A stretch of 64,000 bases of DNA from Clostridia bacterium (lineage in GTDB: Bacteria > Bacillota > Clostridia > UMGS1883): contig JAFVPB010000053.1 of the NCBI GenBank assembly GCA_017505525.1, positions 1 to 64,000 on the forward strand, read 5' to 3'. Shown piece after piece: positions 1-64,000 of the stretch. Made by a program: the position numbers and the translations under genes. The notes beneath the pieces are model-generated. The model was not told the origin of the DNA and ran no database searches. It was given only the letters and a program-made list of their open reading frames with translations. Within the stretch, counting starts at the first letter, position 1, and each line of letters starts with the position of its first letter.

Positions 1-49
1 CATTTATGGGTAGCAAGTAAAAAATGCATGGCTGGCAGGCCAACCCAAA

Positions 50-120
50 AACGCACTTGTGCGTTGCCAGTAGCATTAGGGCTATGCCCGAAAAGGAAAA
101 ACCACCCGCTATGCGGGTGG
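50..120 (-). terminator. Hairpin cluster with minus-strand terminator
   Basis: Non-coding left edge. Positions 50-65 form AACGCAC-tt-GTGCGTT. Positions 102-120 form CCACCCGC-tat-GCGGGTGG, which on the minus strand is followed by a T-rich run (complement of 91-101), as in a Rho-independent terminator. No minus-strand gene is visible directly upstream of it, so it may belong to a lost gene or be part of a hairpin-rich tract extending past the window edge. I see no coding signal in bases 1-236. Confidence 0.4.
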
Positions 121-236
121 ATAATTATTGTAGGGTTCGGCATTTATGACGAAGCGCAAAGGTCATAGGATTATCCTAAATATTTGGAAGATGCCATACA
201 TCTTCCCTGCTTGTTACAGTACCAGACAAAAAAGTA

Positions 237-283
237 TTGACAAATTTTTGTAGTAATGTTACACTGTATGCAACCGGTTGCAT
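237..283 (+). promoter_or_regulatory. Promoter and LacI-type operator of the repressor gene
   Basis: TTGACA at 237-242 and TACACT at 260-265 are separated by 17 bases. Three bases past the -10 box lies a perfect 16-base palindrome, ATGCAACCGGTTGCAT (268-283), of the form bound by LacI/GalR-family repressors, with a central CG step. A repressor here would cover the transcription start, so the downstream LacI-type gene is probably autoregulated. A near-identical site occurs at 1342-1357. Confidence 0.8.
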
Positions 284-297
284 AGGAGGCGAATTTT

Positions 298-1326
298 GTG
301 TCAAAGATTACTATATATACACTTGCAAAAGAACTTAATATGACTCCATCAATGATAAGCCGTGCATTTAGTTCGAACGGAAAAATAAGTGAGGAAAAAA
401 GAGAAATTATATTAGAAACAGCAAAAAAATATGGTTTTACACCTAATAAATTTGCTTCAAGGCTTTCGATGAAAAATGTACGTATCGGCATACTTATCAA
501 TAGTCGGTTTGCTATCAATACTGATAAAATGATTGCGGGTGTTGAAAGTGCTTATGGAAAATTAAAAGACTATAAGATTCAGTATGATATAACAATAATG
601 AATTCTCTTGAAAATAAACCTGAAAACTATGTTGAGGTTTTGAACCGATATAAGGGTTATAATGGTGTTATTGTTTCTGGAATGAGTTCTGAAAAATATA
701 CGAATATGCTAAATGAAGTTTGCAAAGAAAATGCCAACGTAGTGCAAGTTCAGGCAATAAATAAATCAGTGGATTGTTTTTTTGTGTCAAAGCATAATGA
801 GGAAACATCATCTTACCTTGCAGCAGAATTTTTATACAATTGTCTGAAATGGAAAGCAAGAAAAAATATTCTTCTTTTTACAGGAGACAAGGAAAGTGCC
901 CTTCACTTTGGTGCAGAGATTGCCTTTAAAAATGCGTGTAAAGAGTTTGGTTTATCTGTTTTAAAAAGTATTGATATGAAAGACAATGAAGAGTATTTTT
1001 CTGAAATTATTTCTGATGTTTTTGAAAAATATATCAGAGAAACGGACGGAATTTACATAACCAGTGGACTGAGTTCACCTCTTTGCAGATATGTTGATGA
1101 AAACAATATAGATATTCCAATTGTTAGTTTTGATACGTATGAAGATATAAAGAAATATATAAACAAGGGCGTTATATCTGCTACCATTGCGCAGAATGTG
1201 GAAAAACAAATGGAAAATGCTTTTGAATATCTTGTGAAACATATTATAATGGGGGAAGGCTCTCCCAAAACTGTGTACACAGATGTTCAGCTTGTTTTAA
1301 AAAGCAATATACATCAGTTTGACTAA
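298..1326 (+). CDS. LacI/GalR-family transcriptional repressor
   Basis: A 342-residue protein of normal LacI-family length. Residues 3-25 form the helix-turn-helix (ITIYTLAKELN, then MTPSMISRAF) and residues 26-60 the hinge region; from about residue 60 (VRIGILINSRF) follows a periplasmic-binding-protein-like effector domain that probably senses a sugar. The start is GTG, placed by AGGAGG at 284-289. The promoter upstream carries a palindromic operator and a second copy lies just after the stop, so the protein probably controls itself and the EamA, phosphotriesterase-like and alpha-galactosidase genes that follow. The inducer is unknown; an alpha-galactoside is the contextual guess. Confidence 0.9.
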   Translation: MSKITIYTLAKELNMTPSMISRAFSSNGKISEEKREIILETAKKYGFTPNKFASRLSMKNVRIGILINSRFAINTDKMIAGVESAYGKLKDYKIQYDITIMNSLENKPENYVEVLNRYKGYNGVIVSGMSSEKYTNMLNEVCKENANVVQVQAINKSVDCFFVSKHNEETSSYLAAEFLYNCLKWKARKNILLFTGDKESALHFGAEIAFKNACKEFGLSVLKSIDMKDNEEYFSEIISDVFEKYIRETDGIYITSGLSSPLCRYVDENNIDIPIVSFDTYEDIKKYINKGVISATIAQNVEKQMENAFEYLVKHIIMGEGSPKTVYTDVQLVLKSNIHQFD

Positions 1327-1341
1327 AAATTTTTGCACACA

Positions 1342-1357
1342 ATGCAACCGATTGCAC
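1342..1357. promoter_or_regulatory. Second LacI-type operator
   Basis: ATGCAACCGATTGCAC matches the upstream operator (268-283) except for two bases. It lies between the repressor stop and the ribosome binding site (AAGGAGGG, about 1359-1366) of the next gene. I see no good -10 box beside it, so it may act as a roadblock or as a looping partner for the site about 1.07 kb upstream rather than cover a separate promoter. Confidence 0.7.
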
Positions 1358-1369
1358 TAAGGAGGGATT

Positions 1370-2221
1370 ATGTTATTTATTCAAACAGTCATATCAATAT
1401 CGTCTATGGTTCTCCAAAACTGTCTCTTTAATAATATATGCAAAAAGGAACTAACAACAAATGACCACATCTACAGATTTAACATGATTATGTATGCTGT
1501 GTGTATTGCATTGTTTGGGATAGCTGTTTTGGGAGGACAAGTGTCTTTTTTTACAGTTGCTTTGGGACTTTCGTTTGGAGTGATTACCGCACTCAGTAAT
1601 TTATATAAAATGCGTGCTCTGAATGCAGGCCCTATGCATATCACACTTTTGGTAACAACATCTTCCATGATTATTCCCACAATGTCGGGGGTGTTTTTCG
1701 GAGAACGGTTTAGTCCTATAAAACTGATTTTAGTCGTATTTTTAATTGGATTTATCTATTTATCGTTTGACAAAACCGACAATAAGAAAACAAACGGAAA
1801 ATGGCTGTTTTTCTGTGTGCTGGCATTCCTGTTCCAGGGAAGTATTGGGGTATTACAGAAAATACATCAATCCTCTGCATGCAAAGGTGAGCTGAACGGA
1901 TTTTTGCTTATTTCATTTGTTTGTTCTCTCATTTACAGCAGAATAAGATCAAGAAAAAGCTACAAAGATTTAAATTTCAGAAAGAAGCATATCATTTTCG
2001 CAATGATATGCGGTTTGTGCACATATACCATGAATTTTTTGAATTTAAGACTTTCCGGACTTCTTCCGAGTCAGTTCTTTTTCCCAATTGTAAACGGAAG
2101 TGCAATTATTTTAAGTTCCCTGATGTCTGTGTTGTTTTTTAAAGAACATCTTTCAAAAAAACAAACAATAGGTCTTATTGGAGGCATAACCTCGTTAATT
2201 GTAATGTGTTTTGTGGGATAG
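1370..2221 (+). CDS. EamA/DMT-superfamily membrane transporter
   Basis: A 283-residue, strongly hydrophobic protein with about ten predicted membrane segments in two halves, the pattern of EamA drug/metabolite transporters (about 280-300 residues). Charged loops such as KKELTTNDH and DKTDNKKTNGK separate the segments, and the last segment ends at the C-terminus. The start is set by AAGGAGGG seven bases upstream. It sits between a LacI-type repressor and a hydrolase/alpha-galactosidase pair, so it may export or import a small sugar or sugar acid; the family covers many substrates and the sequence does not say which. Confidence 0.8.
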   Translation: MLFIQTVISISSMVLQNCLFNNICKKELTTNDHIYRFNMIMYAVCIALFGIAVLGGQVSFFTVALGLSFGVITALSNLYKMRALNAGPMHITLLVTTSSMIIPTMSGVFFGERFSPIKLILVVFLIGFIYLSFDKTDNKKTNGKWLFFCVLAFLFQGSIGVLQKIHQSSACKGELNGFLLISFVCSLIYSRIRSRKSYKDLNFRKKHIIFAMICGLCTYTMNFLNLRLSGLLPSQFFFPIVNGSAIILSSLMSVLFFKEHLSKKQTIGLIGGITSLIVMCFVG

Positions 2222-2287
2222 AAAGTTACTATCCTTCCGATGCAAAACGCCATAGCTAAAGGTTTCAGGAAAGCAGAGGTGTATTAT

Positions 2288-3232
2288 ATGATAAAAACAG
2301 TAACTGGAAATATCAATACAGCAGATGTGAAAAATGTATTGGTGCACGAGCACATTCAATGTGTTTCAAATGATATGTTGCATATTTTTGGTGATGAATG
2401 GATTGACAACAATGTTCTGGCAGAATATGCAAGCGATATCTTAAAAAGCATAAATGAAAAATGGAATGTGAATATGATTGTGGATGGAACGCCTGTTGAT
2501 TTAGGGAGAAACATCAGCTTATTAAAATCCGTTTCGGAAAAATCAGGTACATATATTGTGGCATCAACAGGCTTATACCATTATCCATCCTTCCTAACGG
2601 AGGAAAATGATGAAACGGAGATTGCAAGTTGGTTTTTAAAGGAATGTACGGAAGGAGCAGAAAAAACTGGTGCTTTTCCGGGGATATTAAAAAGCGCAGC
2701 TCCACATGAAAGTATAACATTTGATGCAAAAAAACGTATAACTGCCATGGCATACGTTGCAAAAGAAACGAAATTACCAATTTATGTACACTGTTCACAC
2801 AGAGGAAATATTGCAAAGGAGCAACTGGAAATTTTGCTAAACAACGGAGTGAATCCGTCACAAATCATTATAGGACATTGTGCAATTCATCCAAGCAGTG
2901 CTTACCTTAAAGATATTTTGAAGAACGGTTGTTATATTGCAATGGATCAATGTCATTGCAATTGGAGAACACCGGAAAATATTGCTATGTGTTTGTATGA
3001 ACTTTGTATGGATGGTTACAGTTCAAAAATAATGCTGTCAAATGATATGTGTATTTATTCTGATTTTCCGAACAGAAAACAAAATGGTATGAATTTGACT
3101 GTGGAAAAACAGTCTGAGAATTTTGGTTTTATATTTAAACAGCTATTACCGTTATTTGTGTCTGTAGGAGGTAGTGATGAATATATAACTAAAATGGTCA
3201 GGGATAATGTATTGGAAGTATTAGATGTTTAA
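2288..3232 (+). CDS. Phosphotriesterase-family metal-dependent hydrolase
   Basis: A 314-residue TIM-barrel amidohydrolase of the phosphotriesterase/PHP type. Family metal ligands are in place: HEH at residues 20-22, a lysine in GILKSAAP at K135 (the carboxylated lysine in relatives), H168 in YVHCSH, H197 in IIGHC and D253 in LSNDM. Such enzymes hydrolyse lactones, esters or phosphotriesters; in sugar loci a lactonase role is most likely (inference). I chose ATG 2288 because GCAGAGG lies upstream, rather than an in-frame ATG at 2240 that would add 16 residues. It follows the EamA transporter by 66 bases and precedes the alpha-galactosidase by 18, all probably one transcript. Confidence 0.8.
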   Translation: MIKTVTGNINTADVKNVLVHEHIQCVSNDMLHIFGDEWIDNNVLAEYASDILKSINEKWNVNMIVDGTPVDLGRNISLLKSVSEKSGTYIVASTGLYHYPSFLTEENDETEIASWFLKECTEGAEKTGAFPGILKSAAPHESITFDAKKRITAMAYVAKETKLPIYVHCSHRGNIAKEQLEILLNNGVNPSQIIIGHCAIHPSSAYLKDILKNGCYIAMDQCHCNWRTPENIAMCLYELCMDGYSSKIMLSNDMCIYSDFPNRKQNGMNLTVEKQSENFGFIFKQLLPLFVSVGGSDEYITKMVRDNVLEVLDV

Positions 3233-3250
3233 TGGAAAGGATGAATAACA

Positions 3251-5149
3251 ATGAAGTCTAATTTTAGCTTGAAATATGATGAAAAGATATTTTATTCGGA
3301 GACGGAACAAGGTTGTAACGGCGTGTATGCACTCGAAAAAGATGTTACCGTTACAATCAGGAAAAACGAATATAGTGAATATGATGCCATAGAATGGGTG
3401 CTGTATTTTGAGAACAAATCGGGCAAAAACAGCGGCATCATTTCTGACATTTTTGATTGTGACACATTACTGCCTTTAGAATTCCCGGAAAACAAAAAGC
3501 CCGGCAATATGCCGAAAAGCGGCGATGCCTGTGTGATTGTTATGAACGGAATGGTAGAGGGAAAATATTACTGGGAAAATGATAAAGTAAGTGCTACTGA
3601 ATATAGTTTTAATTATGAATATCTTGATAAAGCACCAAACAAGACAAAAAGTTTTTCAAATATCGGTGGGAGATCCAGCGAAGGAACAATGCCGTTTTTT
3701 GATGTGACTGCTTCGGATAACGGTTATATTGCGGCAATCGGCTGGACAGGAGACTGGAAAGCGGAATTTTCAAAGCAGGATAACGGCATTCAGATTAAAA
3801 CGGGTTTAAAAGAAACAAAGTTTTATTTGGAACCCGGTGAAAAAATCCGTACAACTTCAATCCTTATTATGAAGTATAATGCAGACGAGGATAAGTTTAA
3901 CAAGTTCCGAAAGTTAATCAAAAATCATTTTTCGCATAAAAGCTGTACCGATGCAACAAGAGATGGGCTTATGGCTTGTGAACTGTGGGGCGGTCTTACA
4001 AGCGATGAAATGAAAAAGAGAATAAATGAACTGAAAAAATATGATATAAAGTTTGAGGATATATGGATTGATGCAGGTTGGTATGGAGAGTGTACAAAAT
4101 GCGATGATCCTTTCAGCGGTGATTGGGCAGCACATACCGGAGAATGGGAAGTAAATCGCCGTGTGCATCCGAACGAACTAAAGGATGTTTCAGAATGCGC
4201 AAAGGCGGCAGATATGAAGCTTATGCTTTGGTTTGAGCCTGAAAGAGCAGTAGATAAGACGCTGATGACAATAGAGCACCCGGACTGGTTTATGAAATTG
4301 CCCGACAGAGGCGATAAAATTTTGAACTACGGAAATGATGAAGCTTTGCACTATGTTTGTGATTTGTTGGAAAATTATATAAAAGAGCTGGATTTATCGT
4401 GCTACAGACAGGATTTCAACGTACATATTACAGACTATTTTAAAGGGAATGATGCTGAAAATCGCCGTGGCATTACTGAAATCAAGCACATTTCGGGTAT
4501 GTATAAAGTGTGGGACTATCTTTTAGAAAGATTTCCCGAACTTATTATAGATAACTGTGCAAGCGGCGGAAGAAGAATTGATATTGAAACTTTAAAACGC
4601 TCAATTCCTTTTTTCAGAAGTGACTATCAGTGTAATTTCAATGAAAATCCGGAGGTTTTGCAAACGCATAACTCTAATATATCATGTTACTTGCCGTATA
4701 ACGGATGCACAAGCAAAACCAAAAATGATACCTATGCAATAAGAAGTTCTTATTCCTCAAGTTGGGGCGGTGCATTTTACAATGCTATATTTCAGAGTAT
4801 GAACGAAGATGATTTTAAATGGGCTAAAAAAATAACCGATGAATACAGAAGCATCCGAAAATATTTTTCTATGGACTTTTATAATCATGGTTCAGACGTA
4901 TTTGATGATACCTCGTGGGCAATATGGCAGTATCATGATGCCGATGCAGAAAGCGGAATTATAATGGCATTCCGCCGTTCAAACTCACCGTTTGATACTG
5001 TAAAAATAAAACTAAATGGGCTTTCCAAAGGAAAAAACTATATTTTTACAAATCCGGATGACAATACTACATTCATTGCAACTGACATTTTACAAATCTC
5101 TTTACACGATAAGAGGAGTTCTAAAATTTTTGAATATAGAGCAAAATAA
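3251..5149 (+). CDS. Alpha-galactosidase, GH36 family
   Basis: A 632-residue enzyme without a signal peptide, so cytoplasmic. GH36 hallmarks: DIWIDAGWYG opening the catalytic barrel (about residue 273), LWFEPERA, CYRQDFN with the probable nucleophile D388, DNCASGGRRID, and FFRSDYQ with the probable acid/base D458. The N-terminal 230 residues are the usual beta-sandwich. It releases terminal alpha-galactose from raffinose-type oligosaccharides or galactosylated side chains. It is the last gene of the LacI-controlled operon, followed immediately by a strong terminator. The length is at the short end for GH36 (often about 700 residues). Confidence 0.92.
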   Translation: MKSNFSLKYDEKIFYSETEQGCNGVYALEKDVTVTIRKNEYSEYDAIEWVLYFENKSGKNSGIISDIFDCDTLLPLEFPENKKPGNMPKSGDACVIVMNGMVEGKYYWENDKVSATEYSFNYEYLDKAPNKTKSFSNIGGRSSEGTMPFFDVTASDNGYIAAIGWTGDWKAEFSKQDNGIQIKTGLKETKFYLEPGEKIRTTSILIMKYNADEDKFNKFRKLIKNHFSHKSCTDATRDGLMACELWGGLTSDEMKKRINELKKYDIKFEDIWIDAGWYGECTKCDDPFSGDWAAHTGEWEVNRRVHPNELKDVSECAKAADMKLMLWFEPERAVDKTLMTIEHPDWFMKLPDRGDKILNYGNDEALHYVCDLLENYIKELDLSCYRQDFNVHITDYFKGNDAENRRGITEIKHISGMYKVWDYLLERFPELIIDNCASGGRRIDIETLKRSIPFFRSDYQCNFNENPEVLQTHNSNISCYLPYNGCTSKTKNDTYAIRSSYSSSWGGAFYNAIFQSMNEDDFKWAKKITDEYRSIRKYFSMDFYNHGSDVFDDTSWAIWQYHDADAESGIIMAFRRSNSPFDTVKIKLNGLSKGKNYIFTNPDDNTTFIATDILQISLHDKRSSKIFEYRAK

Positions 5150-5185
5150 AAATGGTTGTATCGCTTATGCGATACAACCATTTTT
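5149..5185 (+). terminator. Rho-independent terminator
   Basis: AAATGGTTGTATCGC (5150-5164), loop TTAT, GCGATACAACCATTT (5169-5183), then more T. The stem is perfect and flanked by A and T runs, so it could work in both directions. It ends the alpha-galactosidase operon. Confidence 0.92.
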
Positions 5186-5275
5186 ATGTCCTTAAGAGCA
5201 CACGCTATAGAATCCCCTTTTTGTTTTAATATAGTTTAAATGTTAAAAAATAGAGAAGAATTATTAATATAAAGA

Positions 5276-5304
5276 TTGACTATACAGACTTGATGTGGTA
5301 CAAT
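5276..5304 (+). promoter_or_regulatory. Promoter of the LCP-family gene
   Basis: TTGACT (5276-5281), a 17-base spacer and TACAAT (5299-5304). The gene starts 44 bases downstream at 5348 behind a GAGGGG ribosome binding site. Confidence 0.8.
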
Positions 5305-5347
5305 ATTATGGAATTAGAGCGACTAACCGATTGAGGGGTTTATATAA

Positions 5348-6310
5348 ATGGATAAAACAAAAAAAACGATGAAAAGAAAAACAAAACGTACATTATGTAC
5401 GGTTATAATAACGTTGATAATGTTTTTTTCGGCATTTAGCGGTGTGTATTGTGCCAGAATGTACACAATGCCATACAGTAGCAATATCATAAAAACCTTT
5501 GATGAAGATACTCTGGAAGAAGTTGAAATCTCAAAAGAAAAATGTAATATTCTTATTATGGGTACAGATAAAAGTGGTATGCTCACAGATGTTATGATGC
5601 TTATGCAGATAGATCCTATAGATAACAACATAACTGTTATGAGTATTCCAAGAGATTCAAGAGTTAATTATAAAGGATCTTGGATGAAGCTTAATTCTGT
5701 ACACGCCAATGCACAAAAACAAGAAAAAAGCGGAAGCGAAGCAGCTATTATAGCAATAAAAGATCTTACAGGAATTCCGATAAACCACTTTGTAAAGATT
5801 AATTTTACAGCTTTTGAAAAATCAATTGACGAGTTGGGCGGAGTTGATTTTAATGTTCCTCAAAGAATGAAATATAAAGACCCGTATCAGGATCTTGATA
5901 TTGATTTAAAACCTGGTATGCAGCATCTTGATGGCAATCAGGCAGAGCAACTTGTAAGATTCAGGCAATATACCAACGGTGATATCGACAGAATAAAAGT
6001 TCAACAAGACCTTATTCACGCTATTGCTGATCAGAAGCTTAAACTTAAGTATGTTGGCAAGGTGGATAATATTTATAGAATTATTGCCAAGGATATGGAG
6101 ACATCAATGTCGATTGAAGATGTGGTTCAGATCTCAGGAAATATTCTTGATATTGGCGGAGATAAAATTGTTACTATAACTATGCCGAATACTCCTCAAT
6201 ATATAGGCAACGTATCATATGTTATTCCTGAGTATGGTCAGATAGATACTGTGAGAAGAGAGTATTTTGCCTATGATTCAGAAGGAAACGACATAGAAAG
6301 AAAAAAATAA
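5348..6310 (+). CDS. LytR-CpsA-Psr (LCP) family cell-envelope protein
   Basis: 320 residues. A basic N-terminus and one membrane segment (about residues 13-35) anchor an extracellular LCP domain. Motifs include LIMGTDKSGMLTD, MSIPRDSRV, LNSVHA, GGVDFNVP and VRFRQYTNGDIDRI, whose arginines bind the polyprenyl pyrophosphate in characterised members. LCP enzymes transfer undecaprenyl-linked glycopolymers such as teichoic acid or capsule to peptidoglycan. The gene has its own promoter and is followed by the promoter of a cyclophilin gene, so it seems to be transcribed alone. It supports a Gram-positive host. Confidence 0.9.
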   Translation: MDKTKKTMKRKTKRTLCTVIITLIMFFSAFSGVYCARMYTMPYSSNIIKTFDEDTLEEVEISKEKCNILIMGTDKSGMLTDVMMLMQIDPIDNNITVMSIPRDSRVNYKGSWMKLNSVHANAQKQEKSGSEAAIIAIKDLTGIPINHFVKINFTAFEKSIDELGGVDFNVPQRMKYKDPYQDLDIDLKPGMQHLDGNQAEQLVRFRQYTNGDIDRIKVQQDLIHAIADQKLKLKYVGKVDNIYRIIAKDMETSMSIEDVVQISGNILDIGGDKIVTITMPNTPQYIGNVSYVIPEYGQIDTVRREYFAYDSEGNDIERKK

Positions 6311-6331
6311 GACTTGAAAATTAAAAAAACC

Positions 6332-6360
6332 TTGCATTAAATGAAGAATAAGGTTATAAT
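6332..6360 (+). promoter_or_regulatory. Promoter of the cyclophilin gene
   Basis: TTGCAT (6332-6337), a 17-base spacer and TATAAT (6355-6360), 32 bases before the ATG at 6393. Confidence 0.75.
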
Positions 6361-6392
6361 ATTATAGATTGTTTTGCGAAAGGCTGGTTAAT

Positions 6393-6881
6393 ATGGCTGA
6401 AAATGTAAATATTAAAATAGAAATGGAAACAGGAGAAATAATAAAGCTCGAGCTTTATCCTGATATAGCTCCTATAACGGTAGAAAATTTTAAATCACTC
6501 GTTGAAAAATCTTTCTACAACGGTCTTACTTTCCACAGAATTATCAAAGGTTTTATGATTCAGGGAGGCGACCCGCTCGGAAATGGTATGGGTGGAAGCG
6601 ATAAAACTATCAAAGGCGAGTTTTTGGCAAACGGTGTTAACAACACTCTTCGTCACACACGCGGCGTAATTTCAATGGCAAGAAGCAGCTACCCCGACAG
6701 TGCATCAAGTCAGTTCTTTATTATGCACGAGGATGCACCTCATCTTGATGGAAACTATGCTGCATTCGGCAAGGTAACAGAGGGAATAGAGGTTGTAGAT
6801 GCTCTGGCTTCAACACCTGTTGGATTTGACGGGCAAACTCCAAGAGTTGCTCCCGTTATCAAATCTATAGAACTTATCTAA
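6393..6881 (+). CDS. Peptidyl-prolyl cis-trans isomerase, cyclophilin type
   Basis: 162 residues, typical for a small bacterial cytoplasmic cyclophilin. Core motifs: FHRIIKGFMIQGGDP (containing the catalytic arginine), RGVISMARSSYPDSASSQFF, MHEDAPHLDGNYAAFGKVTEG. It catalyses prolyl isomerisation during folding and has no signal peptide. I chose ATG 6393 behind GAAAGG; a TTG 24 bases upstream is in frame but lies too close to the -10 box. It lies between the LCP gene and GAPDH; the 58-base gap to GAPDH is AT-rich with no clear terminator, so read-through is possible. Confidence 0.92.
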   Translation: MAENVNIKIEMETGEIIKLELYPDIAPITVENFKSLVEKSFYNGLTFHRIIKGFMIQGGDPLGNGMGGSDKTIKGEFLANGVNNTLRHTRGVISMARSSYPDSASSQFFIMHEDAPHLDGNYAAFGKVTEGIEVVDALASTPVGFDGQTPRVAPVIKSIELI

Positions 6882-6939
6882 GCTTAAAAAATAATTTTTA
6901 TTATTTTATTATATTTATTTATTTGAAAGGATGATTCAA

Positions 6940-7953
6940 ATGTCAGTAAAAGTTGCAATTAACGGATTTGGACGTATCGGTCGTTTGGCATTCCGCCAGA
7001 TGTTCGGTGCAGAGGGCTATGAAATCGTAGCTATCAACGATCTCACAGATCCTAAGATGCTTGCGCATCTCCTTAAGTACGATTCTTCACAGGGCAGATA
7101 CGATGGTCACACAGTTGAAGCAGGCGAAGATTCAATCACAGTTGATGGCAAGGAAATCAAAATCTATGCTATTAAGGATGCTAAGGAATGCCCTTGGGGT
7201 GCTCTTGATGTAGACGTTGTTCTTGAGTGCACAGGTTTCTACTGCTCAAAGGAAAAGTCACAGGCTCATATCGATGCAGGTGCTAAGAAAGTTGTTATTT
7301 CTGCTCCCGCAGGTAACGACCTTAAAACAATCGTATTCAGCGTAAACGAAAACACACTTACAAAGGACGATACAATTATTTCTGCTGCTTCTTGCACAAC
7401 TAACTGTCTTGCTCCTATGGCTAAGGCTCTTAACGATTACGCTCCAATCCAGTCTGGTATTATGGCTACAATCCATGCTTACACAGGCGACCAGATGATT
7501 CTTGATGGTCCTCACCGTAAGGGCGACCTTCGTCGTGCTCGTGCAGGCGCTGTAAATATCGTTCCTAACTCAACAGGTGCTGCTAAGGCTATCGGTCTTG
7601 TTATTCCTGAACTTAACGGAAAGCTCATCGGTGCTGCTCAGCGTGTTCCTGTTCCCACAGGTTCAACAACAATCCTTACAGCTGTTGTTAAGGGCGCAAA
7701 CGTTACTAAGGAAGCTATCAACGCTGCTATGAAGGCTGCTGCAAGCGAATCTTTCGGCTACAACGAAGATCAGATCGTTTCTTCTGATATCATCGGTATC
7801 CGCTATGGTTCTCTCTTCGATGCTACACAGACAATGGTAGCTCAGATCGCAGAAGACCTCTATCAGGTACAGGTTGTTTCTTGGTATGATAACGAAAACT
7901 CATACACAAGCCAGATGGTTCGCACAATCAAGTACTTTGCAGAACTTGCATAA
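6940..7953 (+). CDS. Glyceraldehyde-3-phosphate dehydrogenase, type I
   Basis: A 337-residue glycolytic enzyme converting glyceraldehyde-3-phosphate, NAD and phosphate to 1,3-bisphosphoglycerate. The NAD-binding INGFGRIGR is at the N-terminus, the catalytic cysteine is C152 in ASCTTNC, and the C-terminal [14 protein letters not shown] is canonical. ATG 6940 is the natural start of the family ([11 protein letters not shown]) with GAAAGG nine bases upstream; an ATG three codons earlier abuts the ribosome binding site. Codon use is much more biased (GCT, CTT, AAG, GGC) than in the surrounding carbohydrate genes, as expected for high expression. Confidence 0.97.
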
Positions 7954-7966
7954 TTAAATTAACGAT

Positions 7967-7996
7967 GCAGGAATCAGGGATTTCCCTGATTCCTGC
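7967..7996 (+). terminator. Hairpin after GAPDH
   Basis: GCAGGAATCAGGGA (7967-7980), two-base loop, TCCCTGATTCCTGC (7983-7996): a perfect 14-base-pair stem, but followed by AATCTTAAAA rather than a T run. It could be a weak terminator or a 3' mRNA stabiliser. A second imperfect inverted repeat (GCCTGGAAATG and CATTTCAGGC) follows within 8010-8045. I see nothing else in the gap before the tRNA promoter. Confidence 0.6.
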
Positions 7997-8146
7997 AATC
8001 TTAAAATCTAGCCTGGAAATGCCAACAATTTACCATTTCAGGCGGGATTTGACCAATCTTTTTCGGCTAAACTGCAGGCTCATAAACAAAAGAAATTATG
8101 CAAAAAAATAAAGTAAGAAAAATTTAGTTTTTTTTCTAAAAAACTA

Positions 8147-8175
8147 TTGACAAAAGCCTTTTAATTTGCTATACT
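8147..8175 (+). promoter_or_regulatory. Promoter of the tRNA cluster
   Basis: A strong TTGACA (8147-8152), 17-base spacer and TATACT (8170-8175), ending 15 bases before the first tRNA. It probably drives all five tRNAs to the terminator at 8637-8677. Confidence 0.9.
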
Positions 8176-8190
8176 TTTAAAGTCGCAAGT

Positions 8191-8264
8191 GCGGGTGTAG
8201 TTCATTGGTAGAACACCAGCCTTCCAAGCTGGATAGGTGGGTTCGATTCCCATCACCCGCTCCA
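8191..8264 (+). tRNA. tRNA-Gly(TCC)
   Basis: A cloverleaf with acceptor GCGGGTG paired to CACCCGC, anticodon TCC in the loop CTTCCAA, T-arm GGTTCGATTCC, and an encoded CCA at 8262-8264. First gene of the cluster. Confidence 0.95.
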
Positions 8265-8279
8265 CTTTTTTGTTTAAAT

Positions 8280-8356
<77 letters not shown>

Positions 8357-8359
8357 TAT

Positions 8360-8437
8360 GGTGGGTATAGCTCAGTTGGTTAGAGCGCTAGATTGTGGCT
8401 CTAGAGGCCGAGGGTTCGAGTCCCTCTATCCACCCCA
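8360..8437 (+). tRNA. tRNA-His(GTG)
   Basis: Acceptor GTGGGTA pairs with TATCCAC with one G-T pair. The extra 5' G at 8360 faces discriminator C 8434, the histidine identity pair. Anticodon loop TTGTGGC gives GTG; CCA is encoded at 8435-8437. The gap to the next tRNA contains a small GAGT-tac-ACTC hairpin. Confidence 0.95.
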
Positions 8438-8476
8438 ATTTCCACCTGAGTTACACTCGGCATCTTAAATGTATGT

Positions 8477-8553
8477 TGGGCTGTAGCCAAGTCGGTTAAG
8501 GCACCAGACTTTGACTCTGGTACGCGCAGGTTCAAGTCCTGCCAGCCCAGCCA
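8477..8553 (+). tRNA. tRNA-Gln(TTG)
   Basis: Acceptor TGGGCTG pairs with CAGCCCA; anticodon loop CTTTGAC gives TTG; T-arm AGGTTCAAGTCCT; encoded CCA at 8551-8553. Confidence 0.95.
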
Positions 8554-8559
8554 TAATAC

Positions 8560-8635
8560 GGGCCATTAGCTCAGCCGGCAGAGCACTTGACTTTTAATCA
8601 AGTTGTCCGGGGTTCGAATCTCCGATGGCTCACCA
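8560..8635 (+). tRNA. tRNA-Lys(TTT)
   Basis: Acceptor GGGCCAT pairs with ATGGCTC with one G-T pair; anticodon loop CTTTTAA gives TTT; T-arm GGGTTCGAATCTC; encoded CCA at 8633-8635. Its last 17 bases plus the following seven are repeated exactly at 9073-9096, ahead of another terminator and hairpin array. Confidence 0.95.
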
Positions 8636-8636
8636 G

Positions 8637-8677
8637 AAAAAAAGACAGATTTCGACAAAGAAATCTGTCTTTTTTTC
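8637..8677 (+). terminator. Terminator of the tRNA cluster
   Basis: A run of A, AGACAGATTTC (8643-8653), loop GACAAA, GAAATCTGTCT (8660-8670), then T. It starts one base after the CCA of tRNA-Lys. Confidence 0.9.
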
Positions 8678-8846
8678 AGCTAAATTCGCGTTCCGCGAGG
8701 TAAATTGAGCAAGCTCAGCTAAATTGCCTGCGGCAGCTAAATGTGCTACGCACGCTGAAAGCGAATTTAATTTAGCTACTCCAAAGGAGTTATTTAGCTA
8801 TTGCGAAGCAATAATTTCGCTTTGCAGCTTGCTGCAAAATTTAGCC
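8678..8846. repeat. Mini-hairpin array 1 (AGCTAAATT linkers)
   Basis: Non-coding. Tiny hairpins alternate with a conserved linker. Left half: linker AGCTAAATT (8678, 8717; variants AGGTAAATT at 8698 and GCTAAAT at 8736) with CGCG-ttc-CGCG (8687-8697), GAGC-aa-GCTC (8707-8716), TGCC-tgc-GGCA (8725-8735), GTGC-tac-GCAC (8743-8753). Right half: the linker appears as its reverse complement, AATTTAGCT (8769, 8792, 8837), with ACTCC-aaa-GGAGT (8778-8790), ATTGC-gaa-GCAAT (8800-8812), TTTGCAGC-tt-GCTGCAAA (8821-8838). TAAATTCGC (8681-8689) and GCGAATTTA (8761-8769) could close a stem around the left half. The stems differ while linkers and loop type are kept. I do not recognise the element. Confidence 0.85.
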
Positions 8847-8884
8847 AAATCACTTTGCATCATTATTGTTCTGACTTGCCAGTT

Positions 8885-8919
8885 AAAAACCGCTTAACCA
8901 ATAGGGTTAGGCGGTTTTT
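8885..8919 (+). terminator. Terminator-like hairpin
   Basis: AAAAACCGCTTAACC (8885-8899) pairs with GGTTAGGCGGTTTTT (8905-8919), with one G-T mismatch-type pair. It has A and T runs on both sides, so it could stop transcription in either direction between arrays 1 and 2. Confidence 0.65.
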
Positions 8920-8934
8920 ACGTTTGCTTGCAAC

Positions 8935-9072
8935 ATAGAGGAGATTCGAACCCTGAGAGGGCAACGAGCGTTAAGAAAACGATTGATAATCGTTTTTAGC
9001 GAAGTTGGTGCGCAGACGGGTACTGCAAGCAAGGCTTGCGGTCGTCAAGCAGGGAAGATGCAAAGCATCTGT
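8935..9072. other. Non-coding spacer with decayed hairpins
   Basis: No gene is supported. The stretch holds several small inverted repeats: an AAAACGAT/ATCGTTTT pair (about 8977-8997), GCAAG...CTTGC (about 9024-9039) and AGATGC-aaa-GCATCT (9056-9070). At 8944-8956 the minus strand reads GGGTTCGAATCTC, like the T-arm of a tRNA, but no matching cloverleaf can be drawn. It may be a remnant of another tRNA or array module. Confidence 0.4.
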
Positions 9073-9120
9073 TCTCCGATGGCTCACCAGAAAAAAGCAC
9101 TTCTTCGGAAGTGCTTTTTT
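9073..9120 (+). repeat. tRNA-Lys 3'-end copy plus UUCG terminator
   Basis: Bases 9073-9096 repeat exactly the last 17 bases of tRNA-Lys and the next seven (8619-8642), including the CCA. The rest of the tRNA is absent, so this is not a functional gene. A terminator follows at once: AAAAAAGCACTTC, loop TTCG, GAAGTGCTTTTTT (9091-9120), a C-UUCG-G tetraloop hairpin. The same order (tRNA end, terminator, array) is seen at the genuine tRNA-Lys. Confidence 0.85.
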
Positions 9121-9299
9121 CAACGAAATAAATCCTTTCAGGATTCGTGAAATGCACTTCGTGCGTGAAATATTGCTACGCAATGTGAAATACGCCTTGC
9201 GGCGTGTGGATTTATTTCATTTCACAGAAAACGAAGTTTTCTATTTCACAATTTACGAAGTAAATTATTTCACATCGAGCTTTAAGCGAGATATTTCAC
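9121..9299. repeat. Mini-hairpin array 2 (GTGAAAT linkers)
   Basis: Same plan as array 1 with different sequence. Left half: ATCCT-ttc-AGGAT (9132-9144), then GTGAAAT linkers at 9147, 9165 and 9185 with GCAC-ttc-GTGC (9154-9164), ATTGC-tac-GCAAT (9172-9184) and ACGCC-ttgc-GGCGT (9192-9205). Right half: linkers inverted to ATTTCAC (9219, 9243, 9267, 9293) around AGAAAAC-gaa-GTTTTCT (9226-9242), AATTTAC-gaa-GTAAATT (9250-9266) and an imperfect hairpin at 9274-9292. GAAATAAATCC (9125-9135) and GGATTTATTTC (9208-9218) are perfect complements able to close the left half. Not coding: the open frame here is a by-product of the repeats. Confidence 0.88.
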
Positions 9300-9318
9300 T
9301 AAAAATATATGTCATCTA

Positions 9319-9368
9319 AACCATTCGGCTCACCAAAACAGAAAAGACACCTATGTGGTGTCTTTTTT
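9319..9368 (+). repeat. Third tRNA-end-like sequence plus terminator
   Basis: GGCTCACCA at 9327-9335 matches the 3' end of tRNA-Lys for nine bases. It is followed by a terminator, AAAAGACACC (9342-9351), loop TATGT, GGTGTCTTTT (9357-9366), and then array 3. The match is short, but its position repeats the module order seen twice upstream. Confidence 0.6.
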
Positions 9369-9384
9369 AAAATTCGACTGATGG

Positions 9385-9530
9385 CGAACTAAATGCATAA
9401 AAGTATGCTAAATTGACCTACAGTTAGATAATGGCAAATTTAATTTAACCACTCCAAAGGAGTTACTTAACTATTGCGAAGAAATGATTTCGCGTTGCCA
9501 CTTGTTGCAAAATTTAGTTGAAACAAACTT
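9385..9530. repeat. Mini-hairpin array 3, decayed relative of array 1
   Basis: Bases 9435-9523 align with 8763-8848 of array 1: CAAATTTAATTTAACC, ACTCC-aaa-GGAGT (9451-9463), then ATTGC-gaa-GAAAT and GCCAC-tt-GTTGC, which correspond to array 1 hairpins but have lost base pairs. Linkers are also worn (TTAACT, TTTAGTTG). The left half (9385-9430) keeps only traces such as CTAAATGCATaaaagtATGCTAAATT. It reads as an older copy no longer under selection for pairing. Confidence 0.7.
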
Positions 9531-9554
9531 GAACCTAAACCATTAATCTAATTC

Positions 9555-9584
9555 AAAAAGACTATTCTTCGGAATAGTCTTTTT
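9555..9584 (-). terminator. UUCG bidirectional terminator
   Basis: AAAAAGACTATTC (9555-9567), loop TTCG, GAATAGTCTTTTT (9572-9584). It lies just past the stop of the minus-strand AraC gene and also closes the array region in the plus direction. Confidence 0.9.
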
Positions 9585-9591
9585 GCTATGT

Positions 9592-10380
9592 TTACCTGTG
9601 GCAAGCTTTTTTGTATTGTGATGGTGTTTGCGAAAAATACTTTTTAAAGCACCGACAAAATGTATTTAGAGAATTATATCCGGATTCATATGCTATTTCT
9701 GTAAGACTTTTTTCGGTTGTTCGTATCTGAGATGCTGCAAATTCAGAACGAATAGCGCTTAAATATGTTCTAAATGGGATTTTTAGCTGATCAGAAAATA
9801 AATGTGCGATGTAGGAGGGGTGATAGCCAAAGACTTTAGAAAGATGGCTGATTGACAGGTCTTCTTTAAAATTTGAGTCTATATATGCTATAACTCTTGA
9901 TGGCAACTCTAAATCTCCTTGTGTAGGTGCAAGGTCAAGAACACTCAACAAATTAGATAGTATTATATAAGTCCATCCAATCATTTCTGTATCACTATTT
10001 TGTAAGGCAAGATTTCTAAAAGCCAGGGTTGTATTTTCTGAAATCAAGTTCGCGTCGATAAATGGATTAATGGGGTGTTTTGTTAAAATATCAGGCAGGT
10101 TCTCGGCTAATAATTTAGTGTTACATATTAATGCTATGATTTCCGTAGATTCATTGCGTGTTTGGTCGTATTCTATGTATTCGTGGACAATATTTGGAAA
10201 AATTATGATAGCATCCCCGGTTTTTAACGTGTAAATCTTTTCTCCCACCTTCACATTTTGCAGTCCTGAAAGGCAAAACGCAATTTCAAGTTGATTGTGA
10301 AAATGAGTAGGGAAGTTATAAGTCTCTTTTCTGTGGGATATAAAAATTTTTTTTTGTTTTTTTTCAAAATAAGGACACAC
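9592..10380 (-). CDS. AraC-family transcriptional regulator
   Basis: About 262 residues. The N-terminal half is a cupin-like ligand pocket (THFHNQLEIAFCLSG, GDAIIIFPNIVHEY). The C-terminal 100 residues carry two helix-turn-helix motifs (LSISHLSKVFGYHPSYIAHL and SLTEIAYESGYNSLNTFCRC) and end in PSQYKK, as in AraC/XylS activators. An ATG at 10419 lies only a few bases after a minus-strand TATAAT (10427-10422), so translation more likely starts at GTG 10380, which has GAGG seven bases upstream. It is divergent from the permuted GH3 gene and is its likely regulator. Confidence 0.82.
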   Translation of the reverse strand: MCPYFEKKQKKIFISHRKETYNFPTHFHNQLEIAFCLSGLQNVKVGEKIYTLKTGDAIIIFPNIVHEYIEYDQTRNESTEIIALICNTKLLAENLPDILTKHPINPFIDANLISENTTLAFRNLALQNSDTEMIGWTYIILSNLLSVLDLAPTQGDLELPSRVIAYIDSNFKEDLSISHLSKVFGYHPSYIAHLFSDQLKIPFRTYLSAIRSEFAASQIRTTEKSLTEIAYESGYNSLNTFCRCFKKYFSQTPSQYKKACHR

Positions 10381-10479
10381 AATAATCCCTCGCAATCTTT
10401 TATATACAAATAATAACATATATTATAGTAAATTGCAACATAAAAGCATATTTTGGTGAATGTTTTGTAGTATTGTGGC

Positions 10480-10507
10480 TTGAAGCAGATTCTGTATGTG
10501 ATATAAT
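10480..10507 (+). promoter_or_regulatory. Promoter of the permuted GH3 gene
   Basis: TTGAAG (10480-10485), a 16-base spacer and TATAAT (10502-10507), 23 bases before the ATG at 10531. Confidence 0.65.
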
Positions 10508-10530
10508 CAAGAAAAGGAGTGATTTATAAT

Positions 10531-12876
10531 ATGGAAAAGTGGGCGAGAATTAAATACCAGCCATGTCTACCATTAGGTGACAATAACTCAAAAATAACAG
10601 GATGCGAAAAACACATACAATTATCAAGAGAGGCTGCCTGTGAGGGTACCGTTCTTTTGAAAAACAATGGTGACATTTTACCACTAAAAACAGGAACAAA
10701 GGTTGCAATTTTTGGTAAAGCACAAATAGATTATGTTAAAGGTGGCGGCGGAAGTGGAAATATTTTCTGCGAATATGTAAGAAATATATATGAGGGGCTG
10801 TCCTTAAAAAAAGAGAAAATAGAAACATCCTACGAGACAACCTTTAAATATAAGGTGGAAATTTTTGATAAACTTTCACTTTACTATAAAAGTTATGTGG
10901 AAGAAATATATAGAGCCGGCGGACAAAACGGAAGATTTGATGAAGCAGAAATTCCGGAAAACCTACTCGAAGAAGCAAAGATGTTTACAGATACTGCAAT
11001 AATCACAATTAATCGTTACTCGTCAGAACGTTATGACCGACACAACGATGGGACAGATCCTTATTTTGTTCTGAGTGAAAAAGAAAAAACTATGGTTAAA
11101 ACGGTGTGCGATAGTTTTGAAAATGTAGTTGTTTTAATTAATTCAGGTGCTATGATTGATACATCGTGGTTTGCTGATAACGATAGGATTAAGGCTGCCT
11201 TAATGATATGGCAAGGCGGTATGGAGGGAGGTCTTGCAGCAGCTGATATACTTGTTGGGGAGGTTAATCCATCGGGAAAATTTGTTGATACATGCGCCAG
11301 AAATTTTGACGATTATCCGTCGTCGGCAGGGTTTCATGAATCTGAGGACTATGTGAAATATACAGAAGATATTTTTATAGGGTATAGATATTTTGAGACA
11401 GTTCCCGGAATGAGGGAGCGAGTTGTTTATCCGTTTGGATACGGGCTATCTTACACAAAATTTGAAACTTCAAATGTGACTGCATATAACACCGGGGAAA
11501 AGATTATGGTAATGGCTGACGTTAAAAATGTTGGTGACCGAAGCGGAAAGGAGGTTATACAGGTATATTATGGAGCACCTGAAGGCAAAATCACAAAGCC
11601 TGCCCGAGAACTGTGTGCATTTTCTAAAACTAAACTTTTAGCACCCGGAGAAACCGAAACACTGATAATGAGTTTTGATATAAACGATATGGCATCCTAT
11701 GATGATATGGGCGATATAGAAAAATCTGCTTATGTAATGGAGGCAGGGGAATATAAAATATATGTTGGCGGCAATGTTCGCGATGCAAAAGAAATTGAAT
11801 TTAAATATGTGCTTGAAGAAAATAAGATTTGCCAAAAACTTACAGAATATTGTAAACCTACAAAACTCAGAAAGAGATTAACTGCAACAGGTGAATATAT
11901 AGAAGTTCCTGATACAGAGTATATACCCAAAAAATTTGAGTGTACATATGAGTGTGATAAAAAAATTCCTGCTGAGGGAGAGGCGAAAAAACAACTAATA
12001 GATGTTGTAAATGGAGAAATATCTCTCGATGAGTTCATTTCGCAACTGACCGACGATGAACTTTTGGGATTGTTGGTTGGTCAGAAAAGCACAGGTGTTG
12101 CCATTACCGACGGCATGGGTAATCTGCCTGAATATGGTATTCCGTCACCGATGACAGCGGATGGACCGGCGGGAGTTCGTATAAGACCGATCACCGGAAT
12201 CAAGACAACTGCATTTCCTGTTGCAACAATGCTTGCTTGCACATGGAATACAGATATTCTAAAGCGTATTGGTGTCGCAGGGGCTTTGGAAGTTAAGGAA
12301 AACAATCTCTCTATGTGGTTGACTCCTGCCCTTAATATTCATCGCAGTCCACTATGCGGAAGAAACTTTGAATATTATTCTGAAGATCCGTTCTTATCGG
12401 GTAAAATGGCGGCTGCTATGGTAAGAGGTATCCAGTCTCAGGGGATTGTCGCGACACCAAAGCATTTTGCTTGTAATAATAAAGAAACTAATCGTAAAGA
12501 ATCGAACTCTATTTTATCCGAAAGAGCATTGCGTGAAATTTACTTAAAAGGTTTTGAAATTTGTGTAAAAGAAAGCGACCCTAAGCTTATTATGACGGCA
12601 TACAATATGGTAAATGATGTGAGAGTATCGGAAAATGCAGAATTGATTACAGGAATTTTAAGAGATGAATGGGGATTTAAAGGACTTGTAACAACGGATT
12701 GGCATAATACTGCCGAAAAAGGTGCAGAGGTTACAGCCGGTAATGATATCCGTATGCCTTCTGATTCCAATGACAGAAAACACAGATATATAGATACAAT
12801 TTCGGTTAAAAATACAAGAAACGAACTTGCAATCTGTGTAAAGAGACTTCTTGAGTTGATTTTGTGGCTCGAATAG
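10531..12876 (+). CDS. GH3 beta-glucosidase with reversed domain order
   Basis: 781 residues, no signal peptide. The order is inverted relative to common GH3 enzymes: the alpha/beta sandwich usually at the C-terminus comes first (EGTVLLKNNGDILPL near residue 40, WQGGMEGGLAAADILVGEVN), then a fibronectin-III-like domain (GKEVIQVYYGAPEGK, about residues 320-410), then the TIM barrel. The barrel holds KHFACNNKE (K644, H645) and TTDW with the probable nucleophile D723. This permuted layout is known from some ruminal beta-glucosidases. Substrate specificity is not evident. I chose ATG 10531 because AAGGAG at 10514-10519 overlaps an upstream in-frame GTG. Confidence 0.88.
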   Translation: MEKWARIKYQPCLPLGDNNSKITGCEKHIQLSREAACEGTVLLKNNGDILPLKTGTKVAIFGKAQIDYVKGGGGSGNIFCEYVRNIYEGLSLKKEKIETSYETTFKYKVEIFDKLSLYYKSYVEEIYRAGGQNGRFDEAEIPENLLEEAKMFTDTAIITINRYSSERYDRHNDGTDPYFVLSEKEKTMVKTVCDSFENVVVLINSGAMIDTSWFADNDRIKAALMIWQGGMEGGLAAADILVGEVNPSGKFVDTCARNFDDYPSSAGFHESEDYVKYTEDIFIGYRYFETVPGMRERVVYPFGYGLSYTKFETSNVTAYNTGEKIMVMADVKNVGDRSGKEVIQVYYGAPEGKITKPARELCAFSKTKLLAPGETETLIMSFDINDMASYDDMGDIEKSAYVMEAGEYKIYVGGNVRDAKEIEFKYVLEENKICQKLTEYCKPTKLRKRLTATGEYIEVPDTEYIPKKFECTYECDKKIPAEGEAKKQLIDVVNGEISLDEFISQLTDDELLGLLVGQKSTGVAITDGMGNLPEYGIPSPMTADGPAGVRIRPITGIKTTAFPVATMLACTWNTDILKRIGVAGALEVKENNLSMWLTPALNIHRSPLCGRNFEYYSEDPFLSGKMAAAMVRGIQSQGIVATPKHFACNNKETNRKESNSILSERALREIYLKGFEICVKESDPKLIMTAYNMVNDVRVSENAELITGILRDEWGFKGLVTTDWHNTAEKGAEVTAGNDIRMPSDSNDRKHRYIDTISVKNTRNELAICVKRLLELILWLE

Positions 12877-12939
12877 AATTAAAAAGTGGCTGTAAATTTT
12901 TGAACAGAACCAGTAAAAACAGACAATAGAAAAAAAGAG

Positions 12940-12975
12940 CCTCCTATGGTATAATGAAACCAAAACCATAGGAGG
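12940..12975 (+). promoter_or_regulatory. Hairpin hiding the transposase ribosome binding site
   Basis: CCTCCTATGGT (12940-12950) and ACCATAGGAGG (12965-12975) form a perfect 11-base-pair stem whose 3' arm contains the AGGAGG ribosome binding site of the ATG at 12984. A TATAAT (12950-12955) overlaps the loop side, so a transcript starting there would begin in the loop and lack the 5' arm, while read-through transcripts from outside would fold and block translation. This would be the fold-back protection known for several insertion sequences. The -35 region is poor. Confidence 0.6.
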
Positions 12976-12983
12976 TATTTTTT

Positions 12984-13220
12984 ATGCCCAGAAGTTACAG
13001 ACATATAAAAGAATATGAAAAAGAGATATTAGAACTAAAATCGCAGGGATTAACAGAAGGAGAAATAGGAAAACAAACTGATGCGGTATTTTCTCTCGCT
13101 CACCGAAAGGAAGTGAAAACAAGCGTAAAATATATGGTAATTTACCGTCATAAAGACCAGTATTCAATTAGTGAAATGTGTCGGTTCTTCAATGTATCGC
13201 GAATGGACATACCTGCATAG
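12984..13220 (+). pseudogene. IS3-family transposase fragment
   Basis: A 78-residue open frame made by in-frame joining of the OrfA start and a piece of OrfB after an internal deletion. It keeps the N-terminal helix-turn-helix-like segment of OrfA but no catalytic residues. It has a good start signal (AGGAGG, eight-base spacing), so a small peptide could still be made. No function can be assigned. Confidence 0.7.
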
Positions 13221-13309
13221 GATTTGCCATTAGCAAATAAAATGCGAAGGAAGATGAGAAAAAAGAGTATTATATTTTGGAGTTTACACAAAACGGGGAA
13301 ATACCCCTG

Positions 13310-14068
13310 TTATGACTTCCTTTTGAATTCTGAAGGGGTTGCTTTTGTGACACTTCTGAAAACCTTTCTAAAATGATTTTCAGAATTAAAGCCAACAAGT
13401 CTGCTTATCGTTGAAATAGAGTAGTTGCTATTTTCCAAGTATTTTATTGCATTATTAATTTTGATTGAATTCAAAAAATTAACAGGTGTTTGCCCTAATT
13501 CTTTTTGAAACAAGTGGTAAAGAGTAGACTCGCTAACACAACAGTTTTTTGCTAAATCAGAAATAGAAAATTTATTATTCCAATTATTGGTTATGAATTC
13601 AATCGCTGTTTGCAGAGTTTTATCGAATGAAATATATGATTGCGCCATTTGAGGAAGCATTTTTTGCAACAGTTTATAAAACAATGAATACGCTTCCAAT
13701 TCTTTAATATAGTCGACTGACAATAGATTTGCTATTTCTATCAGGTCATTCTTGAATTCTTTATCGCAATTAATAATTTGCGGTTCATATAAAAACTGTT
13801 CGTAGTGCATAAAACAACTTACATAAATTACCTCAATTTCAGGGTTTCCCTGCCACTCAGAATAACAATAAATGTTCTCCGGAATAAATACGATATCTCC
13901 TTCTTTTACGGTGAGTTTTTTATTTAGATAGATATATGTTCCGTTACCTTTTATTATAATTCCTATTCGGGTTTTTCTTTGGTTGCTATTCCCACGGCAA
14001 AAATGATAATTATTAAATATATGCTTTGATGTGGAAAGTTCCGATATATATATTTTTTGGGACTGCAT
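13310..14068 (-). CDS. AraC-family transcriptional regulator
   Basis: 252 residues. The N-terminal cupin-like half (GNGTYIYLNKKLTVKEGDIV, FIPENIYCYS) precedes a two-HTH DNA-binding half (FSISDLAKNCCVSESTLYHL and SISTISRLVGFNSENHFRKV) ending TPSEFKRKS. GGAGGTG upstream supports the start. It is transcribed divergently from the eight-gene operon starting at 14188, with about 120 bases between them, and probably activates it in response to a pathway substrate. A short GGGG/CCCC hairpin followed by TTTT downstream on the minus strand may be its terminator. Confidence 0.9.
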   Translation of the reverse strand: MQSQKIYISELSTSKHIFNNYHFCRGNSNQRKTRIGIIIKGNGTYIYLNKKLTVKEGDIVFIPENIYCYSEWQGNPEIEVIYVSCFMHYEQFLYEPQIINCDKEFKNDLIEIANLLSVDYIKELEAYSLFYKLLQKMLPQMAQSYISFDKTLQTAIEFITNNWNNKFSISDLAKNCCVSESTLYHLFQKELGQTPVNFLNSIKINNAIKYLENSNYSISTISRLVGFNSENHFRKVFRSVTKATPSEFKRKS

Positions 14069-14130
14069 CTTTTTTACACCTCCGGCACAGTATAATTGCA
14101 GAATAGTTACTTTTTTTACAGTATATCATA

Positions 14131-14159
14131 TTGAACCGGTTTTTACAAGCTGATATAAT
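14131..14159 (+). promoter_or_regulatory. Promoter of the eight-gene oxidoreductase operon
   Basis: TTGAAC (14131-14136), 17-base spacer, TATAAT (14154-14159). The palindrome AACCGGTT (14133-14140) overlaps the -35 box and may be part of a regulator site. The first gene starts 29 bases after the -10 box, behind AGGAGG. Confidence 0.75.
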
Positions 14160-14187
14160 AAAATAAAAAATGCTAGGAGGATTAACT

Positions 14188-14910
14188 ATGGAATTTCAAA
14201 ATAAAACCGTCATAATTACAGGAGCATCTGCCGGAATTGGCAAGGCGACTGCCATCGAATTTGCAAAAAATGGAGCAAATGTATGTATTGTTGATATTAA
14301 TGCCGAAGGACTTAGTACAACTACCGAGGAAATCAAATCAATTGGAGCAAATGTATCATCGTACATTTGTGATGTGAGCGATGAACAAAGAGTTCAAGAG
14401 ATAACACAGGAAATTATTAACCAATATGGCAGAATTGATATATTGGTTAATAATGCAGGAATTTGGAAAATGTGGAAGCCATTTATAGAAACAACGAGTG
14501 ACGAATGGAAGAAAAAATTAAACGTAAATATTTTAGGTTTAATGTATTTTACCCATGAGGTTCTTCCTAATATGATAGAAAACTCTTATGGTAGAATCAT
14601 TAATATCGGTTCAGTTGCGGGCGTGTATGGTAATGCGCTTATGGCTGATTACTCAATGACAAAAGGTGCAGTAAGCTCGTTTACAAAAGCACTGGCAAAA
14701 GAGGTTGCTGACAAAGGAATCACAGTAAACAATGTTGTTCCCGGAAGTGTAAGAAACGAAGGAATAAAAGCTGAAACAGATTTGTGTTATATGGGAAGAA
14801 ATGGAGAACTGGAAGAATATGCATACTTAATTTGCTTTTTAGCCAGCGACAAGGCGGCATATATATCAGGGCAAGATTATCGAATTGATGGCTGCAGAAA
14901 GAAAAATTAA
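14188..14910 (+). CDS. Short-chain dehydrogenase/reductase (SDR)
   Basis: A 240-residue classical SDR, NAD(P)-dependent and cytoplasmic. It has TGASAGIGKA (cofactor loop), DILVNNAGIW, and a catalytic Tyr-Lys pair in YSMTK, with the catalytic serine in NIGSVAG. The C-terminus SGQDYRIDGCRKKN is an altered form of the usual GG(F/Y)xVDGG ending. Such enzymes oxidise sugar or polyol hydroxyls. It is the first gene of an operon with another SDR, a DHQase-like enzyme, an SGNH hydrolase, a Gfo/Idh enzyme, two MDR dehydrogenases and an MBL-fold hydrolase. AGGAGG eight bases upstream sets the start. Specificity is unknown. Confidence 0.88.
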   Translation: MEFQNKTVIITGASAGIGKATAIEFAKNGANVCIVDINAEGLSTTTEEIKSIGANVSSYICDVSDEQRVQEITQEIINQYGRIDILVNNAGIWKMWKPFIETTSDEWKKKLNVNILGLMYFTHEVLPNMIENSYGRIINIGSVAGVYGNALMADYSMTKGAVSSFTKALAKEVADKGITVNNVVPGSVRNEGIKAETDLCYMGRNGELEEYAYLICFLASDKAAYISGQDYRIDGCRKKN

Positions 14911-14923
14911 AGGAGAGAACAAT

Positions 14924-15688
14924 ATGGCTTTTACAGGAAAAACAGCGATTTCAACAGGAGCAGCATCAGGAATGGGACTTTTATTCGCACAAAATTTTGC
15001 GAATCTTGGGGGAAATGTTGTATTATGCGATGTTAATAAAGAAGTTCTGAACAAATGCGTCGGGGAAATCAATGCAAAAGGCAAAGGAAAAGCCATCGGT
15101 GTGATATGCGATGTTCGTGATTATCAGCAGGTGTGCCGTGCAAGAGATGAAGCGGTAGAAACATTTGGCAGTATTGATTTTATGTGCAATTTTGCAGGTG
15201 GTACTGCTGTGCGCATGCAAAATGTTGAAAGAGAAAAGTACCCTGAGTTTCCTGATGTTCCAATTGATGTTTTCGATTGGGGAATAGACGTAAACTTGAA
15301 AGGACCGTTTTATTTTGCGCACGCTGTGATGAAACAAATGAGAGAACAAAAAAGTGGTCTTATTATCAACATCGGTTCAATTACGGGGCAAGAAGGCGAC
15401 GGATACGGAATGGATTATCCGACATCAAAAGCAGGGCTTATGTTTGGACTTACAAAATCCATTGCACAATATGGTGCACAATATGGTATACGTTGCGTAT
15501 GTGTTTCACCCGGGCCTGTGTTGACGCGCGCTGCTATGGCAAATATGAAGACCTTGCTTGGGCGAGCAGCCGAGCCACAGGAGATTATAGATTTAATTCT
15601 GTTTATAGCATCTGATAAAGGTCAGTTTATAAATGGCGAAAACATAATGATTGATGGTGGCAGAAATGCTGCCGGCAGGAGGTGCTGA
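14924..15688 (+). CDS. Short-chain dehydrogenase/reductase (SDR)
   Basis: 254 residues, second SDR of the operon, 13 bases after the first. Cofactor loop STGAASGMGLLFA, an acidic LCDVNKE after the second strand (suggesting NAD preference), NIGSITG and YPTSKAG with the catalytic Tyr and Lys. In place of the usual NNAG it has CNFAGG. The ending NGENIMIDGGRNAAG is typical. AAAGGAGAG before ATG 14924 sets the start. It differs enough from its neighbour to be a separate step rather than a recent duplicate. Confidence 0.88.
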   Translation: MAFTGKTAISTGAASGMGLLFAQNFANLGGNVVLCDVNKEVLNKCVGEINAKGKGKAIGVICDVRDYQQVCRARDEAVETFGSIDFMCNFAGGTAVRMQNVEREKYPEFPDVPIDVFDWGIDVNLKGPFYFAHAVMKQMREQKSGLIINIGSITGQEGDGYGMDYPTSKAGLMFGLTKSIAQYGAQYGIRCVCVSPGPVLTRAAMANMKTLLGRAAEPQEIIDLILFIASDKGQFINGENIMIDGGRNAAGRRC

Positions 15689-15691
15689 CAT

Positions 15692-16486
15692 ATGAAGCCT
15701 ACATTTTTAAATCAGAATCGTCCTTTGATTACAGGGATGATATTAAAGGATAATCCCGACAGTATAAGATTTGCGGTAAAGAACTCCATCTATGACGGAG
15801 CAGATTGCCTTGGTATACAGCTTGAGTGTCTGAAAAAAGAATATAAGAGCGTGGATAATTATAAAAATATATTTGCTGCTTGTTCAAATCATCCTATATA
15901 TATAACCAACTACAAACTAAGAGAAAATCATGGATTCACCGATGAGGAAATTGCCGAAGAGCTTGTTAAGGCTTTGTCTTGCGGTGCAACCCTTGCTGAT
16001 GTGCCGGGAAGTCTGTTTGACCCGGAATGCGAAAGGGGTGCAGGCATTGAGCTTACATACAAGCAGGAAGCAATAACCAGGCAGATGGAACTGATTGAAA
16101 GAATTCACAGTATGGGGAAAGAAGTATTGATGTCGTCCCATACTTTAAAATTTGAATCTGCCGAAACTGTTTTAGAAATTGCCTATGAACAACAGCGAAG
16201 AGGTGCCGATGTTGTTAAAATTGTAACAGCAGCAAATTCTGACGAAGAACAAATTGAGAATTTAAGAATAACTACGTTATTAAAAAAAGAGTTAAAGGTG
16301 CCGTTTTTATTCTTGTCCGGAGGTACACATTCTAAAATCCATAGAATGATTGGGCCTCAGCTCGGCTGTGTTTCTTATCTTGCAGTAAGAGAGCATGATG
16401 AATTTGCTGTTCCCACTCAGCCTACAATAAAAGCGGCAAAGTCAGTGCGGGATAATCTTGATTATTTTCCGGACTTAATACAATAA
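15692..16486 (+). CDS. Type I 3-dehydroquinate dehydratase-like protein
   Basis: 264 residues with the type I DHQase (AroD-fold) pattern. MSSHT with H150 corresponds to the catalytic histidine, and GADVVKIV with K176 to the Schiff-base lysine; a conserved arginine appears in IHRMIG. AroD removes water from 3-dehydroquinate through an imine on the lysine. No other shikimate gene is nearby, and the operon is full of sugar dehydrogenases, so it more likely acts on a related keto-acid or keto-cyclitol as a dehydratase or aldolase (inference). It starts three bases after the SDR stop, behind GGAGGTG. Confidence 0.7.
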   Translation: MKPTFLNQNRPLITGMILKDNPDSIRFAVKNSIYDGADCLGIQLECLKKEYKSVDNYKNIFAACSNHPIYITNYKLRENHGFTDEEIAEELVKALSCGATLADVPGSLFDPECERGAGIELTYKQEAITRQMELIERIHSMGKEVLMSSHTLKFESAETVLEIAYEQQRRGADVVKIVTAANSDEEQIENLRITTLLKKELKVPFLFLSGGTHSKIHRMIGPQLGCVSYLAVREHDEFAVPTQPTIKAAKSVRDNLDYFPDLIQ

Positions 16487-16517
16487 ATTGCAAAAAACGA
16501 CAGGGAGAATTTTTAGA

Positions 16518-17501
16518 ATGAGCGCAATTTCAAAAAAAGAATTGAGCAAATTTATTTTGGGAGCCATAAGCATTAGGGAAGAAGATGGGTGGATACGCTT
16601 TTCAAGATTCACAGAAAAACAAGGTGTGTGGCTTGAACAACATGGGTTTCCGCGTGATCGTTATTCTACATCGGGAATGCGACTGGAGTTTTTGACGCGC
16701 GGTGGAAAAATTTCTTTTGAATATCAAGCAGAGCAAAGCACCAATGGGAATGTAGCTATTTTTGGTATGGAAATAACTGTCGATGGAATACCGGCATACC
16801 ATATATACAAAGAAGCTCTCCCCGTTTCAGATAGAATTGATTTTGAAATGCCGGAGCATTGCGATTATGTTCATGTTGCGGTTTATTTCCCTCTGCGTGC
16901 AACGCTAAAAATAAAAAATGTAGTGATACCGGACGATTCGAAAGAGGTAAATAAGGAACTTAAAATACTGACGCTGGGAGATTCCATTACAGCAGGTGCT
17001 GTGTGTAGACACTCAAATCATTGTTATGTAAATATGATTGCTGATAAACTCAACGCACAACTGATTAACCAAGGTGTTGGCGGTGCATGCTTTTTTCCTG
17101 ATTTTTTGGAAGAGCTACAGTTTTGCCCTGATATAGTTACAGTTGCATACGGTGTTAATGATTTTTTTGCCAATTCTTTATTTACAGAAACTCCGTACAA
17201 ATTCTTTGAAAAGCTAAATGCTTTGTACCCAACCAGTAAGATTTTCTGCTTGCTGCCTATTTGGTGTGGAAATCAAAAGATTGTAGACGGTAAAACTTTG
17301 GGCATGGGCAGGCAGCACATTAAAGAAATAGCGGAAAAATATCAAAATATTTCTGTGATAGATTGCGTTGATTTTGTTCCCCATCTTGCGGAATTTTATT
17401 GGGACGATGTAAACCTGCATCCAAATGACCTTGGATTTTTATACTACGGAAATCATTTGTATAAAAAATTAACAGAGCTGTTGCAGTCTATGAATAGATA
17501 A
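16518..17501 (+). CDS. SGNH/GDSL-family hydrolase
   Basis: 327 residues. The first 140 form a beta-rich N-terminal domain as in two-domain carbohydrate esterases of the SGNH superfamily. The C-terminal domain has the block I GDSIT (LTLGDSITAG), block III GVND (VAYGVNDFF) and block V DxxH (DDVNLHPND). It probably removes acyl groups from a sugar. It lacks a signal peptide, so it acts inside the cell. I chose ATG 16518 behind CAGGGAGAA rather than a TTG at 16488 that nearly abuts the previous stop. Confidence 0.82.
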   Translation: MSAISKKELSKFILGAISIREEDGWIRFSRFTEKQGVWLEQHGFPRDRYSTSGMRLEFLTRGGKISFEYQAEQSTNGNVAIFGMEITVDGIPAYHIYKEALPVSDRIDFEMPEHCDYVHVAVYFPLRATLKIKNVVIPDDSKEVNKELKILTLGDSITAGAVCRHSNHCYVNMIADKLNAQLINQGVGGACFFPDFLEELQFCPDIVTVAYGVNDFFANSLFTETPYKFFEKLNALYPTSKIFCLLPIWCGNQKIVDGKTLGMGRQHIKEIAEKYQNISVIDCVDFVPHLAEFYWDDVNLHPNDLGFLYYGNHLYKKLTELLQSMNR

Positions 17502-17531
17502 AAATGCATAGGAAGGAGTAAAATACCGACT

Positions 17532-18527
17532 ATGAATAAGATCAAAATAGCACAGATAGGAACGAGTGCGAATAGCCACGGAAATAACATTTGGGAAAGT
17601 ATGATAAAACAAAAAGATATTTTTGATGTTGTCGGATATGCATTCCCGGAAAATGAAAGAGAAAAATTCCCGGATCGTATGAAGGCATTTGATGGTTATA
17701 ATGAAATGACTGTTGATGAAATATTAAATAATCCGGAAATTGAAGCGGTCGCAGTTGAAACTGAGGAAATATATCTCACAAAATATGCCTTTATGGTTGC
17801 AAATGCGGGTAAGCATCTGCATATGGAAAAACCAGGCGGTGTTGAACTTGCTGACTTTGAAAAACTTGTTGAAATATTAAAATCAAAAAGTCTGACTTTT
17901 TCAACAGGATATATGTATCGCTTCAATCCGAAAATTCAAGAAGCCCTTGCAAAAGTAAAAAATGGTGATCTTGGAGAAATATATTCGGTTGAAGCACATA
18001 TGGACTGCAAGCATTCTGCAGAGGTCAGACGATGGCTCAAAAATCTCCCCGGTGGAATGATGTTCTTTTTGGGATGTCATTTGGTAGATTTAATATATCA
18101 GATTCAGGGTGAACCGCAAGAAGTTATCCCTCTTAATTGTTCAACCGGTTATGACAATGTTACAGCCAGTGATTACGGAATGGTAGTGTTTAACTATAAA
18201 AACGGTGTATCTTTTGTCAAGACCTGTGCCAATGAGATTGGTGGATTTTTGAGAAGGCAGCTTGTTATTTGCGGGGAAAAGGGTACGATAGAAATAAAAC
18301 CTCTTGAGATTTCGGCGGAGGGAGGCCAATATAGCGTCATGAACGAAGCTTATAGCACTGAGTGGTACAAAGAGTGGAACACAAGCAAATCAGAGGTGTA
18401 TGACCGTTATGATAATATGATGCGCAATTTTGCTGAAATGGTGAGAGGAAAAGAAAACCCATATTCTTATGATTATGAGCTTGGTCTTTATAAGTTAATA
18501 CTTAGAGCGTGTGGAAAGGAAGTGTAA
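17532..18527 (+). CDS. Gfo/Idh/MocA-family oxidoreductase
   Basis: 331 residues. The N-terminal Rossmann fold starts IKIAQIGTSANSHGNNIW, and the conserved EKP motif appears in HLHMEKPGG. The C-terminal domain has YRFNP and MDCKHS. Members oxidise a sugar, inositol or sugar-acid hydroxyl with NAD(P). The glycine loop is less regular than GxGxxG, with serine and asparagine in place of some glycines. AAGGAG precedes the ATG. It is the fifth gene of the operon, followed two bases after its stop by an MDR dehydrogenase. Confidence 0.88.
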   Translation: MNKIKIAQIGTSANSHGNNIWESMIKQKDIFDVVGYAFPENEREKFPDRMKAFDGYNEMTVDEILNNPEIEAVAVETEEIYLTKYAFMVANAGKHLHMEKPGGVELADFEKLVEILKSKSLTFSTGYMYRFNPKIQEALAKVKNGDLGEIYSVEAHMDCKHSAEVRRWLKNLPGGMMFFLGCHLVDLIYQIQGEPQEVIPLNCSTGYDNVTASDYGMVVFNYKNGVSFVKTCANEIGGFLRRQLVICGEKGTIEIKPLEISAEGGQYSVMNEAYSTEWYKEWNTSKSEVYDRYDNMMRNFAEMVRGKENPYSYDYELGLYKLILRACGKEV

Positions 18528-18529
18528 AT

Positions 18530-19546
18530 ATGCAAACAAAACAAATTGTGTTTACTGCACCATGTGTTGCTGAACTTATTGATGCCCCGTGTTTACCACC
18601 CGAAGCAAACGAGGTCACGGTAAGCCTGGAGTATTCGGCGATCAGCTCTGGAACAGAAAAGGCAAACTTTATCGGAGCAAGAAACGGAATACATATTTCC
18701 GAGGATGAAGAAGCTGTATTTCCAAGAACAGTTGGGTACAGTGCAGCAGGGGTTGTGTCTGAAATAGGTAGTGACATAACCGATATTAAAGTTGGAGATA
18801 GGGTTGTTGTGTTTTGGGGAAAACATAAAAAGAATATTACGATTAACAGAAATAATGTAATTAAAATTCCAGATGGGGTTTCCACAAAGGAAGCCTCTAT
18901 GGCATTGATTTCCACCTTTCCGCTTGCAGCTATAAGAAAGACAAAACTTGAAATTGGTGAATCTGCAATGGTAATGGGACTGGGTATTCTTGGCATTTTT
19001 GCTGTTCAAGAATTAAAGGTGGCAGGTGCATGTCCGGTTATTGCAGTTGACCCTGTAAAGGAACGCAGAGAGTTTGCATTAAAACTGGGTGCAGATTATG
19101 CACTTGACCCCACAGATGACAATTTTGTCAAGGAGGTTATAGCTTTAAGTGATGGTGGAGTGAATGTCTGCATCGAGGTAACAGGTCTTGGAATCGGACT
19201 GATTCAGGCACTTGATTGTATGAAACAAATGGGCAGAGTTGCACTTCTTGGGTGCACACGCAGTTCTCATTTTGAAATTGATTATTATGGCAAGGTTCAC
19301 GGCAGAGGAATATCGCTGATTGGTGCGCATACATTGGCACGCCCTAAGATAGAATCATCGGCAGGGCTATGGACGGATATGGACGATTTGAAAGCAATTT
19401 TAAACCTCGTTAAAGGAAAACGTCTCAATTTTAAGGATATGATTTGCGAAATTTATTCTCCAAAGGAAGCAAACGAGATTTATAACAGACTGGCAAACGA
19501 AAAGACTTTTCCTATAGGAGTACTGTTTGACTGGAAGAATATTTAA
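18530..19546 (+). CDS. MDR-superfamily dehydrogenase lacking zinc-site motifs
   Basis: 338 residues, medium-chain dehydrogenase/reductase fold. SAISSGTEKA and VGYSAAGVV replace the GHE motif that binds catalytic zinc in alcohol dehydrogenases, and the structural-zinc cysteine cluster is absent. The cofactor loop is MGLGILGIFAVQ. Proteins with the SSGTE signature often sit beside Gfo/Idh enzymes, as here. It probably oxidises or reduces a sugar-derived intermediate. GGAAAGGA upstream of ATG 18530 sets the start, three bases after the previous stop. Confidence 0.82.
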   Translation: MQTKQIVFTAPCVAELIDAPCLPPEANEVTVSLEYSAISSGTEKANFIGARNGIHISEDEEAVFPRTVGYSAAGVVSEIGSDITDIKVGDRVVVFWGKHKKNITINRNNVIKIPDGVSTKEASMALISTFPLAAIRKTKLEIGESAMVMGLGILGIFAVQELKVAGACPVIAVDPVKERREFALKLGADYALDPTDDNFVKEVIALSDGGVNVCIEVTGLGIGLIQALDCMKQMGRVALLGCTRSSHFEIDYYGKVHGRGISLIGAHTLARPKIESSAGLWTDMDDLKAILNLVKGKRLNFKDMICEIYSPKEANEIYNRLANEKTFPIGVLFDWKNI

Positions 19547-19576
19547 TTAAATAAACTTAAAAAAGGAGAGTGCGAA

Positions 19577-20554
19577 ATGAAAGCAATACTTGTAAATGAA
19601 GATAGAAGTTTAAGATGGGATGAGGTTCCAAATCCTGTGCTTAAAGAAGATGAAGTTTTAATAAAAGTTGAATATGCGGCACTGAATCGTGCAGACCTTA
19701 TGCAAAGAGAGGGGGATTATCCTCCGCCCGAAGGCTGTCCCGAATGGATGGGGCTTGAGGTTTCGGGTGAAATTATTGAAATGACAGAGGGCGCAAAAGC
19801 AAAATCAAATTACAAAATCGGCGATAAAGTTTGTGCACTGCTTGGTGGCGGCGGCTATGCAGAATTTGTTTCTGTCAAGTATGATATGTGTATGCCTGTA
19901 CCAAAGAATTGCACCATGGCAGAGGCAGCGGCAATTCCTGAGGCTTTTGCAACAGCATATTTGAAGCTCTTTATTGAAGGTCATGCTAAAGCGGGAGATA
20001 CATTGCTTATGCAGGCAGGAGCAAGTGGACTTGCCAGCGTTATTATCCCTATGGCAAAAGCATTTGGCTTGCGTGTTATTACAACGGTTATAAGTGATCC
20101 TGAAAACATTCAGCACCTTGGTGCTGACCTCGTAGTTGACACAAGAGAGCAAAACCTGCCTGAAATACTTAAAAAAGAAGAAACTGAAGGCAGGGCTGTT
20201 GATATTGCTATTGACTGCCTTGGAGGTCAAAATCTTGGAGATTGTCTGCCATATGTAAAATATGGTTGTCGTTGGATAGTAATTGCGGCTCTTGCCGGAG
20301 CAAATACAACTATTGACCTTAAAAATATTTACAAAAAGAACATCAGGATTGTTGGCAGTACGCTTCGTTCACGCACTCCCAAAATGAAAGCTGAAATTCT
20401 TTCCAATCTTGTCAATGAGGTCTGGGAAAAGGTAGCAAGCGGTGAAATAAAGCCTACTGTATATAAGGTGCTCCCGATTACGGAAACTGAAGAGGCACAC
20501 GATATTCTTTATCGTGGTGAAAATATAGGTAAGGTAGTGCTAAAGGTACAATGA
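19577..20554 (+). CDS. Quinone-oxidoreductase-like MDR enzyme
   Basis: 325 residues, resembling NADPH:quinone oxidoreductase/zeta-crystallin (TP53I3-like). The N-terminus has LNRADLMQREGDYPPPEGCP and GLEVSGEI; the cofactor region has LMQAGASGLASV. No zinc ligands. In a catabolic operon it may reduce an enone formed by the dehydratase-like enzyme (inference). AAAGGAGAG precedes the ATG. Its stop overlaps the start of the next gene (ATGA at 20551-20554), so the two are translationally coupled. Confidence 0.87.
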   Translation: MKAILVNEDRSLRWDEVPNPVLKEDEVLIKVEYAALNRADLMQREGDYPPPEGCPEWMGLEVSGEIIEMTEGAKAKSNYKIGDKVCALLGGGGYAEFVSVKYDMCMPVPKNCTMAEAAAIPEAFATAYLKLFIEGHAKAGDTLLMQAGASGLASVIIPMAKAFGLRVITTVISDPENIQHLGADLVVDTREQNLPEILKKEETEGRAVDIAIDCLGGQNLGDCLPYVKYGCRWIVIAALAGANTTIDLKNIYKKNIRIVGSTLRSRTPKMKAEILSNLVNEVWEKVASGEIKPTVYKVLPITETEEAHDILYRGENIGKVVLKVQ

Positions 20555-21204
20555 AGATTGTAGCATTAAAGTACGGAGAATCCGTGTTTGGTGAAAACTA
20601 TATTTTTAAAGGTGGCAGAAAAGATGTTCTTTTGCCGATTTCTTTCACAATCTATTTGACAAAAACCGAAAACAGGAATATACTTGTGGATGTAGGTTGC
20701 GATGATGGTGCAGGCTTTGAAATGTCGCTATTCAAAAAGCCGGTTGATGTATTAAAAGAATACGGACTTTCTCCAAGTGATATCACTGATGTTATCATTA
20801 CTCATTCACATCACGACCACATAGAAGCCATCAGGTATTATGAAAATGCAACTATATACATACAAAAAGACGAATATGTTGCGGCAAAAAAGTATATTCC
20901 AACAAGCTTTGATGTTCATTTGATTGATGATGAATTTTTATTGGCGGAGAATTTAATTATAAAGAAGATTGGTGGACATTCTGTTGGCTCCTGTATCGTT
21001 TTGGCAGATAACTATGTGCTGTGTGGCGATGAATGTTATTATGAAAAATGCTTAACGGACAAGATTTGTACAGGTTCATCCTATAACGAAGAAGCGAGTA
21101 AAATGTTTATCGCAGAATTCAGTAAAAATAAATACATTCCGCTGTTGTTTCATGACAGTAAAAATTTGCAAGGAAGATTAGGTTATTCTATTATTAAAAA
21201 CTAA
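20551..21204 (+). CDS. Metallo-beta-lactamase-fold hydrolase
   Basis: 217 residues with the metal motif HSHHDH (HxHxDH), then GGHSVGS and CGDE, which supply further metal ligands. The layout resembles MBL-fold lactonases. As last gene of an operon rich in dehydrogenases, a role opening a lactone or cleaving a cyclic keto compound is plausible (inference). It overlaps the upstream gene by four bases. I see no terminator after it. Confidence 0.85.
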   Translation: MKIVALKYGESVFGENYIFKGGRKDVLLPISFTIYLTKTENRNILVDVGCDDGAGFEMSLFKKPVDVLKEYGLSPSDITDVIITHSHHDHIEAIRYYENATIYIQKDEYVAAKKYIPTSFDVHLIDDEFLLAENLIIKKIGGHSVGSCIVLADNYVLCGDECYYEKCLTDKICTGSSYNEEASKMFIAEFSKNKYIPLLFHDSKNLQGRLGYSIIKN

Positions 21205-21214
21205 TATTATTTCA

Positions 21215-21463
21215 AGCAGGTTGCAATTTTAGGGAATGGTTGAAAATGGGTGTCTTTCACCGCTGAAATTTAATGAGCTTCTTTTAAATTTAAAGAAAAT
21301 ATCTGATGAACTTCCGAATGGTGCTTGAAAAAATAACTATGATTGACAATTGGAATGAATGGGACGAAGGGTATTTCGTGGGCCCGAGGCACTTACTGAA
21401 TGTAATAATCTGCCTGATTTTATAGCACCTCGCAATCCAGGTTTTACATACGGATATTAAAAC
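21215..21463 (+). pseudogene. Frameshifted remnant of a gene C-terminus
   Basis: Bases 21341-21385 translate to MIDNWNEWDEGYFV, the type of Asn-Trp-Asn-Glu-Trp motif seen near the C-terminus of GH99-like/WbsX-type glycan proteins. After a one-base frame change near 21385 the text continues GPEALTECNNLPDFIAPRNP and FTYGY to a stop at 21461-21463. Upstream bases are too worn to read. No complete gene is possible. Family assignment rests on one motif. Confidence 0.5.
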
Positions 21464-21482
21464 ATTATAAAGGAGAAAACAA

Positions 21483-22808
21483 ATGACTAGCTATATTACT
21501 AAAAAAACAATGGGAGATACCTCGTGGTTTATGAAAGACCGATTTGGTATGTTTATTCATTTTGGTCTTTATTCTGTTCCTGCTCGTCATGAATGGATAA
21601 AAAACACAGAACAGATGACTGATGCTGAATACGATAAGTATTTTGAATTCTTTAATCCCGATATGCTTGACGCTAAAGAATGGGCAAGAGCAGCTAAAAA
21701 AGCTGGTATGAAATATGCAGTATTGACAACAAAACATCATGAAGGATTTTGTCTTTTTGATTCTGAATATACAGATTACAAGGTTACAAATACCCCTTAT
21801 GGCAAAGATATTATAAAAGAATTTGTTGAAGCCTTCAGGGAAGAAGATCTTAAAGTTGGTCTTTACTATTCTCTTATTGATTGGCATCACCCCGAGTTTA
21901 CTATCGATTTCTTACATCCACTACATTTCCATGCGGATGCTGAAGAACTTAACAAAACTCGTGATATGAAAAAGTATGCGCAGTATATGCGTGATCAGGT
22001 TCGCGAACTTTTAACAAACTATGGAAAAATCGATATAATGTGGTTTGATTATTCGTATAACGAAGAAGGTAGTTACAGACCTCCAACGGCAAAAGCCTGG
22101 ATGAAGGGGAAAGGTAAAGACGATTGGGAAAGTGAAAAACTTAACGACCTTATAAGAAGCATTCAACCTGATATTATTATCAACAATCGTATGGATATTG
22201 AACAAGATATATGGACTCCTGAACAATATATGCCTCAAAAGTGGCTTACTCATCCTAAAACCGGAGAACTTGTTACATGGGAGGCGTGTCATACTTTTTC
22301 CGGTTCATGGGGTTATCATCGCGACGAAATGACATGGAAGACACCTGATGTGTTGATAAATCTACTGATAAACTGTGTTAGCTGCGGTGGAAATCTTATA
22401 ATGAATGTAGGTCCAACGGCACGTGGCTATTTTGATAAGAGAGCAGAGAACGCACTTGAGGTTTATGCCGAATGGATGAAGTATAATTCCAGTTCGATTT
22501 ATGGATGTACAATGGCTGAACCCGAATTTAAAGCTCCTAACGGTTGTCGTTTAACACAGAGTGTAGACGGTAAAAGACTTTATGTTCATTTAATAGAGTA
22601 TCCATATGCTTTTTTAGAAATGCCGGGATTTGCAGGTAAGGTTAAGTTTGCTCGGTTACTTCATGATGGAAGCGAAATTATAATGACAGAAAAGAAAGTT
22701 CCTCATTTCGGTGTAGGTTTAAATGAAAATGATGATTTGTTAGTTTTGTCTATTCCAAGAGTTAAATCGGATATGCTTGTTCCGGTAATAGAACTGATTC
22801 TGAAGTAA
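21483..22808 (+). CDS. Alpha-L-fucosidase, GH29 family
   Basis: 441 residues, no signal peptide. GH29 hallmarks: RFGMFIHFGLYSVPARHEW, KYAVLTTKHHEGFCLFDS, YYSLIDWHHPEF, and IMWFDY with the probable nucleophile D189. The region after residue 340 is a short beta domain, typical of the family. It releases alpha-L-fucose from plant or host glycans. AAAGGAG sits seven bases before the ATG. It is convergent with the ADP-ribosylglycohydrolase gene across a 438-base structured gap. A fucose-specific uptake system is not visible nearby. Confidence 0.92.
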   Translation: MTSYITKKTMGDTSWFMKDRFGMFIHFGLYSVPARHEWIKNTEQMTDAEYDKYFEFFNPDMLDAKEWARAAKKAGMKYAVLTTKHHEGFCLFDSEYTDYKVTNTPYGKDIIKEFVEAFREEDLKVGLYYSLIDWHHPEFTIDFLHPLHFHADAEELNKTRDMKKYAQYMRDQVRELLTNYGKIDIMWFDYSYNEEGSYRPPTAKAWMKGKGKDDWESEKLNDLIRSIQPDIIINNRMDIEQDIWTPEQYMPQKWLTHPKTGELVTWEACHTFSGSWGYHRDEMTWKTPDVLINLLINCVSCGGNLIMNVGPTARGYFDKRAENALEVYAEWMKYNSSSIYGCTMAEPEFKAPNGCRLTQSVDGKRLYVHLIEYPYAFLEMPGFAGKVKFARLLHDGSEIIMTEKKVPHFGVGLNENDDLLVLSIPRVKSDMLVPVIELILK

Positions 22809-22915
22809 GAATTTCTAGGCGGAAAGGTTATACGAAAATAGGAAAGACATCAAAAACAAAAGTCATCTTGAAGCCAAGCCTTTGCAGTACATAATGGAAG
22901 TAGAATCCCAAAAAA

Positions 22916-23235
22916 GAGATGATGCATTGCATCATCTCGGACTGTCGAAAAAGTCGGTCAACCACAAGCAATCCAATACAATTTATTTTTTTGTAGGGTT
23001 TGGCGATTTTCGACAAACCGTTAAATTCTAAATTTATTTCATCTTTTAAACAAAAGGGAAGTCCCGGGAAAACGCAATTTCCCGGGACTTATTGCTTGTT
23101 TCGCTCGAACACAATCTCTACCGTATCTACATACGCCGACGAGCTTGTGTTCAAACGATTTACCTTTCTTTTTCAACGTCTGTCAGCGTGTCGATAGATT
23201 TATCGACACGCTGAGATGATGCAATGCATCATCTC
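22916..23235. repeat. 320-base element bounded by identical palindromes
   Basis: A 23-base palindrome (GAGATGATGCA, one central base, TGCATCATCTC) occurs at 22916-22938 with central T and at 23213-23235 with central A, so each end is the exact reverse complement of the other. Between them lie more perfect inverted repeats: TGTCGAAAA/TTTTCGACA (22943/23007), AAGTCCCGGGAAA/TTTCCCGGGACTT (23059-23090), GAACACAA/TTGTGTTC (23107/23145) enclosing CGTAT-ctac-ATACG, and CAGCGTGTCGATA/TATCGACACGCTG (23184-23213). No gene. It may be a miniature mobile element or a structured RNA; it also separates two convergent genes. Confidence 0.8.
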
Positions 23236-23246
23236 TTTTTGATATA

Positions 23247-24680
23247 TCATCCTAAAATTATAATCGGAACCATACCTGTTCGTGGGTTGCCCTCTGCAGA
23301 AACTTCAAGGAAAAGTTTGTTGATGGTTTCGGTGTTTTCACCTACGGTAATTACCGCATCCCATGGCTGTTCATCAATCCATCTGTGTCCTGTGGAGTCG
23401 TGCATAATCTGAATATGTTTTGTATACTCTGCACTCCAACCCTCGGGAAGATGAAGCTTCAGGAAAAGATTGCGGGGGTCATACATACCATTCAGGAATG
23501 TCATGGTAAGTTTTATTGTTTCACCGGGTTTAACAACAGGAGCTCTGTCAAATTCCGCACGGAGCTTTGTATGGGTAAGATCGGCGAGATCGTCGTATGT
23601 ATAGGGATTTTTGGGAATTGAAAACTGTGGAATAATTGCAAAGGGCTTTTCTTCTGTGTATTCAGTTTCTCCGTCGGTAAATTCCAGCTCTATATCAAAA
23701 TTGGAAAGCACACCGGGAAGTTGTTTTACAATTCTTTTTGTAAGTTCACTGCAGCTTCTGCAAATTCTTTTCATACTGAGGTCTATTGCATAGGACAAAA
23801 TCTTGTCGCCTACATATTCAGCCCAATCCTCTGGAATAGCTTTCATACCGCCCATAAGTGCCATTGTAGCACCAACGGTTGCCGCTGTACAGTCGGTGTC
23901 ATCACCGCAGCTTGTTGCAAGCAGGATTGACTTTTTAAAGTCGCCCTCACCGTAGAGAAGCCCCAACACTGCAAAAGCTACGTTTGCAGGAGCCTGAAAC
24001 ATTCCCAGTTCACGATTGAATTCTACAATTTTATTTCTTGCTTCTCTGAAATCTACTCCGTTGTCGTAGCAATCCATAGCAAGTTTTATACTTCTTGCGG
24101 TTTTGAAGTCATTGGAAATAAAAGAAAAACCAATATCGATAAGCTTTCTCAGGTTGCTTTCTGTAAATGCAGCACTTTGAAGTGCCGCAACAAATATTGC
24201 CGCAGTAGTACCCTCGCCCAAGCCGTGGTCAACGCAGGCATCTTTGTAGGCGTACTTTACAGCCATTTCGGGAAAGCCGGGAAAAAGACAAGCCCAGATT
24301 TCAGTTCTTATCCACGCACCGTTGGAATGTTTCCAGTGGTCGTTTTCAAATTCTCCCGAGAATGGGGGGAGAAGTCCCATTTTAAGGTTTGCTTTTGCAA
24401 TACCGTATTCATTCCACTGGGGAGGAATAAAGCGCACCCAATATTCTCCAAGCACGGCCGGAGTAATTCCGAGTATGCCTCTTTCTTCTATTGCTTTTAA
24501 CCACAAAAGCTGCAAGTCAAGGTCATCGTTGGGGAGGGGTTGTCCCTTTTCTGTGGTGAAGCCTGTAACTTCAACCATTTCTTCAACACCTTCAAAAGGA
24601 CCGCCTATCGTACCGCCAATATTTTTACCAATCCAGCAGGCTCTTACTTTATCTTCGTACCATTTTTTGTTAATTTTCAT
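23247..24680 (-). CDS. ADP-ribosylglycohydrolase-family protein
   Basis: 477 residues. Metal-binding signatures of the ADP-ribosyl-glycohydrolase (ARH/DraG) fold are present: NDDLDLQLLWL near residue 55 and CGDDTDCTAATVGA near 270, with GEGTTAAIF between. The last 130 residues form an extra beta-rich domain (DRAPVVKPGETIKLTMTFLN). Family members remove ADP-ribose from proteins or small molecules, but large versions like this are common in carbohydrate loci and may act on another N- or O-glycosidic bond. ATG 24680 is placed by AAAGGGAG; an ATG three codons upstream is less likely. Confidence 0.82.
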   Translation of the reverse strand: MKINKKWYEDKVRACWIGKNIGGTIGGPFEGVEEMVEVTGFTTEKGQPLPNDDLDLQLLWLKAIEERGILGITPAVLGEYWVRFIPPQWNEYGIAKANLKMGLLPPFSGEFENDHWKHSNGAWIRTEIWACLFPGFPEMAVKYAYKDACVDHGLGEGTTAAIFVAALQSAAFTESNLRKLIDIGFSFISNDFKTARSIKLAMDCYDNGVDFREARNKIVEFNRELGMFQAPANVAFAVLGLLYGEGDFKKSILLATSCGDDTDCTAATVGATMALMGGMKAIPEDWAEYVGDKILSYAIDLSMKRICRSCSELTKRIVKQLPGVLSNFDIELEFTDGETEYTEEKPFAIIPQFSIPKNPYTYDDLADLTHTKLRAEFDRAPVVKPGETIKLTMTFLNGMYDPRNLFLKLHLPEGWSAEYTKHIQIMHDSTGHRWIDEQPWDAVITVGENTETINKLFLEVSAEGNPRTGMVPIIILG

Positions 24681-24721
24681 AAACAGCACTCCCTTTCAGT
24701 TGCATTTATTAACTTCATTAT

Positions 24722-24757
24722 AACAAAAAAAGAGGACCTTTTACAATGGTCCCTTTT
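24722..24757 (-). terminator. Terminator of the minus-strand AraC gene
   Basis: On the minus strand AGGGACC (24754-24748) and GGTCC (24738-24734) form a short stem with loop ATTGTAAAA, followed by a T run (complement of 24725-24731). It separates the AraC gene from the ADP-ribosylglycohydrolase gene. Confidence 0.65.
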
Positions 24758-24764
24758 TACCTTG

Positions 24765-25619
24765 TTATTGTTGATTTTTACTTTTTCTGTATTCTGCAGG
24801 AGTAATTCCAAGTCTTTTTTTGAAATATCTGAAGATTGCTCCGCCATCGCGGAACCCTGATTTTGCAGCAATTTTTTCAATAGTCATATCAGTAGATGCA
24901 AGCAGGGAACACGCCTTTTCAAACCTTTTTTCAAGGACGTAGTCTGTTATACTCATACCGTAAGTCTCGCTGAAAATACGGCTGAAATACGAAGGATTGT
25001 AGAAACATCTTTCCGCGAGTGTATTAACCGTAATTTTTTCGTTATAGTTATTATCAAGATATTCAAGAATTTCTGAGGGGATTTTCTTTTCTTTACCCAA
25101 AATGTTGCTCTTTTCCATTTTGCGGAAAATATGTATAAGAAGCACTGTAATATAGCCTTTGAGTGCCTGTTCATAGCCTCTTGGCTTTGAATAATACTCC
25201 TTTTCCATTTCCGAAATCATATTTTCCACAAAGACAATTTCATCTGCAGAAAAGCTTATTTTCGGCATATTGCTGAACGTAGAAAAACTCTCAAAACAGT
25301 TAAGCGAAAGCAAATCAATTGCGTTTTCGCTGTTTACGAGCTCCTCGCTCATAAATCGTGGGGTAAGAAGAATATCATATAAATGAAAACCTTTATCACT
25401 GTGGAAAGAATGTGTCTTTCCATAATTTATAAAAAGAAGGTCGCCTTTTTTTACTTCAAATTCCATATCGTCAATCTTGTGATATCCACTCCCGCTTTTT
25501 ATATATACCAATTCAATAAAGTCATGTGTGTGTGTGTCGATTTCTGATGTTGTTGTTGATTTAAGTATGCTTATCGGGGTGCCTGTTGTAAAAACTTCTT
25601 TTTTATTAAAGTGAAGCAT
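24765..25619 (-). CDS. AraC-family transcriptional regulator
   Basis: 284 residues. The N-terminal cupin half reads DTHTHDFIELVYIKSGSG and FEVKKGDLLFINYGKTHSF; the C-terminal half has two helix-turn-helix motifs (ITVNTLAERCFYNPSYFSRI and TIEKIAAKSGFRDGGAIFRY) and ends in PAEYRKS. The ribosome binding site GGAAGGAGAA in front of ATG 25619 fixes the start; longer readings would begin in AT-rich leader. It is transcribed in the same direction as the ADP-ribosylglycohydrolase gene but separated by a terminator. Confidence 0.9.
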   Translation of the reverse strand: MLHFNKKEVFTTGTPISILKSTTTSEIDTHTHDFIELVYIKSGSGYHKIDDMEFEVKKGDLLFINYGKTHSFHSDKGFHLYDILLTPRFMSEELVNSENAIDLLSLNCFESFSTFSNMPKISFSADEIVFVENMISEMEKEYYSKPRGYEQALKGYITVLLIHIFRKMEKSNILGKEKKIPSEILEYLDNNYNEKITVNTLAERCFYNPSYFSRIFSETYGMSITDYVLEKRFEKACSLLASTDMTIEKIAAKSGFRDGGAIFRYFKKRLGITPAEYRKSKNQQ

Positions 25620-25840
25620 TTTTACTGTTCTCCTTCCTGTAGGTTGGAAAGTATTAAGCAATATTTTATCACAGAAAATACGATTAAGCAATAGAGAATT
25701 TTTAATCCGATGAAACACCCCTTTTTATGCTAAATAACTTGCAATATTGCTTCCAAAGTTTTCTAATAAAATAGATAAGTAAATCTCCTGCAAGGCGCAA
25801 AAATTGGTATCTTCTGAAAAAAATAAGAACTTTAAACACA

Positions 25841-25879
25841 ATTAAGACCTCCCATAGATAACCCATAGGAGGTCTTAAT
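25841..25879 (-). terminator. Hairpin after the kduI-kduD operon
   Basis: ATTAAGACCTCC (25841-25852) pairs perfectly with GGAGGTCTTAAT (25868-25879); the loop can pair further (CATAG/CTATG-type bases). On the minus strand it is followed by TGTGTTTAAAG rather than a pure T run, so termination efficiency is uncertain. The remaining gap back to 25620 shows nothing recognisable. Confidence 0.6.
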
Positions 25880-25901
25880 ATTACTTTTTAGAAAAAACGT
25901 T

Positions 25902-26690
25902 TTATTTAGGCTGTTTGCCGATATAAGCAAGTATACCGCCGTCAACATAAAGAATGTGTCCGTTAACGGCATTTGAAGCCTCTGATGCGAGGAATACTGC
26001 AGGGCCAACAAGTTCTTCGGGGTTAAGCCATCTGCCTGCAGGTGTTTTTGCACAGATGAAGCTGTCAAACGGATGCTTGCTTCCGTCAGGCTGTGTTTCA
26101 CGGAGAGGTGCAGTCTGGGGAGTAGCAATGTAACCCGGTCCGATGCCGTTACACTGAATGTTGAATTCACCATACTCCGAGCATATGTTTCTTGTAAGCA
26201 TCTTAAGACCGCCCTTTGCTGCTGCATAAGCAGATACAGTTTCACGGCCCAATTCAGACATCATTGAGCAGATGTTTATAATCTTACCTGCGCCTTTTTT
26301 AAGCATAGAGGGGATAACTGCCTTTGATACAATGAAAGGAGCATTGAGGTCAACATCGATAACCTGCCTGAATTCGCTAGCCGTCATTTCGTGCATAGGA
26401 ATTCTTTTAATAATACCTGCGTTGTTTACAAGGATATCAATAACGCCAACCTCTGCTTCGATTTTAGCAACCATAGCGTTTACTGCAACTTCATCTGTAA
26501 CGTCGCAAACATAGCCCTTAGCATCGATGCCTGCTTCTTTGTAAGCTTCAAGACCTTTATCAACAAGCTCCTGCTTAATATCGTTGAATACAACCTTTGC
26601 ACCTGCCTCGGCAAAACCTTTTGCAATAGCAAAACCGATGCCGTAGCTTGCACCTGTAATAAGTGCTACTTTTCCATCAAGTCTGAACAT
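25902..26690 (-). CDS. KduD/gluconate 5-dehydrogenase-type SDR
   Basis: 262 residues. TGASYGIGFAIA cofactor loop, VFNDIKQE after the second strand (NAD preference), DILVNNAGIIKR, catalytic YAAAKGG, and the C-terminal NGHILYVDGGILAYIGKQP typical of gluconate 5-dehydrogenases. Next to kduI it most likely performs the KduD step: reduction of 2,5-diketo-3-deoxygluconate to 2-keto-3-deoxygluconate in uronate catabolism. The start follows GGAGG by five bases. It begins 13 bases after the KduI stop, so both share one transcript. Confidence 0.85.
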   Translation of the reverse strand: MFRLDGKVALITGASYGIGFAIAKGFAEAGAKVVFNDIKQELVDKGLEAYKEAGIDAKGYVCDVTDEVAVNAMVAKIEAEVGVIDILVNNAGIIKRIPMHEMTASEFRQVIDVDLNAPFIVSKAVIPSMLKKGAGKIINICSMMSELGRETVSAYAAAKGGLKMLTRNICSEYGEFNIQCNGIGPGYIATPQTAPLRETQPDGSKHPFDSFICAKTPAGRWLNPEELVGPAVFLASEASNAVNGHILYVDGGILAYIGKQPK

Positions 26691-26703
26691 AGTAACCTCC
26701 AAA

Positions 26704-27534
26704 TTAAAGTAAGTCTTTTGTTTCGATATGGTCCATATCGGTAAATTCCTGATTTTCTCCACACATAGCCCAAATGAAAGAGTAATTTCTTGTGCCTACG
26801 CCACTGTGGATAGACCAGCTTGGTGAGATAACTGCTTCTTCATTGTGCATAATGATATGTCTTGTTTCGTTGGGTTCGCCCATCATATGGAATACTGCAT
26901 CGTTTTCGCCCATATCAAGATACATATAAACTTCCATTCTTCTGTCGTGTGTATGAGAAGGCATTGTGTTCCAGTTTGAACCGGGTTCAAGCTGAGTAAG
27001 ACCCATTGAAAGCTGACAGCTCTTCATAACCTCGGGGTGGATGTACTGATTGATAACGCGCTTGTTACAATCTTCCACGCTTCCGCAAGGAACTTTCTTT
27101 GCCTTTGTGATATCAATTTTAACTGTGGGGTAAGATGCATGAGCGGGGCATGAAGAAATGTAGAATTTTGCGGGGTCTTCTGTATCCACGCTCTTGAATG
27201 TGATTTCCTTGTTGCCCATACCTATATAGATACCATCGCGTGGGTTCATTTCGTATTCTGTGCCATCAATTGTGATGATACCCTTACCGCCAACGTTGAT
27301 ACAACCCATTTCGCGGCGTTCGAGAAAATACTCTGCAGCGAGTTCTTTGCCTGCTTCAAGCTTAAGCTCCTGAAATACGGGCATAGCACCTGCAGTGATG
27401 ATTCTGTCGATATGGCTGTAAACCATTCTTGTGTTGTCCTTGGTGAAGAGGTTTGCAATGTGAAATTCCTCTCTGAGTCTTTCTGTGGTATAGTGTTTTG
27501 CGTCCTTTGCGTTTGATGCCTGTCTTACTTCCAT
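26704..27534 (-). CDS. KduI from internal start (nested in fusion frame)
   Basis: From ATG 27534 the frame encodes 276 residues, the length of stand-alone KduI, and the start residues MEVRQA are those of the family. AAAGGAGG lies 11 bases upstream, inside the coding sequence of the fusion. Either the fusion arose by loss of the stop codon of an upstream gene, or both forms are produced. I list it separately because the start signal is as strong as any in the window. Confidence 0.6.
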   Translation of the reverse strand: MEVRQASNAKDAKHYTTERLREEFHIANLFTKDNTRMVYSHIDRIITAGAMPVFQELKLEAGKELAAEYFLERREMGCINVGGKGIITIDGTEYEMNPRDGIYIGMGNKEITFKSVDTEDPAKFYISSCPAHASYPTVKIDITKAKKVPCGSVEDCNKRVINQYIHPEVMKSCQLSMGLTQLEPGSNWNTMPSHTHDRRMEVYMYLDMGENDAVFHMMGEPNETRHIIMHNEEAVISPSWSIHSGVGTRNYSFIWAMCGENQEFTDMDHIETKDLL

Positions 27535-28332
27535 TTTACTAAAATCCTCCTTTATATAATTACCAAATACTTCAATTTGTGTTAGTGCCGCCCATGAAAG
27601 CGGATATGAAGCCTGCTTGAAATTCACAAGCTTTACATATGTGGTTTCCTTTGCTTCAAATTCGATTGCCTGTCCGTCGGCGATTCCCTCGAACTCTGCA
27701 TGCTCAATGCGTCCATCGGAAAATTCCACATCTACGCTTTTCCAATATGTATCGTGCGGGAAATCTGCACGAAGGTAGAAGATGATTTTATCTACCAGTA
27801 CCTTATGACCGAAATCAAGCTTAAATTCAAGGTCTTCTCGTGCTCCGCCTGCCCAAGAATGATGGGGGAAACCCCAATGGCCGTCACTCTGGATAACTCC
27901 GTCGATTGTGTTGCGTGCATAGAATGTGGGTTCTTCTCTTGTTACAAAGTTTGCCCATGTGTGCGGATAAGCTCTGCTTTTTCCATGGATGTCGTGAGAA
28001 TTGAGCGAAATCTTTCTGTAGGAATAGAATTCTTCTTCACTGATTTCACGTGCAGAGATAATATGTTTCTCTCCCGAAAAAGCCTCTTTGCCATAGCAAC
28101 CGAGGCAAACATTTTCATTGGGGATGAGAAATTCAAAGCTTTTTCCAGGAACGTAGATAATGCTTTCAGCAAGTGTTTCGTCAAACTTAACTGCAATATA
28201 TTTGTCGAGCGAGCTTTCCACGCGGATGAAATCGCCCGATTGATACAGCCTGTTAAGGGAAAGAGTAACATTATTTCCTTTTTCTGCTGCAAGCACTTCT
28301 TTATCTTTATTAAGTACCTTTAAAGTAACCAT
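26704..28332 (-). CDS. KduI isomerase fused to an F5/8-type-like N-terminal domain
   Basis: One uninterrupted 542-residue frame. Residues 1-265 are unlike KduI: a beta-rich start, then a discoidin (F5/8 type C)-like fold (TIDGVIQSDGHWGFPHHSW, LEFKLDFGHKVLVDKIIFYL, YVKLVNFKQASYPLSWAALT). Residues 267-542 match complete KduI (MEVRQASNAKDAKHYTTERL, MPSHTHDRRMEVYMYLD, SWSIHSGVGTRNYSFIW), which converts 5-keto-4-deoxyuronate to 2,5-diketo-3-deoxygluconate at a zinc site. A strong AAAGGAGG (27553-27546) precedes the internal ATG 27534, so KduI may also be made alone. AGGAGGTG precedes ATG 28332. Followed by the KduD-type SDR. Confidence 0.85.
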   Translation of the reverse strand: MVTLKVLNKDKEVLAAEKGNNVTLSLNRLYQSGDFIRVESSLDKYIAVKFDETLAESIIYVPGKSFEFLIPNENVCLGCYGKEAFSGEKHIISAREISEEEFYSYRKISLNSHDIHGKSRAYPHTWANFVTREEPTFYARNTIDGVIQSDGHWGFPHHSWAGGAREDLEFKLDFGHKVLVDKIIFYLRADFPHDTYWKSVDVEFSDGRIEHAEFEGIADGQAIEFEAKETTYVKLVNFKQASYPLSWAALTQIEVFGNYIKEDFSKMEVRQASNAKDAKHYTTERLREEFHIANLFTKDNTRMVYSHIDRIITAGAMPVFQELKLEAGKELAAEYFLERREMGCINVGGKGIITIDGTEYEMNPRDGIYIGMGNKEITFKSVDTEDPAKFYISSCPAHASYPTVKIDITKAKKVPCGSVEDCNKRVINQYIHPEVMKSCQLSMGLTQLEPGSNWNTMPSHTHDRRMEVYMYLDMGENDAVFHMMGEPNETRHIIMHNEEAVISPSWSIHSGVGTRNYSFIWAMCGENQEFTDMDHIETKDLL

Positions 28333-28390
28333 TTTACACCTCCTAATTAATACTCTGATTTAAATATACCACAAAAAATTACAATATTTA

Positions 28391-28440
28391 TTGCAAAAAC
28401 TAATGTTTGTGTTGCAAATCTCACCAAGAAATGATAAAAT
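28391..28440. promoter_or_regulatory. Direct repeats and promoter between kduI and araC-type gene
   Basis: TTGCAAA occurs at 28391-28397 and 28412-28418, 21 bases apart, the two-turn spacing typical of AraC-family half-sites. The second copy doubles as a -35 box (TTGCAA) 17 bases before TAAAAT (28435-28440) for the plus-strand AraC gene. The divergent kduI gene starts at 28332, so one site could serve both. Confidence 0.5.
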
Positions 28441-28459
28441 TTATAAAGGAGGTGGTATT

Positions 28460-29305
28460 GTGAAATATATTTTCAGTCATTGTAACGAAGCAGTTGAAAG
28501 TGCGAGCGAGAACAGAAAGTTTGCTTTTAATTATTCTGACGTTCAAAATCCCGACCAGAACATACATATTCACGATACCTGTGAGGTACTTTTCTGCATT
28601 GAGGGGGGAGGAAAATTCCTGATAAACGATACAGTGTATACTGTGGAGGACGGGGATGTTTTTGTAATCAATCAGTTCGAGGCGCATAAAATAACCTCAA
28701 ACCCTGAAAAAAGATTCAGAAGATACATAATGCAGGTTCATCCTGAGTTTTTATATTCCAATTCAACTGATAAAACAAATCTTTCGCAGTGTTTCTACAC
28801 AAGAGGGAATAACATCTCCAACAAAATTACGCTCTCCGATGCTGAAATGAAAAAAATAACAAACCATATAGATAATATGAGAAACAAAAGCGAGTATGGT
28901 GATGATGTGCTGAAAAATATGGCTGCGATAGACATACTTGTTTCGTTAAATTCTGCATTTTCATCTGGAGCCTGCGAAGAAAAAGCATCGGGTAGCGGTA
29001 CAATAAAAACCGCTATTGATTATATAAACAAGAATTTTAACAATCCGATTTCTCTTGAAGATATTGCAAAAAATTCGTATGTATCGGTTAATCAGCTTTG
29101 CAGACTTTTTAATAAATACTGTGGTACAACTGTTGCTAAATACATTACTTCACGTCGTATAACCGAGGCAAAGAAGCTTCTTGCAACAGGAAAAAATGTG
29201 GCTGATACATCAATCCTTTGCGGATTTGAAGACTATGCTAATTTCATCAGAGTATTCAAAAAACACGTTGGCACAACTCCCGGGAAATATGCTGCTGAAA
29301 TGTGA
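28460..29305 (+). CDS. AraC-family transcriptional regulator
   Basis: 281 residues. N-terminal cupin-like sensor (HIHDTCEVLFCIEGGGKFLI, EDGDVFVINQFEAHKI) and C-terminal two-HTH domain (ISLEDIAKNSYVSVNQLCRL and VADTSILCGFEDYANFIRVF) ending TTPGKYAAEM. The start is GTG, set by AAAGGAGG six bases upstream. It is divergent from kduI-kduD across 127 bases and is the obvious candidate regulator of that operon. A terminator follows about 100 bases downstream. Confidence 0.9.
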   Translation: MKYIFSHCNEAVESASENRKFAFNYSDVQNPDQNIHIHDTCEVLFCIEGGGKFLINDTVYTVEDGDVFVINQFEAHKITSNPEKRFRRYIMQVHPEFLYSNSTDKTNLSQCFYTRGNNISNKITLSDAEMKKITNHIDNMRNKSEYGDDVLKNMAAIDILVSLNSAFSSGACEEKASGSGTIKTAIDYINKNFNNPISLEDIAKNSYVSVNQLCRLFNKYCGTTVAKYITSRRITEAKKLLATGKNVADTSILCGFEDYANFIRVFKKHVGTTPGKYAAEM

Positions 29306-29406
29306 GGTTTCAAAGAACAAATTATTATGATTTAAGAAAAATTTAATTGAGGGATTTTGAAATCTCCGGGAAAATAGCAGATAAGTTTGAGAAGTATAAT
29401 AAATAA

Positions 29407-29448
29407 AATATGCCGTTACTTACCCATTGGTTTGTAACGGCATTATTT
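29407..29448 (+). terminator. Rho-independent terminator
   Basis: AATATGCCGTTAC (29407-29419), loop TTACCCATTGGTTT, GTAACGGCAT (29434-29443), then TATTTTTTATT. It ends the plus-strand AraC gene. The remaining gap to 29553 is AT-rich with no feature I can support. Confidence 0.85.
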
Positions 29449-29553
29449 TTTATTCTATATGTAATTATAAAAAATCTCGGTTTTGTGCTAAAAACGACGA
29501 TAAAAACAAATTTTTATGAGTTTTAATGAACATAGCAGTATTGTATAATTAAA

Positions 29554-30303
29554 TTAAAGTCTTGATGAATATAAAGAGTTTTCTGCACGGAATTTTGCTG
29601 GGGAAACGCCAGTGTATTTTTTAAAGACTCTCGAAAAATAGTTATAATCATTAAATCCTAATGATTCGCTTATCCGTAATAAATCAGCTTCTCCGGCAAG
29701 AATCATATTTCCGGCAATTCTTGTTTTTTCTGAATTTATATATTGTGTAATCGTCAATCCTAACTCTTTTTTAAATAATGCTTCGCTATACTCTTTTGAT
29801 AAGAATACATTCGAGGTTACTTCGCTGACTGTAAGTTTTTTATATATATTATCAAGAATATAGTTTTTCATTTTAAGGACGGTTGGATTTTCTTTTCCTG
29901 TATCGTGCTTTTCATTTAGGTCAGATATTACATATTGAATAAGAGAAAGTGCTTTTTGTTGATTGTGTCTTATGTAGGAGTTATTAATCATATTAAGTAC
30001 ATAAATCAGGTCTTTATCTGTAATCGATTTGAAAAAGGTATTAGCCAAAAGCGGGTGCGTGTCTCCGGATAAATTTATAGAAACATATGATGCACATTTT
30101 TCAGAGTATTTTCTGACACGAAAACTTGACGGAGAGATATATATACAATCTCCGCCAGATAAATTATACTCCTTACCGTTTATTATATATTGCATAGTCC
30201 CATGCAGACAAATTGTAATATCATGATATTCAATATAATCGTTAAGAGGAGCAATTTCCTTATCAATTGTGTAGTTAAGAACAATGACTTTATAGTTTTT
30301 CAT
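29554..30303 (-). CDS. AraC-family transcriptional regulator
   Basis: 249 residues. Cupin-like N-terminus (YHDITICLHGTMQYIINGKE, LSGGDCIYISPSSF) and C-terminal two-HTH domain (LTVSEVTSNVFLSKEYSEAL and DLLRISESLGFNDYNYFSRV) ending SPAKFRAEN. A longer reading from GTG 30387 is excluded because that codon lies inside the gene's own promoter. ATG 30303 has only a weak ribosome binding site, preceded by a small hairpin (TAACGCT/AGCGTTA, 30318-30338) in the leader. It is divergent from the GH2 operon. Confidence 0.85.
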   Translation of the reverse strand: MKNYKVIVLNYTIDKEIAPLNDYIEYHDITICLHGTMQYIINGKEYNLSGGDCIYISPSSFRVRKYSEKCASYVSINLSGDTHPLLANTFFKSITDKDLIYVLNMINNSYIRHNQQKALSLIQYVISDLNEKHDTGKENPTVLKMKNYILDNIYKKLTVSEVTSNVFLSKEYSEALFKKELGLTITQYINSEKTRIAGNMILAGEADLLRISESLGFNDYNYFSRVFKKYTGVSPAKFRAENSLYSSRL

Positions 30304-30377
30304 AGAATCAAATAGTATAACGCTTTGAGTTAGCGTTAAATAAAAAGGTGATTTGAAATATGATATAACCTGATGAA

Positions 30378-30406
30378 ATTGTATCACAAAAACAATATGT
30401 AGTCAA
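30378..30406 (-). promoter_or_regulatory. Promoter of the AraC gene divergent from GH2
   Basis: On the minus strand TTGACT (30406-30401), a 17-base spacer and TACAAT (30383-30378). It overlaps the leader of the plus-strand GH2 operon, whose own promoter I could not place with confidence. Confidence 0.75.
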
Positions 30407-30425
30407 TGCAAAGGAGAGAATAATT

Positions 30426-33239
30426 ATGGATAAAATGACCCGTATAGCAAAAATGAAAATAAACGAAAGGCAAATTCTTGAAAAAGTAGAACCGGAGAAA
30501 TTTGAAAAAAAGAGTGTTGTGTTAGAAAATTTCTGTGGAGAAAAAGTTTGCTACACTCCCAAAATATCAACAAGGGAAGAACTTAGAAAAGTTCTTGAAA
30601 AAGAAAAAGAAAAATATAAGCCTTTTATGGAAAATTATGCTCCGGAGATAGAAAAATACAAACAGGTTATAGATATAAATAGCTTTTTGCTTGACGGTAA
30701 AGAAAATGTTACTATTCCACACTATGGCGGACCGGTAGGTTACAGCAAAAAGGTATATGAAGCTGAATTTATCCTTGAAAAAATATCTTCTGATAAAATG
30801 TATAAAGTAAATTTTACTGGTGTGGATTATATTGCTATAGTCTATGTTAACGGTGTGTGCGTAGGAAAACATGAAGGATTTTTTTCGCCATTTGATTTCG
30901 ACATTTCTTCCTGTGTGAAAACAGGTACAAACACGTTGAAAATCGAAGTTGAAAACGATTATGCATACAGCGGAAGTGATGAACATCCTGAAATAGGTTT
31001 TGGTGACAAGCTTTATGCGTTTACAGGGCTTGGTTGGGATGAAAGCGAAATGGGATGGCACCATTGTCCGCCAGGGAGTGGAATATACGGAAAAGTAAGT
31101 ATTGAAATATGTAACCGTATATATATTTCTGACTTATATGTACGTCCTGATATAGAGAAAAAAATGGCTGAATTATGGATAGAGGTCGTGAATAGTGATT
31201 ATACAAAAATACTTCCTGATTTTTTAGTGAGTATTTTTGGAAAAAATTTTAAAGCTACAATAATGGAAAATATGCTTTTTGAAGCCAAAACAGATGATTT
31301 TGATAGCGGTGGAGTGCTGTGTAAAAAAGGAATTGGAAAATATCCGTTATATTTATATAAAGGTATAAATATTTACAAAATATCATTAGATTTTGAAAAA
31401 ATACGCCTGTGGGAGCCTGATACACCATGGTTGTATCAAGCGCAGGTTTCGGTATATGCTGATGGTGTGCTTTGTGATAGTACAAGTCGCAATTTTGGAA
31501 TGCGCTCTTTTTATCAGGATAATGAATCTGAAATGAAAGGAATGTACTATCTCAATAATCAAAAAATTAAACTTCGCGGCGCAAATACTATGGGATTCGA
31601 ACAGTGGGATGTTTTAAGAGAAGATTTCAATCAGCTTACTGAGGATATTCTTCTTGCAAAAATATGTAATATGAATTTTTGGAGAATTACCCAGCGTCCT
31701 GTTCAGGAAGAAGTGTATGATTACTGTGATATGCTTGGGCTCATGGTTCAAACTGATTTGCCGCTTGCCTGCGTGATGAGAAGAACAAAATTTGCAGAGG
31801 GTGTAAGGCAGGCTGAGGAAATGGAAAGACTTATACGGTCCCACGCTTCATGCATTTCTGTATCTCTTATAAATGAACCTAGTGCAAATGCATTTAATCA
31901 GCCTCATAGACATATGCTCAGATTTGAACTTGAAAACTTTTTTGAAGCATGCAGAAGCATCATTTTGCAGTCAAATCCTGACAGGGTGATAAAGTATGTT
32001 GACGGAGATTATGATCCGCCATGTGATTATTTACCAGATAACCATTGCTATAATTTCTGGTATAACGGTCACGCGATAGATGCAGGAAAAATGATAAAAG
32101 GATATTGGTGCGATATAAAACCCGGTTGGTATTGCGGTTGTGGAGAATTCGGAGCGGAAGGCCTGGATTATCCTGAAATTATGAATGAGTATTATCCAAA
32201 AGAGTGGATTAGCGAACCTTTTGACCCTAAAAATATAGTTCGAGCACAAAGCGGTGCTTTTTATGAATATTTCTTCAATAGACCTTCATCTCTTGAAGAG
32301 TGGTGCAAGGAAAGTCAGAAGCATCAGGCGAAAGCAGTAAAATTTATGACAGAGGCATTTCGTCGCAATAATCGAATGGTTTCTTTTGCGCTGCATTTAT
32401 TTATAGATGCATGGCCAAGCGGATGGATGAAAGCAGTAATGGATTTTAAACGAAACCCCAAGCCTGCTTATTTTGAATATAAAAATGCATTAGAACCTGT
32501 AACGTTAAGCTTGCGTACTGACCGATTTACGTATTATGAGGATGAAACAGCAAGCATAGAAACATATTTGTGCAACGACACTAACAATCAGAGCGAATAT
32601 AAAATTGTGTACGAACTTTCAGACAGTAACGGAAAAGTTATTCAAAGTGCATCCGCGACTGTTGTTTCAAAGGTTATGAAATGTGTATATGTGCATAGTC
32701 CGTCTTTTAAGGTGGAACTTAAAAAAGACCGCGAAAAGTATACACTTACTGCATTTTTGTTAAGTGGCGGAAATGTAGTTACATATAAAAATGAAACAGT
32801 TGAGTTTTTCAAACGGCATAAGTCGACTCCTGCTGATGAAAATACTATTTGGATATGCAACCCTGACGTAGGAGAACATATGATAGCAGGTGAAACAATT
32901 TATGTAAAACCCTGTCCTATGCGTGCTTCTCATTTTGCATCTTTTGCTCAATATAAGGACATAACAGAATGTTTTGAACAAGATGATTTTAAAATGTGGT
33001 ATGACAAAGAGAGTGATCTCATAATGCCAATAGTAAAAAATACTTTTTCTGCCGAAGGATTTACTCCGATTCTTACAGGTCCGTCCGCAAGATGGGGAGA
33101 TTCTTCGCCAAGAGGCGGAGAATATGTAGTTGCGGAAAAGTATTATGATGGAAAAAGATATATAGTATGTACTCTTGATTTAAGATGTGAAAACCCAGTA
33201 GCACAAAGATTTATAAATTATGTTAACAGCAGAAAGTGA
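30426..33239 (+). CDS. GH2-family glycoside hydrolase
   Basis: 937 residues, no signal peptide. Domain order is that of GH2: jelly-roll N-terminal domain (VNFTGVDYIAIVYVNGVCVG, HEGFFSPFDFDIS), an immunoglobulin-like domain, and a TIM barrel (LRGANTMGFEQWDV) with acid/base glutamate E484 in LINEPS and nucleophile region GEFGAEG near 573-579. Extra beta domains follow. GH2 covers beta-galactosidase, -glucuronidase and -mannosidase; proximity of a CE15-like esterase favours a glucuronide or galactoside (inference). AAAGGAGAG precedes the ATG. First gene of a three-gene operon. Confidence 0.88.
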   Translation: MDKMTRIAKMKINERQILEKVEPEKFEKKSVVLENFCGEKVCYTPKISTREELRKVLEKEKEKYKPFMENYAPEIEKYKQVIDINSFLLDGKENVTIPHYGGPVGYSKKVYEAEFILEKISSDKMYKVNFTGVDYIAIVYVNGVCVGKHEGFFSPFDFDISSCVKTGTNTLKIEVENDYAYSGSDEHPEIGFGDKLYAFTGLGWDESEMGWHHCPPGSGIYGKVSIEICNRIYISDLYVRPDIEKKMAELWIEVVNSDYTKILPDFLVSIFGKNFKATIMENMLFEAKTDDFDSGGVLCKKGIGKYPLYLYKGINIYKISLDFEKIRLWEPDTPWLYQAQVSVYADGVLCDSTSRNFGMRSFYQDNESEMKGMYYLNNQKIKLRGANTMGFEQWDVLREDFNQLTEDILLAKICNMNFWRITQRPVQEEVYDYCDMLGLMVQTDLPLACVMRRTKFAEGVRQAEEMERLIRSHASCISVSLINEPSANAFNQPHRHMLRFELENFFEACRSIILQSNPDRVIKYVDGDYDPPCDYLPDNHCYNFWYNGHAIDAGKMIKGYWCDIKPGWYCGCGEFGAEGLDYPEIMNEYYPKEWISEPFDPKNIVRAQSGAFYEYFFNRPSSLEEWCKESQKHQAKAVKFMTEAFRRNNRMVSFALHLFIDAWPSGWMKAVMDFKRNPKPAYFEYKNALEPVTLSLRTDRFTYYEDETASIETYLCNDTNNQSEYKIVYELSDSNGKVIQSASATVVSKVMKCVYVHSPSFKVELKKDREKYTLTAFLLSGGNVVTYKNETVEFFKRHKSTPADENTIWICNPDVGEHMIAGETIYVKPCPMRASHFASFAQYKDITECFEQDDFKMWYDKESDLIMPIVKNTFSAEGFTPILTGPSARWGDSSPRGGEYVVAEKYYDGKRYIVCTLDLRCENPVAQRFINYVNSRK

Positions 33240-33248
33240 GGAATAAAT

Positions 33249-34343
33249 ATGAGAAATGATATTTTTTTAGGACCGCTTCCGGACATATTTAAAATGAATA
33301 ATGGCAACAGGGTAAAAACTGTGAGTGATTGGAAAAAAAGACGAGAAGAGATTATAGAAGCTGCAGTTTCGCTCGAATTTGGAGGAATGCCTCCCGAACC
33401 TGACAGTGTAGTTGTTGAAAAGCTTACAGAACCGATGCGTGGTCGTATAAATAGCTATCGTGTTCATTGTTATATAGATGGTAAAGACTTTAATTTTTGT
33501 GTAAAAATATATCCACCTAAAAAAGACGGAAAGTTTCCGCTTTTAATTTGTGGGGACAGTATATACAGACACTGCAACGATCGAGTGATTGACGAGGCAA
33601 ATGAACGCGGTTTTGCTGTTGCTAAGTTCAATAGAACAGAATTTGCACCCGATATGTATAACAGCAATCGTGAAAACGGGATATATCCTTTTTATCCGAA
33701 TCTTTCTTTCAGTGCAATTTCAGCCTGGGCTTGGGGATATATGCGAGCAGTTGATGCTGTTACTACTCTTGATTATATTGATATTGATAACATTGCAATT
33801 TCAGGTCATTCGCGAGGCGGTAAAACCGTTCTGCTTGCAGGTGCATTGGATGAAAGGATAAGGTTTGTAAACCCCAATGGAAGCGGGACACACGGATGTG
33901 GATGCTACCGGTTTGAACAAAGGGAAGAAGCAGGACTTTACGAAGATAACAGGAGCGAAAAACTTGCTGATTTGTTCCGTGCAGTTCCTTACTGGATGGG
34001 ACAGGAAATGAAAAAATATATAGGTAAAGAAAATGAAATTCCTCATGATATGCACTTTATAAAGGCTCTTGTTGCTCCGAGAATCCTTTTAGAAACAAAT
34101 GGATATGCTGATATATGGTCAAACCCAAGGGGATCATATATAACAAACCTTGAAGCAAAGAAAGTTTGGGATTTTCTTGGGAAGCCTCAATATTGTCTTA
34201 CACACTACCGTGACGGAGGTCATAGCCAGACTTTTGAAGATTTTTGTGTGCTTTTTGACGTGATGGAGCAGGTAATTTCAGGTAAAGAACCTATAGCATA
34301 TCCCAAGCCATATGATGATATTTACTTCGATATAAACGATTAA
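33249..34343 (+). CDS. Alpha/beta hydrolase, CE15 (glucuronoyl esterase)-like
   Basis: 364 residues. Nucleophile motif GHSRGGK with S188 matches the (G)xSRxGK signature of CE15 and related esterases; a probable acid residue lies in LLETNGYADIWSNPRG and the histidine in HYRDGGHSQTF. CE15 enzymes cleave the ester between 4-O-methylglucuronate and lignin alcohols; relatives act on other sugar esters. No signal peptide, unlike secreted CE15 enzymes, so the substrate is probably an imported oligosaccharide. Starts nine bases after the GH2 stop. Confidence 0.65.
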   Translation: MRNDIFLGPLPDIFKMNNGNRVKTVSDWKKRREEIIEAAVSLEFGGMPPEPDSVVVEKLTEPMRGRINSYRVHCYIDGKDFNFCVKIYPPKKDGKFPLLICGDSIYRHCNDRVIDEANERGFAVAKFNRTEFAPDMYNSNRENGIYPFYPNLSFSAISAWAWGYMRAVDAVTTLDYIDIDNIAISGHSRGGKTVLLAGALDERIRFVNPNGSGTHGCGCYRFEQREEAGLYEDNRSEKLADLFRAVPYWMGQEMKKYIGKENEIPHDMHFIKALVAPRILLETNGYADIWSNPRGSYITNLEAKKVWDFLGKPQYCLTHYRDGGHSQTFEDFCVLFDVMEQVISGKEPIAYPKPYDDIYFDIND

Positions 34344-34375
34344 ATTTTTTTATCATAGAGAAAGAGGTAGATAAT

Positions 34376-35266
34376 ATGGAAACAATGAAAAATTTAGGCT
34401 ACTATAACGGAAAGTATGATTTAATAGAGAATATGTCTGTTCCAATGAGCGACAGGGTTTGTTGGTTTGGTGATGGAGTTTATGATGCGACGGCAACGCG
34501 AAATGGAGTAATATATTGCCTTGATGACCATATCGACAGATTCTTTAATTCAGCATCCATGGTTGAAATTGAAATTCCGTATACTAAAAAGGAATTAAAA
34601 GATTTGCTTGCGGACCTTGTTTTAAAAGTAGACACAAGTAATACAAATGGAGAAGCGTTTTTATATTGGCAGATTACAAGAGGAGCTAATGTGCCAAGAA
34701 ATCATATTTTTCCCGAAAATACAAAAGCAAATTTGTGGGTAACGGTTACACCAAGAAAATTAGCAGATATATATAGAAGAGATAAACTTATATCGTACGA
34801 GGATGTTCGTTTTTATATGTGTAATATAAAAACTCTTTGTCTTTTGCCAAATGTGCTTGCTTCCGAAGCTGCAAAAAGAGCAGGGGCGGAGGAGTGCGTT
34901 ATGTACAGAAAAGAGGCAGACGGAATTAAAAACAGAGTTACAGAGGGCGCACACACAAATGTCCATTGCATAAAAAACGGAGCCCTGTACACGGCTCCGC
35001 TTGATAATCTGATTCTGCCGGGGATTGCAAGAAAAAATTTAATTAAAGTATGTAATCAGTTAGGCATTCCTGTAAAGGAAGAACCATTTTCACTTGAATT
35101 TTTAATGAACGCAGATGAAATTATGCTTTCATCAAGCTCCAATTTCTGCATAGTTGCAACACATATTGACAATATAGCAGTAGGAGGAAAGGCACCCGAG
35201 CTTATAAGAAAAATTCAGGATGCTCTTGTAGTAGATTATCTGAGAGAAACGGACAAAAGTGAATGA
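34376..35266 (+). CDS. Class IV aminotransferase, D-amino-acid transaminase-like
   Basis: 296 residues, fold type IV PLP enzyme. The probable PLP lysine is K152 in NIKTLCLLPNVLA; VTEGAHTNVH and LPGIAR contact the cofactor in relatives. Closest in pattern to D-alanine aminotransferase. It follows the CE15-like gene by 32 bases in a carbohydrate operon, an odd place for amino-acid metabolism: it may aminate or deaminate a sugar-derived keto acid, or supply D-amino acids for the wall. GAAAGAGG precedes the ATG. It is tail-to-tail with the next gene, one base apart. Confidence 0.82.
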   Translation: METMKNLGYYNGKYDLIENMSVPMSDRVCWFGDGVYDATATRNGVIYCLDDHIDRFFNSASMVEIEIPYTKKELKDLLADLVLKVDTSNTNGEAFLYWQITRGANVPRNHIFPENTKANLWVTVTPRKLADIYRRDKLISYEDVRFYMCNIKTLCLLPNVLASEAAKRAGAEECVMYRKEADGIKNRVTEGAHTNVHCIKNGALYTAPLDNLILPGIARKNLIKVCNQLGIPVKEEPFSLEFLMNADEIMLSSSSNFCIVATHIDNIAVGGKAPELIRKIQDALVVDYLRETDKSE

Positions 35267-35267
35267 T

Positions 35268-36095
35268 TTATTGTGCTGATTTGGTTTTCCTGAATTCTGA
35301 AGGAGTAATATTAAATCGTTTTTTAAATAAGCGGTTAAAATACGTGACATTACTAAAGCCTACAGATAATGCTATGGCAATTATTGGTTCATTTGTTTCT
35401 GCAAGAAGACGGGCAGCACGCTCAATCCTTTGTTGATTTATATATTGATTAAAACTAATTTTCATTTCTTTTTTAAAAAGCCTTCCCAGATATTGTTCGT
35501 TATATTGAAAACGTTTTGATATCTGGGATATTTTTATATCATATTCAAGATTTGATTCAATGTAATTTTTTATATTCTCCATAAGTGGGTTGAAATTTTT
35601 GGTATACGACATAGGTACATCTTTAAGAATAAAGCGAATGTAAGTTTCCACCAATGAAGCAATTATATCGCAATTATCTATATCGAAGTTTTTTTCCATA
35701 GTGTCAATTAAAAAATCTTTATTTCCAAGGTTTTCAATTAGTTTTGCTTCCCCGTTGCCTTCAACCAAAATGTTCCCAACAAAAATAATACATATAACAT
35801 TTCCGTCTATTACAACAGGATGAGAATAGTCGTACACCCCGTTCACGCATATACCTCCAAAAGGTTCTTTTGTGCGGAGAACTTTGTGGAATGCCGAATC
35901 TCGGCATTTAAAGCATTTTTCAAGACCGCCTTCACTGTTTTTAAATTCTTTGCATATTCTACTTGAGCGAAAAGTGCATTCAGAAGGAAGAATACATTTT
36001 TCGCTTCCGTTATCATCAAGAAAAGTAACTCCAATCTGGAGCTTTGTTCCATACTGCAGATATGTAATGAAATTATAAAGACTATCTTTGTTCAT
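35268..36095 (-). CDS. AraC-family regulator with PocR-type sensor domain
   Basis: 275 residues. The N-terminal 160 residues match a PocR ligand-binding domain: RICKEFKNSEGGLEKCFKCR with spaced cysteines, FGGICVNGVYDYSHPVVIDG, IIFVGNILVEG. The C-terminus has two AraC helix-turn-helix motifs (IKISQISKRFQYNEQYLGRL and PIIAIALSVGFSNVTYFNRL) ending TPSEFRKTKSAQ. PocR domains sense small metabolites such as propanediol. A minus-strand promoter lies upstream. It is divergent from the GH3 operon starting at 36221. Confidence 0.88.
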   Translation of the reverse strand: MNKDSLYNFITYLQYGTKLQIGVTFLDDNGSEKCILPSECTFRSSRICKEFKNSEGGLEKCFKCRDSAFHKVLRTKEPFGGICVNGVYDYSHPVVIDGNVICIIFVGNILVEGNGEAKLIENLGNKDFLIDTMEKNFDIDNCDIIASLVETYIRFILKDVPMSYTKNFNPLMENIKNYIESNLEYDIKISQISKRFQYNEQYLGRLFKKEMKISFNQYINQQRIERAARLLAETNEPIIAIALSVGFSNVTYFNRLFKKRFNITPSEFRKTKSAQ

Positions 36096-36124
36096 ATTGC
36101 ACTCCCGATAATGTTTTTTTAAAT

Positions 36125-36153
36125 ATTATAACAGAAATGTATGATATTTTCAA
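36125..36153 (-). promoter_or_regulatory. Promoter of the PocR-AraC gene
   Basis: On the minus strand TTGAAA (36153-36148), a 17-base spacer and TATAAT (36130-36125), about 30 bases before the start codon. The plus-strand promoter for the GH3 operon is less clear: TACAAT at 36202-36207 is a possible -10 box without a good -35. Confidence 0.7.
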
Positions 36154-36220
36154 TACAATATATATAATTTATAAGATTGGTAAATTATGTTGTGTTATTA
36201 TTACAATGAGGTGACAGTGA

Positions 36221-37840
36221 ATGAACAAAATTGATGAACTTGTTGAAAAAATGACGCTTGATGAACTTTGCGGTCAAACGTTATGCTACTTTGTTCCGGG
36301 AGCAGAAATTGATGAAAATTTTGAAAAAATAGTAAAAGAAACTAAGCCGGGCGGAATTTTTATTTCAAATGCCTGTGCCGATAAAATAAAATTAGTAACT
36401 GATAAAGTAAATAAATATGTTTCAATACCTGTAATCGTATCCGCTGATGTGGAAAAAGGTCCTGGAGGCGATGTGCTGACAGATGGATATCCATTGCTTC
36501 CAAATCCTATTGCATGGGGAGCAGCAGACGATGAAAAGCTAATAGAAAAAAGCGGGGAAATCACAGCAAAAATCTGCAAAAAGGCAGGAATTCACTGGAC
36601 CTATTCTCCCGTTGTTGATATAAATTATAATCATAATAATCCGGTTGTCAATGTTCGTGCTGTGTCTGACAGTTCCGACCACGTTATAAAAATAGCGGGT
36701 GCATATATGAGGGGACTTCAAAAAAATAACTATATGGCAGCATGCTGCAAGCATTTTCCGGGTGATGGTCTTGACGACAGGAATCAGCATTTTTGTACGA
36801 CGCTAAATACATTTTCAAAAGAAGAGTGGATGAACTCCTATGGGCGTGTATACAAGAGTATGATAGATCAGGGAGTTGCCTCCATAATGGTTGCACATAT
36901 TGCCGCACCGGCATTTCAGGAAGATGAATATGATGATGTCACAGGATATATGCCCGGTTCTATGAGTTATTCGCTGATAACAAAGCTTCTTAGAGAAGAG
37001 CTTGGATTTAAAGGGTGTATAGTATCTGATGCACTAAGCATGATCGGTGTTGCGGCATGCGTTCCTGAAAATGAAATGATAGTCAGATTTATAAATGCCG
37101 GAGGAGATATGGCGCTTTTTGCGGAAAGTTCATATTTTTATTATTTGAAAGAGGCTGTTTTAGATGGCAGAGTATCGATGGAACGGTTGAAAGATGCCGT
37201 TAGGAGGATACTGAGGTTAAAGGAATTTGCCGGTGTATTTAAAGAAGAAACTGAAACAGAAAACGAGGAAAATTTAACAGAAGAGTTTAACAATCTTGCA
37301 GAGGAGATTGCTTTAAAGAGTATTAAATTTGTAAGAAATGCAGACGGTATTCTTCCTATTAAGTTAGAAAGAGGAGATACGGTTCTTATATGTAACCTGA
37401 CGCAACATAATGAGGGAAGTCATATTACGCATCTTGATATCATTGAAAAGGAATTAAATTCACGTGGAATAAAGACTATTTCAGAAAATAAAATCGGGCA
37501 TAAAGAAATCAAAAGAATTTATGACGAGCATAATCCGAAATGTGTGTTGGTAAACATCAGAATGTCATCAGATGAATGTGATGGCAACGATATCAGAATG
37601 TCGTGGTCGCATATGATGTGCTTTTGGAGAGGATATATATTTAAAAATCCAAATGTTATCGTTACATCCTTTGGAGATCCATATAAAATTTACGAATTAC
37701 CTTTTTTAAGAACATATATTAACGCATTTTCAGCAGTGGAAGCAAGCCAGAAAGCATTTGTGAAGGTGCTTTTGGGAGAGGTGAAAGAACAGGGAAAAAA
37801 TCCTGTGAAACTGGAAGGCTTTTTTGAAAGAGAAGTGTGA
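36221..37840 (+). CDS. GH3-family glycosidase (NagZ-like barrel)
   Basis: 539 residues, no signal peptide. The barrel comes first: KPGGIFISNA, KHFPGDGLDDRNQH, the motif layout of beta-N-acetylglucosaminidase-type GH3 enzymes, and the nucleophile in IVSDALSM. A shortened alpha/beta domain follows (about residues 365-539). Part of this second domain is repeated in broken form at 38961-39373. GAGGTGACAGTG precedes the ATG. First gene of an operon with an alpha/beta hydrolase, SGNH hydrolases, an EEP enzyme and a HAD phosphatase. The exact sugar is unknown. Confidence 0.87.
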   Translation: MNKIDELVEKMTLDELCGQTLCYFVPGAEIDENFEKIVKETKPGGIFISNACADKIKLVTDKVNKYVSIPVIVSADVEKGPGGDVLTDGYPLLPNPIAWGAADDEKLIEKSGEITAKICKKAGIHWTYSPVVDINYNHNNPVVNVRAVSDSSDHVIKIAGAYMRGLQKNNYMAACCKHFPGDGLDDRNQHFCTTLNTFSKEEWMNSYGRVYKSMIDQGVASIMVAHIAAPAFQEDEYDDVTGYMPGSMSYSLITKLLREELGFKGCIVSDALSMIGVAACVPENEMIVRFINAGGDMALFAESSYFYYLKEAVLDGRVSMERLKDAVRRILRLKEFAGVFKEETETENEENLTEEFNNLAEEIALKSIKFVRNADGILPIKLERGDTVLICNLTQHNEGSHITHLDIIEKELNSRGIKTISENKIGHKEIKRIYDEHNPKCVLVNIRMSSDECDGNDIRMSWSHMMCFWRGYIFKNPNVIVTSFGDPYKIYELPFLRTYINAFSAVEASQKAFVKVLLGEVKEQGKNPVKLEGFFEREV

Positions 37841-37869
37841 AACAATAAGTAATTTAAAGAGGCAGAAAT

Positions 37870-38880
37870 ATGAAATACAGAGAAGAAAAAGACTTAACAA
37901 ACGTATATAAAGAAGATTATGTGAAAGGTCTTGAGCTCATAGTAGAAAAACTTCAAAAAAAATCTGAAGTGATTAGAAGTGAGTATAGTAAAAATATTTT
38001 TATACAGCAGGAAGAGTATCGGAATGAACTGAAAAAGATGCTTGGATGGCCACTTGTGAACTATTGTGCTGACAAAGTTGCGGAGGTTAAAAGCGAGTTG
38101 TTGTCTGTGGAGGATGGATATGAAATTTACCGTATGCGTTTTGAAATTCTTGATGGATTGAATATGACGGGATTGTTTTTTAAACAGAACGGTGAGGATA
38201 AAAAACCATTAGTAATAGTACAACACGGAGGGTATGGTACTCCTGAACGTATTTCGGGTATATATGGAGATACAGTTAACTATAATGATATGCTTCAGAG
38301 AGTGAGAGCAAACGGTGTTCATGTTTTTGCACCGCAGCTTTTATTGTGGAGTAAAGACCAATATGATGTAGACTTTGACAGAAGAGATATAGACAACCGA
38401 CTTAAACGGGTTGGCAGTTCAATAACAGCTATTGAAATTTTTGGGATTACCAGAATTTTAGACTATTTTGAACGGGAGAAATATGTATCTTCATTTGGAA
38501 TGGTTGGACTATCATACGGTGGATTTTACACCCTATATACAACCGCTATCGATACCCGTATAAAATCGGCAATATCCTGTTCTTACTTTAACAAAAGGGA
38601 TGTTATTGGTTGGTCGGATTGGACATGGTTTAAATCAGCTGAAAAATTTGATGATGCTGAAGTGGCGTGCCTTGTTTATCCCAGAAAGCTTCACATAGAA
38701 ATTGGGGATAACGACGAATTATTTGATTATAAATATGGTGTGGAGTCTTTTGAAAAGCTGAAAGAAATGTGTGAAAAAGTTGGAACAGAGTGGGTAAGCT
38801 TTAAGGTTTTTAACGGAGTTCACGAGTTTTTCAAGGATGACACTCCTATACAAAAGCTTGTAAATGATATTAAAAAATAA
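37870..38880 (+). CDS. Alpha/beta hydrolase, probable esterase
   Basis: 336 residues. A canonical nucleophile elbow GLSYGG, an oxyanion region in VIVQHGGYGTPE, and a C-terminal acid/histidine pair in IEIGDNDELFDY and NGVHEFF. The fold resembles dienelactone-hydrolase/acetylxylan-esterase-like enzymes that remove acyl groups from sugars. Cytoplasmic. It begins 29 bases after the GH3 stop and is followed by a duplicated fragment of that GH3 gene. Confidence 0.78.
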   Translation: MKYREEKDLTNVYKEDYVKGLELIVEKLQKKSEVIRSEYSKNIFIQQEEYRNELKKMLGWPLVNYCADKVAEVKSELLSVEDGYEIYRMRFEILDGLNMTGLFFKQNGEDKKPLVIVQHGGYGTPERISGIYGDTVNYNDMLQRVRANGVHVFAPQLLLWSKDQYDVDFDRRDIDNRLKRVGSSITAIEIFGITRILDYFEREKYVSSFGMVGLSYGGFYTLYTTAIDTRIKSAISCSYFNKRDVIGWSDWTWFKSAEKFDDAEVACLVYPRKLHIEIGDNDELFDYKYGVESFEKLKEMCEKVGTEWVSFKVFNGVHEFFKDDTPIQKLVNDIKK

Positions 38881-38960
38881 AAAATTTATTTGTATGTAAT
38901 TCCGGATATAGAGTCGGTTGTATAGCTTTTAAACGTAATACAATTAGGGTATGACAAAAG

Positions 38961-39373
38961 GAAGATTTTAATGAAATTGCAGATGAAATTGCCTTGAAGA
39001 GCATAAAATTTGTCAAAAATGCAGACGGTGTTCTTCCTATTAAATTAGAAAGAGGAGATACAGTTCTTATTTGTAATCTGACGCAACAAGATCAGGGGAA
39101 TAATATAACACCACTTGATGTTTTGGAAAAGGAATTAAATGCACGTGGAATTAAGACTATTTCAGGTAATAAACTCGGACATAAAGAAATCAAAAGAATT
39201 TATGACGAGTATAATCCGAAATGCGTACTTGTTAATATCAGAATATCATCAGATGAATGTGATGGCAATGATATTAGAATGTCGTGGACTCATATGGTGT
39301 GCTTTTGGGTGAGGCAAAAGAACAAGGGAAAAACCCAGTGAAATTACAAGGCTTTTTTGAAAGAGAAGTATAA
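38961..39373 (+). pseudogene. Broken partial duplicate of the GH3 gene
   Basis: Bases 38961-39310 translate to a close relative of residues 357-471 of the GH3 protein at 36221-37840 (KSIKFVKNADGVLPIKLERG against KSIKFVRNADGILPIKLERG). At CFW the copy skips about 148 bases and resumes, in another frame, with LLGEAKEQGKNPVKLQGFFE and REV at the stop (39371-39373). The deleted stretch is bounded in the intact gene by GTGCTTTTGGAGAGG (37618) and GTGCTTTTGGGAGAGG (37766), so the loss probably occurred by recombination between these short repeats. It lacks the catalytic barrel and cannot be functional. Confidence 0.85.
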
Positions 39374-39395
39374 ATTTATAAAAGGAGAAAATGAT

Positions 39396-40028
39396 ATGAA
39401 GGTAACATTATTGGGAGATTCCATAAGAAGAATTGGTTATGGCACGTTAGTTCCCAAGCTTTTAGGAAGTGAATATGAGCTATATCAACCCGAGGAAAAT
39501 TGCCGCTATTCAAAATATACACTACGAGGCCTTTTTGATTGGAGAAAAGATATGGAAGGCAGTAGAATTGTACATTGGAATAATGGATTGTGGGATGTTT
39601 GCAATTTATATGGAGACGGAGCTTTTTCTACAGAAAATGAGTATGTAGAAAACATGCTTCGTATTGCAGATTTATTGCTTTTAAATCATGATAAGGTTAT
39701 TTTTGCAACAACAACTCCTGTCAGAGAAGGAAATATGCATAACACTAAATCTTTTATAGTGAATTCACTTGTAGAAAGATATAATGAAATTATTGTGCCG
39801 CTTCTTGAGGAAAAAGGAGTTATTATAAACGACTTGTACAGTGTTGTAACTAAAGATGTAGATTGTTACATAAATAAGGAAGACAATATTCATTTGACAG
39901 AAGAAGGAGCTAAGGTGTGTGCAATGTATGTGGCGGATATTATAAAGAACACAGCACATACGCTGGATGAATCAAAACCAATAGTAAAGTGTAATATATC
40001 TCAAAACCAAATGGGGTTACCAGTATAA
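39396..40028 (+). CDS. SGNH-family hydrolase
   Basis: 210 residues. LLGDSIRRIGYG is block I with the nucleophilic serine; HWNNGLWD replaces the usual GxND of block III; NIHLTEEG holds the block V Asp/His pair in modified form. Probably a small cytoplasmic esterase on acylated sugars. The start at 39396 follows AAAGGAG; an upstream in-frame ATG at 39357 lies inside the pseudogene. It lies downstream of the GH3 pseudogene, in line with the operon. Confidence 0.75.
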   Translation: MKVTLLGDSIRRIGYGTLVPKLLGSEYELYQPEENCRYSKYTLRGLFDWRKDMEGSRIVHWNNGLWDVCNLYGDGAFSTENEYVENMLRIADLLLLNHDKVIFATTTPVREGNMHNTKSFIVNSLVERYNEIIVPLLEEKGVIINDLYSVVTKDVDCYINKEDNIHLTEEGAKVCAMYVADIIKNTAHTLDESKPIVKCNISQNQMGLPV

Positions 40029-40076
40029 GTCCTTTTGGCTGATTTTTTGCCAAGTTTAATTTAAGAGGTCGTATTA

Positions 40077-40775
40077 ATGAAAATAATGTCTTTTAATGCT
40101 CAACATTGTTTAAGTTTTTTTGAAGATAAAATAGATTATCAGGTTATGGCTGACGCGATAAAGAAATGCGGTGCTGATATTGTCGGACTTAATGAAATCT
40201 ATAATAAAGGAATAGTTGAAGAATTTGACAATCAAACAGCCGTTTTGGCAAAGTTAACGGGTCTTACAAATTATTATTTTGCTGAAGCAACTATTATTAA
40301 CGGTGGAAATCCATATGGAAATGCTTTCATTTCAAAATATCCGATAATAAGTGCAGAAACAATTCCAGTTCCAGATCCTGAGACTAAGAACGGAAAAGAA
40401 TATTATGAAACAAGATGTTTGCTGAAAGCGAGAATTGAGGGCGGAATAACAATTCTGGTAACACATTTTGGATTGAATGAAGATGAGCAAAGAAATGCTA
40501 TGGAAACTGTGCTTAAACATCTTAATGATGAAAAATGTATCCTTATGGGAGATTTTAATATGGTTCCTGAAAATGAAATTCTTAAACCAATAAGGAAATA
40601 CATGAAGGATACTGCAGATTGTTTTGAAATTCCGTTGTTAAGTTTCCCTTCGGATAAACCCAAAGTGAAAATAGACTATATTTTCGTAAGCAAGGATATA
40701 GAGGTGGTTTCAGCCGAGATTCCTGCTATTATAGCTTCAGACCACAGGCCGCATACGGCAGAAGTTATTATATAA
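40077..40775 (+). CDS. Endonuclease/exonuclease/phosphatase (EEP) family protein
   Basis: 232 residues with all EEP-fold motifs: MSFNAQH, VGLNEIY (metal glutamate), THFGLN, LMGDFNM, DYIFV and SDHRPH (catalytic histidine). The superfamily includes nucleases, phosphodiesterases and sphingomyelinases. Small versions like this are frequent in carbohydrate loci, where they may cleave a phosphodiester-linked glycan substituent (inference). It lies between two SGNH hydrolases in the same operon. Confidence 0.85.
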   Translation: MKIMSFNAQHCLSFFEDKIDYQVMADAIKKCGADIVGLNEIYNKGIVEEFDNQTAVLAKLTGLTNYYFAEATIINGGNPYGNAFISKYPIISAETIPVPDPETKNGKEYYETRCLLKARIEGGITILVTHFGLNEDEQRNAMETVLKHLNDEKCILMGDFNMVPENEILKPIRKYMKDTADCFEIPLLSFPSDKPKVKIDYIFVSKDIEVVSAEIPAIIASDHRPHTAEVII

Positions 40776-40809
40776 ATAGTTTAAAAAACAGTAAAGAAAG
40801 GTGATAATG

Positions 40810-41433
40810 ATGAGAATTCTGTTTCAAGGCGATTCAATTACAGATGCATGGAGAGACAGAGAAAATGATGCAAATTCCGGAATTGGATATTCATTGTTGG
40901 TAAAAGCAGACTTGGGTTTTGAATTTCCGGGGAAGTATGAGTTTTTTAATAGGGGAATAGGTGGGAATAGAATTATTGATGTTTATGCACGAATAAAAAG
41001 AGATATTATAAATCTTAAACCTGATGTTATGAGTGTATTAATAGGCGTTAATGATGTGTGGCATGAGTTAGAAATCGAAAATGGCATTGATGCTGATAAA
41101 TATTTTAAAATATATGATATGCTAATAGAAGAAGTAAAAAATGCACTTCCGAATATTAAAATTATGATAATGGAACCATTTGTTCTTAAAGGAACCGCCA
41201 CGAGAGAGAATTATGAGTATTTTGATGCAGAGGTTAAAAAGCGTGCGATGATGTCAAAGAAAATTTCAGAAAAATATAGTTTGCCTTATGTTGAATTACA
41301 GGATGGTTTTGACGAATTATCAAAAAATATTGATGCATCGTACTGGCTTTACGATGGGGTTCATCCAACAGCAATGGGACATGAATATATTAAAAAAGAG
41401 TGGATTAAAGCTTTTAAGACTTTAGAAATATAA
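40810..41433 (+). CDS. SGNH/GDSL-family hydrolase
   Basis: 207 residues. Blocks: FQGDSITDAWRD (I), NRGIGGNR (II), IGVNDVW (III), DGVHPTAMGH (V, Asp and His). This is the single-domain layout of intracellular acetyl-xylooligosaccharide esterases and rhamnogalacturonan acetylesterase-like enzymes. It likely deacetylates imported oligosaccharides. GAAAGG before two consecutive ATGs; I chose 40810 for spacing. Confidence 0.87.
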   Translation: MRILFQGDSITDAWRDRENDANSGIGYSLLVKADLGFEFPGKYEFFNRGIGGNRIIDVYARIKRDIINLKPDVMSVLIGVNDVWHELEIENGIDADKYFKIYDMLIEEVKNALPNIKIMIMEPFVLKGTATRENYEYFDAEVKKRAMMSKKISEKYSLPYVELQDGFDELSKNIDASYWLYDGVHPTAMGHEYIKKEWIKAFKTLEI

Positions 41434-41485
41434 TTATAAATTCGATAGAGCGGGATATTAAAGAGCACAGAAAGAGTGAGTTGTA

Positions 41486-42127
41486 TTGAAATATAATGCA
41501 TATTTGTTTGATTTTGACGGTACGTTAGTCAATTCTATGCCGACATTTGTTGCAGTCATGCTGAGAATACTTGATGAAAATAATATAAACTATGAAGATG
41601 ATATTGTAAAAGTGATTACACCTTTAGGATATGCAGGAACCGCCAAATATTTCAGAAAGCTGGGAGTTTCTTTAACTGAAAAAGAATTGATACAGTTGAT
41701 GAATGAATATATGTACGACGAGTATTTACACAGAATTCAGGCAAAAGCAAATGTTATTTCTGTGCTTAAAAAACTTAAGAATATGGGAGCTGACTTAAAT
41801 GTGCTTACTGCAAGTCCGCATATAGTGCTCGACCCGTGCTTGAAAAGATTGGGAATATATGATTTATTTACTAATGTATGGTCTTGTGATGATTTTTCAA
41901 CAACAAAGGCTGATCCGGCAATATATGTAAGTGCTGCCGAAAAAATAGGGCGGCTTGCTGAAGATATTCTTTTTCTTGACGATAATTATAATGCAGATAA
42001 AACAGCAAAATCTGCGGGAATGAGTGTTTGTGGAGTGTTTGATGAATCATCAGTTGAATATGTTGATGATATAAAACGCATTACTGATTATTATATTTAT
42101 GATTTTGCACAATTGCTGGAGCTTTAA
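41486..42127 (+). CDS. HAD-superfamily phosphatase
   Basis: 213 residues. Motif I DFDGTLVNS carries the nucleophilic and general-acid aspartates, motif II is LTASPH, and motif IV is LDDNYNADK. An alpha-helical cap lies between residues 15 and 80. It resembles phosphoglycolate phosphatase and beta-phosphoglucomutase. It may dephosphorylate a sugar phosphate made in this pathway. The start is TTG at 41486, directly before KYNAYLFDFDG; no better start exists. Confidence 0.83.
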   Translation: MKYNAYLFDFDGTLVNSMPTFVAVMLRILDENNINYEDDIVKVITPLGYAGTAKYFRKLGVSLTEKELIQLMNEYMYDEYLHRIQAKANVISVLKKLKNMGADLNVLTASPHIVLDPCLKRLGIYDLFTNVWSCDDFSTTKADPAIYVSAAEKIGRLAEDILFLDDNYNADKTAKSAGMSVCGVFDESSVEYVDDIKRITDYYIYDFAQLLEL

Positions 42128-42190
42128 AATTATACGGTTTTAAACTAAATTATCGGCGTTGGACTAAGGAGATACGCAGAGCTTGAAATC

Positions 42191-42232
42191 TTGACAATAA
42201 AAGAAATTAACGCTATAATGATAATCATTATA
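42191..42232 (+). promoter_or_regulatory. Promoter overlapped by a near-perfect Fur box
   Basis: TTGACA (42191-42196), 17-base spacer and TATAAT (42214-42219), an ideal promoter. The -10 box is part of the perfect palindrome TATAATGATAATCATTATA (42214-42232), identical at 17 of 19 positions to the classical Fur box GATAATGATAATCATTATC. A Fur-family repressor here would block RNA polymerase directly. Confidence 0.85.
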
Positions 42233-42278
42233 AGCGGATCTGTATACAAGAATATTATAGTTAAAAGGAGATTTTTAT

Positions 42279-44309
42279 ATGTATGGTTCGCATAATATAA
42301 CAAGAATATACGTATCGCAGAAATACGGGGATGATAGATTTGCAGGTTTTTATAAAGATAACAATACCCATATTAACAAGGGCCCTGTAAAAACTATTGA
42401 ACGAGCTCTTGGAATTGTAAAGGAATTGCGCCGTTTTGGAGCAGAACAGCCAATCACCATTAAACTTATTGATGATGAATACATTGTTGATAAACCTGTT
42501 TTGATTGACAGCGATATTTCATCTGTAATTATTGAAGGTGAAAATGAAACTACAATATCAGGCGGAATAAAACTCACGGGTTTTCGAAAAGACACATTTA
42601 ATTCTCAGGCATGTGTATCGGCAGATGTTGAAGAGCTTCTTAATAAAGGAATATGGTTTACAGATTTTTACGTAAACAAAAAAAGAGCAAGTATGACTCG
42701 CTATCCCGAAAAAGGATATCTTCTTCCGAAAGAGGTAGAAGATGATGGGTATACAATGAGATCCAGTTCAAAATGGTTTGTTCCTCAAAAAGCGGATTTT
42801 GATATTTTTTTTGAATCTGCAAATTTAGAGGATGCAGTTATAAGCTATAACCATTGGTGGATTGATGAGCATAGCCCCATTGAATCGGTTTTATACGATG
42901 AAGAAAAGATAGTAATGAAATATCCTTCGCTCTTTAGCGTTTGCGTTGGCGTAGAAAAAACAGAGATGAAGTATATTGTTGAAAATCTTCCTGAATGTTT
43001 TAAAAACTGTGGAGAATGGTATCTTGATAGAAAAACAAAGAAAGTATATTATATTCCTTATGATGGGGAAAATGTTGAGGGTATAACAGCATATGCTCCT
43101 GTTACGGAAAAGCTTTTTGTTATAAGCGGAAAAAATGGCAAGAAAGTTAATAACGTTACATTCAGGAATCTTTCTTTTGCTTATACTAAGGGGGAACTTT
43201 GCAACGAAATCGCAGCAGAAAATGGCGAAGTTACGAAATATGGTGCATACCATCAGTCGGTCTTTGGCGGATGTGGAACAATTGAGCTTGAGCATGCCCA
43301 TTCATGCAGAATTGAAAACTGTGAAGTTAATTGCATAGGGGTACACGCAATCGTTATTAAAAATGGATGTAATAATATTGATATATCAAATAACGAAATA
43401 AGTATTTGTGGCGGTGGCGGAATTACTGTGTGCGGAGGTAAGATTGAAGCGGAAAAGGACAATCATACATATGCAATAAGAATTACGGATAATAAAATAA
43501 CGGAAGGCGGAAGAAAATATCAGGCAGCTTGCGGAGTGCTTATAAGGCATGCCTATGAATGCATAGTTTCACACAATGAGATAGCTAATTTCTATTACTC
43601 GGGCATTTCTTTGGGATGGACCTGGGGATATGAAGATTCTATTTGCAGAGATAATTTAATAGAACATAATCATGTTTATAATATAGGTTATGGATTGCTT
43701 TCTGATATGGGAGCGATTTACGTTTTAGGTAAAAACAAGGGAACAATTATAAGGAATAACCTTTTACATAATGTTTCCTGCTGTGTCTATGGTGGATGGG
43801 GAATATACACCGATGAAGGCTCAAGCTATATGAGGATAGAAAATAACATAGTTTATGACTGCTCTTCAGGGGCATATAATCAGAACTATGGAGCAATGAA
43901 TACAGTAACAAACAATATCTTTATGTATGGCAGCACTGCAGTTATAAGGTATTTACGCATGGAAATGCATCCCGGAATAATTTTTGATACAAACATATTT
44001 ATTACAGAAGGTGGAGCTATTTTCGAAACGGGTATATCTAAAATGTTTCAGGCACCTCACAGTGTGAGTTCTTGTAATAACATTATATGGGATACTGCAT
44101 GTGATAGTCCTGTGATTTTTGAGACAGAGGGAAAGAAGTACACATTAAAGGAAACTCAGGAACAGTTCGGGTTTGAGTTTGATTCTATTGTTGCAGACCC
44201 ACTGGTAGAAAACATAAAGGAAAGAAACTTTGTATTAAAATCAGATTCTCCTGCATTTGATAAAGGATTCAAACAAATTGATATATCTAAAGTAGGAGTT
44301 CGTCGTTAA
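42279..44309 (+). CDS. Right-handed parallel beta-helix protein
   Basis: 676 residues without a signal peptide. After an N-terminal YVSQKYGDDRFAGF segment (pectate-lyase-like beginning), a long parallel beta-helix carries repeats with Asn ladders (CRIENCEVN, NIDISNNEIS, IRITDNKI, IRNNLLHNVS, MRIENNIVYD). SDMGAIYVLG and YGGWGIYTDEGSS are signatures seen in a large clostridial group of beta-helix glycan enzymes, possibly GH141-type (alpha-L-fucosidase or xylanase); that assignment is an inference. AAAGGAG precedes the ATG. Expression from a Fur-box promoter is unusual for such a protein. Confidence 0.75.
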   Translation: MYGSHNITRIYVSQKYGDDRFAGFYKDNNTHINKGPVKTIERALGIVKELRRFGAEQPITIKLIDDEYIVDKPVLIDSDISSVIIEGENETTISGGIKLTGFRKDTFNSQACVSADVEELLNKGIWFTDFYVNKKRASMTRYPEKGYLLPKEVEDDGYTMRSSSKWFVPQKADFDIFFESANLEDAVISYNHWWIDEHSPIESVLYDEEKIVMKYPSLFSVCVGVEKTEMKYIVENLPECFKNCGEWYLDRKTKKVYYIPYDGENVEGITAYAPVTEKLFVISGKNGKKVNNVTFRNLSFAYTKGELCNEIAAENGEVTKYGAYHQSVFGGCGTIELEHAHSCRIENCEVNCIGVHAIVIKNGCNNIDISNNEISICGGGGITVCGGKIEAEKDNHTYAIRITDNKITEGGRKYQAACGVLIRHAYECIVSHNEIANFYYSGISLGWTWGYEDSICRDNLIEHNHVYNIGYGLLSDMGAIYVLGKNKGTIIRNNLLHNVSCCVYGGWGIYTDEGSSYMRIENNIVYDCSSGAYNQNYGAMNTVTNNIFMYGSTAVIRYLRMEMHPGIIFDTNIFITEGGAIFETGISKMFQAPHSVSSCNNIIWDTACDSPVIFETEGKKYTLKETQEQFGFEFDSIVADPLVENIKERNFVLKSDSPAFDKGFKQIDISKVGVRR

Positions 44310-44337
44310 AAGGAAATTCTAAAAAGTGAGGCTTTTT

Positions 44338-46530
44338 ATGTTGAAAAAAACAAAGAAAAACCTATTGCTAGGATTTATGCTGCAATATCTGATGATCGTT
44401 TTGGTTGTTCTGTCAGTGCAATATATATCTAACGCGTTTTTAATAAATTCTATTGAAAGTAATGTTGAAGATATACTGTCGAGCACGGTTGAAAACGATG
44501 TTAAAGTTATTGAAAGTAATATTGAACAAATTAAAGAAACCACAATAAATATAGGGACAAATCTTTTTTCATCGTTATCTCAGGTGGATTCCAAAGCAGT
44601 GAGCTTCGTTTCCGATATCACGGAGGTTCAGAATAATCTGAGTAAGTGGTGTAACCCCAACGACAAACTTATCATGGATATATGTATACAAAACGATGAT
44701 AAGGATTTGCTCGTTGGAGCAACTACTGCTTACAGAAAAAGAATAAACTTTTATAAAACCAAACTCCGCTCGAATAAAGAATCTGCGGAAGAACTTTTGG
44801 AATTATCTGAAAAAGCAAGGGCATTTTCTTTCGGTAATGCTTCATACTACTACAATAATTTCGAGGCACTGATGTTTACGGTGCCTGCTCCTTTGCTTCG
44901 TAAAAGAACGGGTTCTGTAATTTCTTTTATAGACAAGAAGAACTTGATGTTACCAATACAGAATGTGATTGCTGATAGTAACGGGGCATTGTTTGCTGTG
45001 GATGAAAATGGCACATGCTTTCTTGATTTTGGAAAAAATCTTGAAATCGATTATAAGAAGTATATAACAAACAAAGAAAAAAAGCTTACAATAGGGAACA
45101 AGGTTAATTATCTTTTTAAAATTAAAGGAAATACAACAGGGTGGACATATATGTTTTTCCTTCCTGAAAAATATGTTTTGAACAGAGCAAGGGTTTCCCA
45201 GATTGTTATAATGATTTTTAATGTTTTAGCTCTTTTACTTGGTCTTATATTATGCTATTTGGTTGCCAGAAAGAAAGGTAATTCATATATTGATCTTTTA
45301 AATGGTTTGGGAGTAAATGAGGAAAGGGTTAAATTTTCGCATTTTATCAGAAATGATGAATACAAAGGACTTGGGATCCAACTCTCGAAAATTAAAAACG
45401 AGAATAGTTTTCTTCTTAAAGCAGGCGCGCAAAATATTTTAAAAAGTATTCTTGGAGGACATATTGAAAAAGAAAAGATAAAGGCTGAACTTTTTAATTA
45501 TAAAATTTTGCTTGAAAAGAGTCCTTACATTGTTTTGGCAGTTCGCTTTATTAATGAAAATAACCTTGTTGAGCATATTGAAAAGTTAACTGATTATATA
45601 GCGCGTATAGTTTCAGAAGTGATTCCGGAAGCAAAAATATGTTTAATGGATAAAGAGAGTGTGGCAATTGTTTGTTCTCGGGCTGAAAATAAACAAGAAG
45701 AGACTATTGAAAAGCTTATTACCCGTATTAAGTATGAAGTTTTTCTTAGATATAATATAAAAGCAACTATAGGTGCGGGGGAGTATATAGAAGATGTTAA
45801 TGAGCTTCCTTTGTCGTACAGACAAGCATGTGAAGTGGCAGAGTATAATTTTCTTACGGAAACTGATGCATCGATGTTTTATAATAAACTTCCTGTTGGA
45901 GAAAATGAATATTACTATCCTATTGAAATGGAAAACAATCTTCTAGAGAGTGTAAAAAATGGGGAGTTTGAAAAAGCCCGGGAGATTTTAATTGAAATAA
46001 GGGAAGAGAACTTTGTTAACAGGAAATTATGTGTATCTGCAATCAATGAACTTTTTGCAGAACTTCGCGCAAGTGCAAAAAAAATATCGGCACTTCAATT
46101 TGAAGAGGGAGAGCTTTTTCAAAAAAGGTGTTCTATAAATCACTTTTTTGAAGATATAACGAACGTTGTTTATTATATTTGCTCAAATATTGAAAGAGAA
46201 AATGAAATCAAGTCCAAGGGCGAGAAAAGAATTGAAAAGGTTGAGGAATATATTAAAAGCAATTACCACAATTCAGCACTTTCTGTTGAAATGATAGCAA
46301 ACACTTTTAATATACATCCAAGCTATCTTTCTTCGCTTTACAAAAAACAAAGAGGTATCACATTGATAGGTTATATCGAAAAAATCAGAATAGAAAAAGC
46401 AATAGAACTTCTCACAAAAGAAAATTACAATATAAACGAAATTTCAAGCAAGGTGGGATTTTCAAATTCAACAAGTTTCAGAAGAAGCTTTAAGAAAATT
46501 AAAGGAACTTCACCTACTAAATATATGTAA
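44338..46530 (+). CDS. Membrane-bound AraC-family regulator
   Basis: 730 residues. Two membrane segments (about residues 8-32 and 285-310) enclose an extracellular sensor domain of about 250 residues. The cytoplasmic part contains a YesN-like middle region (ATIGAGEYIEDVNELPLSYR) and ends in an AraC two-HTH domain (LSVEMIANTFNIHPSYLSSL and NINEISSKVGFSNSTSFRRS). It would sense a ligand outside the cell and act on DNA without a phosphorelay. It is 28 bases after the beta-helix gene and just before the permease operon, which it probably controls. GTGAGG precedes ATG 44338. Confidence 0.88.
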   Translation: MLKKTKKNLLLGFMLQYLMIVLVVLSVQYISNAFLINSIESNVEDILSSTVENDVKVIESNIEQIKETTINIGTNLFSSLSQVDSKAVSFVSDITEVQNNLSKWCNPNDKLIMDICIQNDDKDLLVGATTAYRKRINFYKTKLRSNKESAEELLELSEKARAFSFGNASYYYNNFEALMFTVPAPLLRKRTGSVISFIDKKNLMLPIQNVIADSNGALFAVDENGTCFLDFGKNLEIDYKKYITNKEKKLTIGNKVNYLFKIKGNTTGWTYMFFLPEKYVLNRARVSQIVIMIFNVLALLLGLILCYLVARKKGNSYIDLLNGLGVNEERVKFSHFIRNDEYKGLGIQLSKIKNENSFLLKAGAQNILKSILGGHIEKEKIKAELFNYKILLEKSPYIVLAVRFINENNLVEHIEKLTDYIARIVSEVIPEAKICLMDKESVAIVCSRAENKQEETIEKLITRIKYEVFLRYNIKATIGAGEYIEDVNELPLSYRQACEVAEYNFLTETDASMFYNKLPVGENEYYYPIEMENNLLESVKNGEFEKAREILIEIREENFVNRKLCVSAINELFAELRASAKKISALQFEEGELFQKRCSINHFFEDITNVVYYICSNIERENEIKSKGEKRIEKVEEYIKSNYHNSALSVEMIANTFNIHPSYLSSLYKKQRGITLIGYIEKIRIEKAIELLTKENYNINEISSKVGFSNSTSFRRSFKKIKGTSPTKYM

Positions 46531-46563
46531 AGTGTGTACACTTTACAGTGAATAAGCTGATGA

Positions 46564-46603
46564 AAAACGCTTTCCGGCCAGATGGTTGGAAAGCGCTTTT
46601 TTT
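46564..46603 (+). terminator. Rho-independent terminator
   Basis: AAACGCTTTCC (46565-46575), loop GGCCAGATGGTT, GGAAAGCGCTTT then T. It ends the beta-helix/AraC transcript. A further small palindrome, GTAAAGTGT-gt-ACACTTTAC, starts at the stop codon (46527). Confidence 0.88.
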
Positions 46604-46662
46604 GTTCAAAGTTTATCAATGTAGCTGAATGCATAAGCAGTTAATTTGTGCAATTTTACCCA

Positions 46663-46740
46663 ATATTCTCAAAAATGTTAGAATATGAAAGCTTTTCTAA
46701 GATTTTGTTCGTTGACTTTAAAAATGCTTAGAATTACAAT
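46663..46740 (+). promoter_or_regulatory. Promoter and repeated sites before the permease operon
   Basis: TTGACT (46712-46717), 17-base spacer, TACAAT (46735-46740). Upstream, ATATTCT (46663-46669) and AGAATAT (46680-46686) form an inverted repeat. The motif AAAATGyTTAGAAT occurs at about 46672-46684 (one base shorter) and 46721-46734, and in inverted form (TTCTAAGATTTT) at about 46695-46706. These are good candidates for AraC-type regulator sites, one of them within the promoter spacer. Confidence 0.65.
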
Positions 46741-46768
46741 TATATTAAAGAAATAAAGGAGGCACATT

Positions 46769-47728
46769 ATGAAATTCAACAGACAGAAAAGAGAAGAAAT
46801 CATAACGAGTAAAAAGAAAGAAACTTGGGGACAAGAAATTAAACGAAACTGGCAGCTTTACTTAATGCTTGCGCTTCCATTTATCTACATAGTTGTTTTT
46901 AAGTATTATCCAATGGTCGGAGCGCAGATTGCCTTTAGAAAATATGTGCCTGCATTTGGTATATGGGGCAGCAAATGGGTAGGCCTTTATCAGTTTGAAA
47001 GAATGTTTAGCCATCCAATATTCTGGAAAGCGCTGAAAAACACAATTACGCTGAGTACCTACACGCTTTTATTATCAATCCCGATTCCGATTGTTCTTGC
47101 TATTTGTTTTGAATATGCAAGAGGAAAGTTTTTCAGAAAGTCGGTTCAAATGTCGGCGTTTCTTCCACACTTTCTTTCAACGGTTATCTTAGTCAGCCTT
47201 ATAAATCTTTTGTTTGATAACAGAACAGGTGTGTTTATACATATCATTCAAAATATTTTCGGAGCAAAGGTAAATGTTCTCGGTGATGCTAAATTCTTCA
47301 GGCACTTGTATGTATGGTCAGGAATTTGGCAGGGAGCAGGCTGGAGCTCAATTCTTTACATATCGGCTCTTTCTGGTGTTGATACACAAATACATGAAGC
47401 AGCCATCATAGACGGAGCAAATAAGTGGAGAAGAATATGGCATATAGACCTTCCGAGCATACGCCCAACGATTGCGATAATGACAATTATGAGTATGGGC
47501 TCAATCTTAAGTGTAGGATTTGATAAAACATATATGATGCAGAATCCCATTAACTATGATTATTCAGAAGTGCTTGCAACTCTTGAATTTTCGATGGGTA
47601 CTGCAGGATCAGTGCCAGATTATTCATTTGCGGCGGCAATTGGTTTGGCAGTCTCTGTAGTAAGCTTTGTAATGGTAATGATAACGAACAAGATATCAAA
47701 GACGTTATCAGACAACAGTTTGTGGTAA
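46769..47728 (+). CDS. Sugar ABC transporter permease, LplB type
   Basis: 319 residues with six membrane segments. Begins MKFNRQKREEIITSKKKETW and then LALPFIYIVVFKYYPMVGAQIAF, the characteristic start of LplB-family permeases. The EAA loop that docks the ATPase reads EAAIIDGANKWRRIWHIDLP. It pairs with the next permease to import oligosaccharides, typically uronate- or xylan-derived in this family. AAAGGAGG precedes the ATG. First gene of the surface-uptake operon. Confidence 0.93.
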   Translation: MKFNRQKREEIITSKKKETWGQEIKRNWQLYLMLALPFIYIVVFKYYPMVGAQIAFRKYVPAFGIWGSKWVGLYQFERMFSHPIFWKALKNTITLSTYTLLLSIPIPIVLAICFEYARGKFFRKSVQMSAFLPHFLSTVILVSLINLLFDNRTGVFIHIIQNIFGAKVNVLGDAKFFRHLYVWSGIWQGAGWSSILYISALSGVDTQIHEAAIIDGANKWRRIWHIDLPSIRPTIAIMTIMSMGSILSVGFDKTYMMQNPINYDYSEVLATLEFSMGTAGSVPDYSFAAAIGLAVSVVSFVMVMITNKISKTLSDNSLW

Positions 47729-47741
47729 GGAGGATATAAAG

Positions 47742-48668
47742 ATGAATACAGTGAAAACAAAAAAATGCAATAACAGAATAAAATCCTGCTTCGCAGACAG
47801 AGTATTCGACATAATCAATACAATAATTTTAGCATTTATTTTAATTATAACCGCTTACCCGTTGATTATAACCATATCGTCATCTATATCTTCAGCGAAT
47901 GCGATTTCAGCTGGAAAAGTTTATTTTTTACCTGTCGACATTACTTTTGACGGATATATAGCGGTAGTCAAGAATAAGCAAGTAATAACAGGTGTTACCA
48001 ACTCTGTTTTTTACACGGCTGTTGGTAGTGCTATTAACGTGGTAATGACAGTCCTTGCTGCATATCCTTTATCAAGAAAAGATTTCAGACCACAAAAATT
48101 TGTATCATTAATGTTTGCGTTTACAATGTGGTTCTCGGGCGGTATGATACCTTCGTACATTCTGGTGAGAGACTTAGGTATGATAAACACAAGATGGGCA
48201 ATGCTTATACCACCGGCATTTGGCGTGTGGAATATGGTGCTTGTAAGAACTTATTTTCAGAGTAATATCCCTGAATCACTCTTTGAATCAGCAAGGCTTG
48301 ACGGTTGCGATGACTGGAAATATTTAATGAAGATTGTGCTTCCGTTATCCAAACCTATTCTTGCTGTAATAACCTTGTATTCTGTGGTAGGACACTGGAA
48401 CGCATTCTTCAGTGCAAACCTCTACCTGCAATCTGCTAAACTTCAGCCTCTTCCAGTTATATTAAGAGAAATACTTTTATTAAGCCAGACGAATGATATA
48501 GCTAATGAGGTGGCGATGGCGACAGAGGGAACAGCATCCTTGCAGGAACTGAATGTAATTTTGAAGTATTCGCTCGTTGTTGTATCGAGTCTTCCAATGG
48601 CGCTCCTGTATGTATTCACTCAGAAATACTTTACCAAGGGAATAATGGTAGGCTCCGTAAAGGGATAA
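47742..48668 (+). CDS. Sugar ABC transporter permease, YtcP/MalG type
   Basis: 308 residues, six membrane segments. The family EAA motif reads ESARLDGCDDWKYLMKIVLP, and the C-terminus ends KYFTKGIMVGSVKG, as in YtcP. It forms the heterodimeric channel with the upstream LplB-type permease. No ATP-binding subunit is encoded in the window; members of this group generally share one MsmX-like ATPase encoded elsewhere. AAGGAGGATATAAAG precedes the ATG. Confidence 0.93.
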   Translation: MNTVKTKKCNNRIKSCFADRVFDIINTIILAFILIITAYPLIITISSSISSANAISAGKVYFLPVDITFDGYIAVVKNKQVITGVTNSVFYTAVGSAINVVMTVLAAYPLSRKDFRPQKFVSLMFAFTMWFSGGMIPSYILVRDLGMINTRWAMLIPPAFGVWNMVLVRTYFQSNIPESLFESARLDGCDDWKYLMKIVLPLSKPILAVITLYSVVGHWNAFFSANLYLQSAKLQPLPVILREILLLSQTNDIANEVAMATEGTASLQELNVILKYSLVVVSSLPMALLYVFTQKYFTKGIMVGSVKG

Positions 48669-48708
48669 TTGAGCCATACAATAAAAACTTGAAAAAAGGA
48701 GGATTTTT

Positions 48709-51378
48709 ATGAAAAGAGTTATTTCAATTGCACTTGTCTTACTGATGCTGCTATGTGTCAGTGGTGGAGTGCTAACAGCATCTGCTGAGGAGAATAATTC
48801 AAAATATGTATTGGCAGGGTTTGACCTTATAGATGTTCACAAAGAAGAAGCGACGGTAACAAGAGGAGAGTTTGCTGGAATTGTGGCACGTCTTTTAGGC
48901 TTTTCAAAAGAAGAACTTAGCCCTGTAGAAACATCGTATTATGACGTTTCGTCAGATTACGAATATGCTGCAGAAATTGAACTGTTATCGCAGATGGGGA
49001 TGCTTAACGGAGTATCGAACGGAATATTTGAACCTCTTTCGTCTGTAACGTATGAACAGGCAATCAAAGTTTTGGTTGAAGCAACGGGATATGGTGATTT
49101 AGCCGAAAGAGAAGGAGGCTATCCTAAAGGATATATCACGATAGCAATACGTAATAAAATGCTTGGAGGAGTAATACTTCAAAATCCATTTGAAAGAGAT
49201 AGTCTTTATAGGCTTGTGCACAATACACTTGACGTTGAAATTTTAGAAAAGATTATATCAACAAATTCCAATGAAGTGGAAGTAAAGTCGGGAAGAACTC
49301 TGATGGACGAGTTAATCTATGCCGATAATGCAAAATTGTATAAGCATAAAGGTGTGATTGTAGCAGATTCGTATACATATACAACATCACCTTATGAAGG
49401 ACTTTGCGACGACGAAGTAATAATCGAGAATAAAACAGCAGGACAGACCCTTATATATAATATAGGAAAAACAGCTGCTTCAAGTTATGTTGGTTGTGAA
49501 GTGGAGTTCTATTCAAAAGAAACACCTTCAGGCTATGTTCTTCTTTCGGTAAGACCCACTAACAAAAACGAAGTTATAAGAGTAGTAGACGAAAAGTTCG
49601 ACACAAAGTCAGCTTACAGTATATTTTACAGGGATGAAAACGACAAAAGTAGAAAATTAACACTTGAATCAGGGTTTAAGCTGATATATAACGGAAGCAG
49701 AATTATAAACCCACAGGATAGCGAATTTGACATAACAGATGGGTATTTTGAATTTATTAATAACGATGAAGATAAATCGTTTGAGATTGTAATGGTGTGG
49801 GAATATGAAAATGCAATAGCGCAGAGCTTCGACGGATCACGTTTTAACTTTGCTCCAAATGCAACATATAATGGGCAACCGGCGCTGTTCGTAGACATAA
49901 CCGATCCATCAGTTAAGATAAGAGTAACAGACAGCGATTCAAACATAGTTAACAGCTTCAGTGAAGAAAGAGTAGTAAGTATATTCAGGGATAGGAATAA
50001 TACTCGCTACACCATCAGAGTTTCGAGTGCAATGCTTTCCGGAAAGATAGACGGATTAGATGAGAGGAATATAAGCATAGATGGAAAATACCACGCAGTA
50101 GCCAACTCTTTTGGAACAGATTTTAAAGTCGGTCAAAAGATAGAAGCTTACATCGACTATAATGGAAAACTCGCGTTCTTTAAAGAATTGGGAGAAAGTA
50201 ACTATGGATATATATTCAACTATGGTTCGGAAGGAAATCTTTCAACCAAATACAAAGTAATGATGATAATTCCCGATAAAGTGGATGACGGGGTTGAGAA
50301 AAACGAAGAGGACGTAACCGATACGTCAAGTGTACCGTATCTCATTCTTCATAATTCAGGGACAAAGAAAATTCCGCTTGCTGAAACAGTAAAGTGTGAA
50401 GGAACAAGATACAGAGGAGAGGAACAACTCAACCTTCTTTCGCGCCCTGATGTAAAGGCTGTAAAATATGTGCTTGATGAAAATGGATGTATAAAAGAGC
50501 TTGTACCATTAGAACAGCATGGTGGCGACCTTTCTGTAAGATATGAGTACGATGTATATAACAGAGTGTTTGGTGGATCGAAAGTTCCTGAAAACTCAGG
50601 ATTTGCATTAAATTCTGAAACAGTTGGAGTATGTATTCCTGTAGATCAGGATGGAAACGTGAGATATGATGCAGCAGAGAATGATTTTGGCGTAAAAATA
50701 AATATCACTGTGGCAAACAATAAAACTGGATACAGAGTAGCAGGCTATGACTACGACGAAGAAACCAAGAAGGTAGGAATGATAGTACATCTTGCAAGCA
50801 TGGAGTCCGACTTGGCGGGAAGCGTAAGTCCCTACAACGGAAAGTGCAGTATAGTAAAATCTGTGAATTTTGTATTAGATAGTGAATCAGGAGAGTATGT
50901 ACAGCAGATTGAGATTTTAAGCGGCGGAACTACAGAAAATCTTTTAACAATACCTAATGCAAATTCAGCAATAAGGAATTTAAAGCAGGGTGACGTAATA
51001 ACGTACACTAAAAACAGTAACAATCTGCTTTCAAATGTACACGTAATACAGTCTATATCTGCTCTTAAAGGGTATATCAATCGTGAAAATACCAGCCAGG
51101 GATATTTGTATTTATTCGGCAAGGTAGAAAACTTACAGTATGAGCTTGTAGATACAGTTAAGAAGCGTCTTTATACAGAGATGGAACTTAACACCGGATC
51201 TGGCGCTATGCTGATGGAAATACCAAATATAAATACGCCCCCGATATATATCTATAACAAAGAAAGCGGAGATGTTACCTCAGGCTCCTATAAAGATATA
51301 AGGCCTTTTGGAGATGACGCCTTCATATTTAAACCAAAGGGATCAACAAATATAAGAGTAATAGTAATAGTAAGATAA
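48709..51378 (+). CDS. SLH-domain surface protein
   Basis: 889 residues. Signal peptide (residues 1-26, hydrophobic core SIALVLLMLLCVSGGVLTAS then AEEN). Residues 35-165 contain S-layer homology motifs (TRGEFAGIVARLLGF, YYDVSSDYEYAAEIELLSQM, TYEQAIKVLVEATGYG) that bind pyruvylated wall polymer. The remaining 700 residues are beta-rich and I do not recognise them; there is no catalytic motif I can name. It sits between the permeases and the solute-binding protein, so it may hold the substrate or the binding protein at the wall. AAAAAGGAGG precedes the ATG. Confidence 0.82.
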   Translation: MKRVISIALVLLMLLCVSGGVLTASAEENNSKYVLAGFDLIDVHKEEATVTRGEFAGIVARLLGFSKEELSPVETSYYDVSSDYEYAAEIELLSQMGMLNGVSNGIFEPLSSVTYEQAIKVLVEATGYGDLAEREGGYPKGYITIAIRNKMLGGVILQNPFERDSLYRLVHNTLDVEILEKIISTNSNEVEVKSGRTLMDELIYADNAKLYKHKGVIVADSYTYTTSPYEGLCDDEVIIENKTAGQTLIYNIGKTAASSYVGCEVEFYSKETPSGYVLLSVRPTNKNEVIRVVDEKFDTKSAYSIFYRDENDKSRKLTLESGFKLIYNGSRIINPQDSEFDITDGYFEFINNDEDKSFEIVMVWEYENAIAQSFDGSRFNFAPNATYNGQPALFVDITDPSVKIRVTDSDSNIVNSFSEERVVSIFRDRNNTRYTIRVSSAMLSGKIDGLDERNISIDGKYHAVANSFGTDFKVGQKIEAYIDYNGKLAFFKELGESNYGYIFNYGSEGNLSTKYKVMMIIPDKVDDGVEKNEEDVTDTSSVPYLILHNSGTKKIPLAETVKCEGTRYRGEEQLNLLSRPDVKAVKYVLDENGCIKELVPLEQHGGDLSVRYEYDVYNRVFGGSKVPENSGFALNSETVGVCIPVDQDGNVRYDAAENDFGVKINITVANNKTGYRVAGYDYDEETKKVGMIVHLASMESDLAGSVSPYNGKCSIVKSVNFVLDSESGEYVQQIEILSGGTTENLLTIPNANSAIRNLKQGDVITYTKNSNNLLSNVHVIQSISALKGYINRENTSQGYLYLFGKVENLQYELVDTVKKRLYTEMELNTGSGAMLMEIPNINTPPIYIYNKESGDVTSGSYKDIRPFGDDAFIFKPKGSTNIRVIVIVR

Positions 51379-51402
51379 AAAAAGAAAGTGAGGAAAAGAA
51401 AA

Positions 51403-53043
51403 ATGAAAAAAAGGATTTTATGTTTAGTATTGGCACTTGTTTTGGTGGTTGCAGCATTTACAGGTTGCGGCAGGAAAAAGGGAGCAGATGCAGAAGTGAT
51501 TGATGTTTCTGTATCAGCACCAAATGAATTTCCCATTGTAGAAGAAAAGATTACACTTAAGGTGTTTATGCCGAAACCAAGAAACACCAATGATATGGTA
51601 GACAATGAATTTACAAAGTGGTATGAAGAGTATACAAATGTTCATATTGAATGGATTGTGCCCACAGGTGATGCACAGCAGGCATTCAATAATATGATAG
51701 CCGGTGGAGATTATCCTGATGTTATTATGGATATGGGTCTTTCACGTGAACAGGTAATGAGTTTGGAAGAACAGGGTATAGTACGTGATATCAGCAAATA
51801 CATTGAAAAGCAAGGCGTAAATATTAACAAAATGTTTGAAGAAGTACCTAAGGCAAAAGAATATGTAACATTTGAAGATAAAATTTACGGCGTTCCTTCT
51901 GTAAATAATTCTTACAACACCAAGGTATCTAATGCAATGTGGGTATACGAGCCATGGCTTAAAAAGCTTAACATAGAAGCTCCCACAACAACTGAAGAAT
52001 TTTATGAAATGCTTAAAGCCTTCAAAGAACAGGATCCCAACGGAAACGGAAAAGCAGATGAAATTCCTCTTGCAGCAAGAGGTGTATCTAACTATTCAGC
52101 CGGTATAGAAGCATATCTTATGAGTGCGTTTATTCCTACAGAGGGTAATGTAAGATGGTATGTTGAAAATGATAAGGTTAAGCATGTAGCAGTACAGGAT
52201 GAATACAAAGAAGGACTTAAATACATAAAGAAGCTTTATGATGAAGGACTCTTATATGAGGATACTTTCATTGTTGACCGCACACAGCTTACAGCAATTG
52301 GTGAGAGTGATACACCTATCCTTGGTACATCTCCAGGTTCATATCCCGGATTCTTCTGTAACACTTCAGGAACAACCCCTAATTACAAGGCATATGTGCC
52401 GATATTGCCTCTTGAAGGACCTAAAGGGGTTCGTGCAACAGTTCCTAACCGTTCTGCTTGCTCAGGAACAAGCTTTATTGTTACAACATCATGTAAATAT
52501 CCTGAAGTTGCAGTTAAGTGGTGCGACTACTTCTATTCAACAGAAGGAAGACGTAAAATGACATCAACAGGTCTTGGTACATTCAGAAAAGCAGAACCCG
52601 GAGAGCTTGGTATAAGCGGTAAGCAGGCATTATGGACAACTGAGCCTGCAACAGAAGAGCAGATTGCAAAGTATGGAAGCGGTACAAGTAACTATGCATG
52701 GGGTGGTTCACCAACAGGATATACAAGCTTTGAAGAAAGTGTAAGTATATGTAATTTAGGTGCAAGCCTCGAAAATAGTAAAAAGCTTTACCAGATATAC
52801 GAAACCTATAGTGAATTTATTGTTGATACATTTAAAACAATAACAATTGCACCTGAAGATGCTGACGAATATGCAAGATATCAGCCTCTTACGTCTCAGA
52901 TTGACTCTTACTTTGCAAAGTTTATTACAGGTGAGCTTTCAATTGAAAAAGATTGGGATAAATATCTTAAGGAACTCGACGGTTTAGGAATTAACGACTA
53001 TGTTGCACTTCTTCAGAGAAATTACGACAGAGAGAACAAATAA
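51403..53043 (+). CDS. Extracellular sugar-binding lipoprotein
   Basis: 546 residues. Lipoprotein signal peptide: KKRILCLVLALVLVV then AAFTGCG, with the lipidated cysteine about residue 22. The mature protein is a long family-1-like solute-binding protein of the LipO/YtcQ group: FTKWYEEYTNVHIEWIVPTG, NNMIAGGDYPDVIMDMG, DPNGNGKADEIPLAARG. It delivers oligosaccharides to the two permeases upstream. I chose ATG 51403 (MKKRILC) with GAGG nine bases upstream; a GTG at 51388 overlaps that site. Confidence 0.92.
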   Translation: MKKRILCLVLALVLVVAAFTGCGRKKGADAEVIDVSVSAPNEFPIVEEKITLKVFMPKPRNTNDMVDNEFTKWYEEYTNVHIEWIVPTGDAQQAFNNMIAGGDYPDVIMDMGLSREQVMSLEEQGIVRDISKYIEKQGVNINKMFEEVPKAKEYVTFEDKIYGVPSVNNSYNTKVSNAMWVYEPWLKKLNIEAPTTTEEFYEMLKAFKEQDPNGNGKADEIPLAARGVSNYSAGIEAYLMSAFIPTEGNVRWYVENDKVKHVAVQDEYKEGLKYIKKLYDEGLLYEDTFIVDRTQLTAIGESDTPILGTSPGSYPGFFCNTSGTTPNYKAYVPILPLEGPKGVRATVPNRSACSGTSFIVTTSCKYPEVAVKWCDYFYSTEGRRKMTSTGLGTFRKAEPGELGISGKQALWTTEPATEEQIAKYGSGTSNYAWGGSPTGYTSFEESVSICNLGASLENSKKLYQIYETYSEFIVDTFKTITIAPEDADEYARYQPLTSQIDSYFAKFITGELSIEKDWDKYLKELDGLGINDYVALLQRNYDRENK

Positions 53044-53103
53044 AAAGATACTTAACAAAGTTTTCTCTAAATTTGTTTGAAATTAAAAAAAGAGGTGCCC
53101 AGA

Positions 53104-56100
53104 ATGAAGAAAAGACTAAAACAGATTTTTTCCCTGTTTATTTCATTCGTAATGACATTTTCTCTGCTGCCAGGTGTATTGGCAGCAGGGGAGACTCTGG
53201 AGGAGATTGTTGCGGATGATATTTCGAAGCTGCCGTATGGAAATAGCAGTGGCAGACTTATAATGCAAGGTATGACTGTTGGTTACGGAAACGGTGAAGA
53301 AATGTATAATGCAAAATACCTTGTTGACGGATTTCATTTTTCCACTCCCGAGATGATAAGATATGGTGAAATCGATACTACAGCTGATACTTCGTCAATC
53401 ACGCTTAACACTCCCGACGGTAATACGAAAACAACAGGGACAGTTTCGCTTGATGAATCAAATAATACTATTGAAATCGCCTGGCCTGAAAAAAAGAGTG
53501 TGAAGCGTCTTGAAATGTGGGTATGGCCAGTTGGTGCTATTAAGGATTACGAAGTTTACTACTATGCTGATTCCGAGTGGATTAATTGTGCTGAAGGAAC
53601 ACTTGACCAAAGTCAGGTAATTCCTGAGACCGATACGAGAATCGGTGTTTCTGCAGTTTCTTATATTATTACTTTTCCTGCTGTTGAAACAGCTAAGATC
53701 CGCTTTGTTGCCAAATCTTTCAGGCAGGGGTTAACAAGTGCAAAAGTAGCAGAGATTGTTCCAAGAAGCAGCGATGAAGTAAACCTTCTTGAAGCTTATA
53801 CTGTAACAAAAGCCGGAACTAACGGAGGATGGCTTGATTCTGCTAACGGTTCAAAGAACCCTGCTGAAAACTCACATGCAACTCCATATTCATTAAAATT
53901 TGGATGTTCAAAGCTCGCACATAGTGATACGTGGAGTTTCACTACAAATAATGGAACAACAACGCCATCATGGCCTTTACGATATACAACAACGCCCTAT
54001 GGAAATGGCAATGTTGGTATTAAAAACGATAAATACTTCTGGTACGGTTTAAGCTTTAATAATTCGCCGCAAAAGATTAATAAAATAAAATTTGGCGTAT
54101 CAGGAGCAGACAGTGCTGTTACTCAATTTGAAATCTGGTGTAGTACAGATGATGAAATTCAATGGAGAGCGCACAACGCAGCACCAAGTGGCGGCAAGTG
54201 GAAAAAGATGATAACGGTTGATGGTACTTTTGAAGCAGGAAGCTCTCCCGTTGCATATCTTCCGAACAGTATCCATGCAGAACATTGGATGATTAAAATA
54301 ACAAAATGGACAGGAACACCACAAATGACGAAGGCATCAATGTATGTGGTTGATGATGTGGAATCCTTCCCCGATGTTTTTAAAGCTGCAAACACAGTTT
54401 TTGATGATGTTGTTACAGACACAGACGATAGTTCTGTTGTGAACTATACAATTTCCAATTTGTTTGACGAATACACCGATGAAAAAGGTAACGAGTATAC
54501 TGTTAGTTGGAGCTTTGATGAAGAAAAGGAATATCTTGTTAAAACTGAAAGCGGTCAGTTTAAAATAGACTTTCACGATAACGAGGAAAAGCTTAATGTT
54601 TATGCAAAGCTTACTCCCAAGGCTGATCCCTCTGTAAGCTGCACCGCAATTAAGGAATTTACTCTTTTACCGATTTTTAATGAAGCAACGGTTGAATTTA
54701 ATAATATTTCGTTGGAAGATGGTGCAAATGATACCCTTTTAAAGGACTATTTCTATTTCTCTCCATATGATATAGAAAAGAATCCCTCAGTAACACCAGA
54801 GTTAAACCCGGAAAAGCTTGCTAAAATTGAAGGGGAAGAAGCTTATATCGAATATAAGTGGGTATCACCGGAAAAGATGAGCCATATTGATCTTTGGGCA
54901 TATCCACATGGAGCACTTAAAGATTATAAACTTGAGTTTTCAAATGACGGAATCGACTATACAGAAATTGATTCAATCACAGGAAGCTTTGATGAAATTG
55001 CTGCCGAAGAGGATTCTTACATAAATGCAGCATATTATCCCATAAATTTTGATGAGATGGAAGTTAAATATTTGCGTGTTTCATTAAACCTTAACGAAGG
55101 TTATGAAGAGGCATATCTTTCAGAGGCAAGAGTTGAAAAAACATCTGATATTAATCTTCTTGATACATCAATAGGCGATGATGAAGAATTTAATAATTAT
55201 TCGCATTATATGCAGGGATATATTGTATCTAGCGTTGCAGATGACAATACAAAATATCTTAAAGATAAAAAAGCAGTATATCCGATGAGAGCAGACGGCA
55301 CATCTCCGGAAATCATCCCTAATGGCGGAGTTTGTTGGTATGCAACATCTTTTAGCATACCAGCCGTAAACTTTAACCGCGTAGTAGTTCCCCTTACAAG
55401 CGGAACTGCAAAAGAGGTTGAGATTTTATGTGCAGCGGGAGATGAATCAGGTTTTGATTTTGAAAGTGAGTTGCCCGCTTCTCCCGACACCCTTACAGAA
55501 TGGAAAAGCATTGTAGCAGTAAGAGGAAACTTTAACTCATCTACACCTGCAGTTATAGATATATCTGAAGCAGTAAATTCAAAATACTGGATGGTAAAGG
55601 TTAAAAATTGCTCAGGTGATATGACTCTTGGAAAAGTAAGCTTTAATATTGTTGATGCCTCAGCTGTTTCAAAGGGTTATTCTGCTGCAGAAACGATTTT
55701 CGATTCTCTTACAACTGATTTAGGTTCAACTAATGAGGCTAAGAATAAGATAAACTTATTTGATTCTTATGAATATGAAGAAAAGACATATTCTGTTACA
55801 TGGGAGAGTACAAGCAAGCTTTTGGATTTAACCACAGGTAACATTTCTGCACACGACAATCATGATAAGACTACCTTGACAGCGCTTGTAACCGATAGCG
55901 ATAATCCTTCAGTAGCCTACAGTGTTTCTAAGGAATATAAGCTTATCGGAATGAGAAATGTATACCATGTAAGCGAAGATGGTACAAAAACAGGGGATAA
56001 TGGTATTCTTACTGATGAATTCCACTATTTAGGAATAGAATCTTCAGCTATTTCTGAACCTAAGGCTGCGATATTCAATCTTGATAAATTTATAGGTCTT

Positions 56101-59100
56101 GGTGTTGGTGAAAGTATTGAGGTTAACTGGGGAAATCCAGACACGTTTACAAGATTTGAAATGTGGGCATGGCCTATCGATGCAATTAAAAGCTACGAAA
56201 TTCAAACGTCTGCTGACGGCATTGTGTGGAATAAGCATTATGAAGGTACAATTATCGATCAGTTTGCAAAGAACCCTCAATCTCGCCCGATCGATACAAG
56301 TGATGAATCTGCATATGCACTTTTCTACAATATTGTTTTCGATAAACCCGCAAAAAATGTTAAATATATGAGATTCAAGGTTACAGGTCTTCGTGAAGGT
56401 GTAGAAAAAGCATATCTTGCAGAAGCTATGTTTGGAAAAACCAATGATGTGAACTTTTTAGCAAGGGACACAATTAAAGGTTCCGAGAAGGCAAATAAAT
56501 CTAATTCAAAGTATACACTCGGATTCAGAATTTCTAATAATAATGCAAATAACGGAGCCTATTCAAAGCATACCTCACAGACGTGGCCTATGTATTCTGA
56601 TGGCAGTTCTATTACGCTTGCAGCAGGTAGCGATGGGTACATCTGGTATGGAATTCAGTTCCAGCGTGCACCTGTTGCTATTAACAAGGTTTCTCTTAAT
56701 GTATCAGCAGGTACGGTATACGAGTATGAGGTGCTTTATGCAGACACCTATTCTTTTAACGCCAGAGATGCCGGATTTGAATGGGCAGACTTTATGACAG
56801 ATCCTGCGCTTTTAAAGGATTATCATAGTGTGGCGAAGGTAAGTGGTGTGTTCAACAATAAGTCAGGTGCTTCAGTAATTCACTTTGAAAATACTGCTCC
56901 TGGAAAATATTGGCTTATAAGGGTAAACAGAGCAACAGAAGATGCACGTATCAGCGGTATTGGACTTTATCAGATAAGCCATGACGAGCTCAGCACTTCC
57001 TGCTATAATGTAGTGCTTGATCATCTTTTTGAAAACGTATCAGACACTGCTTTGCCAAATATTGTAAAGGATAAACTTAATATTCCCTCTACTGTTTCAA
57101 TAGATGCAAATGGAGACGGCACTCCAGAGGAATATGAAATTACATGGTCTGATGATAAGGGACTTGTAAATGACGTAGATGGAACATTTGATATCGGCAA
57201 CGAAGATGTTGAAATCGAGCTTACCGCAAAAATCGGCTTGTCAAGTGAAAATTACAAGCATGTTCGCAGAATGAAGTTTACTCTTCTTGGAAAAGATGAC
57301 AGAGAAAGAACAACTATTTTTAACAGAAATAATATTGCTCTTTCTGAAAATGCAGAAGAAAACTGCGATATTATTGTTGGTAACGGTTTTGAGTATTCAG
57401 GCAAAAAGAAAGTTGAGATAGATTTCGCGCAAACTCCTCAAAATGGTAAAATGCAGCTAATGTCGGGAAATAGTCTTTTAGCAGAAATTCCCGTTGTTAA
57501 CGGAAAAATAGTTTTAAACAGTGAGGAAATAGCGCTTGATTCTAAAATTCTTTTTGAGATTGAAGGAGATAAATTCTCTGTTTATAAGCATAACGGAGTA
57601 ACTTATGCTACACAGGTTTATAAACAGAGCTTACTTGAAGATTATCCTTTCAACAAAATAAGATTTGTAACAGGCTTGGCAGAAACCCTTAGTATTAACA
57701 ATGTTTCTGTTAGTGTTATTAGTTCCGACTTTTTTGCTTCAATTGCGCAGCAGTTTGACTTTTCTAAAATCTGTTCGACTTACAAAGCAACTAACCTTAA
57801 CGGGAACTTTGAGTTCTTTGAACAGGTAGGGGATATAGTTCTTACATTAACAAGTGCAGACAGCTCCGTTGTAGCGATTGATAATGTTAACAACACTGCT
57901 ACTGTAAACACAGCTGTAGTGGGATCTACAACTCTTACTGCTACGCTCACAAGTTCTACAACAGGTGAAACTCACACAGAGGCATTTAAAGTTCTTACAG
58001 GCAGAAATAATGTTGCTGCAAAAGCAAAATCATCTTCTCCGGCTGTTGTGCTGGATGGATATTCCGGTGTATATGCACTTGATGGCAGCCTTGAAAGTGA
58101 ATTTTTAACAGATGCCCGCGGATGGAGAGTAAATATCAATCTTATGAGCGAGCAGCCTTTTAATAAGTTTTGTTTTTATCTTCCGGAAGAAGCAACAGGA
58201 ACAATTCAAGAATTCAAGCTGCTAAAAAGCAATGATAACATTGATTACACAGAAATTTATCATGGCACAAATATTGAAGACAAAGAGGATATTGTTGTTC
58301 CTTACACTAAAGCACAATTTATAAGGATTGAAGTAGTATCAACCTCCGGTGGAAACACAGGCATAAAAGACATTTGTATGTATTATGAAATGTCGGATGA
58401 AGAAAAGCAGGAGTACGACTTTAATCAGCTGACAGAAGGACTTACTGTTAAAAACGGAACTACAATTCCAAAGAAAGGCTACTTTGGAACAGATTTCACA
58501 GTTACATCAAATGATTCTGTAGTAAGTATTGAAGAAACAAAAGACCATAATTCATGGAAGGTTGTTGTTGGAGATTCAAATAAGGAAAAAACCGTAACAA
58601 TAACGCTTGCTGCTAAATATGGAAGTAATGCTCCTATAACAAAAAGCTATGATATTCTTGTAATGGCAGATATAAATATAGGAGGCGGAAGTCTTCCCGG
58701 AACCAATAACAATGGCTTTGGCGGCAGCAGCGGTGGCGGAGGCGGTGGAACAACCTCCGGCAAAGATGATAAGCCTACTGTAACACCTCCTACTACAAGT
58801 AAACCTGTGGTAGAGCTTACAGATGACATTGCAGAACTGAATAAGCATTGGGGAGCCAATGAAATCAAGTCGCTTATTGCAATGGGAGTAGTAACAGGCG
58901 ACGGAAATTCGCTTCAGCTTACAAAGAAGGTTACAAGAGCAGAATTCTGTAAGATGATAGTTGCAGGTTTTGGCATCGAACTTCCAGAATATAAAGGAAG
59001 CTTCAGTGATGTTAAAGAGAGTGATTGGTTTGCACCATATGCAGAGGGCGCACTTAAAAACAACATAATGGCGGGAAGTAATGGTGCTTTCAGAGGAAAA

Positions 59101-59370
59101 GATGAAATTACAAGGCAGGAAATGGCAGTAGTGCTTATGAATGTGCTTAAAAATTACATCAAACTTCCCGAAGAGGTTGAAAGCGAAGAAAAAATCAACT
59201 TCACAGATAGCACCTCAATTGCAACCTGGGCAGAGGAAGCAATAGAATTTGCAGCATCGCTTGGAGTATTAAAGGGATATGAAACAGGTGAATTTAAACC
59301 ATCAAACAGCCTTAAGAGGGATGAAGCAATGGTTGTGGTTTATAGAGCGCTTTCTCATATCAAGAAGTAA
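53104..59370 (+). CDS. Giant SLH-anchored protein with repeated lectin-like modules
   Basis: 2,088 residues. A signal peptide (FSLFISFVMTFSLLPGVLA) is followed by three related blocks of roughly 420-450 residues, each with a discoidin-like core: RLEMWVWPVGAIKDYEVYYY, HIDLWAYPHGALKDYKLEFS and RFEMWAWPIDAIKSYEIQTS, about 1.3 kb apart in the DNA (near 53,500, 54,880 and 56,150). A further F5/8 type C-like domain lies near 58,010-58,400. A Gly/Ser/Pro/Thr linker then leads to three C-terminal SLH motifs (HWGANEIKSLIAMGVVTGDG, SFSDVKESDWFAPYAEGALK, INFTDSTSIATWAEEAIEFA). No catalytic motif seen; probably a wall-bound glycan-binding scaffold. AGAGGTG precedes ATG 53104. Confidence 0.82.
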   Translation: MKKRLKQIFSLFISFVMTFSLLPGVLAAGETLEEIVADDISKLPYGNSSGRLIMQGMTVGYGNGEEMYNAKYLVDGFHFSTPEMIRYGEIDTTADTSSITLNTPDGNTKTTGTVSLDESNNTIEIAWPEKKSVKRLEMWVWPVGAIKDYEVYYYADSEWINCAEGTLDQSQVIPETDTRIGVSAVSYIITFPAVETAKIRFVAKSFRQGLTSAKVAEIVPRSSDEVNLLEAYTVTKAGTNGGWLDSANGSKNPAENSHATPYSLKFGCSKLAHSDTWSFTTNNGTTTPSWPLRYTTTPYGNGNVGIKNDKYFWYGLSFNNSPQKINKIKFGVSGADSAVTQFEIWCSTDDEIQWRAHNAAPSGGKWKKMITVDGTFEAGSSPVAYLPNSIHAEHWMIKITKWTGTPQMTKASMYVVDDVESFPDVFKAANTVFDDVVTDTDDSSVVNYTISNLFDEYTDEKGNEYTVSWSFDEEKEYLVKTESGQFKIDFHDNEEKLNVYAKLTPKADPSVSCTAIKEFTLLPIFNEATVEFNNISLEDGANDTLLKDYFYFSPYDIEKNPSVTPELNPEKLAKIEGEEAYIEYKWVSPEKMSHIDLWAYPHGALKDYKLEFSNDGIDYTEIDSITGSFDEIAAEEDSYINAAYYPINFDEMEVKYLRVSLNLNEGYEEAYLSEARVEKTSDINLLDTSIGDDEEFNNYSHYMQGYIVSSVADDNTKYLKDKKAVYPMRADGTSPEIIPNGGVCWYATSFSIPAVNFNRVVVPLTSGTAKEVEILCAAGDESGFDFESELPASPDTLTEWKSIVAVRGNFNSSTPAVIDISEAVNSKYWMVKVKNCSGDMTLGKVSFNIVDASAVSKGYSAAETIFDSLTTDLGSTNEAKNKINLFDSYEYEEKTYSVTWESTSKLLDLTTGNISAHDNHDKTTLTALVTDSDNPSVAYSVSKEYKLIGMRNVYHVSEDGTKTGDNGILTDEFHYLGIESSAISEPKAAIFNLDKFIGLGVGESIEVNWGNPDTFTRFEMWAWPIDAIKSYEIQTSADGIVWNKHYEGTIIDQFAKNPQSRPIDTSDESAYALFYNIVFDKPAKNVKYMRFKVTGLREGVEKAYLAEAMFGKTNDVNFLARDTIKGSEKANKSNSKYTLGFRISNNNANNGAYSKHTSQTWPMYSDGSSITLAAGSDGYIWYGIQFQRAPVAINKVSLNVSAGTVYEYEVLYADTYSFNARDAGFEWADFMTDPALLKDYHSVAKVSGVFNNKSGASVIHFENTAPGKYWLIRVNRATEDARISGIGLYQISHDELSTSCYNVVLDHLFENVSDTALPNIVKDKLNIPSTVSIDANGDGTPEEYEITWSDDKGLVNDVDGTFDIGNEDVEIELTAKIGLSSENYKHVRRMKFTLLGKDDRERTTIFNRNNIALSENAEENCDIIVGNGFEYSGKKKVEIDFAQTPQNGKMQLMSGNSLLAEIPVVNGKIVLNSEEIALDSKILFEIEGDKFSVYKHNGVTYATQVYKQSLLEDYPFNKIRFVTGLAETLSINNVSVSVISSDFFASIAQQFDFSKICSTYKATNLNGNFEFFEQVGDIVLTLTSADSSVVAIDNVNNTATVNTAVVGSTTLTATLTSSTTGETHTEAFKVLTGRNNVAAKAKSSSPAVVLDGYSGVYALDGSLESEFLTDARGWRVNINLMSEQPFNKFCFYLPEEATGTIQEFKLLKSNDNIDYTEIYHGTNIEDKEDIVVPYTKAQFIRIEVVSTSGGNTGIKDICMYYEMSDEEKQEYDFNQLTEGLTVKNGTTIPKKGYFGTDFTVTSNDSVVSIEETKDHNSWKVVVGDSNKEKTVTITLAAKYGSNAPITKSYDILVMADINIGGGSLPGTNNNGFGGSSGGGGGGTTSGKDDKPTVTPPTTSKPVVELTDDIAELNKHWGANEIKSLIAMGVVTGDGNSLQLTKKVTRAEFCKMIVAGFGIELPEYKGSFSDVKESDWFAPYAEGALKNNIMAGSNGAFRGKDEITRQEMAVVLMNVLKNYIKLPEEVESEEKINFTDSTSIATWAEEAIEFAASLGVLKGYETGEFKPSNSLKRDEAMVVVYRALSHIKK

Positions 59371-59387
59371 TATAGGAGGCGAGAATA

Positions 59388-62300
59388 ATGACAATGAAAA
59401 AAATTACAGCCTTTGTTTTAAGCTTTATAGTACTTATCTCCGTCAGCGGGTTTAACCCGCTGACGGCAGATGCCGCTCCAGATAAAGAAGCTTATTACAA
59501 AATGAGTATCGCCGAATATGATAACTTTTCCTATAGTGATCCACAATATATAACGGACGAGGATTTTTTTGGAAAATGGAATGAAGAAACTCAGGAATGG
59601 GAGAAAGTTCCTTACTTTATTTATGGTCCCGAAATCGAGGAGCAAACCGATGCAGGTCAGAAGCTTGTAGATATAGCTGTCGATTTGGAAGGACTTGAAA
59701 GAGTAGAAGACGCCGCAAGGCTTGGTAACTATCAGCTTTGTAAGGAGGAACTTTTAAAGTATTATCAGAAAAAGCATAAAGATTATAATATGGATCCTGC
59801 TCCGAATGATTATATGACGGATGCAGACACAGCTAACTACGAAGGCTGGTTTGATAATCTTTATGGAGGTAATCCGTTTGCTAAAGCCTATGTTTATGAT
59901 AATTGGCAGGAAATAAAAATCAGTGTTCTTTCAAATATGAAAGAACAAGCGGTGTATAACCGAGAATCGATTAAATTAATGTTAGGTACTGGTAGAAAAG
60001 ATGGCTACAGGATAGAAATTGATCTTGAAAATCACGAGCCTTATATAAAGGCTGAGATTAACGGAGAACAGAGAACATTTCCTCTTACCACGGCGGTAAA
60101 CCTTGATTTTGGTGAGCCCGACACGCCACATCCTAATCCGAATATGCTTTATATTGAAGAATCGGTTTCTTCAATAGGTTCTCCTACAACAGTTGATGAA
60201 AACACAAAGCGCGCCCTGATGCAGTTCAACATCCCTGATGTTAGCAGCACTTCTCAGATTAACGGCGCAACACTCTATATTCGTGCAAGAAGGGTAGAGG
60301 ACGATTTGGATATTGAATCACCTCTTGTGCAGAATGATTGGAAATATATTAATCTTTATGGGTGGAATGCAGAGAATAATCTTAACGTAAATATGACAGT
60401 TAACGACCATTTTAAACAAGGGCTGACATTCAGAAGCTTTAGTGGTGAGTCTGGTCCGCGTGACTTTTACGCAACTCCCGATGCACCAAAGCGCACTGCG
60501 GCAGCAACCTTTGGCTACATTGGTTCTTCATCGCATAAGGGAAATTGGTATGGTGAAACTTTTCAGTATCATTCTATAAGATCACTTCTTAATTCCATAA
60601 TAAATAGAGGAAATTGGGAAACCTTTTACGATGATACACAACAAGGTTTATCAAACTTTAACGCCCTTGGCGTTGCCAGCGTTTCGTTTAACGGTGCACA
60701 TTATTTGCATCACGTTATGGAGAGTAAGTACATGACGCCTGAGGCATTTACTATGATACTGAAATATATTTATTTCATAGGCAGATGGCTTGAAGAATAC
60801 TGGGGAGATGCTTTTGAGCTTGTTAACCACGGTGGTTACAGTGTAAGTGGTCAGCAGTGGATAAACTTCTTATATCCTGAATTCAGAGATGTTTACGGAC
60901 CGCTTGAAAGAGATGCAAAAGGGAACCTGGTTCTTTCAAATCCCAAATATGGCGGCTCAGTTTGTGGTGGTTGGTTAGAAGTTGCCTCATTCCGTATGGC
61001 ATATAAACAAGGTGCCGACATAAATCCCGATGGCTCTTCAGTTGAAGCTTCTGCAGAATATGCCTTAGAGGGTATGGATGGTTATCTTTCCGCATTAAGA
61101 GTAGGAGATTCTCTTAATTACGACACCTCGTTTGCTTACGACACAGAATGGACTGAAGAAGCAAACGCCCGCCTTGGAAAAGGCCTTGAGTATATTGTAA
61201 ATACGCTTAATCCCCGCTTCGGTGGATTTCAGACGGGCGACGATGCATCATGGACTTACGATTTCCCTGGACGTCTTGAGACATACACAAGAATTATAGA
61301 TAATCCATATCTTAATTATGTTGTTTCAAAAAGAAAAGAAGGAGAGGCTCCTCCGTTATCTGTGGCTTATGATGATGCCTCAGTTGCCACATTCAGAAAT
61401 TCATGGGCAAATGAATATGCAATTGCAGCAAGCTTTTTGAACAGAGGTGGCGGCTCGCATAACCATAACGACGATTTAACTATTAATTTGGTTGCCTATA
61501 ACAATTTTCTTCTTGTAGACCCACTGATGGGTGACTATAATACCGCAACGCCGCTGGAAAGATGGGTAAGCTCCACAAGAGGGCACAATACCATTGAAAT
61601 TGACAACGCTGTAGCACGTGGAAGAAGAACATATGCTGAACAGATGGACGAGATAGTTTTTTCAAGAGATGAAAATGGATTACCCGCGATTGGGGATGAA
61701 GGTGTTGCCATGATAGATGATCCCCTTATTGTGCCTATCGCGCAGATGGATCCTGGTAAGGGAGATCTTTTCCCTGAAAATCGCGAGTTTAACAACGTGT
61801 ATGATTATATAAAAGGCAGCTCAAAAGGATATACCGATAATGCTGCACCTGTTCTTGAAAATGAAAGCTTTCAGCTTGAGCGTGATATTCTTTTCCTGAG
61901 AGACGGTTACTTTATTGTATCGGATTATGCAGAACCAGAGTATTATAAGCAGAATAATAAAGAGCATCTTTACAAACAACTCTGGCACTTCCTTCCAGAT
62001 GCAAAAATGTCGGTGGATTACGAGAAAAATATACTAAGAACCAATTTCCAGGATAAGGCAAACGTTATAGTAGCAACAGTTGATGATGGTAACATCGAGC
62101 CTGTATGGAAATACGGTGCTTATGCACGTACAAAGAATAATTTTGAAGTGTGTAAATATGGCTTTTTCAAACAGACTAAGGTTGGACCGATGAAGTTTAA
62201 TACTATCATTTATCCTATACCTGAAAGAGAAAATGCTGAAGTTACAACAAAAAATATCGAGCTTGATCAGCCTGAAGATAAGGCAAGCGCTTTCCGTGCT

Positions 62301-63443
62301 GAGGTTACAAGTAACGGTGTTAAAAAGGAAATATACTACTACACCCTTCGTGATGAAAATCTGAAGAAGGATATAACCTTTGGCACATTCAGCACAGATG
62401 GAATGCTTTCTCTTATTGAAAAAGAAGACGGAAAGAACGCAAATCTTGTTCTTCGCAGCGGATCGTATGTGAGGGACGAGAAAACAAATGAATACATTTT
62501 CTTGAGCAAAGATGAGGTAACTGATTTTGGCGCTTTCTGGCAGAATGACGAGATAGACCTCGCTTATGATGCAGATGATATCTACAATGAAGATATTGAT
62601 CTTTCAAAAATTACGCTTATGGCAGAAGGTGAAGTAAGCAAGGTAAGGCTTAACGGAGAAGAGATTGAATTCAAGCAACAAGGGAAGTATATTTATTTCG
62701 GTAATGAACCTCTTATAGAGGACGAAGTAAATCTTCCCGAAGAAGATACCGATGAAGAAGATACCGATGAGGAAGAGGAAGAGGAAGATACTCCTGTTCA
62801 CGGTGGAGGAACAACCAGCGGATTGGGCGGCAGCTCAGGTGGCGGTGGCGGATCAAATAAAGAAGAAAAGCCAACCACTCCTCCCAAGGAACCTGAAAAA
62901 CCTTTGTCGGATGCTTTTAGTGAAGAACTCAGCAATCATTGGGGAGAAGAGGAAATTAAAATTCTTATCAATGATGGTGTTGTAAAAGGTGACGACAAAG
63001 GAAAGCTTAATCTTAAAAACCCTGTTACAAGAGCAGAGCTTCTCACAATGCTTATTCGTGCGATGAAAATCGATGAAAAAGAGTATGAGAGCGAATTTTC
63101 TGATGTTAAAGCAGAAGACTGGTATGCATCGGCAGTAGCAACTGCAAAGAAAATAGGCCTTGCAGAAGGAGATGGAACATCTGTAATGCCAAATGCACCT
63201 GTAACGCGTGAGCAGATGGCAAAATTCCTTGTAACAGCGTATATACTTCTTGATAAAAACGTAGAGGAGAAAGAATCAATCACCTTTACTGATTCCGAGG
63301 ATATCAGCCAATGGGCAAAAACATATATAGATAAGGCAACATCTGTTGGTATTTTAAATGGTATGGGCGATGGAAGCTTTGCTCCGAAAAGCACGGTGCT
63401 TCGTGAACAGGCATTTGCCGCAATCGGCAGACTTATAAGGTAG
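59388..63443 (+). CDS. SLH-anchored heparinase II/III-type polysaccharide lyase
   Basis: 1,351 residues. Signal peptide, then an alpha-helical toroid, interrupted near residues 215-340 by a beta domain (KRALMQFNIPDVSSTSQING, ATLYIRARRVED) resembling DNRLRE/CBM96 modules. LHHVMESKYM and NHGGYSVSGQQW belong to the toroid; the heparinase II/III C-terminal sandwich carries RGGGSHNHNDDLTINLVAYN and SSTRGHNTIEID. Such lyases cut uronic-acid-containing polysaccharides by beta-elimination, giving the unsaturated ends that KduI/KduD process. An acidic stretch and a Gly/Ser linker lead to three SLH motifs. AGGAGGCG precedes ATG 59388; 17 bases after the giant protein. Confidence 0.87.
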   Translation: MTMKKITAFVLSFIVLISVSGFNPLTADAAPDKEAYYKMSIAEYDNFSYSDPQYITDEDFFGKWNEETQEWEKVPYFIYGPEIEEQTDAGQKLVDIAVDLEGLERVEDAARLGNYQLCKEELLKYYQKKHKDYNMDPAPNDYMTDADTANYEGWFDNLYGGNPFAKAYVYDNWQEIKISVLSNMKEQAVYNRESIKLMLGTGRKDGYRIEIDLENHEPYIKAEINGEQRTFPLTTAVNLDFGEPDTPHPNPNMLYIEESVSSIGSPTTVDENTKRALMQFNIPDVSSTSQINGATLYIRARRVEDDLDIESPLVQNDWKYINLYGWNAENNLNVNMTVNDHFKQGLTFRSFSGESGPRDFYATPDAPKRTAAATFGYIGSSSHKGNWYGETFQYHSIRSLLNSIINRGNWETFYDDTQQGLSNFNALGVASVSFNGAHYLHHVMESKYMTPEAFTMILKYIYFIGRWLEEYWGDAFELVNHGGYSVSGQQWINFLYPEFRDVYGPLERDAKGNLVLSNPKYGGSVCGGWLEVASFRMAYKQGADINPDGSSVEASAEYALEGMDGYLSALRVGDSLNYDTSFAYDTEWTEEANARLGKGLEYIVNTLNPRFGGFQTGDDASWTYDFPGRLETYTRIIDNPYLNYVVSKRKEGEAPPLSVAYDDASVATFRNSWANEYAIAASFLNRGGGSHNHNDDLTINLVAYNNFLLVDPLMGDYNTATPLERWVSSTRGHNTIEIDNAVARGRRTYAEQMDEIVFSRDENGLPAIGDEGVAMIDDPLIVPIAQMDPGKGDLFPENREFNNVYDYIKGSSKGYTDNAAPVLENESFQLERDILFLRDGYFIVSDYAEPEYYKQNNKEHLYKQLWHFLPDAKMSVDYEKNILRTNFQDKANVIVATVDDGNIEPVWKYGAYARTKNNFEVCKYGFFKQTKVGPMKFNTIIYPIPERENAEVTTKNIELDQPEDKASAFRAEVTSNGVKKEIYYYTLRDENLKKDITFGTFSTDGMLSLIEKEDGKNANLVLRSGSYVRDEKTNEYIFLSKDEVTDFGAFWQNDEIDLAYDADDIYNEDIDLSKITLMAEGEVSKVRLNGEEIEFKQQGKYIYFGNEPLIEDEVNLPEEDTDEEDTDEEEEEEDTPVHGGGTTSGLGGSSGGGGGSNKEEKPTTPPKEPEKPLSDAFSEELSNHWGEEEIKILINDGVVKGDDKGKLNLKNPVTRAELLTMLIRAMKIDEKEYESEFSDVKAEDWYASAVATAKKIGLAEGDGTSVMPNAPVTREQMAKFLVTAYILLDKNVEEKESITFTDSEDISQWAKTYIDKATSVGILNGMGDGSFAPKSTVLREQAFAAIGRLIR

Positions 63444-63524
63444 AAGCCCTGAAATTAAAATAAATTTAATTTAATTTTAAATATATCCGGCATATAATCA
63501 GCCGGAAAAAAGGAGGATATTAAT

Positions 63525-64000
63525 ATGGGAAAAACAAAGAAAATTTTGTCGTTGTTTTTAAGCCTTGTTATGGTGCTTTTAGTGTCAGCAATTCCTGCAA
63601 TGGCTGAAAACAATGCCAGAATCGTGGGCGTTGGCACAATTTATGCTCCGCCTGCAGGCACTGTGGCAGAACTTCCGATAAAACTGCTCGATGCAGAAGG
63701 AAATGTTCTTGAAAACACCACTATTGCAATTAGTAACAGCAATGTGAAAGGTGTTTACAAAAGTGGCACAAGTCTTATTGTTGATGGCGATGAAATAACA
63801 GCAGGCTCATTCACTCTTACTGCAACATCAGGCGATGTTACTGCAAGTAAGGAGGTAACAGTATCAGATGTTATTTGGTACGAAGATTTCGAGGATGTAA
63901 CAATCCCCACAGGCGAGGGAGAAACTGTTTCAGTAACCGAAACACGCTTTAGCAAGATGGATGGTACAGAGTCAACTACTTCTGTAGCTATGGTAAACGC
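63525..64000 (+). CDS. Secreted protein, partial at window edge
   Basis: Open to the end of the window. A clear signal peptide (KKILSLFLSLVMVLLVSAIP then AMA) follows ATG 63525, placed by AAGGAGG. The mature start has a beta-rich, Ig-like region (VGTIYAPPAGTVAELPIKLL, GSFTLTATSGDVTASKEVTV) and then VIWYEDFEDVTIPTGEGE, which often opens a lectin-like module. It is probably another surface component of the lyase/binding operon. A small CCGG-type inverted repeat (63486-63506) lies in its leader. Function unknown. Confidence 0.75.
   Translation, partial: MGKTKKILSLFLSLVMVLLVSAIPAMAENNARIVGVGTIYAPPAGTVAELPIKLLDAEGNVLENTTIAISNSNVKGVYKSGTSLIVDGDEITAGSFTLTATSGDVTASKEVTVSDVIWYEDFEDVTIPTGEGETVSVTETRFSKMDGTESTTSVAMVN

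Follow-up and report, generated by a model that had tools for sequence, protein, structure and literature searches.

The analyzed window is a 64,000-nt stretch of the genome of a Clostridia bacterium (assembly GCA_017505525.1, contig JAFVPB010000053.1, positions 1 to 64,000). Between a tRNA-Lys gene and a gene for an AraC-type regulator, the window contains two arrays of short hairpins, neither of which has a gene for the 23S_rRNA_IVP family of four helix bundle proteins (PF05635, also TIGR02436; hereafter, IVP). The tRNA-Lys gene, the last of five tRNA genes, was found by ARAGORN at positions 8560..8635 of the forward strand, to which all features below belong unless stated otherwise. The first element begins right after its CCA. 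In the comparison with a copy located behind another tRNA gene (contig C23), identity begins at CCAGAAAAAAAG, exactly past the tRNA CCA.

The first element opens with a perfect terminator-like hairpin of 18 bp (8636..8677), herein referred to as hp0. It is followed by array 1 (8678..8845), delineated by the array detector described below and by covariation. This array belongs to type A, its linker changing from GCTAAAT to ATTTAGC. The left linkers (GCTAAAT or GGTAAAT) are located at 8679, 8699, 8718, and 8736, and the right ones (ATTTAGC or ATTTCGC) at 8770, 8792, 8814, and 8839. Four hairpins (8686-8698, 8706-8717, 8725-8735, and 8743-8753) precede the switch and three (8778-8790, 8799-8812, and 8821-8838) follow it. 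The array can be closed by arm a (TAAATTCGC, 8681..8689) and the central arm a' (GCGAATTTA, 8761..8769). The tail (8847..8882) ends with CCAG; copies on contigs C23 and C14 have a similar tail (GTTGCATCT..GCCAG), with identity to the C23 copy lost in the distal part. A further terminator-like hairpin of the intrinsic type (8884..8920) is possibly the displaced native terminator. A separate repeat, element B, occupies positions 8936..9089 and consists of the reverse complement of the tRNA T-arm, a conserved core, and a copy of the tRNA-Lys 3' end.

The second element has its own perfect terminator-like hp0 of 14 bp (9090..9121) and array 2 (9121..9299), delineated by folding and by the detector, in which the linker GTGAAAT changes to ATTTCAC. 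The left linkers, of the (G)TGAAAT type, are found at 9123, 9147, 9165, and 9185; the right ones, ATTTCA(C), at 9214/9219, 9243, 9267, and 9293. Hairpins are located at 9130-9145, 9154-9164, 9172-9184, and 9192-9205 and then at 9226-9242, 9250-9266, and 9274-9292, and the closing arms at 9125-9135 (5' arm, GAAATAAATCC) and 9208-9218 (centre). The tail (9305..9336) is of the CATCTAAACC.TTCGG type, ends with CCA, and recurs after arrays on contigs C1, C23, and others. A reading of 9316-9336 as another copy of the 3' end of tRNA-Lys was rejected, since the comparison with C1 and C23 identified these positions as array tail. A third type-A array, decayed and represented by its right half, was found at 9434..9517 (87% identity to 8761-8844), which argues that the tRNA-Lys locus has received such elements repeatedly.

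A reading made from the sequence only had described both arrays, and its plan, coordinates, and sequences were reproduced here, including the flip of the linker to its reverse complement halfway, evident from the linker positions, with four hairpins before the switch and three after it. The plan of array 2 holds as well, except that its last hairpin (9274-9292) is imperfect. The complementarity of the left edge to the centre was confirmed in both arrays, with the correction that the 5' arm doubles as the 5' arm of hairpin 1 and so can pair with either of two partners. Each array folds better than shuffled sequences (z of -2.2 and -4.4).

Architecture, pairing, and loops of the arrays

The genome containing the window (2.4 Mb, 71 contigs, 95% complete) was covered by searches and by stretches around the matches, so that the array counts given here are lower bounds. 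The detector required at least two linkers followed by at least two reverse-complement linkers. It reported 26 arrays in loci of this genome versus 1 in 269 kb of dinucleotide-shuffled sequence; therefore, the arrays are not a product of chance. In total, about 23 arrays with at least four linker types (AGCTAAATT, GTGAAAT, GCGATATA, and ATGAAG) were found in this genome: about 11 full type-A arrays, 5 arrays of the GTGAAAT or Gut-1 type (see below), at least 5 of the GCGATATA type, and 1 ATGAAG array. Inverted-linker arrays are also present in related genomes. The proposal that one architecture is shared by differing sequences, made from the two window arrays, extends to at least four linker types.

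The common plan is hp0, linker L, arm a, four hairpins separated by L, arm a', the reverse-complement linker L', three hairpins separated by L', and a tail. The hp0 pairs perfectly and in many cases is a terminator that immediately follows a tRNA gene. A perfect hairpin adjoins the array in 36 of 83 loci with IVP genes versus 1 of 83 control positions. Two types of tail recur, one of them being GCATCTAAACC..TTCGG..TCTTCCA. A tail of about 27 nt (TTGCATCTAAACCTTATGTGTCGCAAT) was additionally observed alone or flanking two arrays (C35:3594-3620, C20:14576-14602, and C65:27166-27208) and resembles a direct repeat or an independent small dispersed element. In eight IVP loci, the halves of the array are in swapped order, L' half first, and the loop type still tracks the orientation of the linker.

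Stems vary from array to array and pairing is kept, as had been suspected. Across 14 type-A arrays, standard pairs make up 98.2% of 384 pair cells, two-sided changes were found at 20 of 29 pairs, and changes on both sides outnumber those on one side by 81 to 7. The covariation score is 0.534; it drops to 0.183 when letters are shuffled and does not exceed 0.114 when partners are slid. G.U pairs account for only 3.5% of 1132 pairs in the relatives. The excess of two-sided changes and the low G.U content argue for pairing at the level of DNA, or for concerted copying of the arms, over ordinary RNA evolution. Fold-back templating, suggested earlier as the way in which such arrays are built, is compatible with the joint change of the arms, the scarcity of G.U pairs, and the perfect locus-specific hairpin at the 5' edge; an identical pattern would be expected from selection on DNA pairing.

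The flip of loops along with linkers proved to be real and general. When the hairpins of the relatives are read on one linker strand, GNA or GNNA accounts for 111 of 174 loops and the reverse type for 3, and the loop-closing pair is C-G in 149 of these hairpins. This rule is valid in both halves of the array, that is, on opposite strands. Background hairpins in loci of the genome have no loop bias (G..A, 85 and 65; T..C, 89 and 63). In DNA, loops of the d(C-GNA-G) and d(C-GNNA-G) kinds have unusual stability. Since GNA/GNNA loops lie on the same linker strand in both halves and both G.U pairs and one-sided changes are few, any recognition of the arrays would be likelier to involve DNA than RNA.

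The earlier statement that the arrays correspond to no named element is only partly right. The Rfam search gave no real match for array 1. The left half of array 2 is a full match to Gut-1 RNA (RF01706; 9121..9196, 67.6 bits, cut-off 50). A second Gut-1 match, below the cut-off, covers its right half on the reverse strand (9214..9301, 45.2 bits, E 1.9e-7), so Gut-1 matches array 2 on both strands, in opposite halves. Gut-1 is listed in Rfam as an sRNA, promoter-like sequences were read by eye just 5' of hp0 in several intergenic copies, and the gaps between arrays and IVP genes (see below) are so short that transcription of the array as a leader of the IVP gene must be frequent; the arrays may therefore also have an RNA role. 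The covariation of stems also agrees with the stronger view that the transcript itself is the functional entity, with Gut-1 as a small structured RNA. However, in any one transcript only half of the units would have the orientation of the model, and neither the rarity of G.U pairs and one-sided changes nor the confinement of GNA/GNNA loops to one linker strand, regardless of the direction of transcription, agrees with this view, which we consider quite unlikely.

Association with IVP genes

In this genome, each of the four IVP genes lies 17-54 nt downstream of an array: two of type A, one of the Gut-1 type, and one of the ATGAAG type, all these loci being intergenic. In gut Clostridia, a detector match was found within 300 nt upstream of 65 of 99 IVP genes, and at least three linker words within 420 nt upstream of 86 of 99, versus 1 of 90 far upstream, 5 of 96 downstream, and 0 of 99 in shuffled sequences. 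The linker words were picked after the loci had been viewed, so the raw upstream count could be inflated; the positional controls and the tree result below are unaffected. IVP genes with no array exist too, for example at five loci. Arrays followed by an IVP gene were also found in two human-gut phage contigs. As a separate observation, six IVP genes lie within loci of defence type: between hsdS and hsdR; beside cas1/cas2; or between DUF1156 or helicase genes and Swt1-HEPN or N-6 methylase genes.

The linker class follows the phylogeny of the protein. On the IVP tree, it changes 15 times, with a minimum of 10 and a mean of 60.3 for shuffled labels, none of 200 shufflings being as low. Three types of IVP reside together in the genome studied here, and each clusters with IVPs of other genomes having the same linker; thus, the match between linker and IVP is not accounted for by host phylogeny alone. 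Homologues of IVP are pentamers (2rld, five chains; Xcc0516, a solved IVP from Xanthomonas). This protein partner, like the 7-base-repeat versions of the arrays in other lineages, was missed by the sequence-only reading; the array class is real, and what that reading lacked is its protein and the extent of its family.

Two other explanations are touched by these data. According to the first one, the array does no more than regulate the IVP gene in cis, as an autoregulatory leader that functions as RNA or operator DNA, and the solitary arrays are immobile remnants of IVP loss. In most loci, the gap between the array and the downstream start of the IVP gene is indeed 16-60 nt, which often leaves no room for a promoter, and the co-evolution of linker and IVP would be expected for such a leader. 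Yet this genome, with about 23 arrays and 4 IVP genes, has solitary and IVP-linked arrays at a ratio of about 5:1, and several of the solitary ones are 94-97% identical at unrelated sites, in tandem behind tRNA genes and complete with tails. We therefore regard a purely regulatory leader as unlikely. The second explanation is mutational: repeated insertion near terminators, followed by quasipalindrome correction through template switching, would make and perfect hairpins that have no function, with the linkers as passengers. Such a process would account for arms that change together and for the perfect locus-specific hp0, whereas a neutral process predicts neither the tracking of IVP clade by linker class nor the preservation of loop type, and we give this explanation hardly any credence.

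Dispersal and insertion sites

Near-identical copies of the arrays occur in unrelated flanks, in line with the mobile or dispersed class that had been proposed. The copies are 94-97% identical over about 230-260 nt. Those of the GCGATATA type share 96-97% identity across hp0, array, and tail, and the type-A copies of the window and C23 share 94%. Sites behind tRNA genes or terminators are preferred: loci with an array and an IVP gene are located behind co-directional tRNA genes of many isoacceptors in 25 of 80 cases versus 0 of 80 controls. The hp0 of array 1 is nearly the same as the hp0 preceding a GCGATATA-type array in another genome, which indicates that modules recombine. When two IVP-linked loci were used to look for empty and filled sites in ten relatives, no clean pair was obtained, the flanks being too diverged. 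In relatives from the same genus, the tRNA-Lys gene is followed by other terminators with the array absent, and divergence of the flanks is again too high for these events to be polarised.

Two further observations concern the target sites. In the ATGAATTG clade, an array with an IVP gene is found at the 3' end of a gene for an RlmD-like rRNA methyltransferase in six loci. Here hp0 is formed by the last codons of this gene paired with their reverse complement, and the reading frame is extended; this would fit fold-back copying, with conserved selection on the hairpin as the alternative. Element B was found behind tRNA genes in the window (8936-9089), on five other contigs of the genome (on one of them as two copies in tandem), and at two further loci. 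It starts with the reverse complement of the T-arm of its own tRNA, contains the core GGGCAACGAGCGT..CGATTGATAATCG..GGTGCGCAGACGGGTA..GGTCGTCAAGCAGG, and terminates in a duplicate of the 3' end of the tRNA, after which the terminator is often duplicated as well. Element B looks like a product of fold-back copying of its target.

Dispersal between genes, hairpins with a fixed flanking tag, and inverted arrangement of units are also characteristic of REPINs and BIMEs, palindromic repeats moved by the single-strand (HUH/Y1) transposase of another element. The arrays described here differ in having several units per half and variable stems. Their partner gene encodes IVP, no transposase, and no Y1 transposase was detected with the PF01797 profile in this genome assembly, which is 95% complete. 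An origin of this kind is very improbable.

Taken with a probability of about 0.6, our preferred reading is that the window arrays are non-autonomous copies of a dispersed element whose full form carries a PF05635/TIGR02436 gene and whose linkers are recognised by IVP. Such an element consists of a terminator-like hp0, linkers of 7-9 nt with hairpins, inverting halfway, and a short tail; in the full element the IVP gene stands directly behind the array, and solitary arrays would be non-autonomous. We infer that the IVP pentamer binds the repeated linker, with approximately one repeat per subunit and more likely on DNA than on RNA, and that this binding may control either the movement of the element or the IVP gene itself. 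The hairpins probably space the linkers and expose them in single-stranded or extruded DNA. Solitary arrays may be moved in trans, by some enzyme or by host replication and repair, and would settle, as both window arrays would have done, behind tRNA genes and terminators. The PF00078 profile found no reverse transcriptase in this genome, and the Rfam scan found no intron family.

Repeats before IVP genes in other lineages and known systems

Forty IVP loci from other classes of Bacillota and from plasmids of cyanobacteria, Bacteroidota, Spirochaetota, and Chloroflexota were additionally analyzed. The stretch before the IVP gene is mostly a tandem 7-base repeat: the best lag was 7 in 27 of 40 loci versus 1 of 40 controls, and the mean period-7 self-match was 0.469 versus 0.267. 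Repeats of 7 bases were also found at four IVP loci inside 23S rRNA, and heptamer units, for example GGAAGTC and AATCCCC, lie upstream of IVP genes on plasmids of Nostoc and Planktothrix. At four loci outside Clostridia, heptamer or short-unit arrays before IVP genes invert midway, with no interleaved hairpins.

On a broader scale, PF05635 proteins and their cognate arrays of 7-9 nt may form one widespread, unrecognised class of selfish elements, in which a non-catalytic pentamer recognises its own repeat, copies occur in intergenic regions, plasmids, phages, and 23S rRNA, and the hairpin form of gut Clostridia has been built and perfected by fold-back copying. This generalisation is tentative, and we see it as somewhat less likely than not. 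The function and movement of the 23S rRNA intervening sequences (IVSs) have been open for decades (PMC4990558), Gut-1 has no known role, and no explanation is generally accepted for the heptamers of cyanobacteria and xanthomonads. Should all of these repeats be recognised by one protein family, the three puzzles would merge into one that can be addressed by a simple binding assay, and the linker swaps between IVP clades would serve as a ready-made specificity code.

Gut-1 was published as a presumed noncoding RNA known from human gut samples only (Weinberg et al., 2010; PMC2864571). Scanning of 18 relatives and phage contigs with its model gave matches to array halves preceding IVP genes in 12 of them. 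It covers one half and one linker type, whereas the inverted half, the other linkers, hp0, the tail, and the IVP gene are outside the model.

The IVSs carrying an S23/IVP gene encode the same protein family, and their repeats are located directly before the IVP start, as here; in Coxiella, the S23 gene of the IVS is reported to be preceded by heptamers (PMC4990558). In the open-access literature, this is the only link between IVP and such repeats that was found, and the absence of others is weak evidence. Unlike IVSs, neither the window arrays nor the IVP loci of this genome are inserted inside a 23S rRNA gene: the arrays are intergenic, located mostly behind tRNA genes, terminators, or gene ends, and in the majority of cases have no IVP gene. 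Their repeats also alternate with hairpins and invert.

Heptameric tandem repeats have been described in Nostoc (GGGGA(C/T)T) and in Xanthomonas (GGGAATC), with no explanation and no mention of IVP (PMC4692102). They are likewise intergenic units of 7 nt, with no hairpins interleaved.

Finally, the Avd protein of diversity-generating retroelements is a homologous pentameric four-helix bundle (PMC10053308); Avd systems differ from the elements described here in having a reverse transcriptase, which this genome lacks according to the profile search above. The IVP family would link Gut-1 RNA, the intervening sequences of rRNA, and the 7-base repeats of bacteria.
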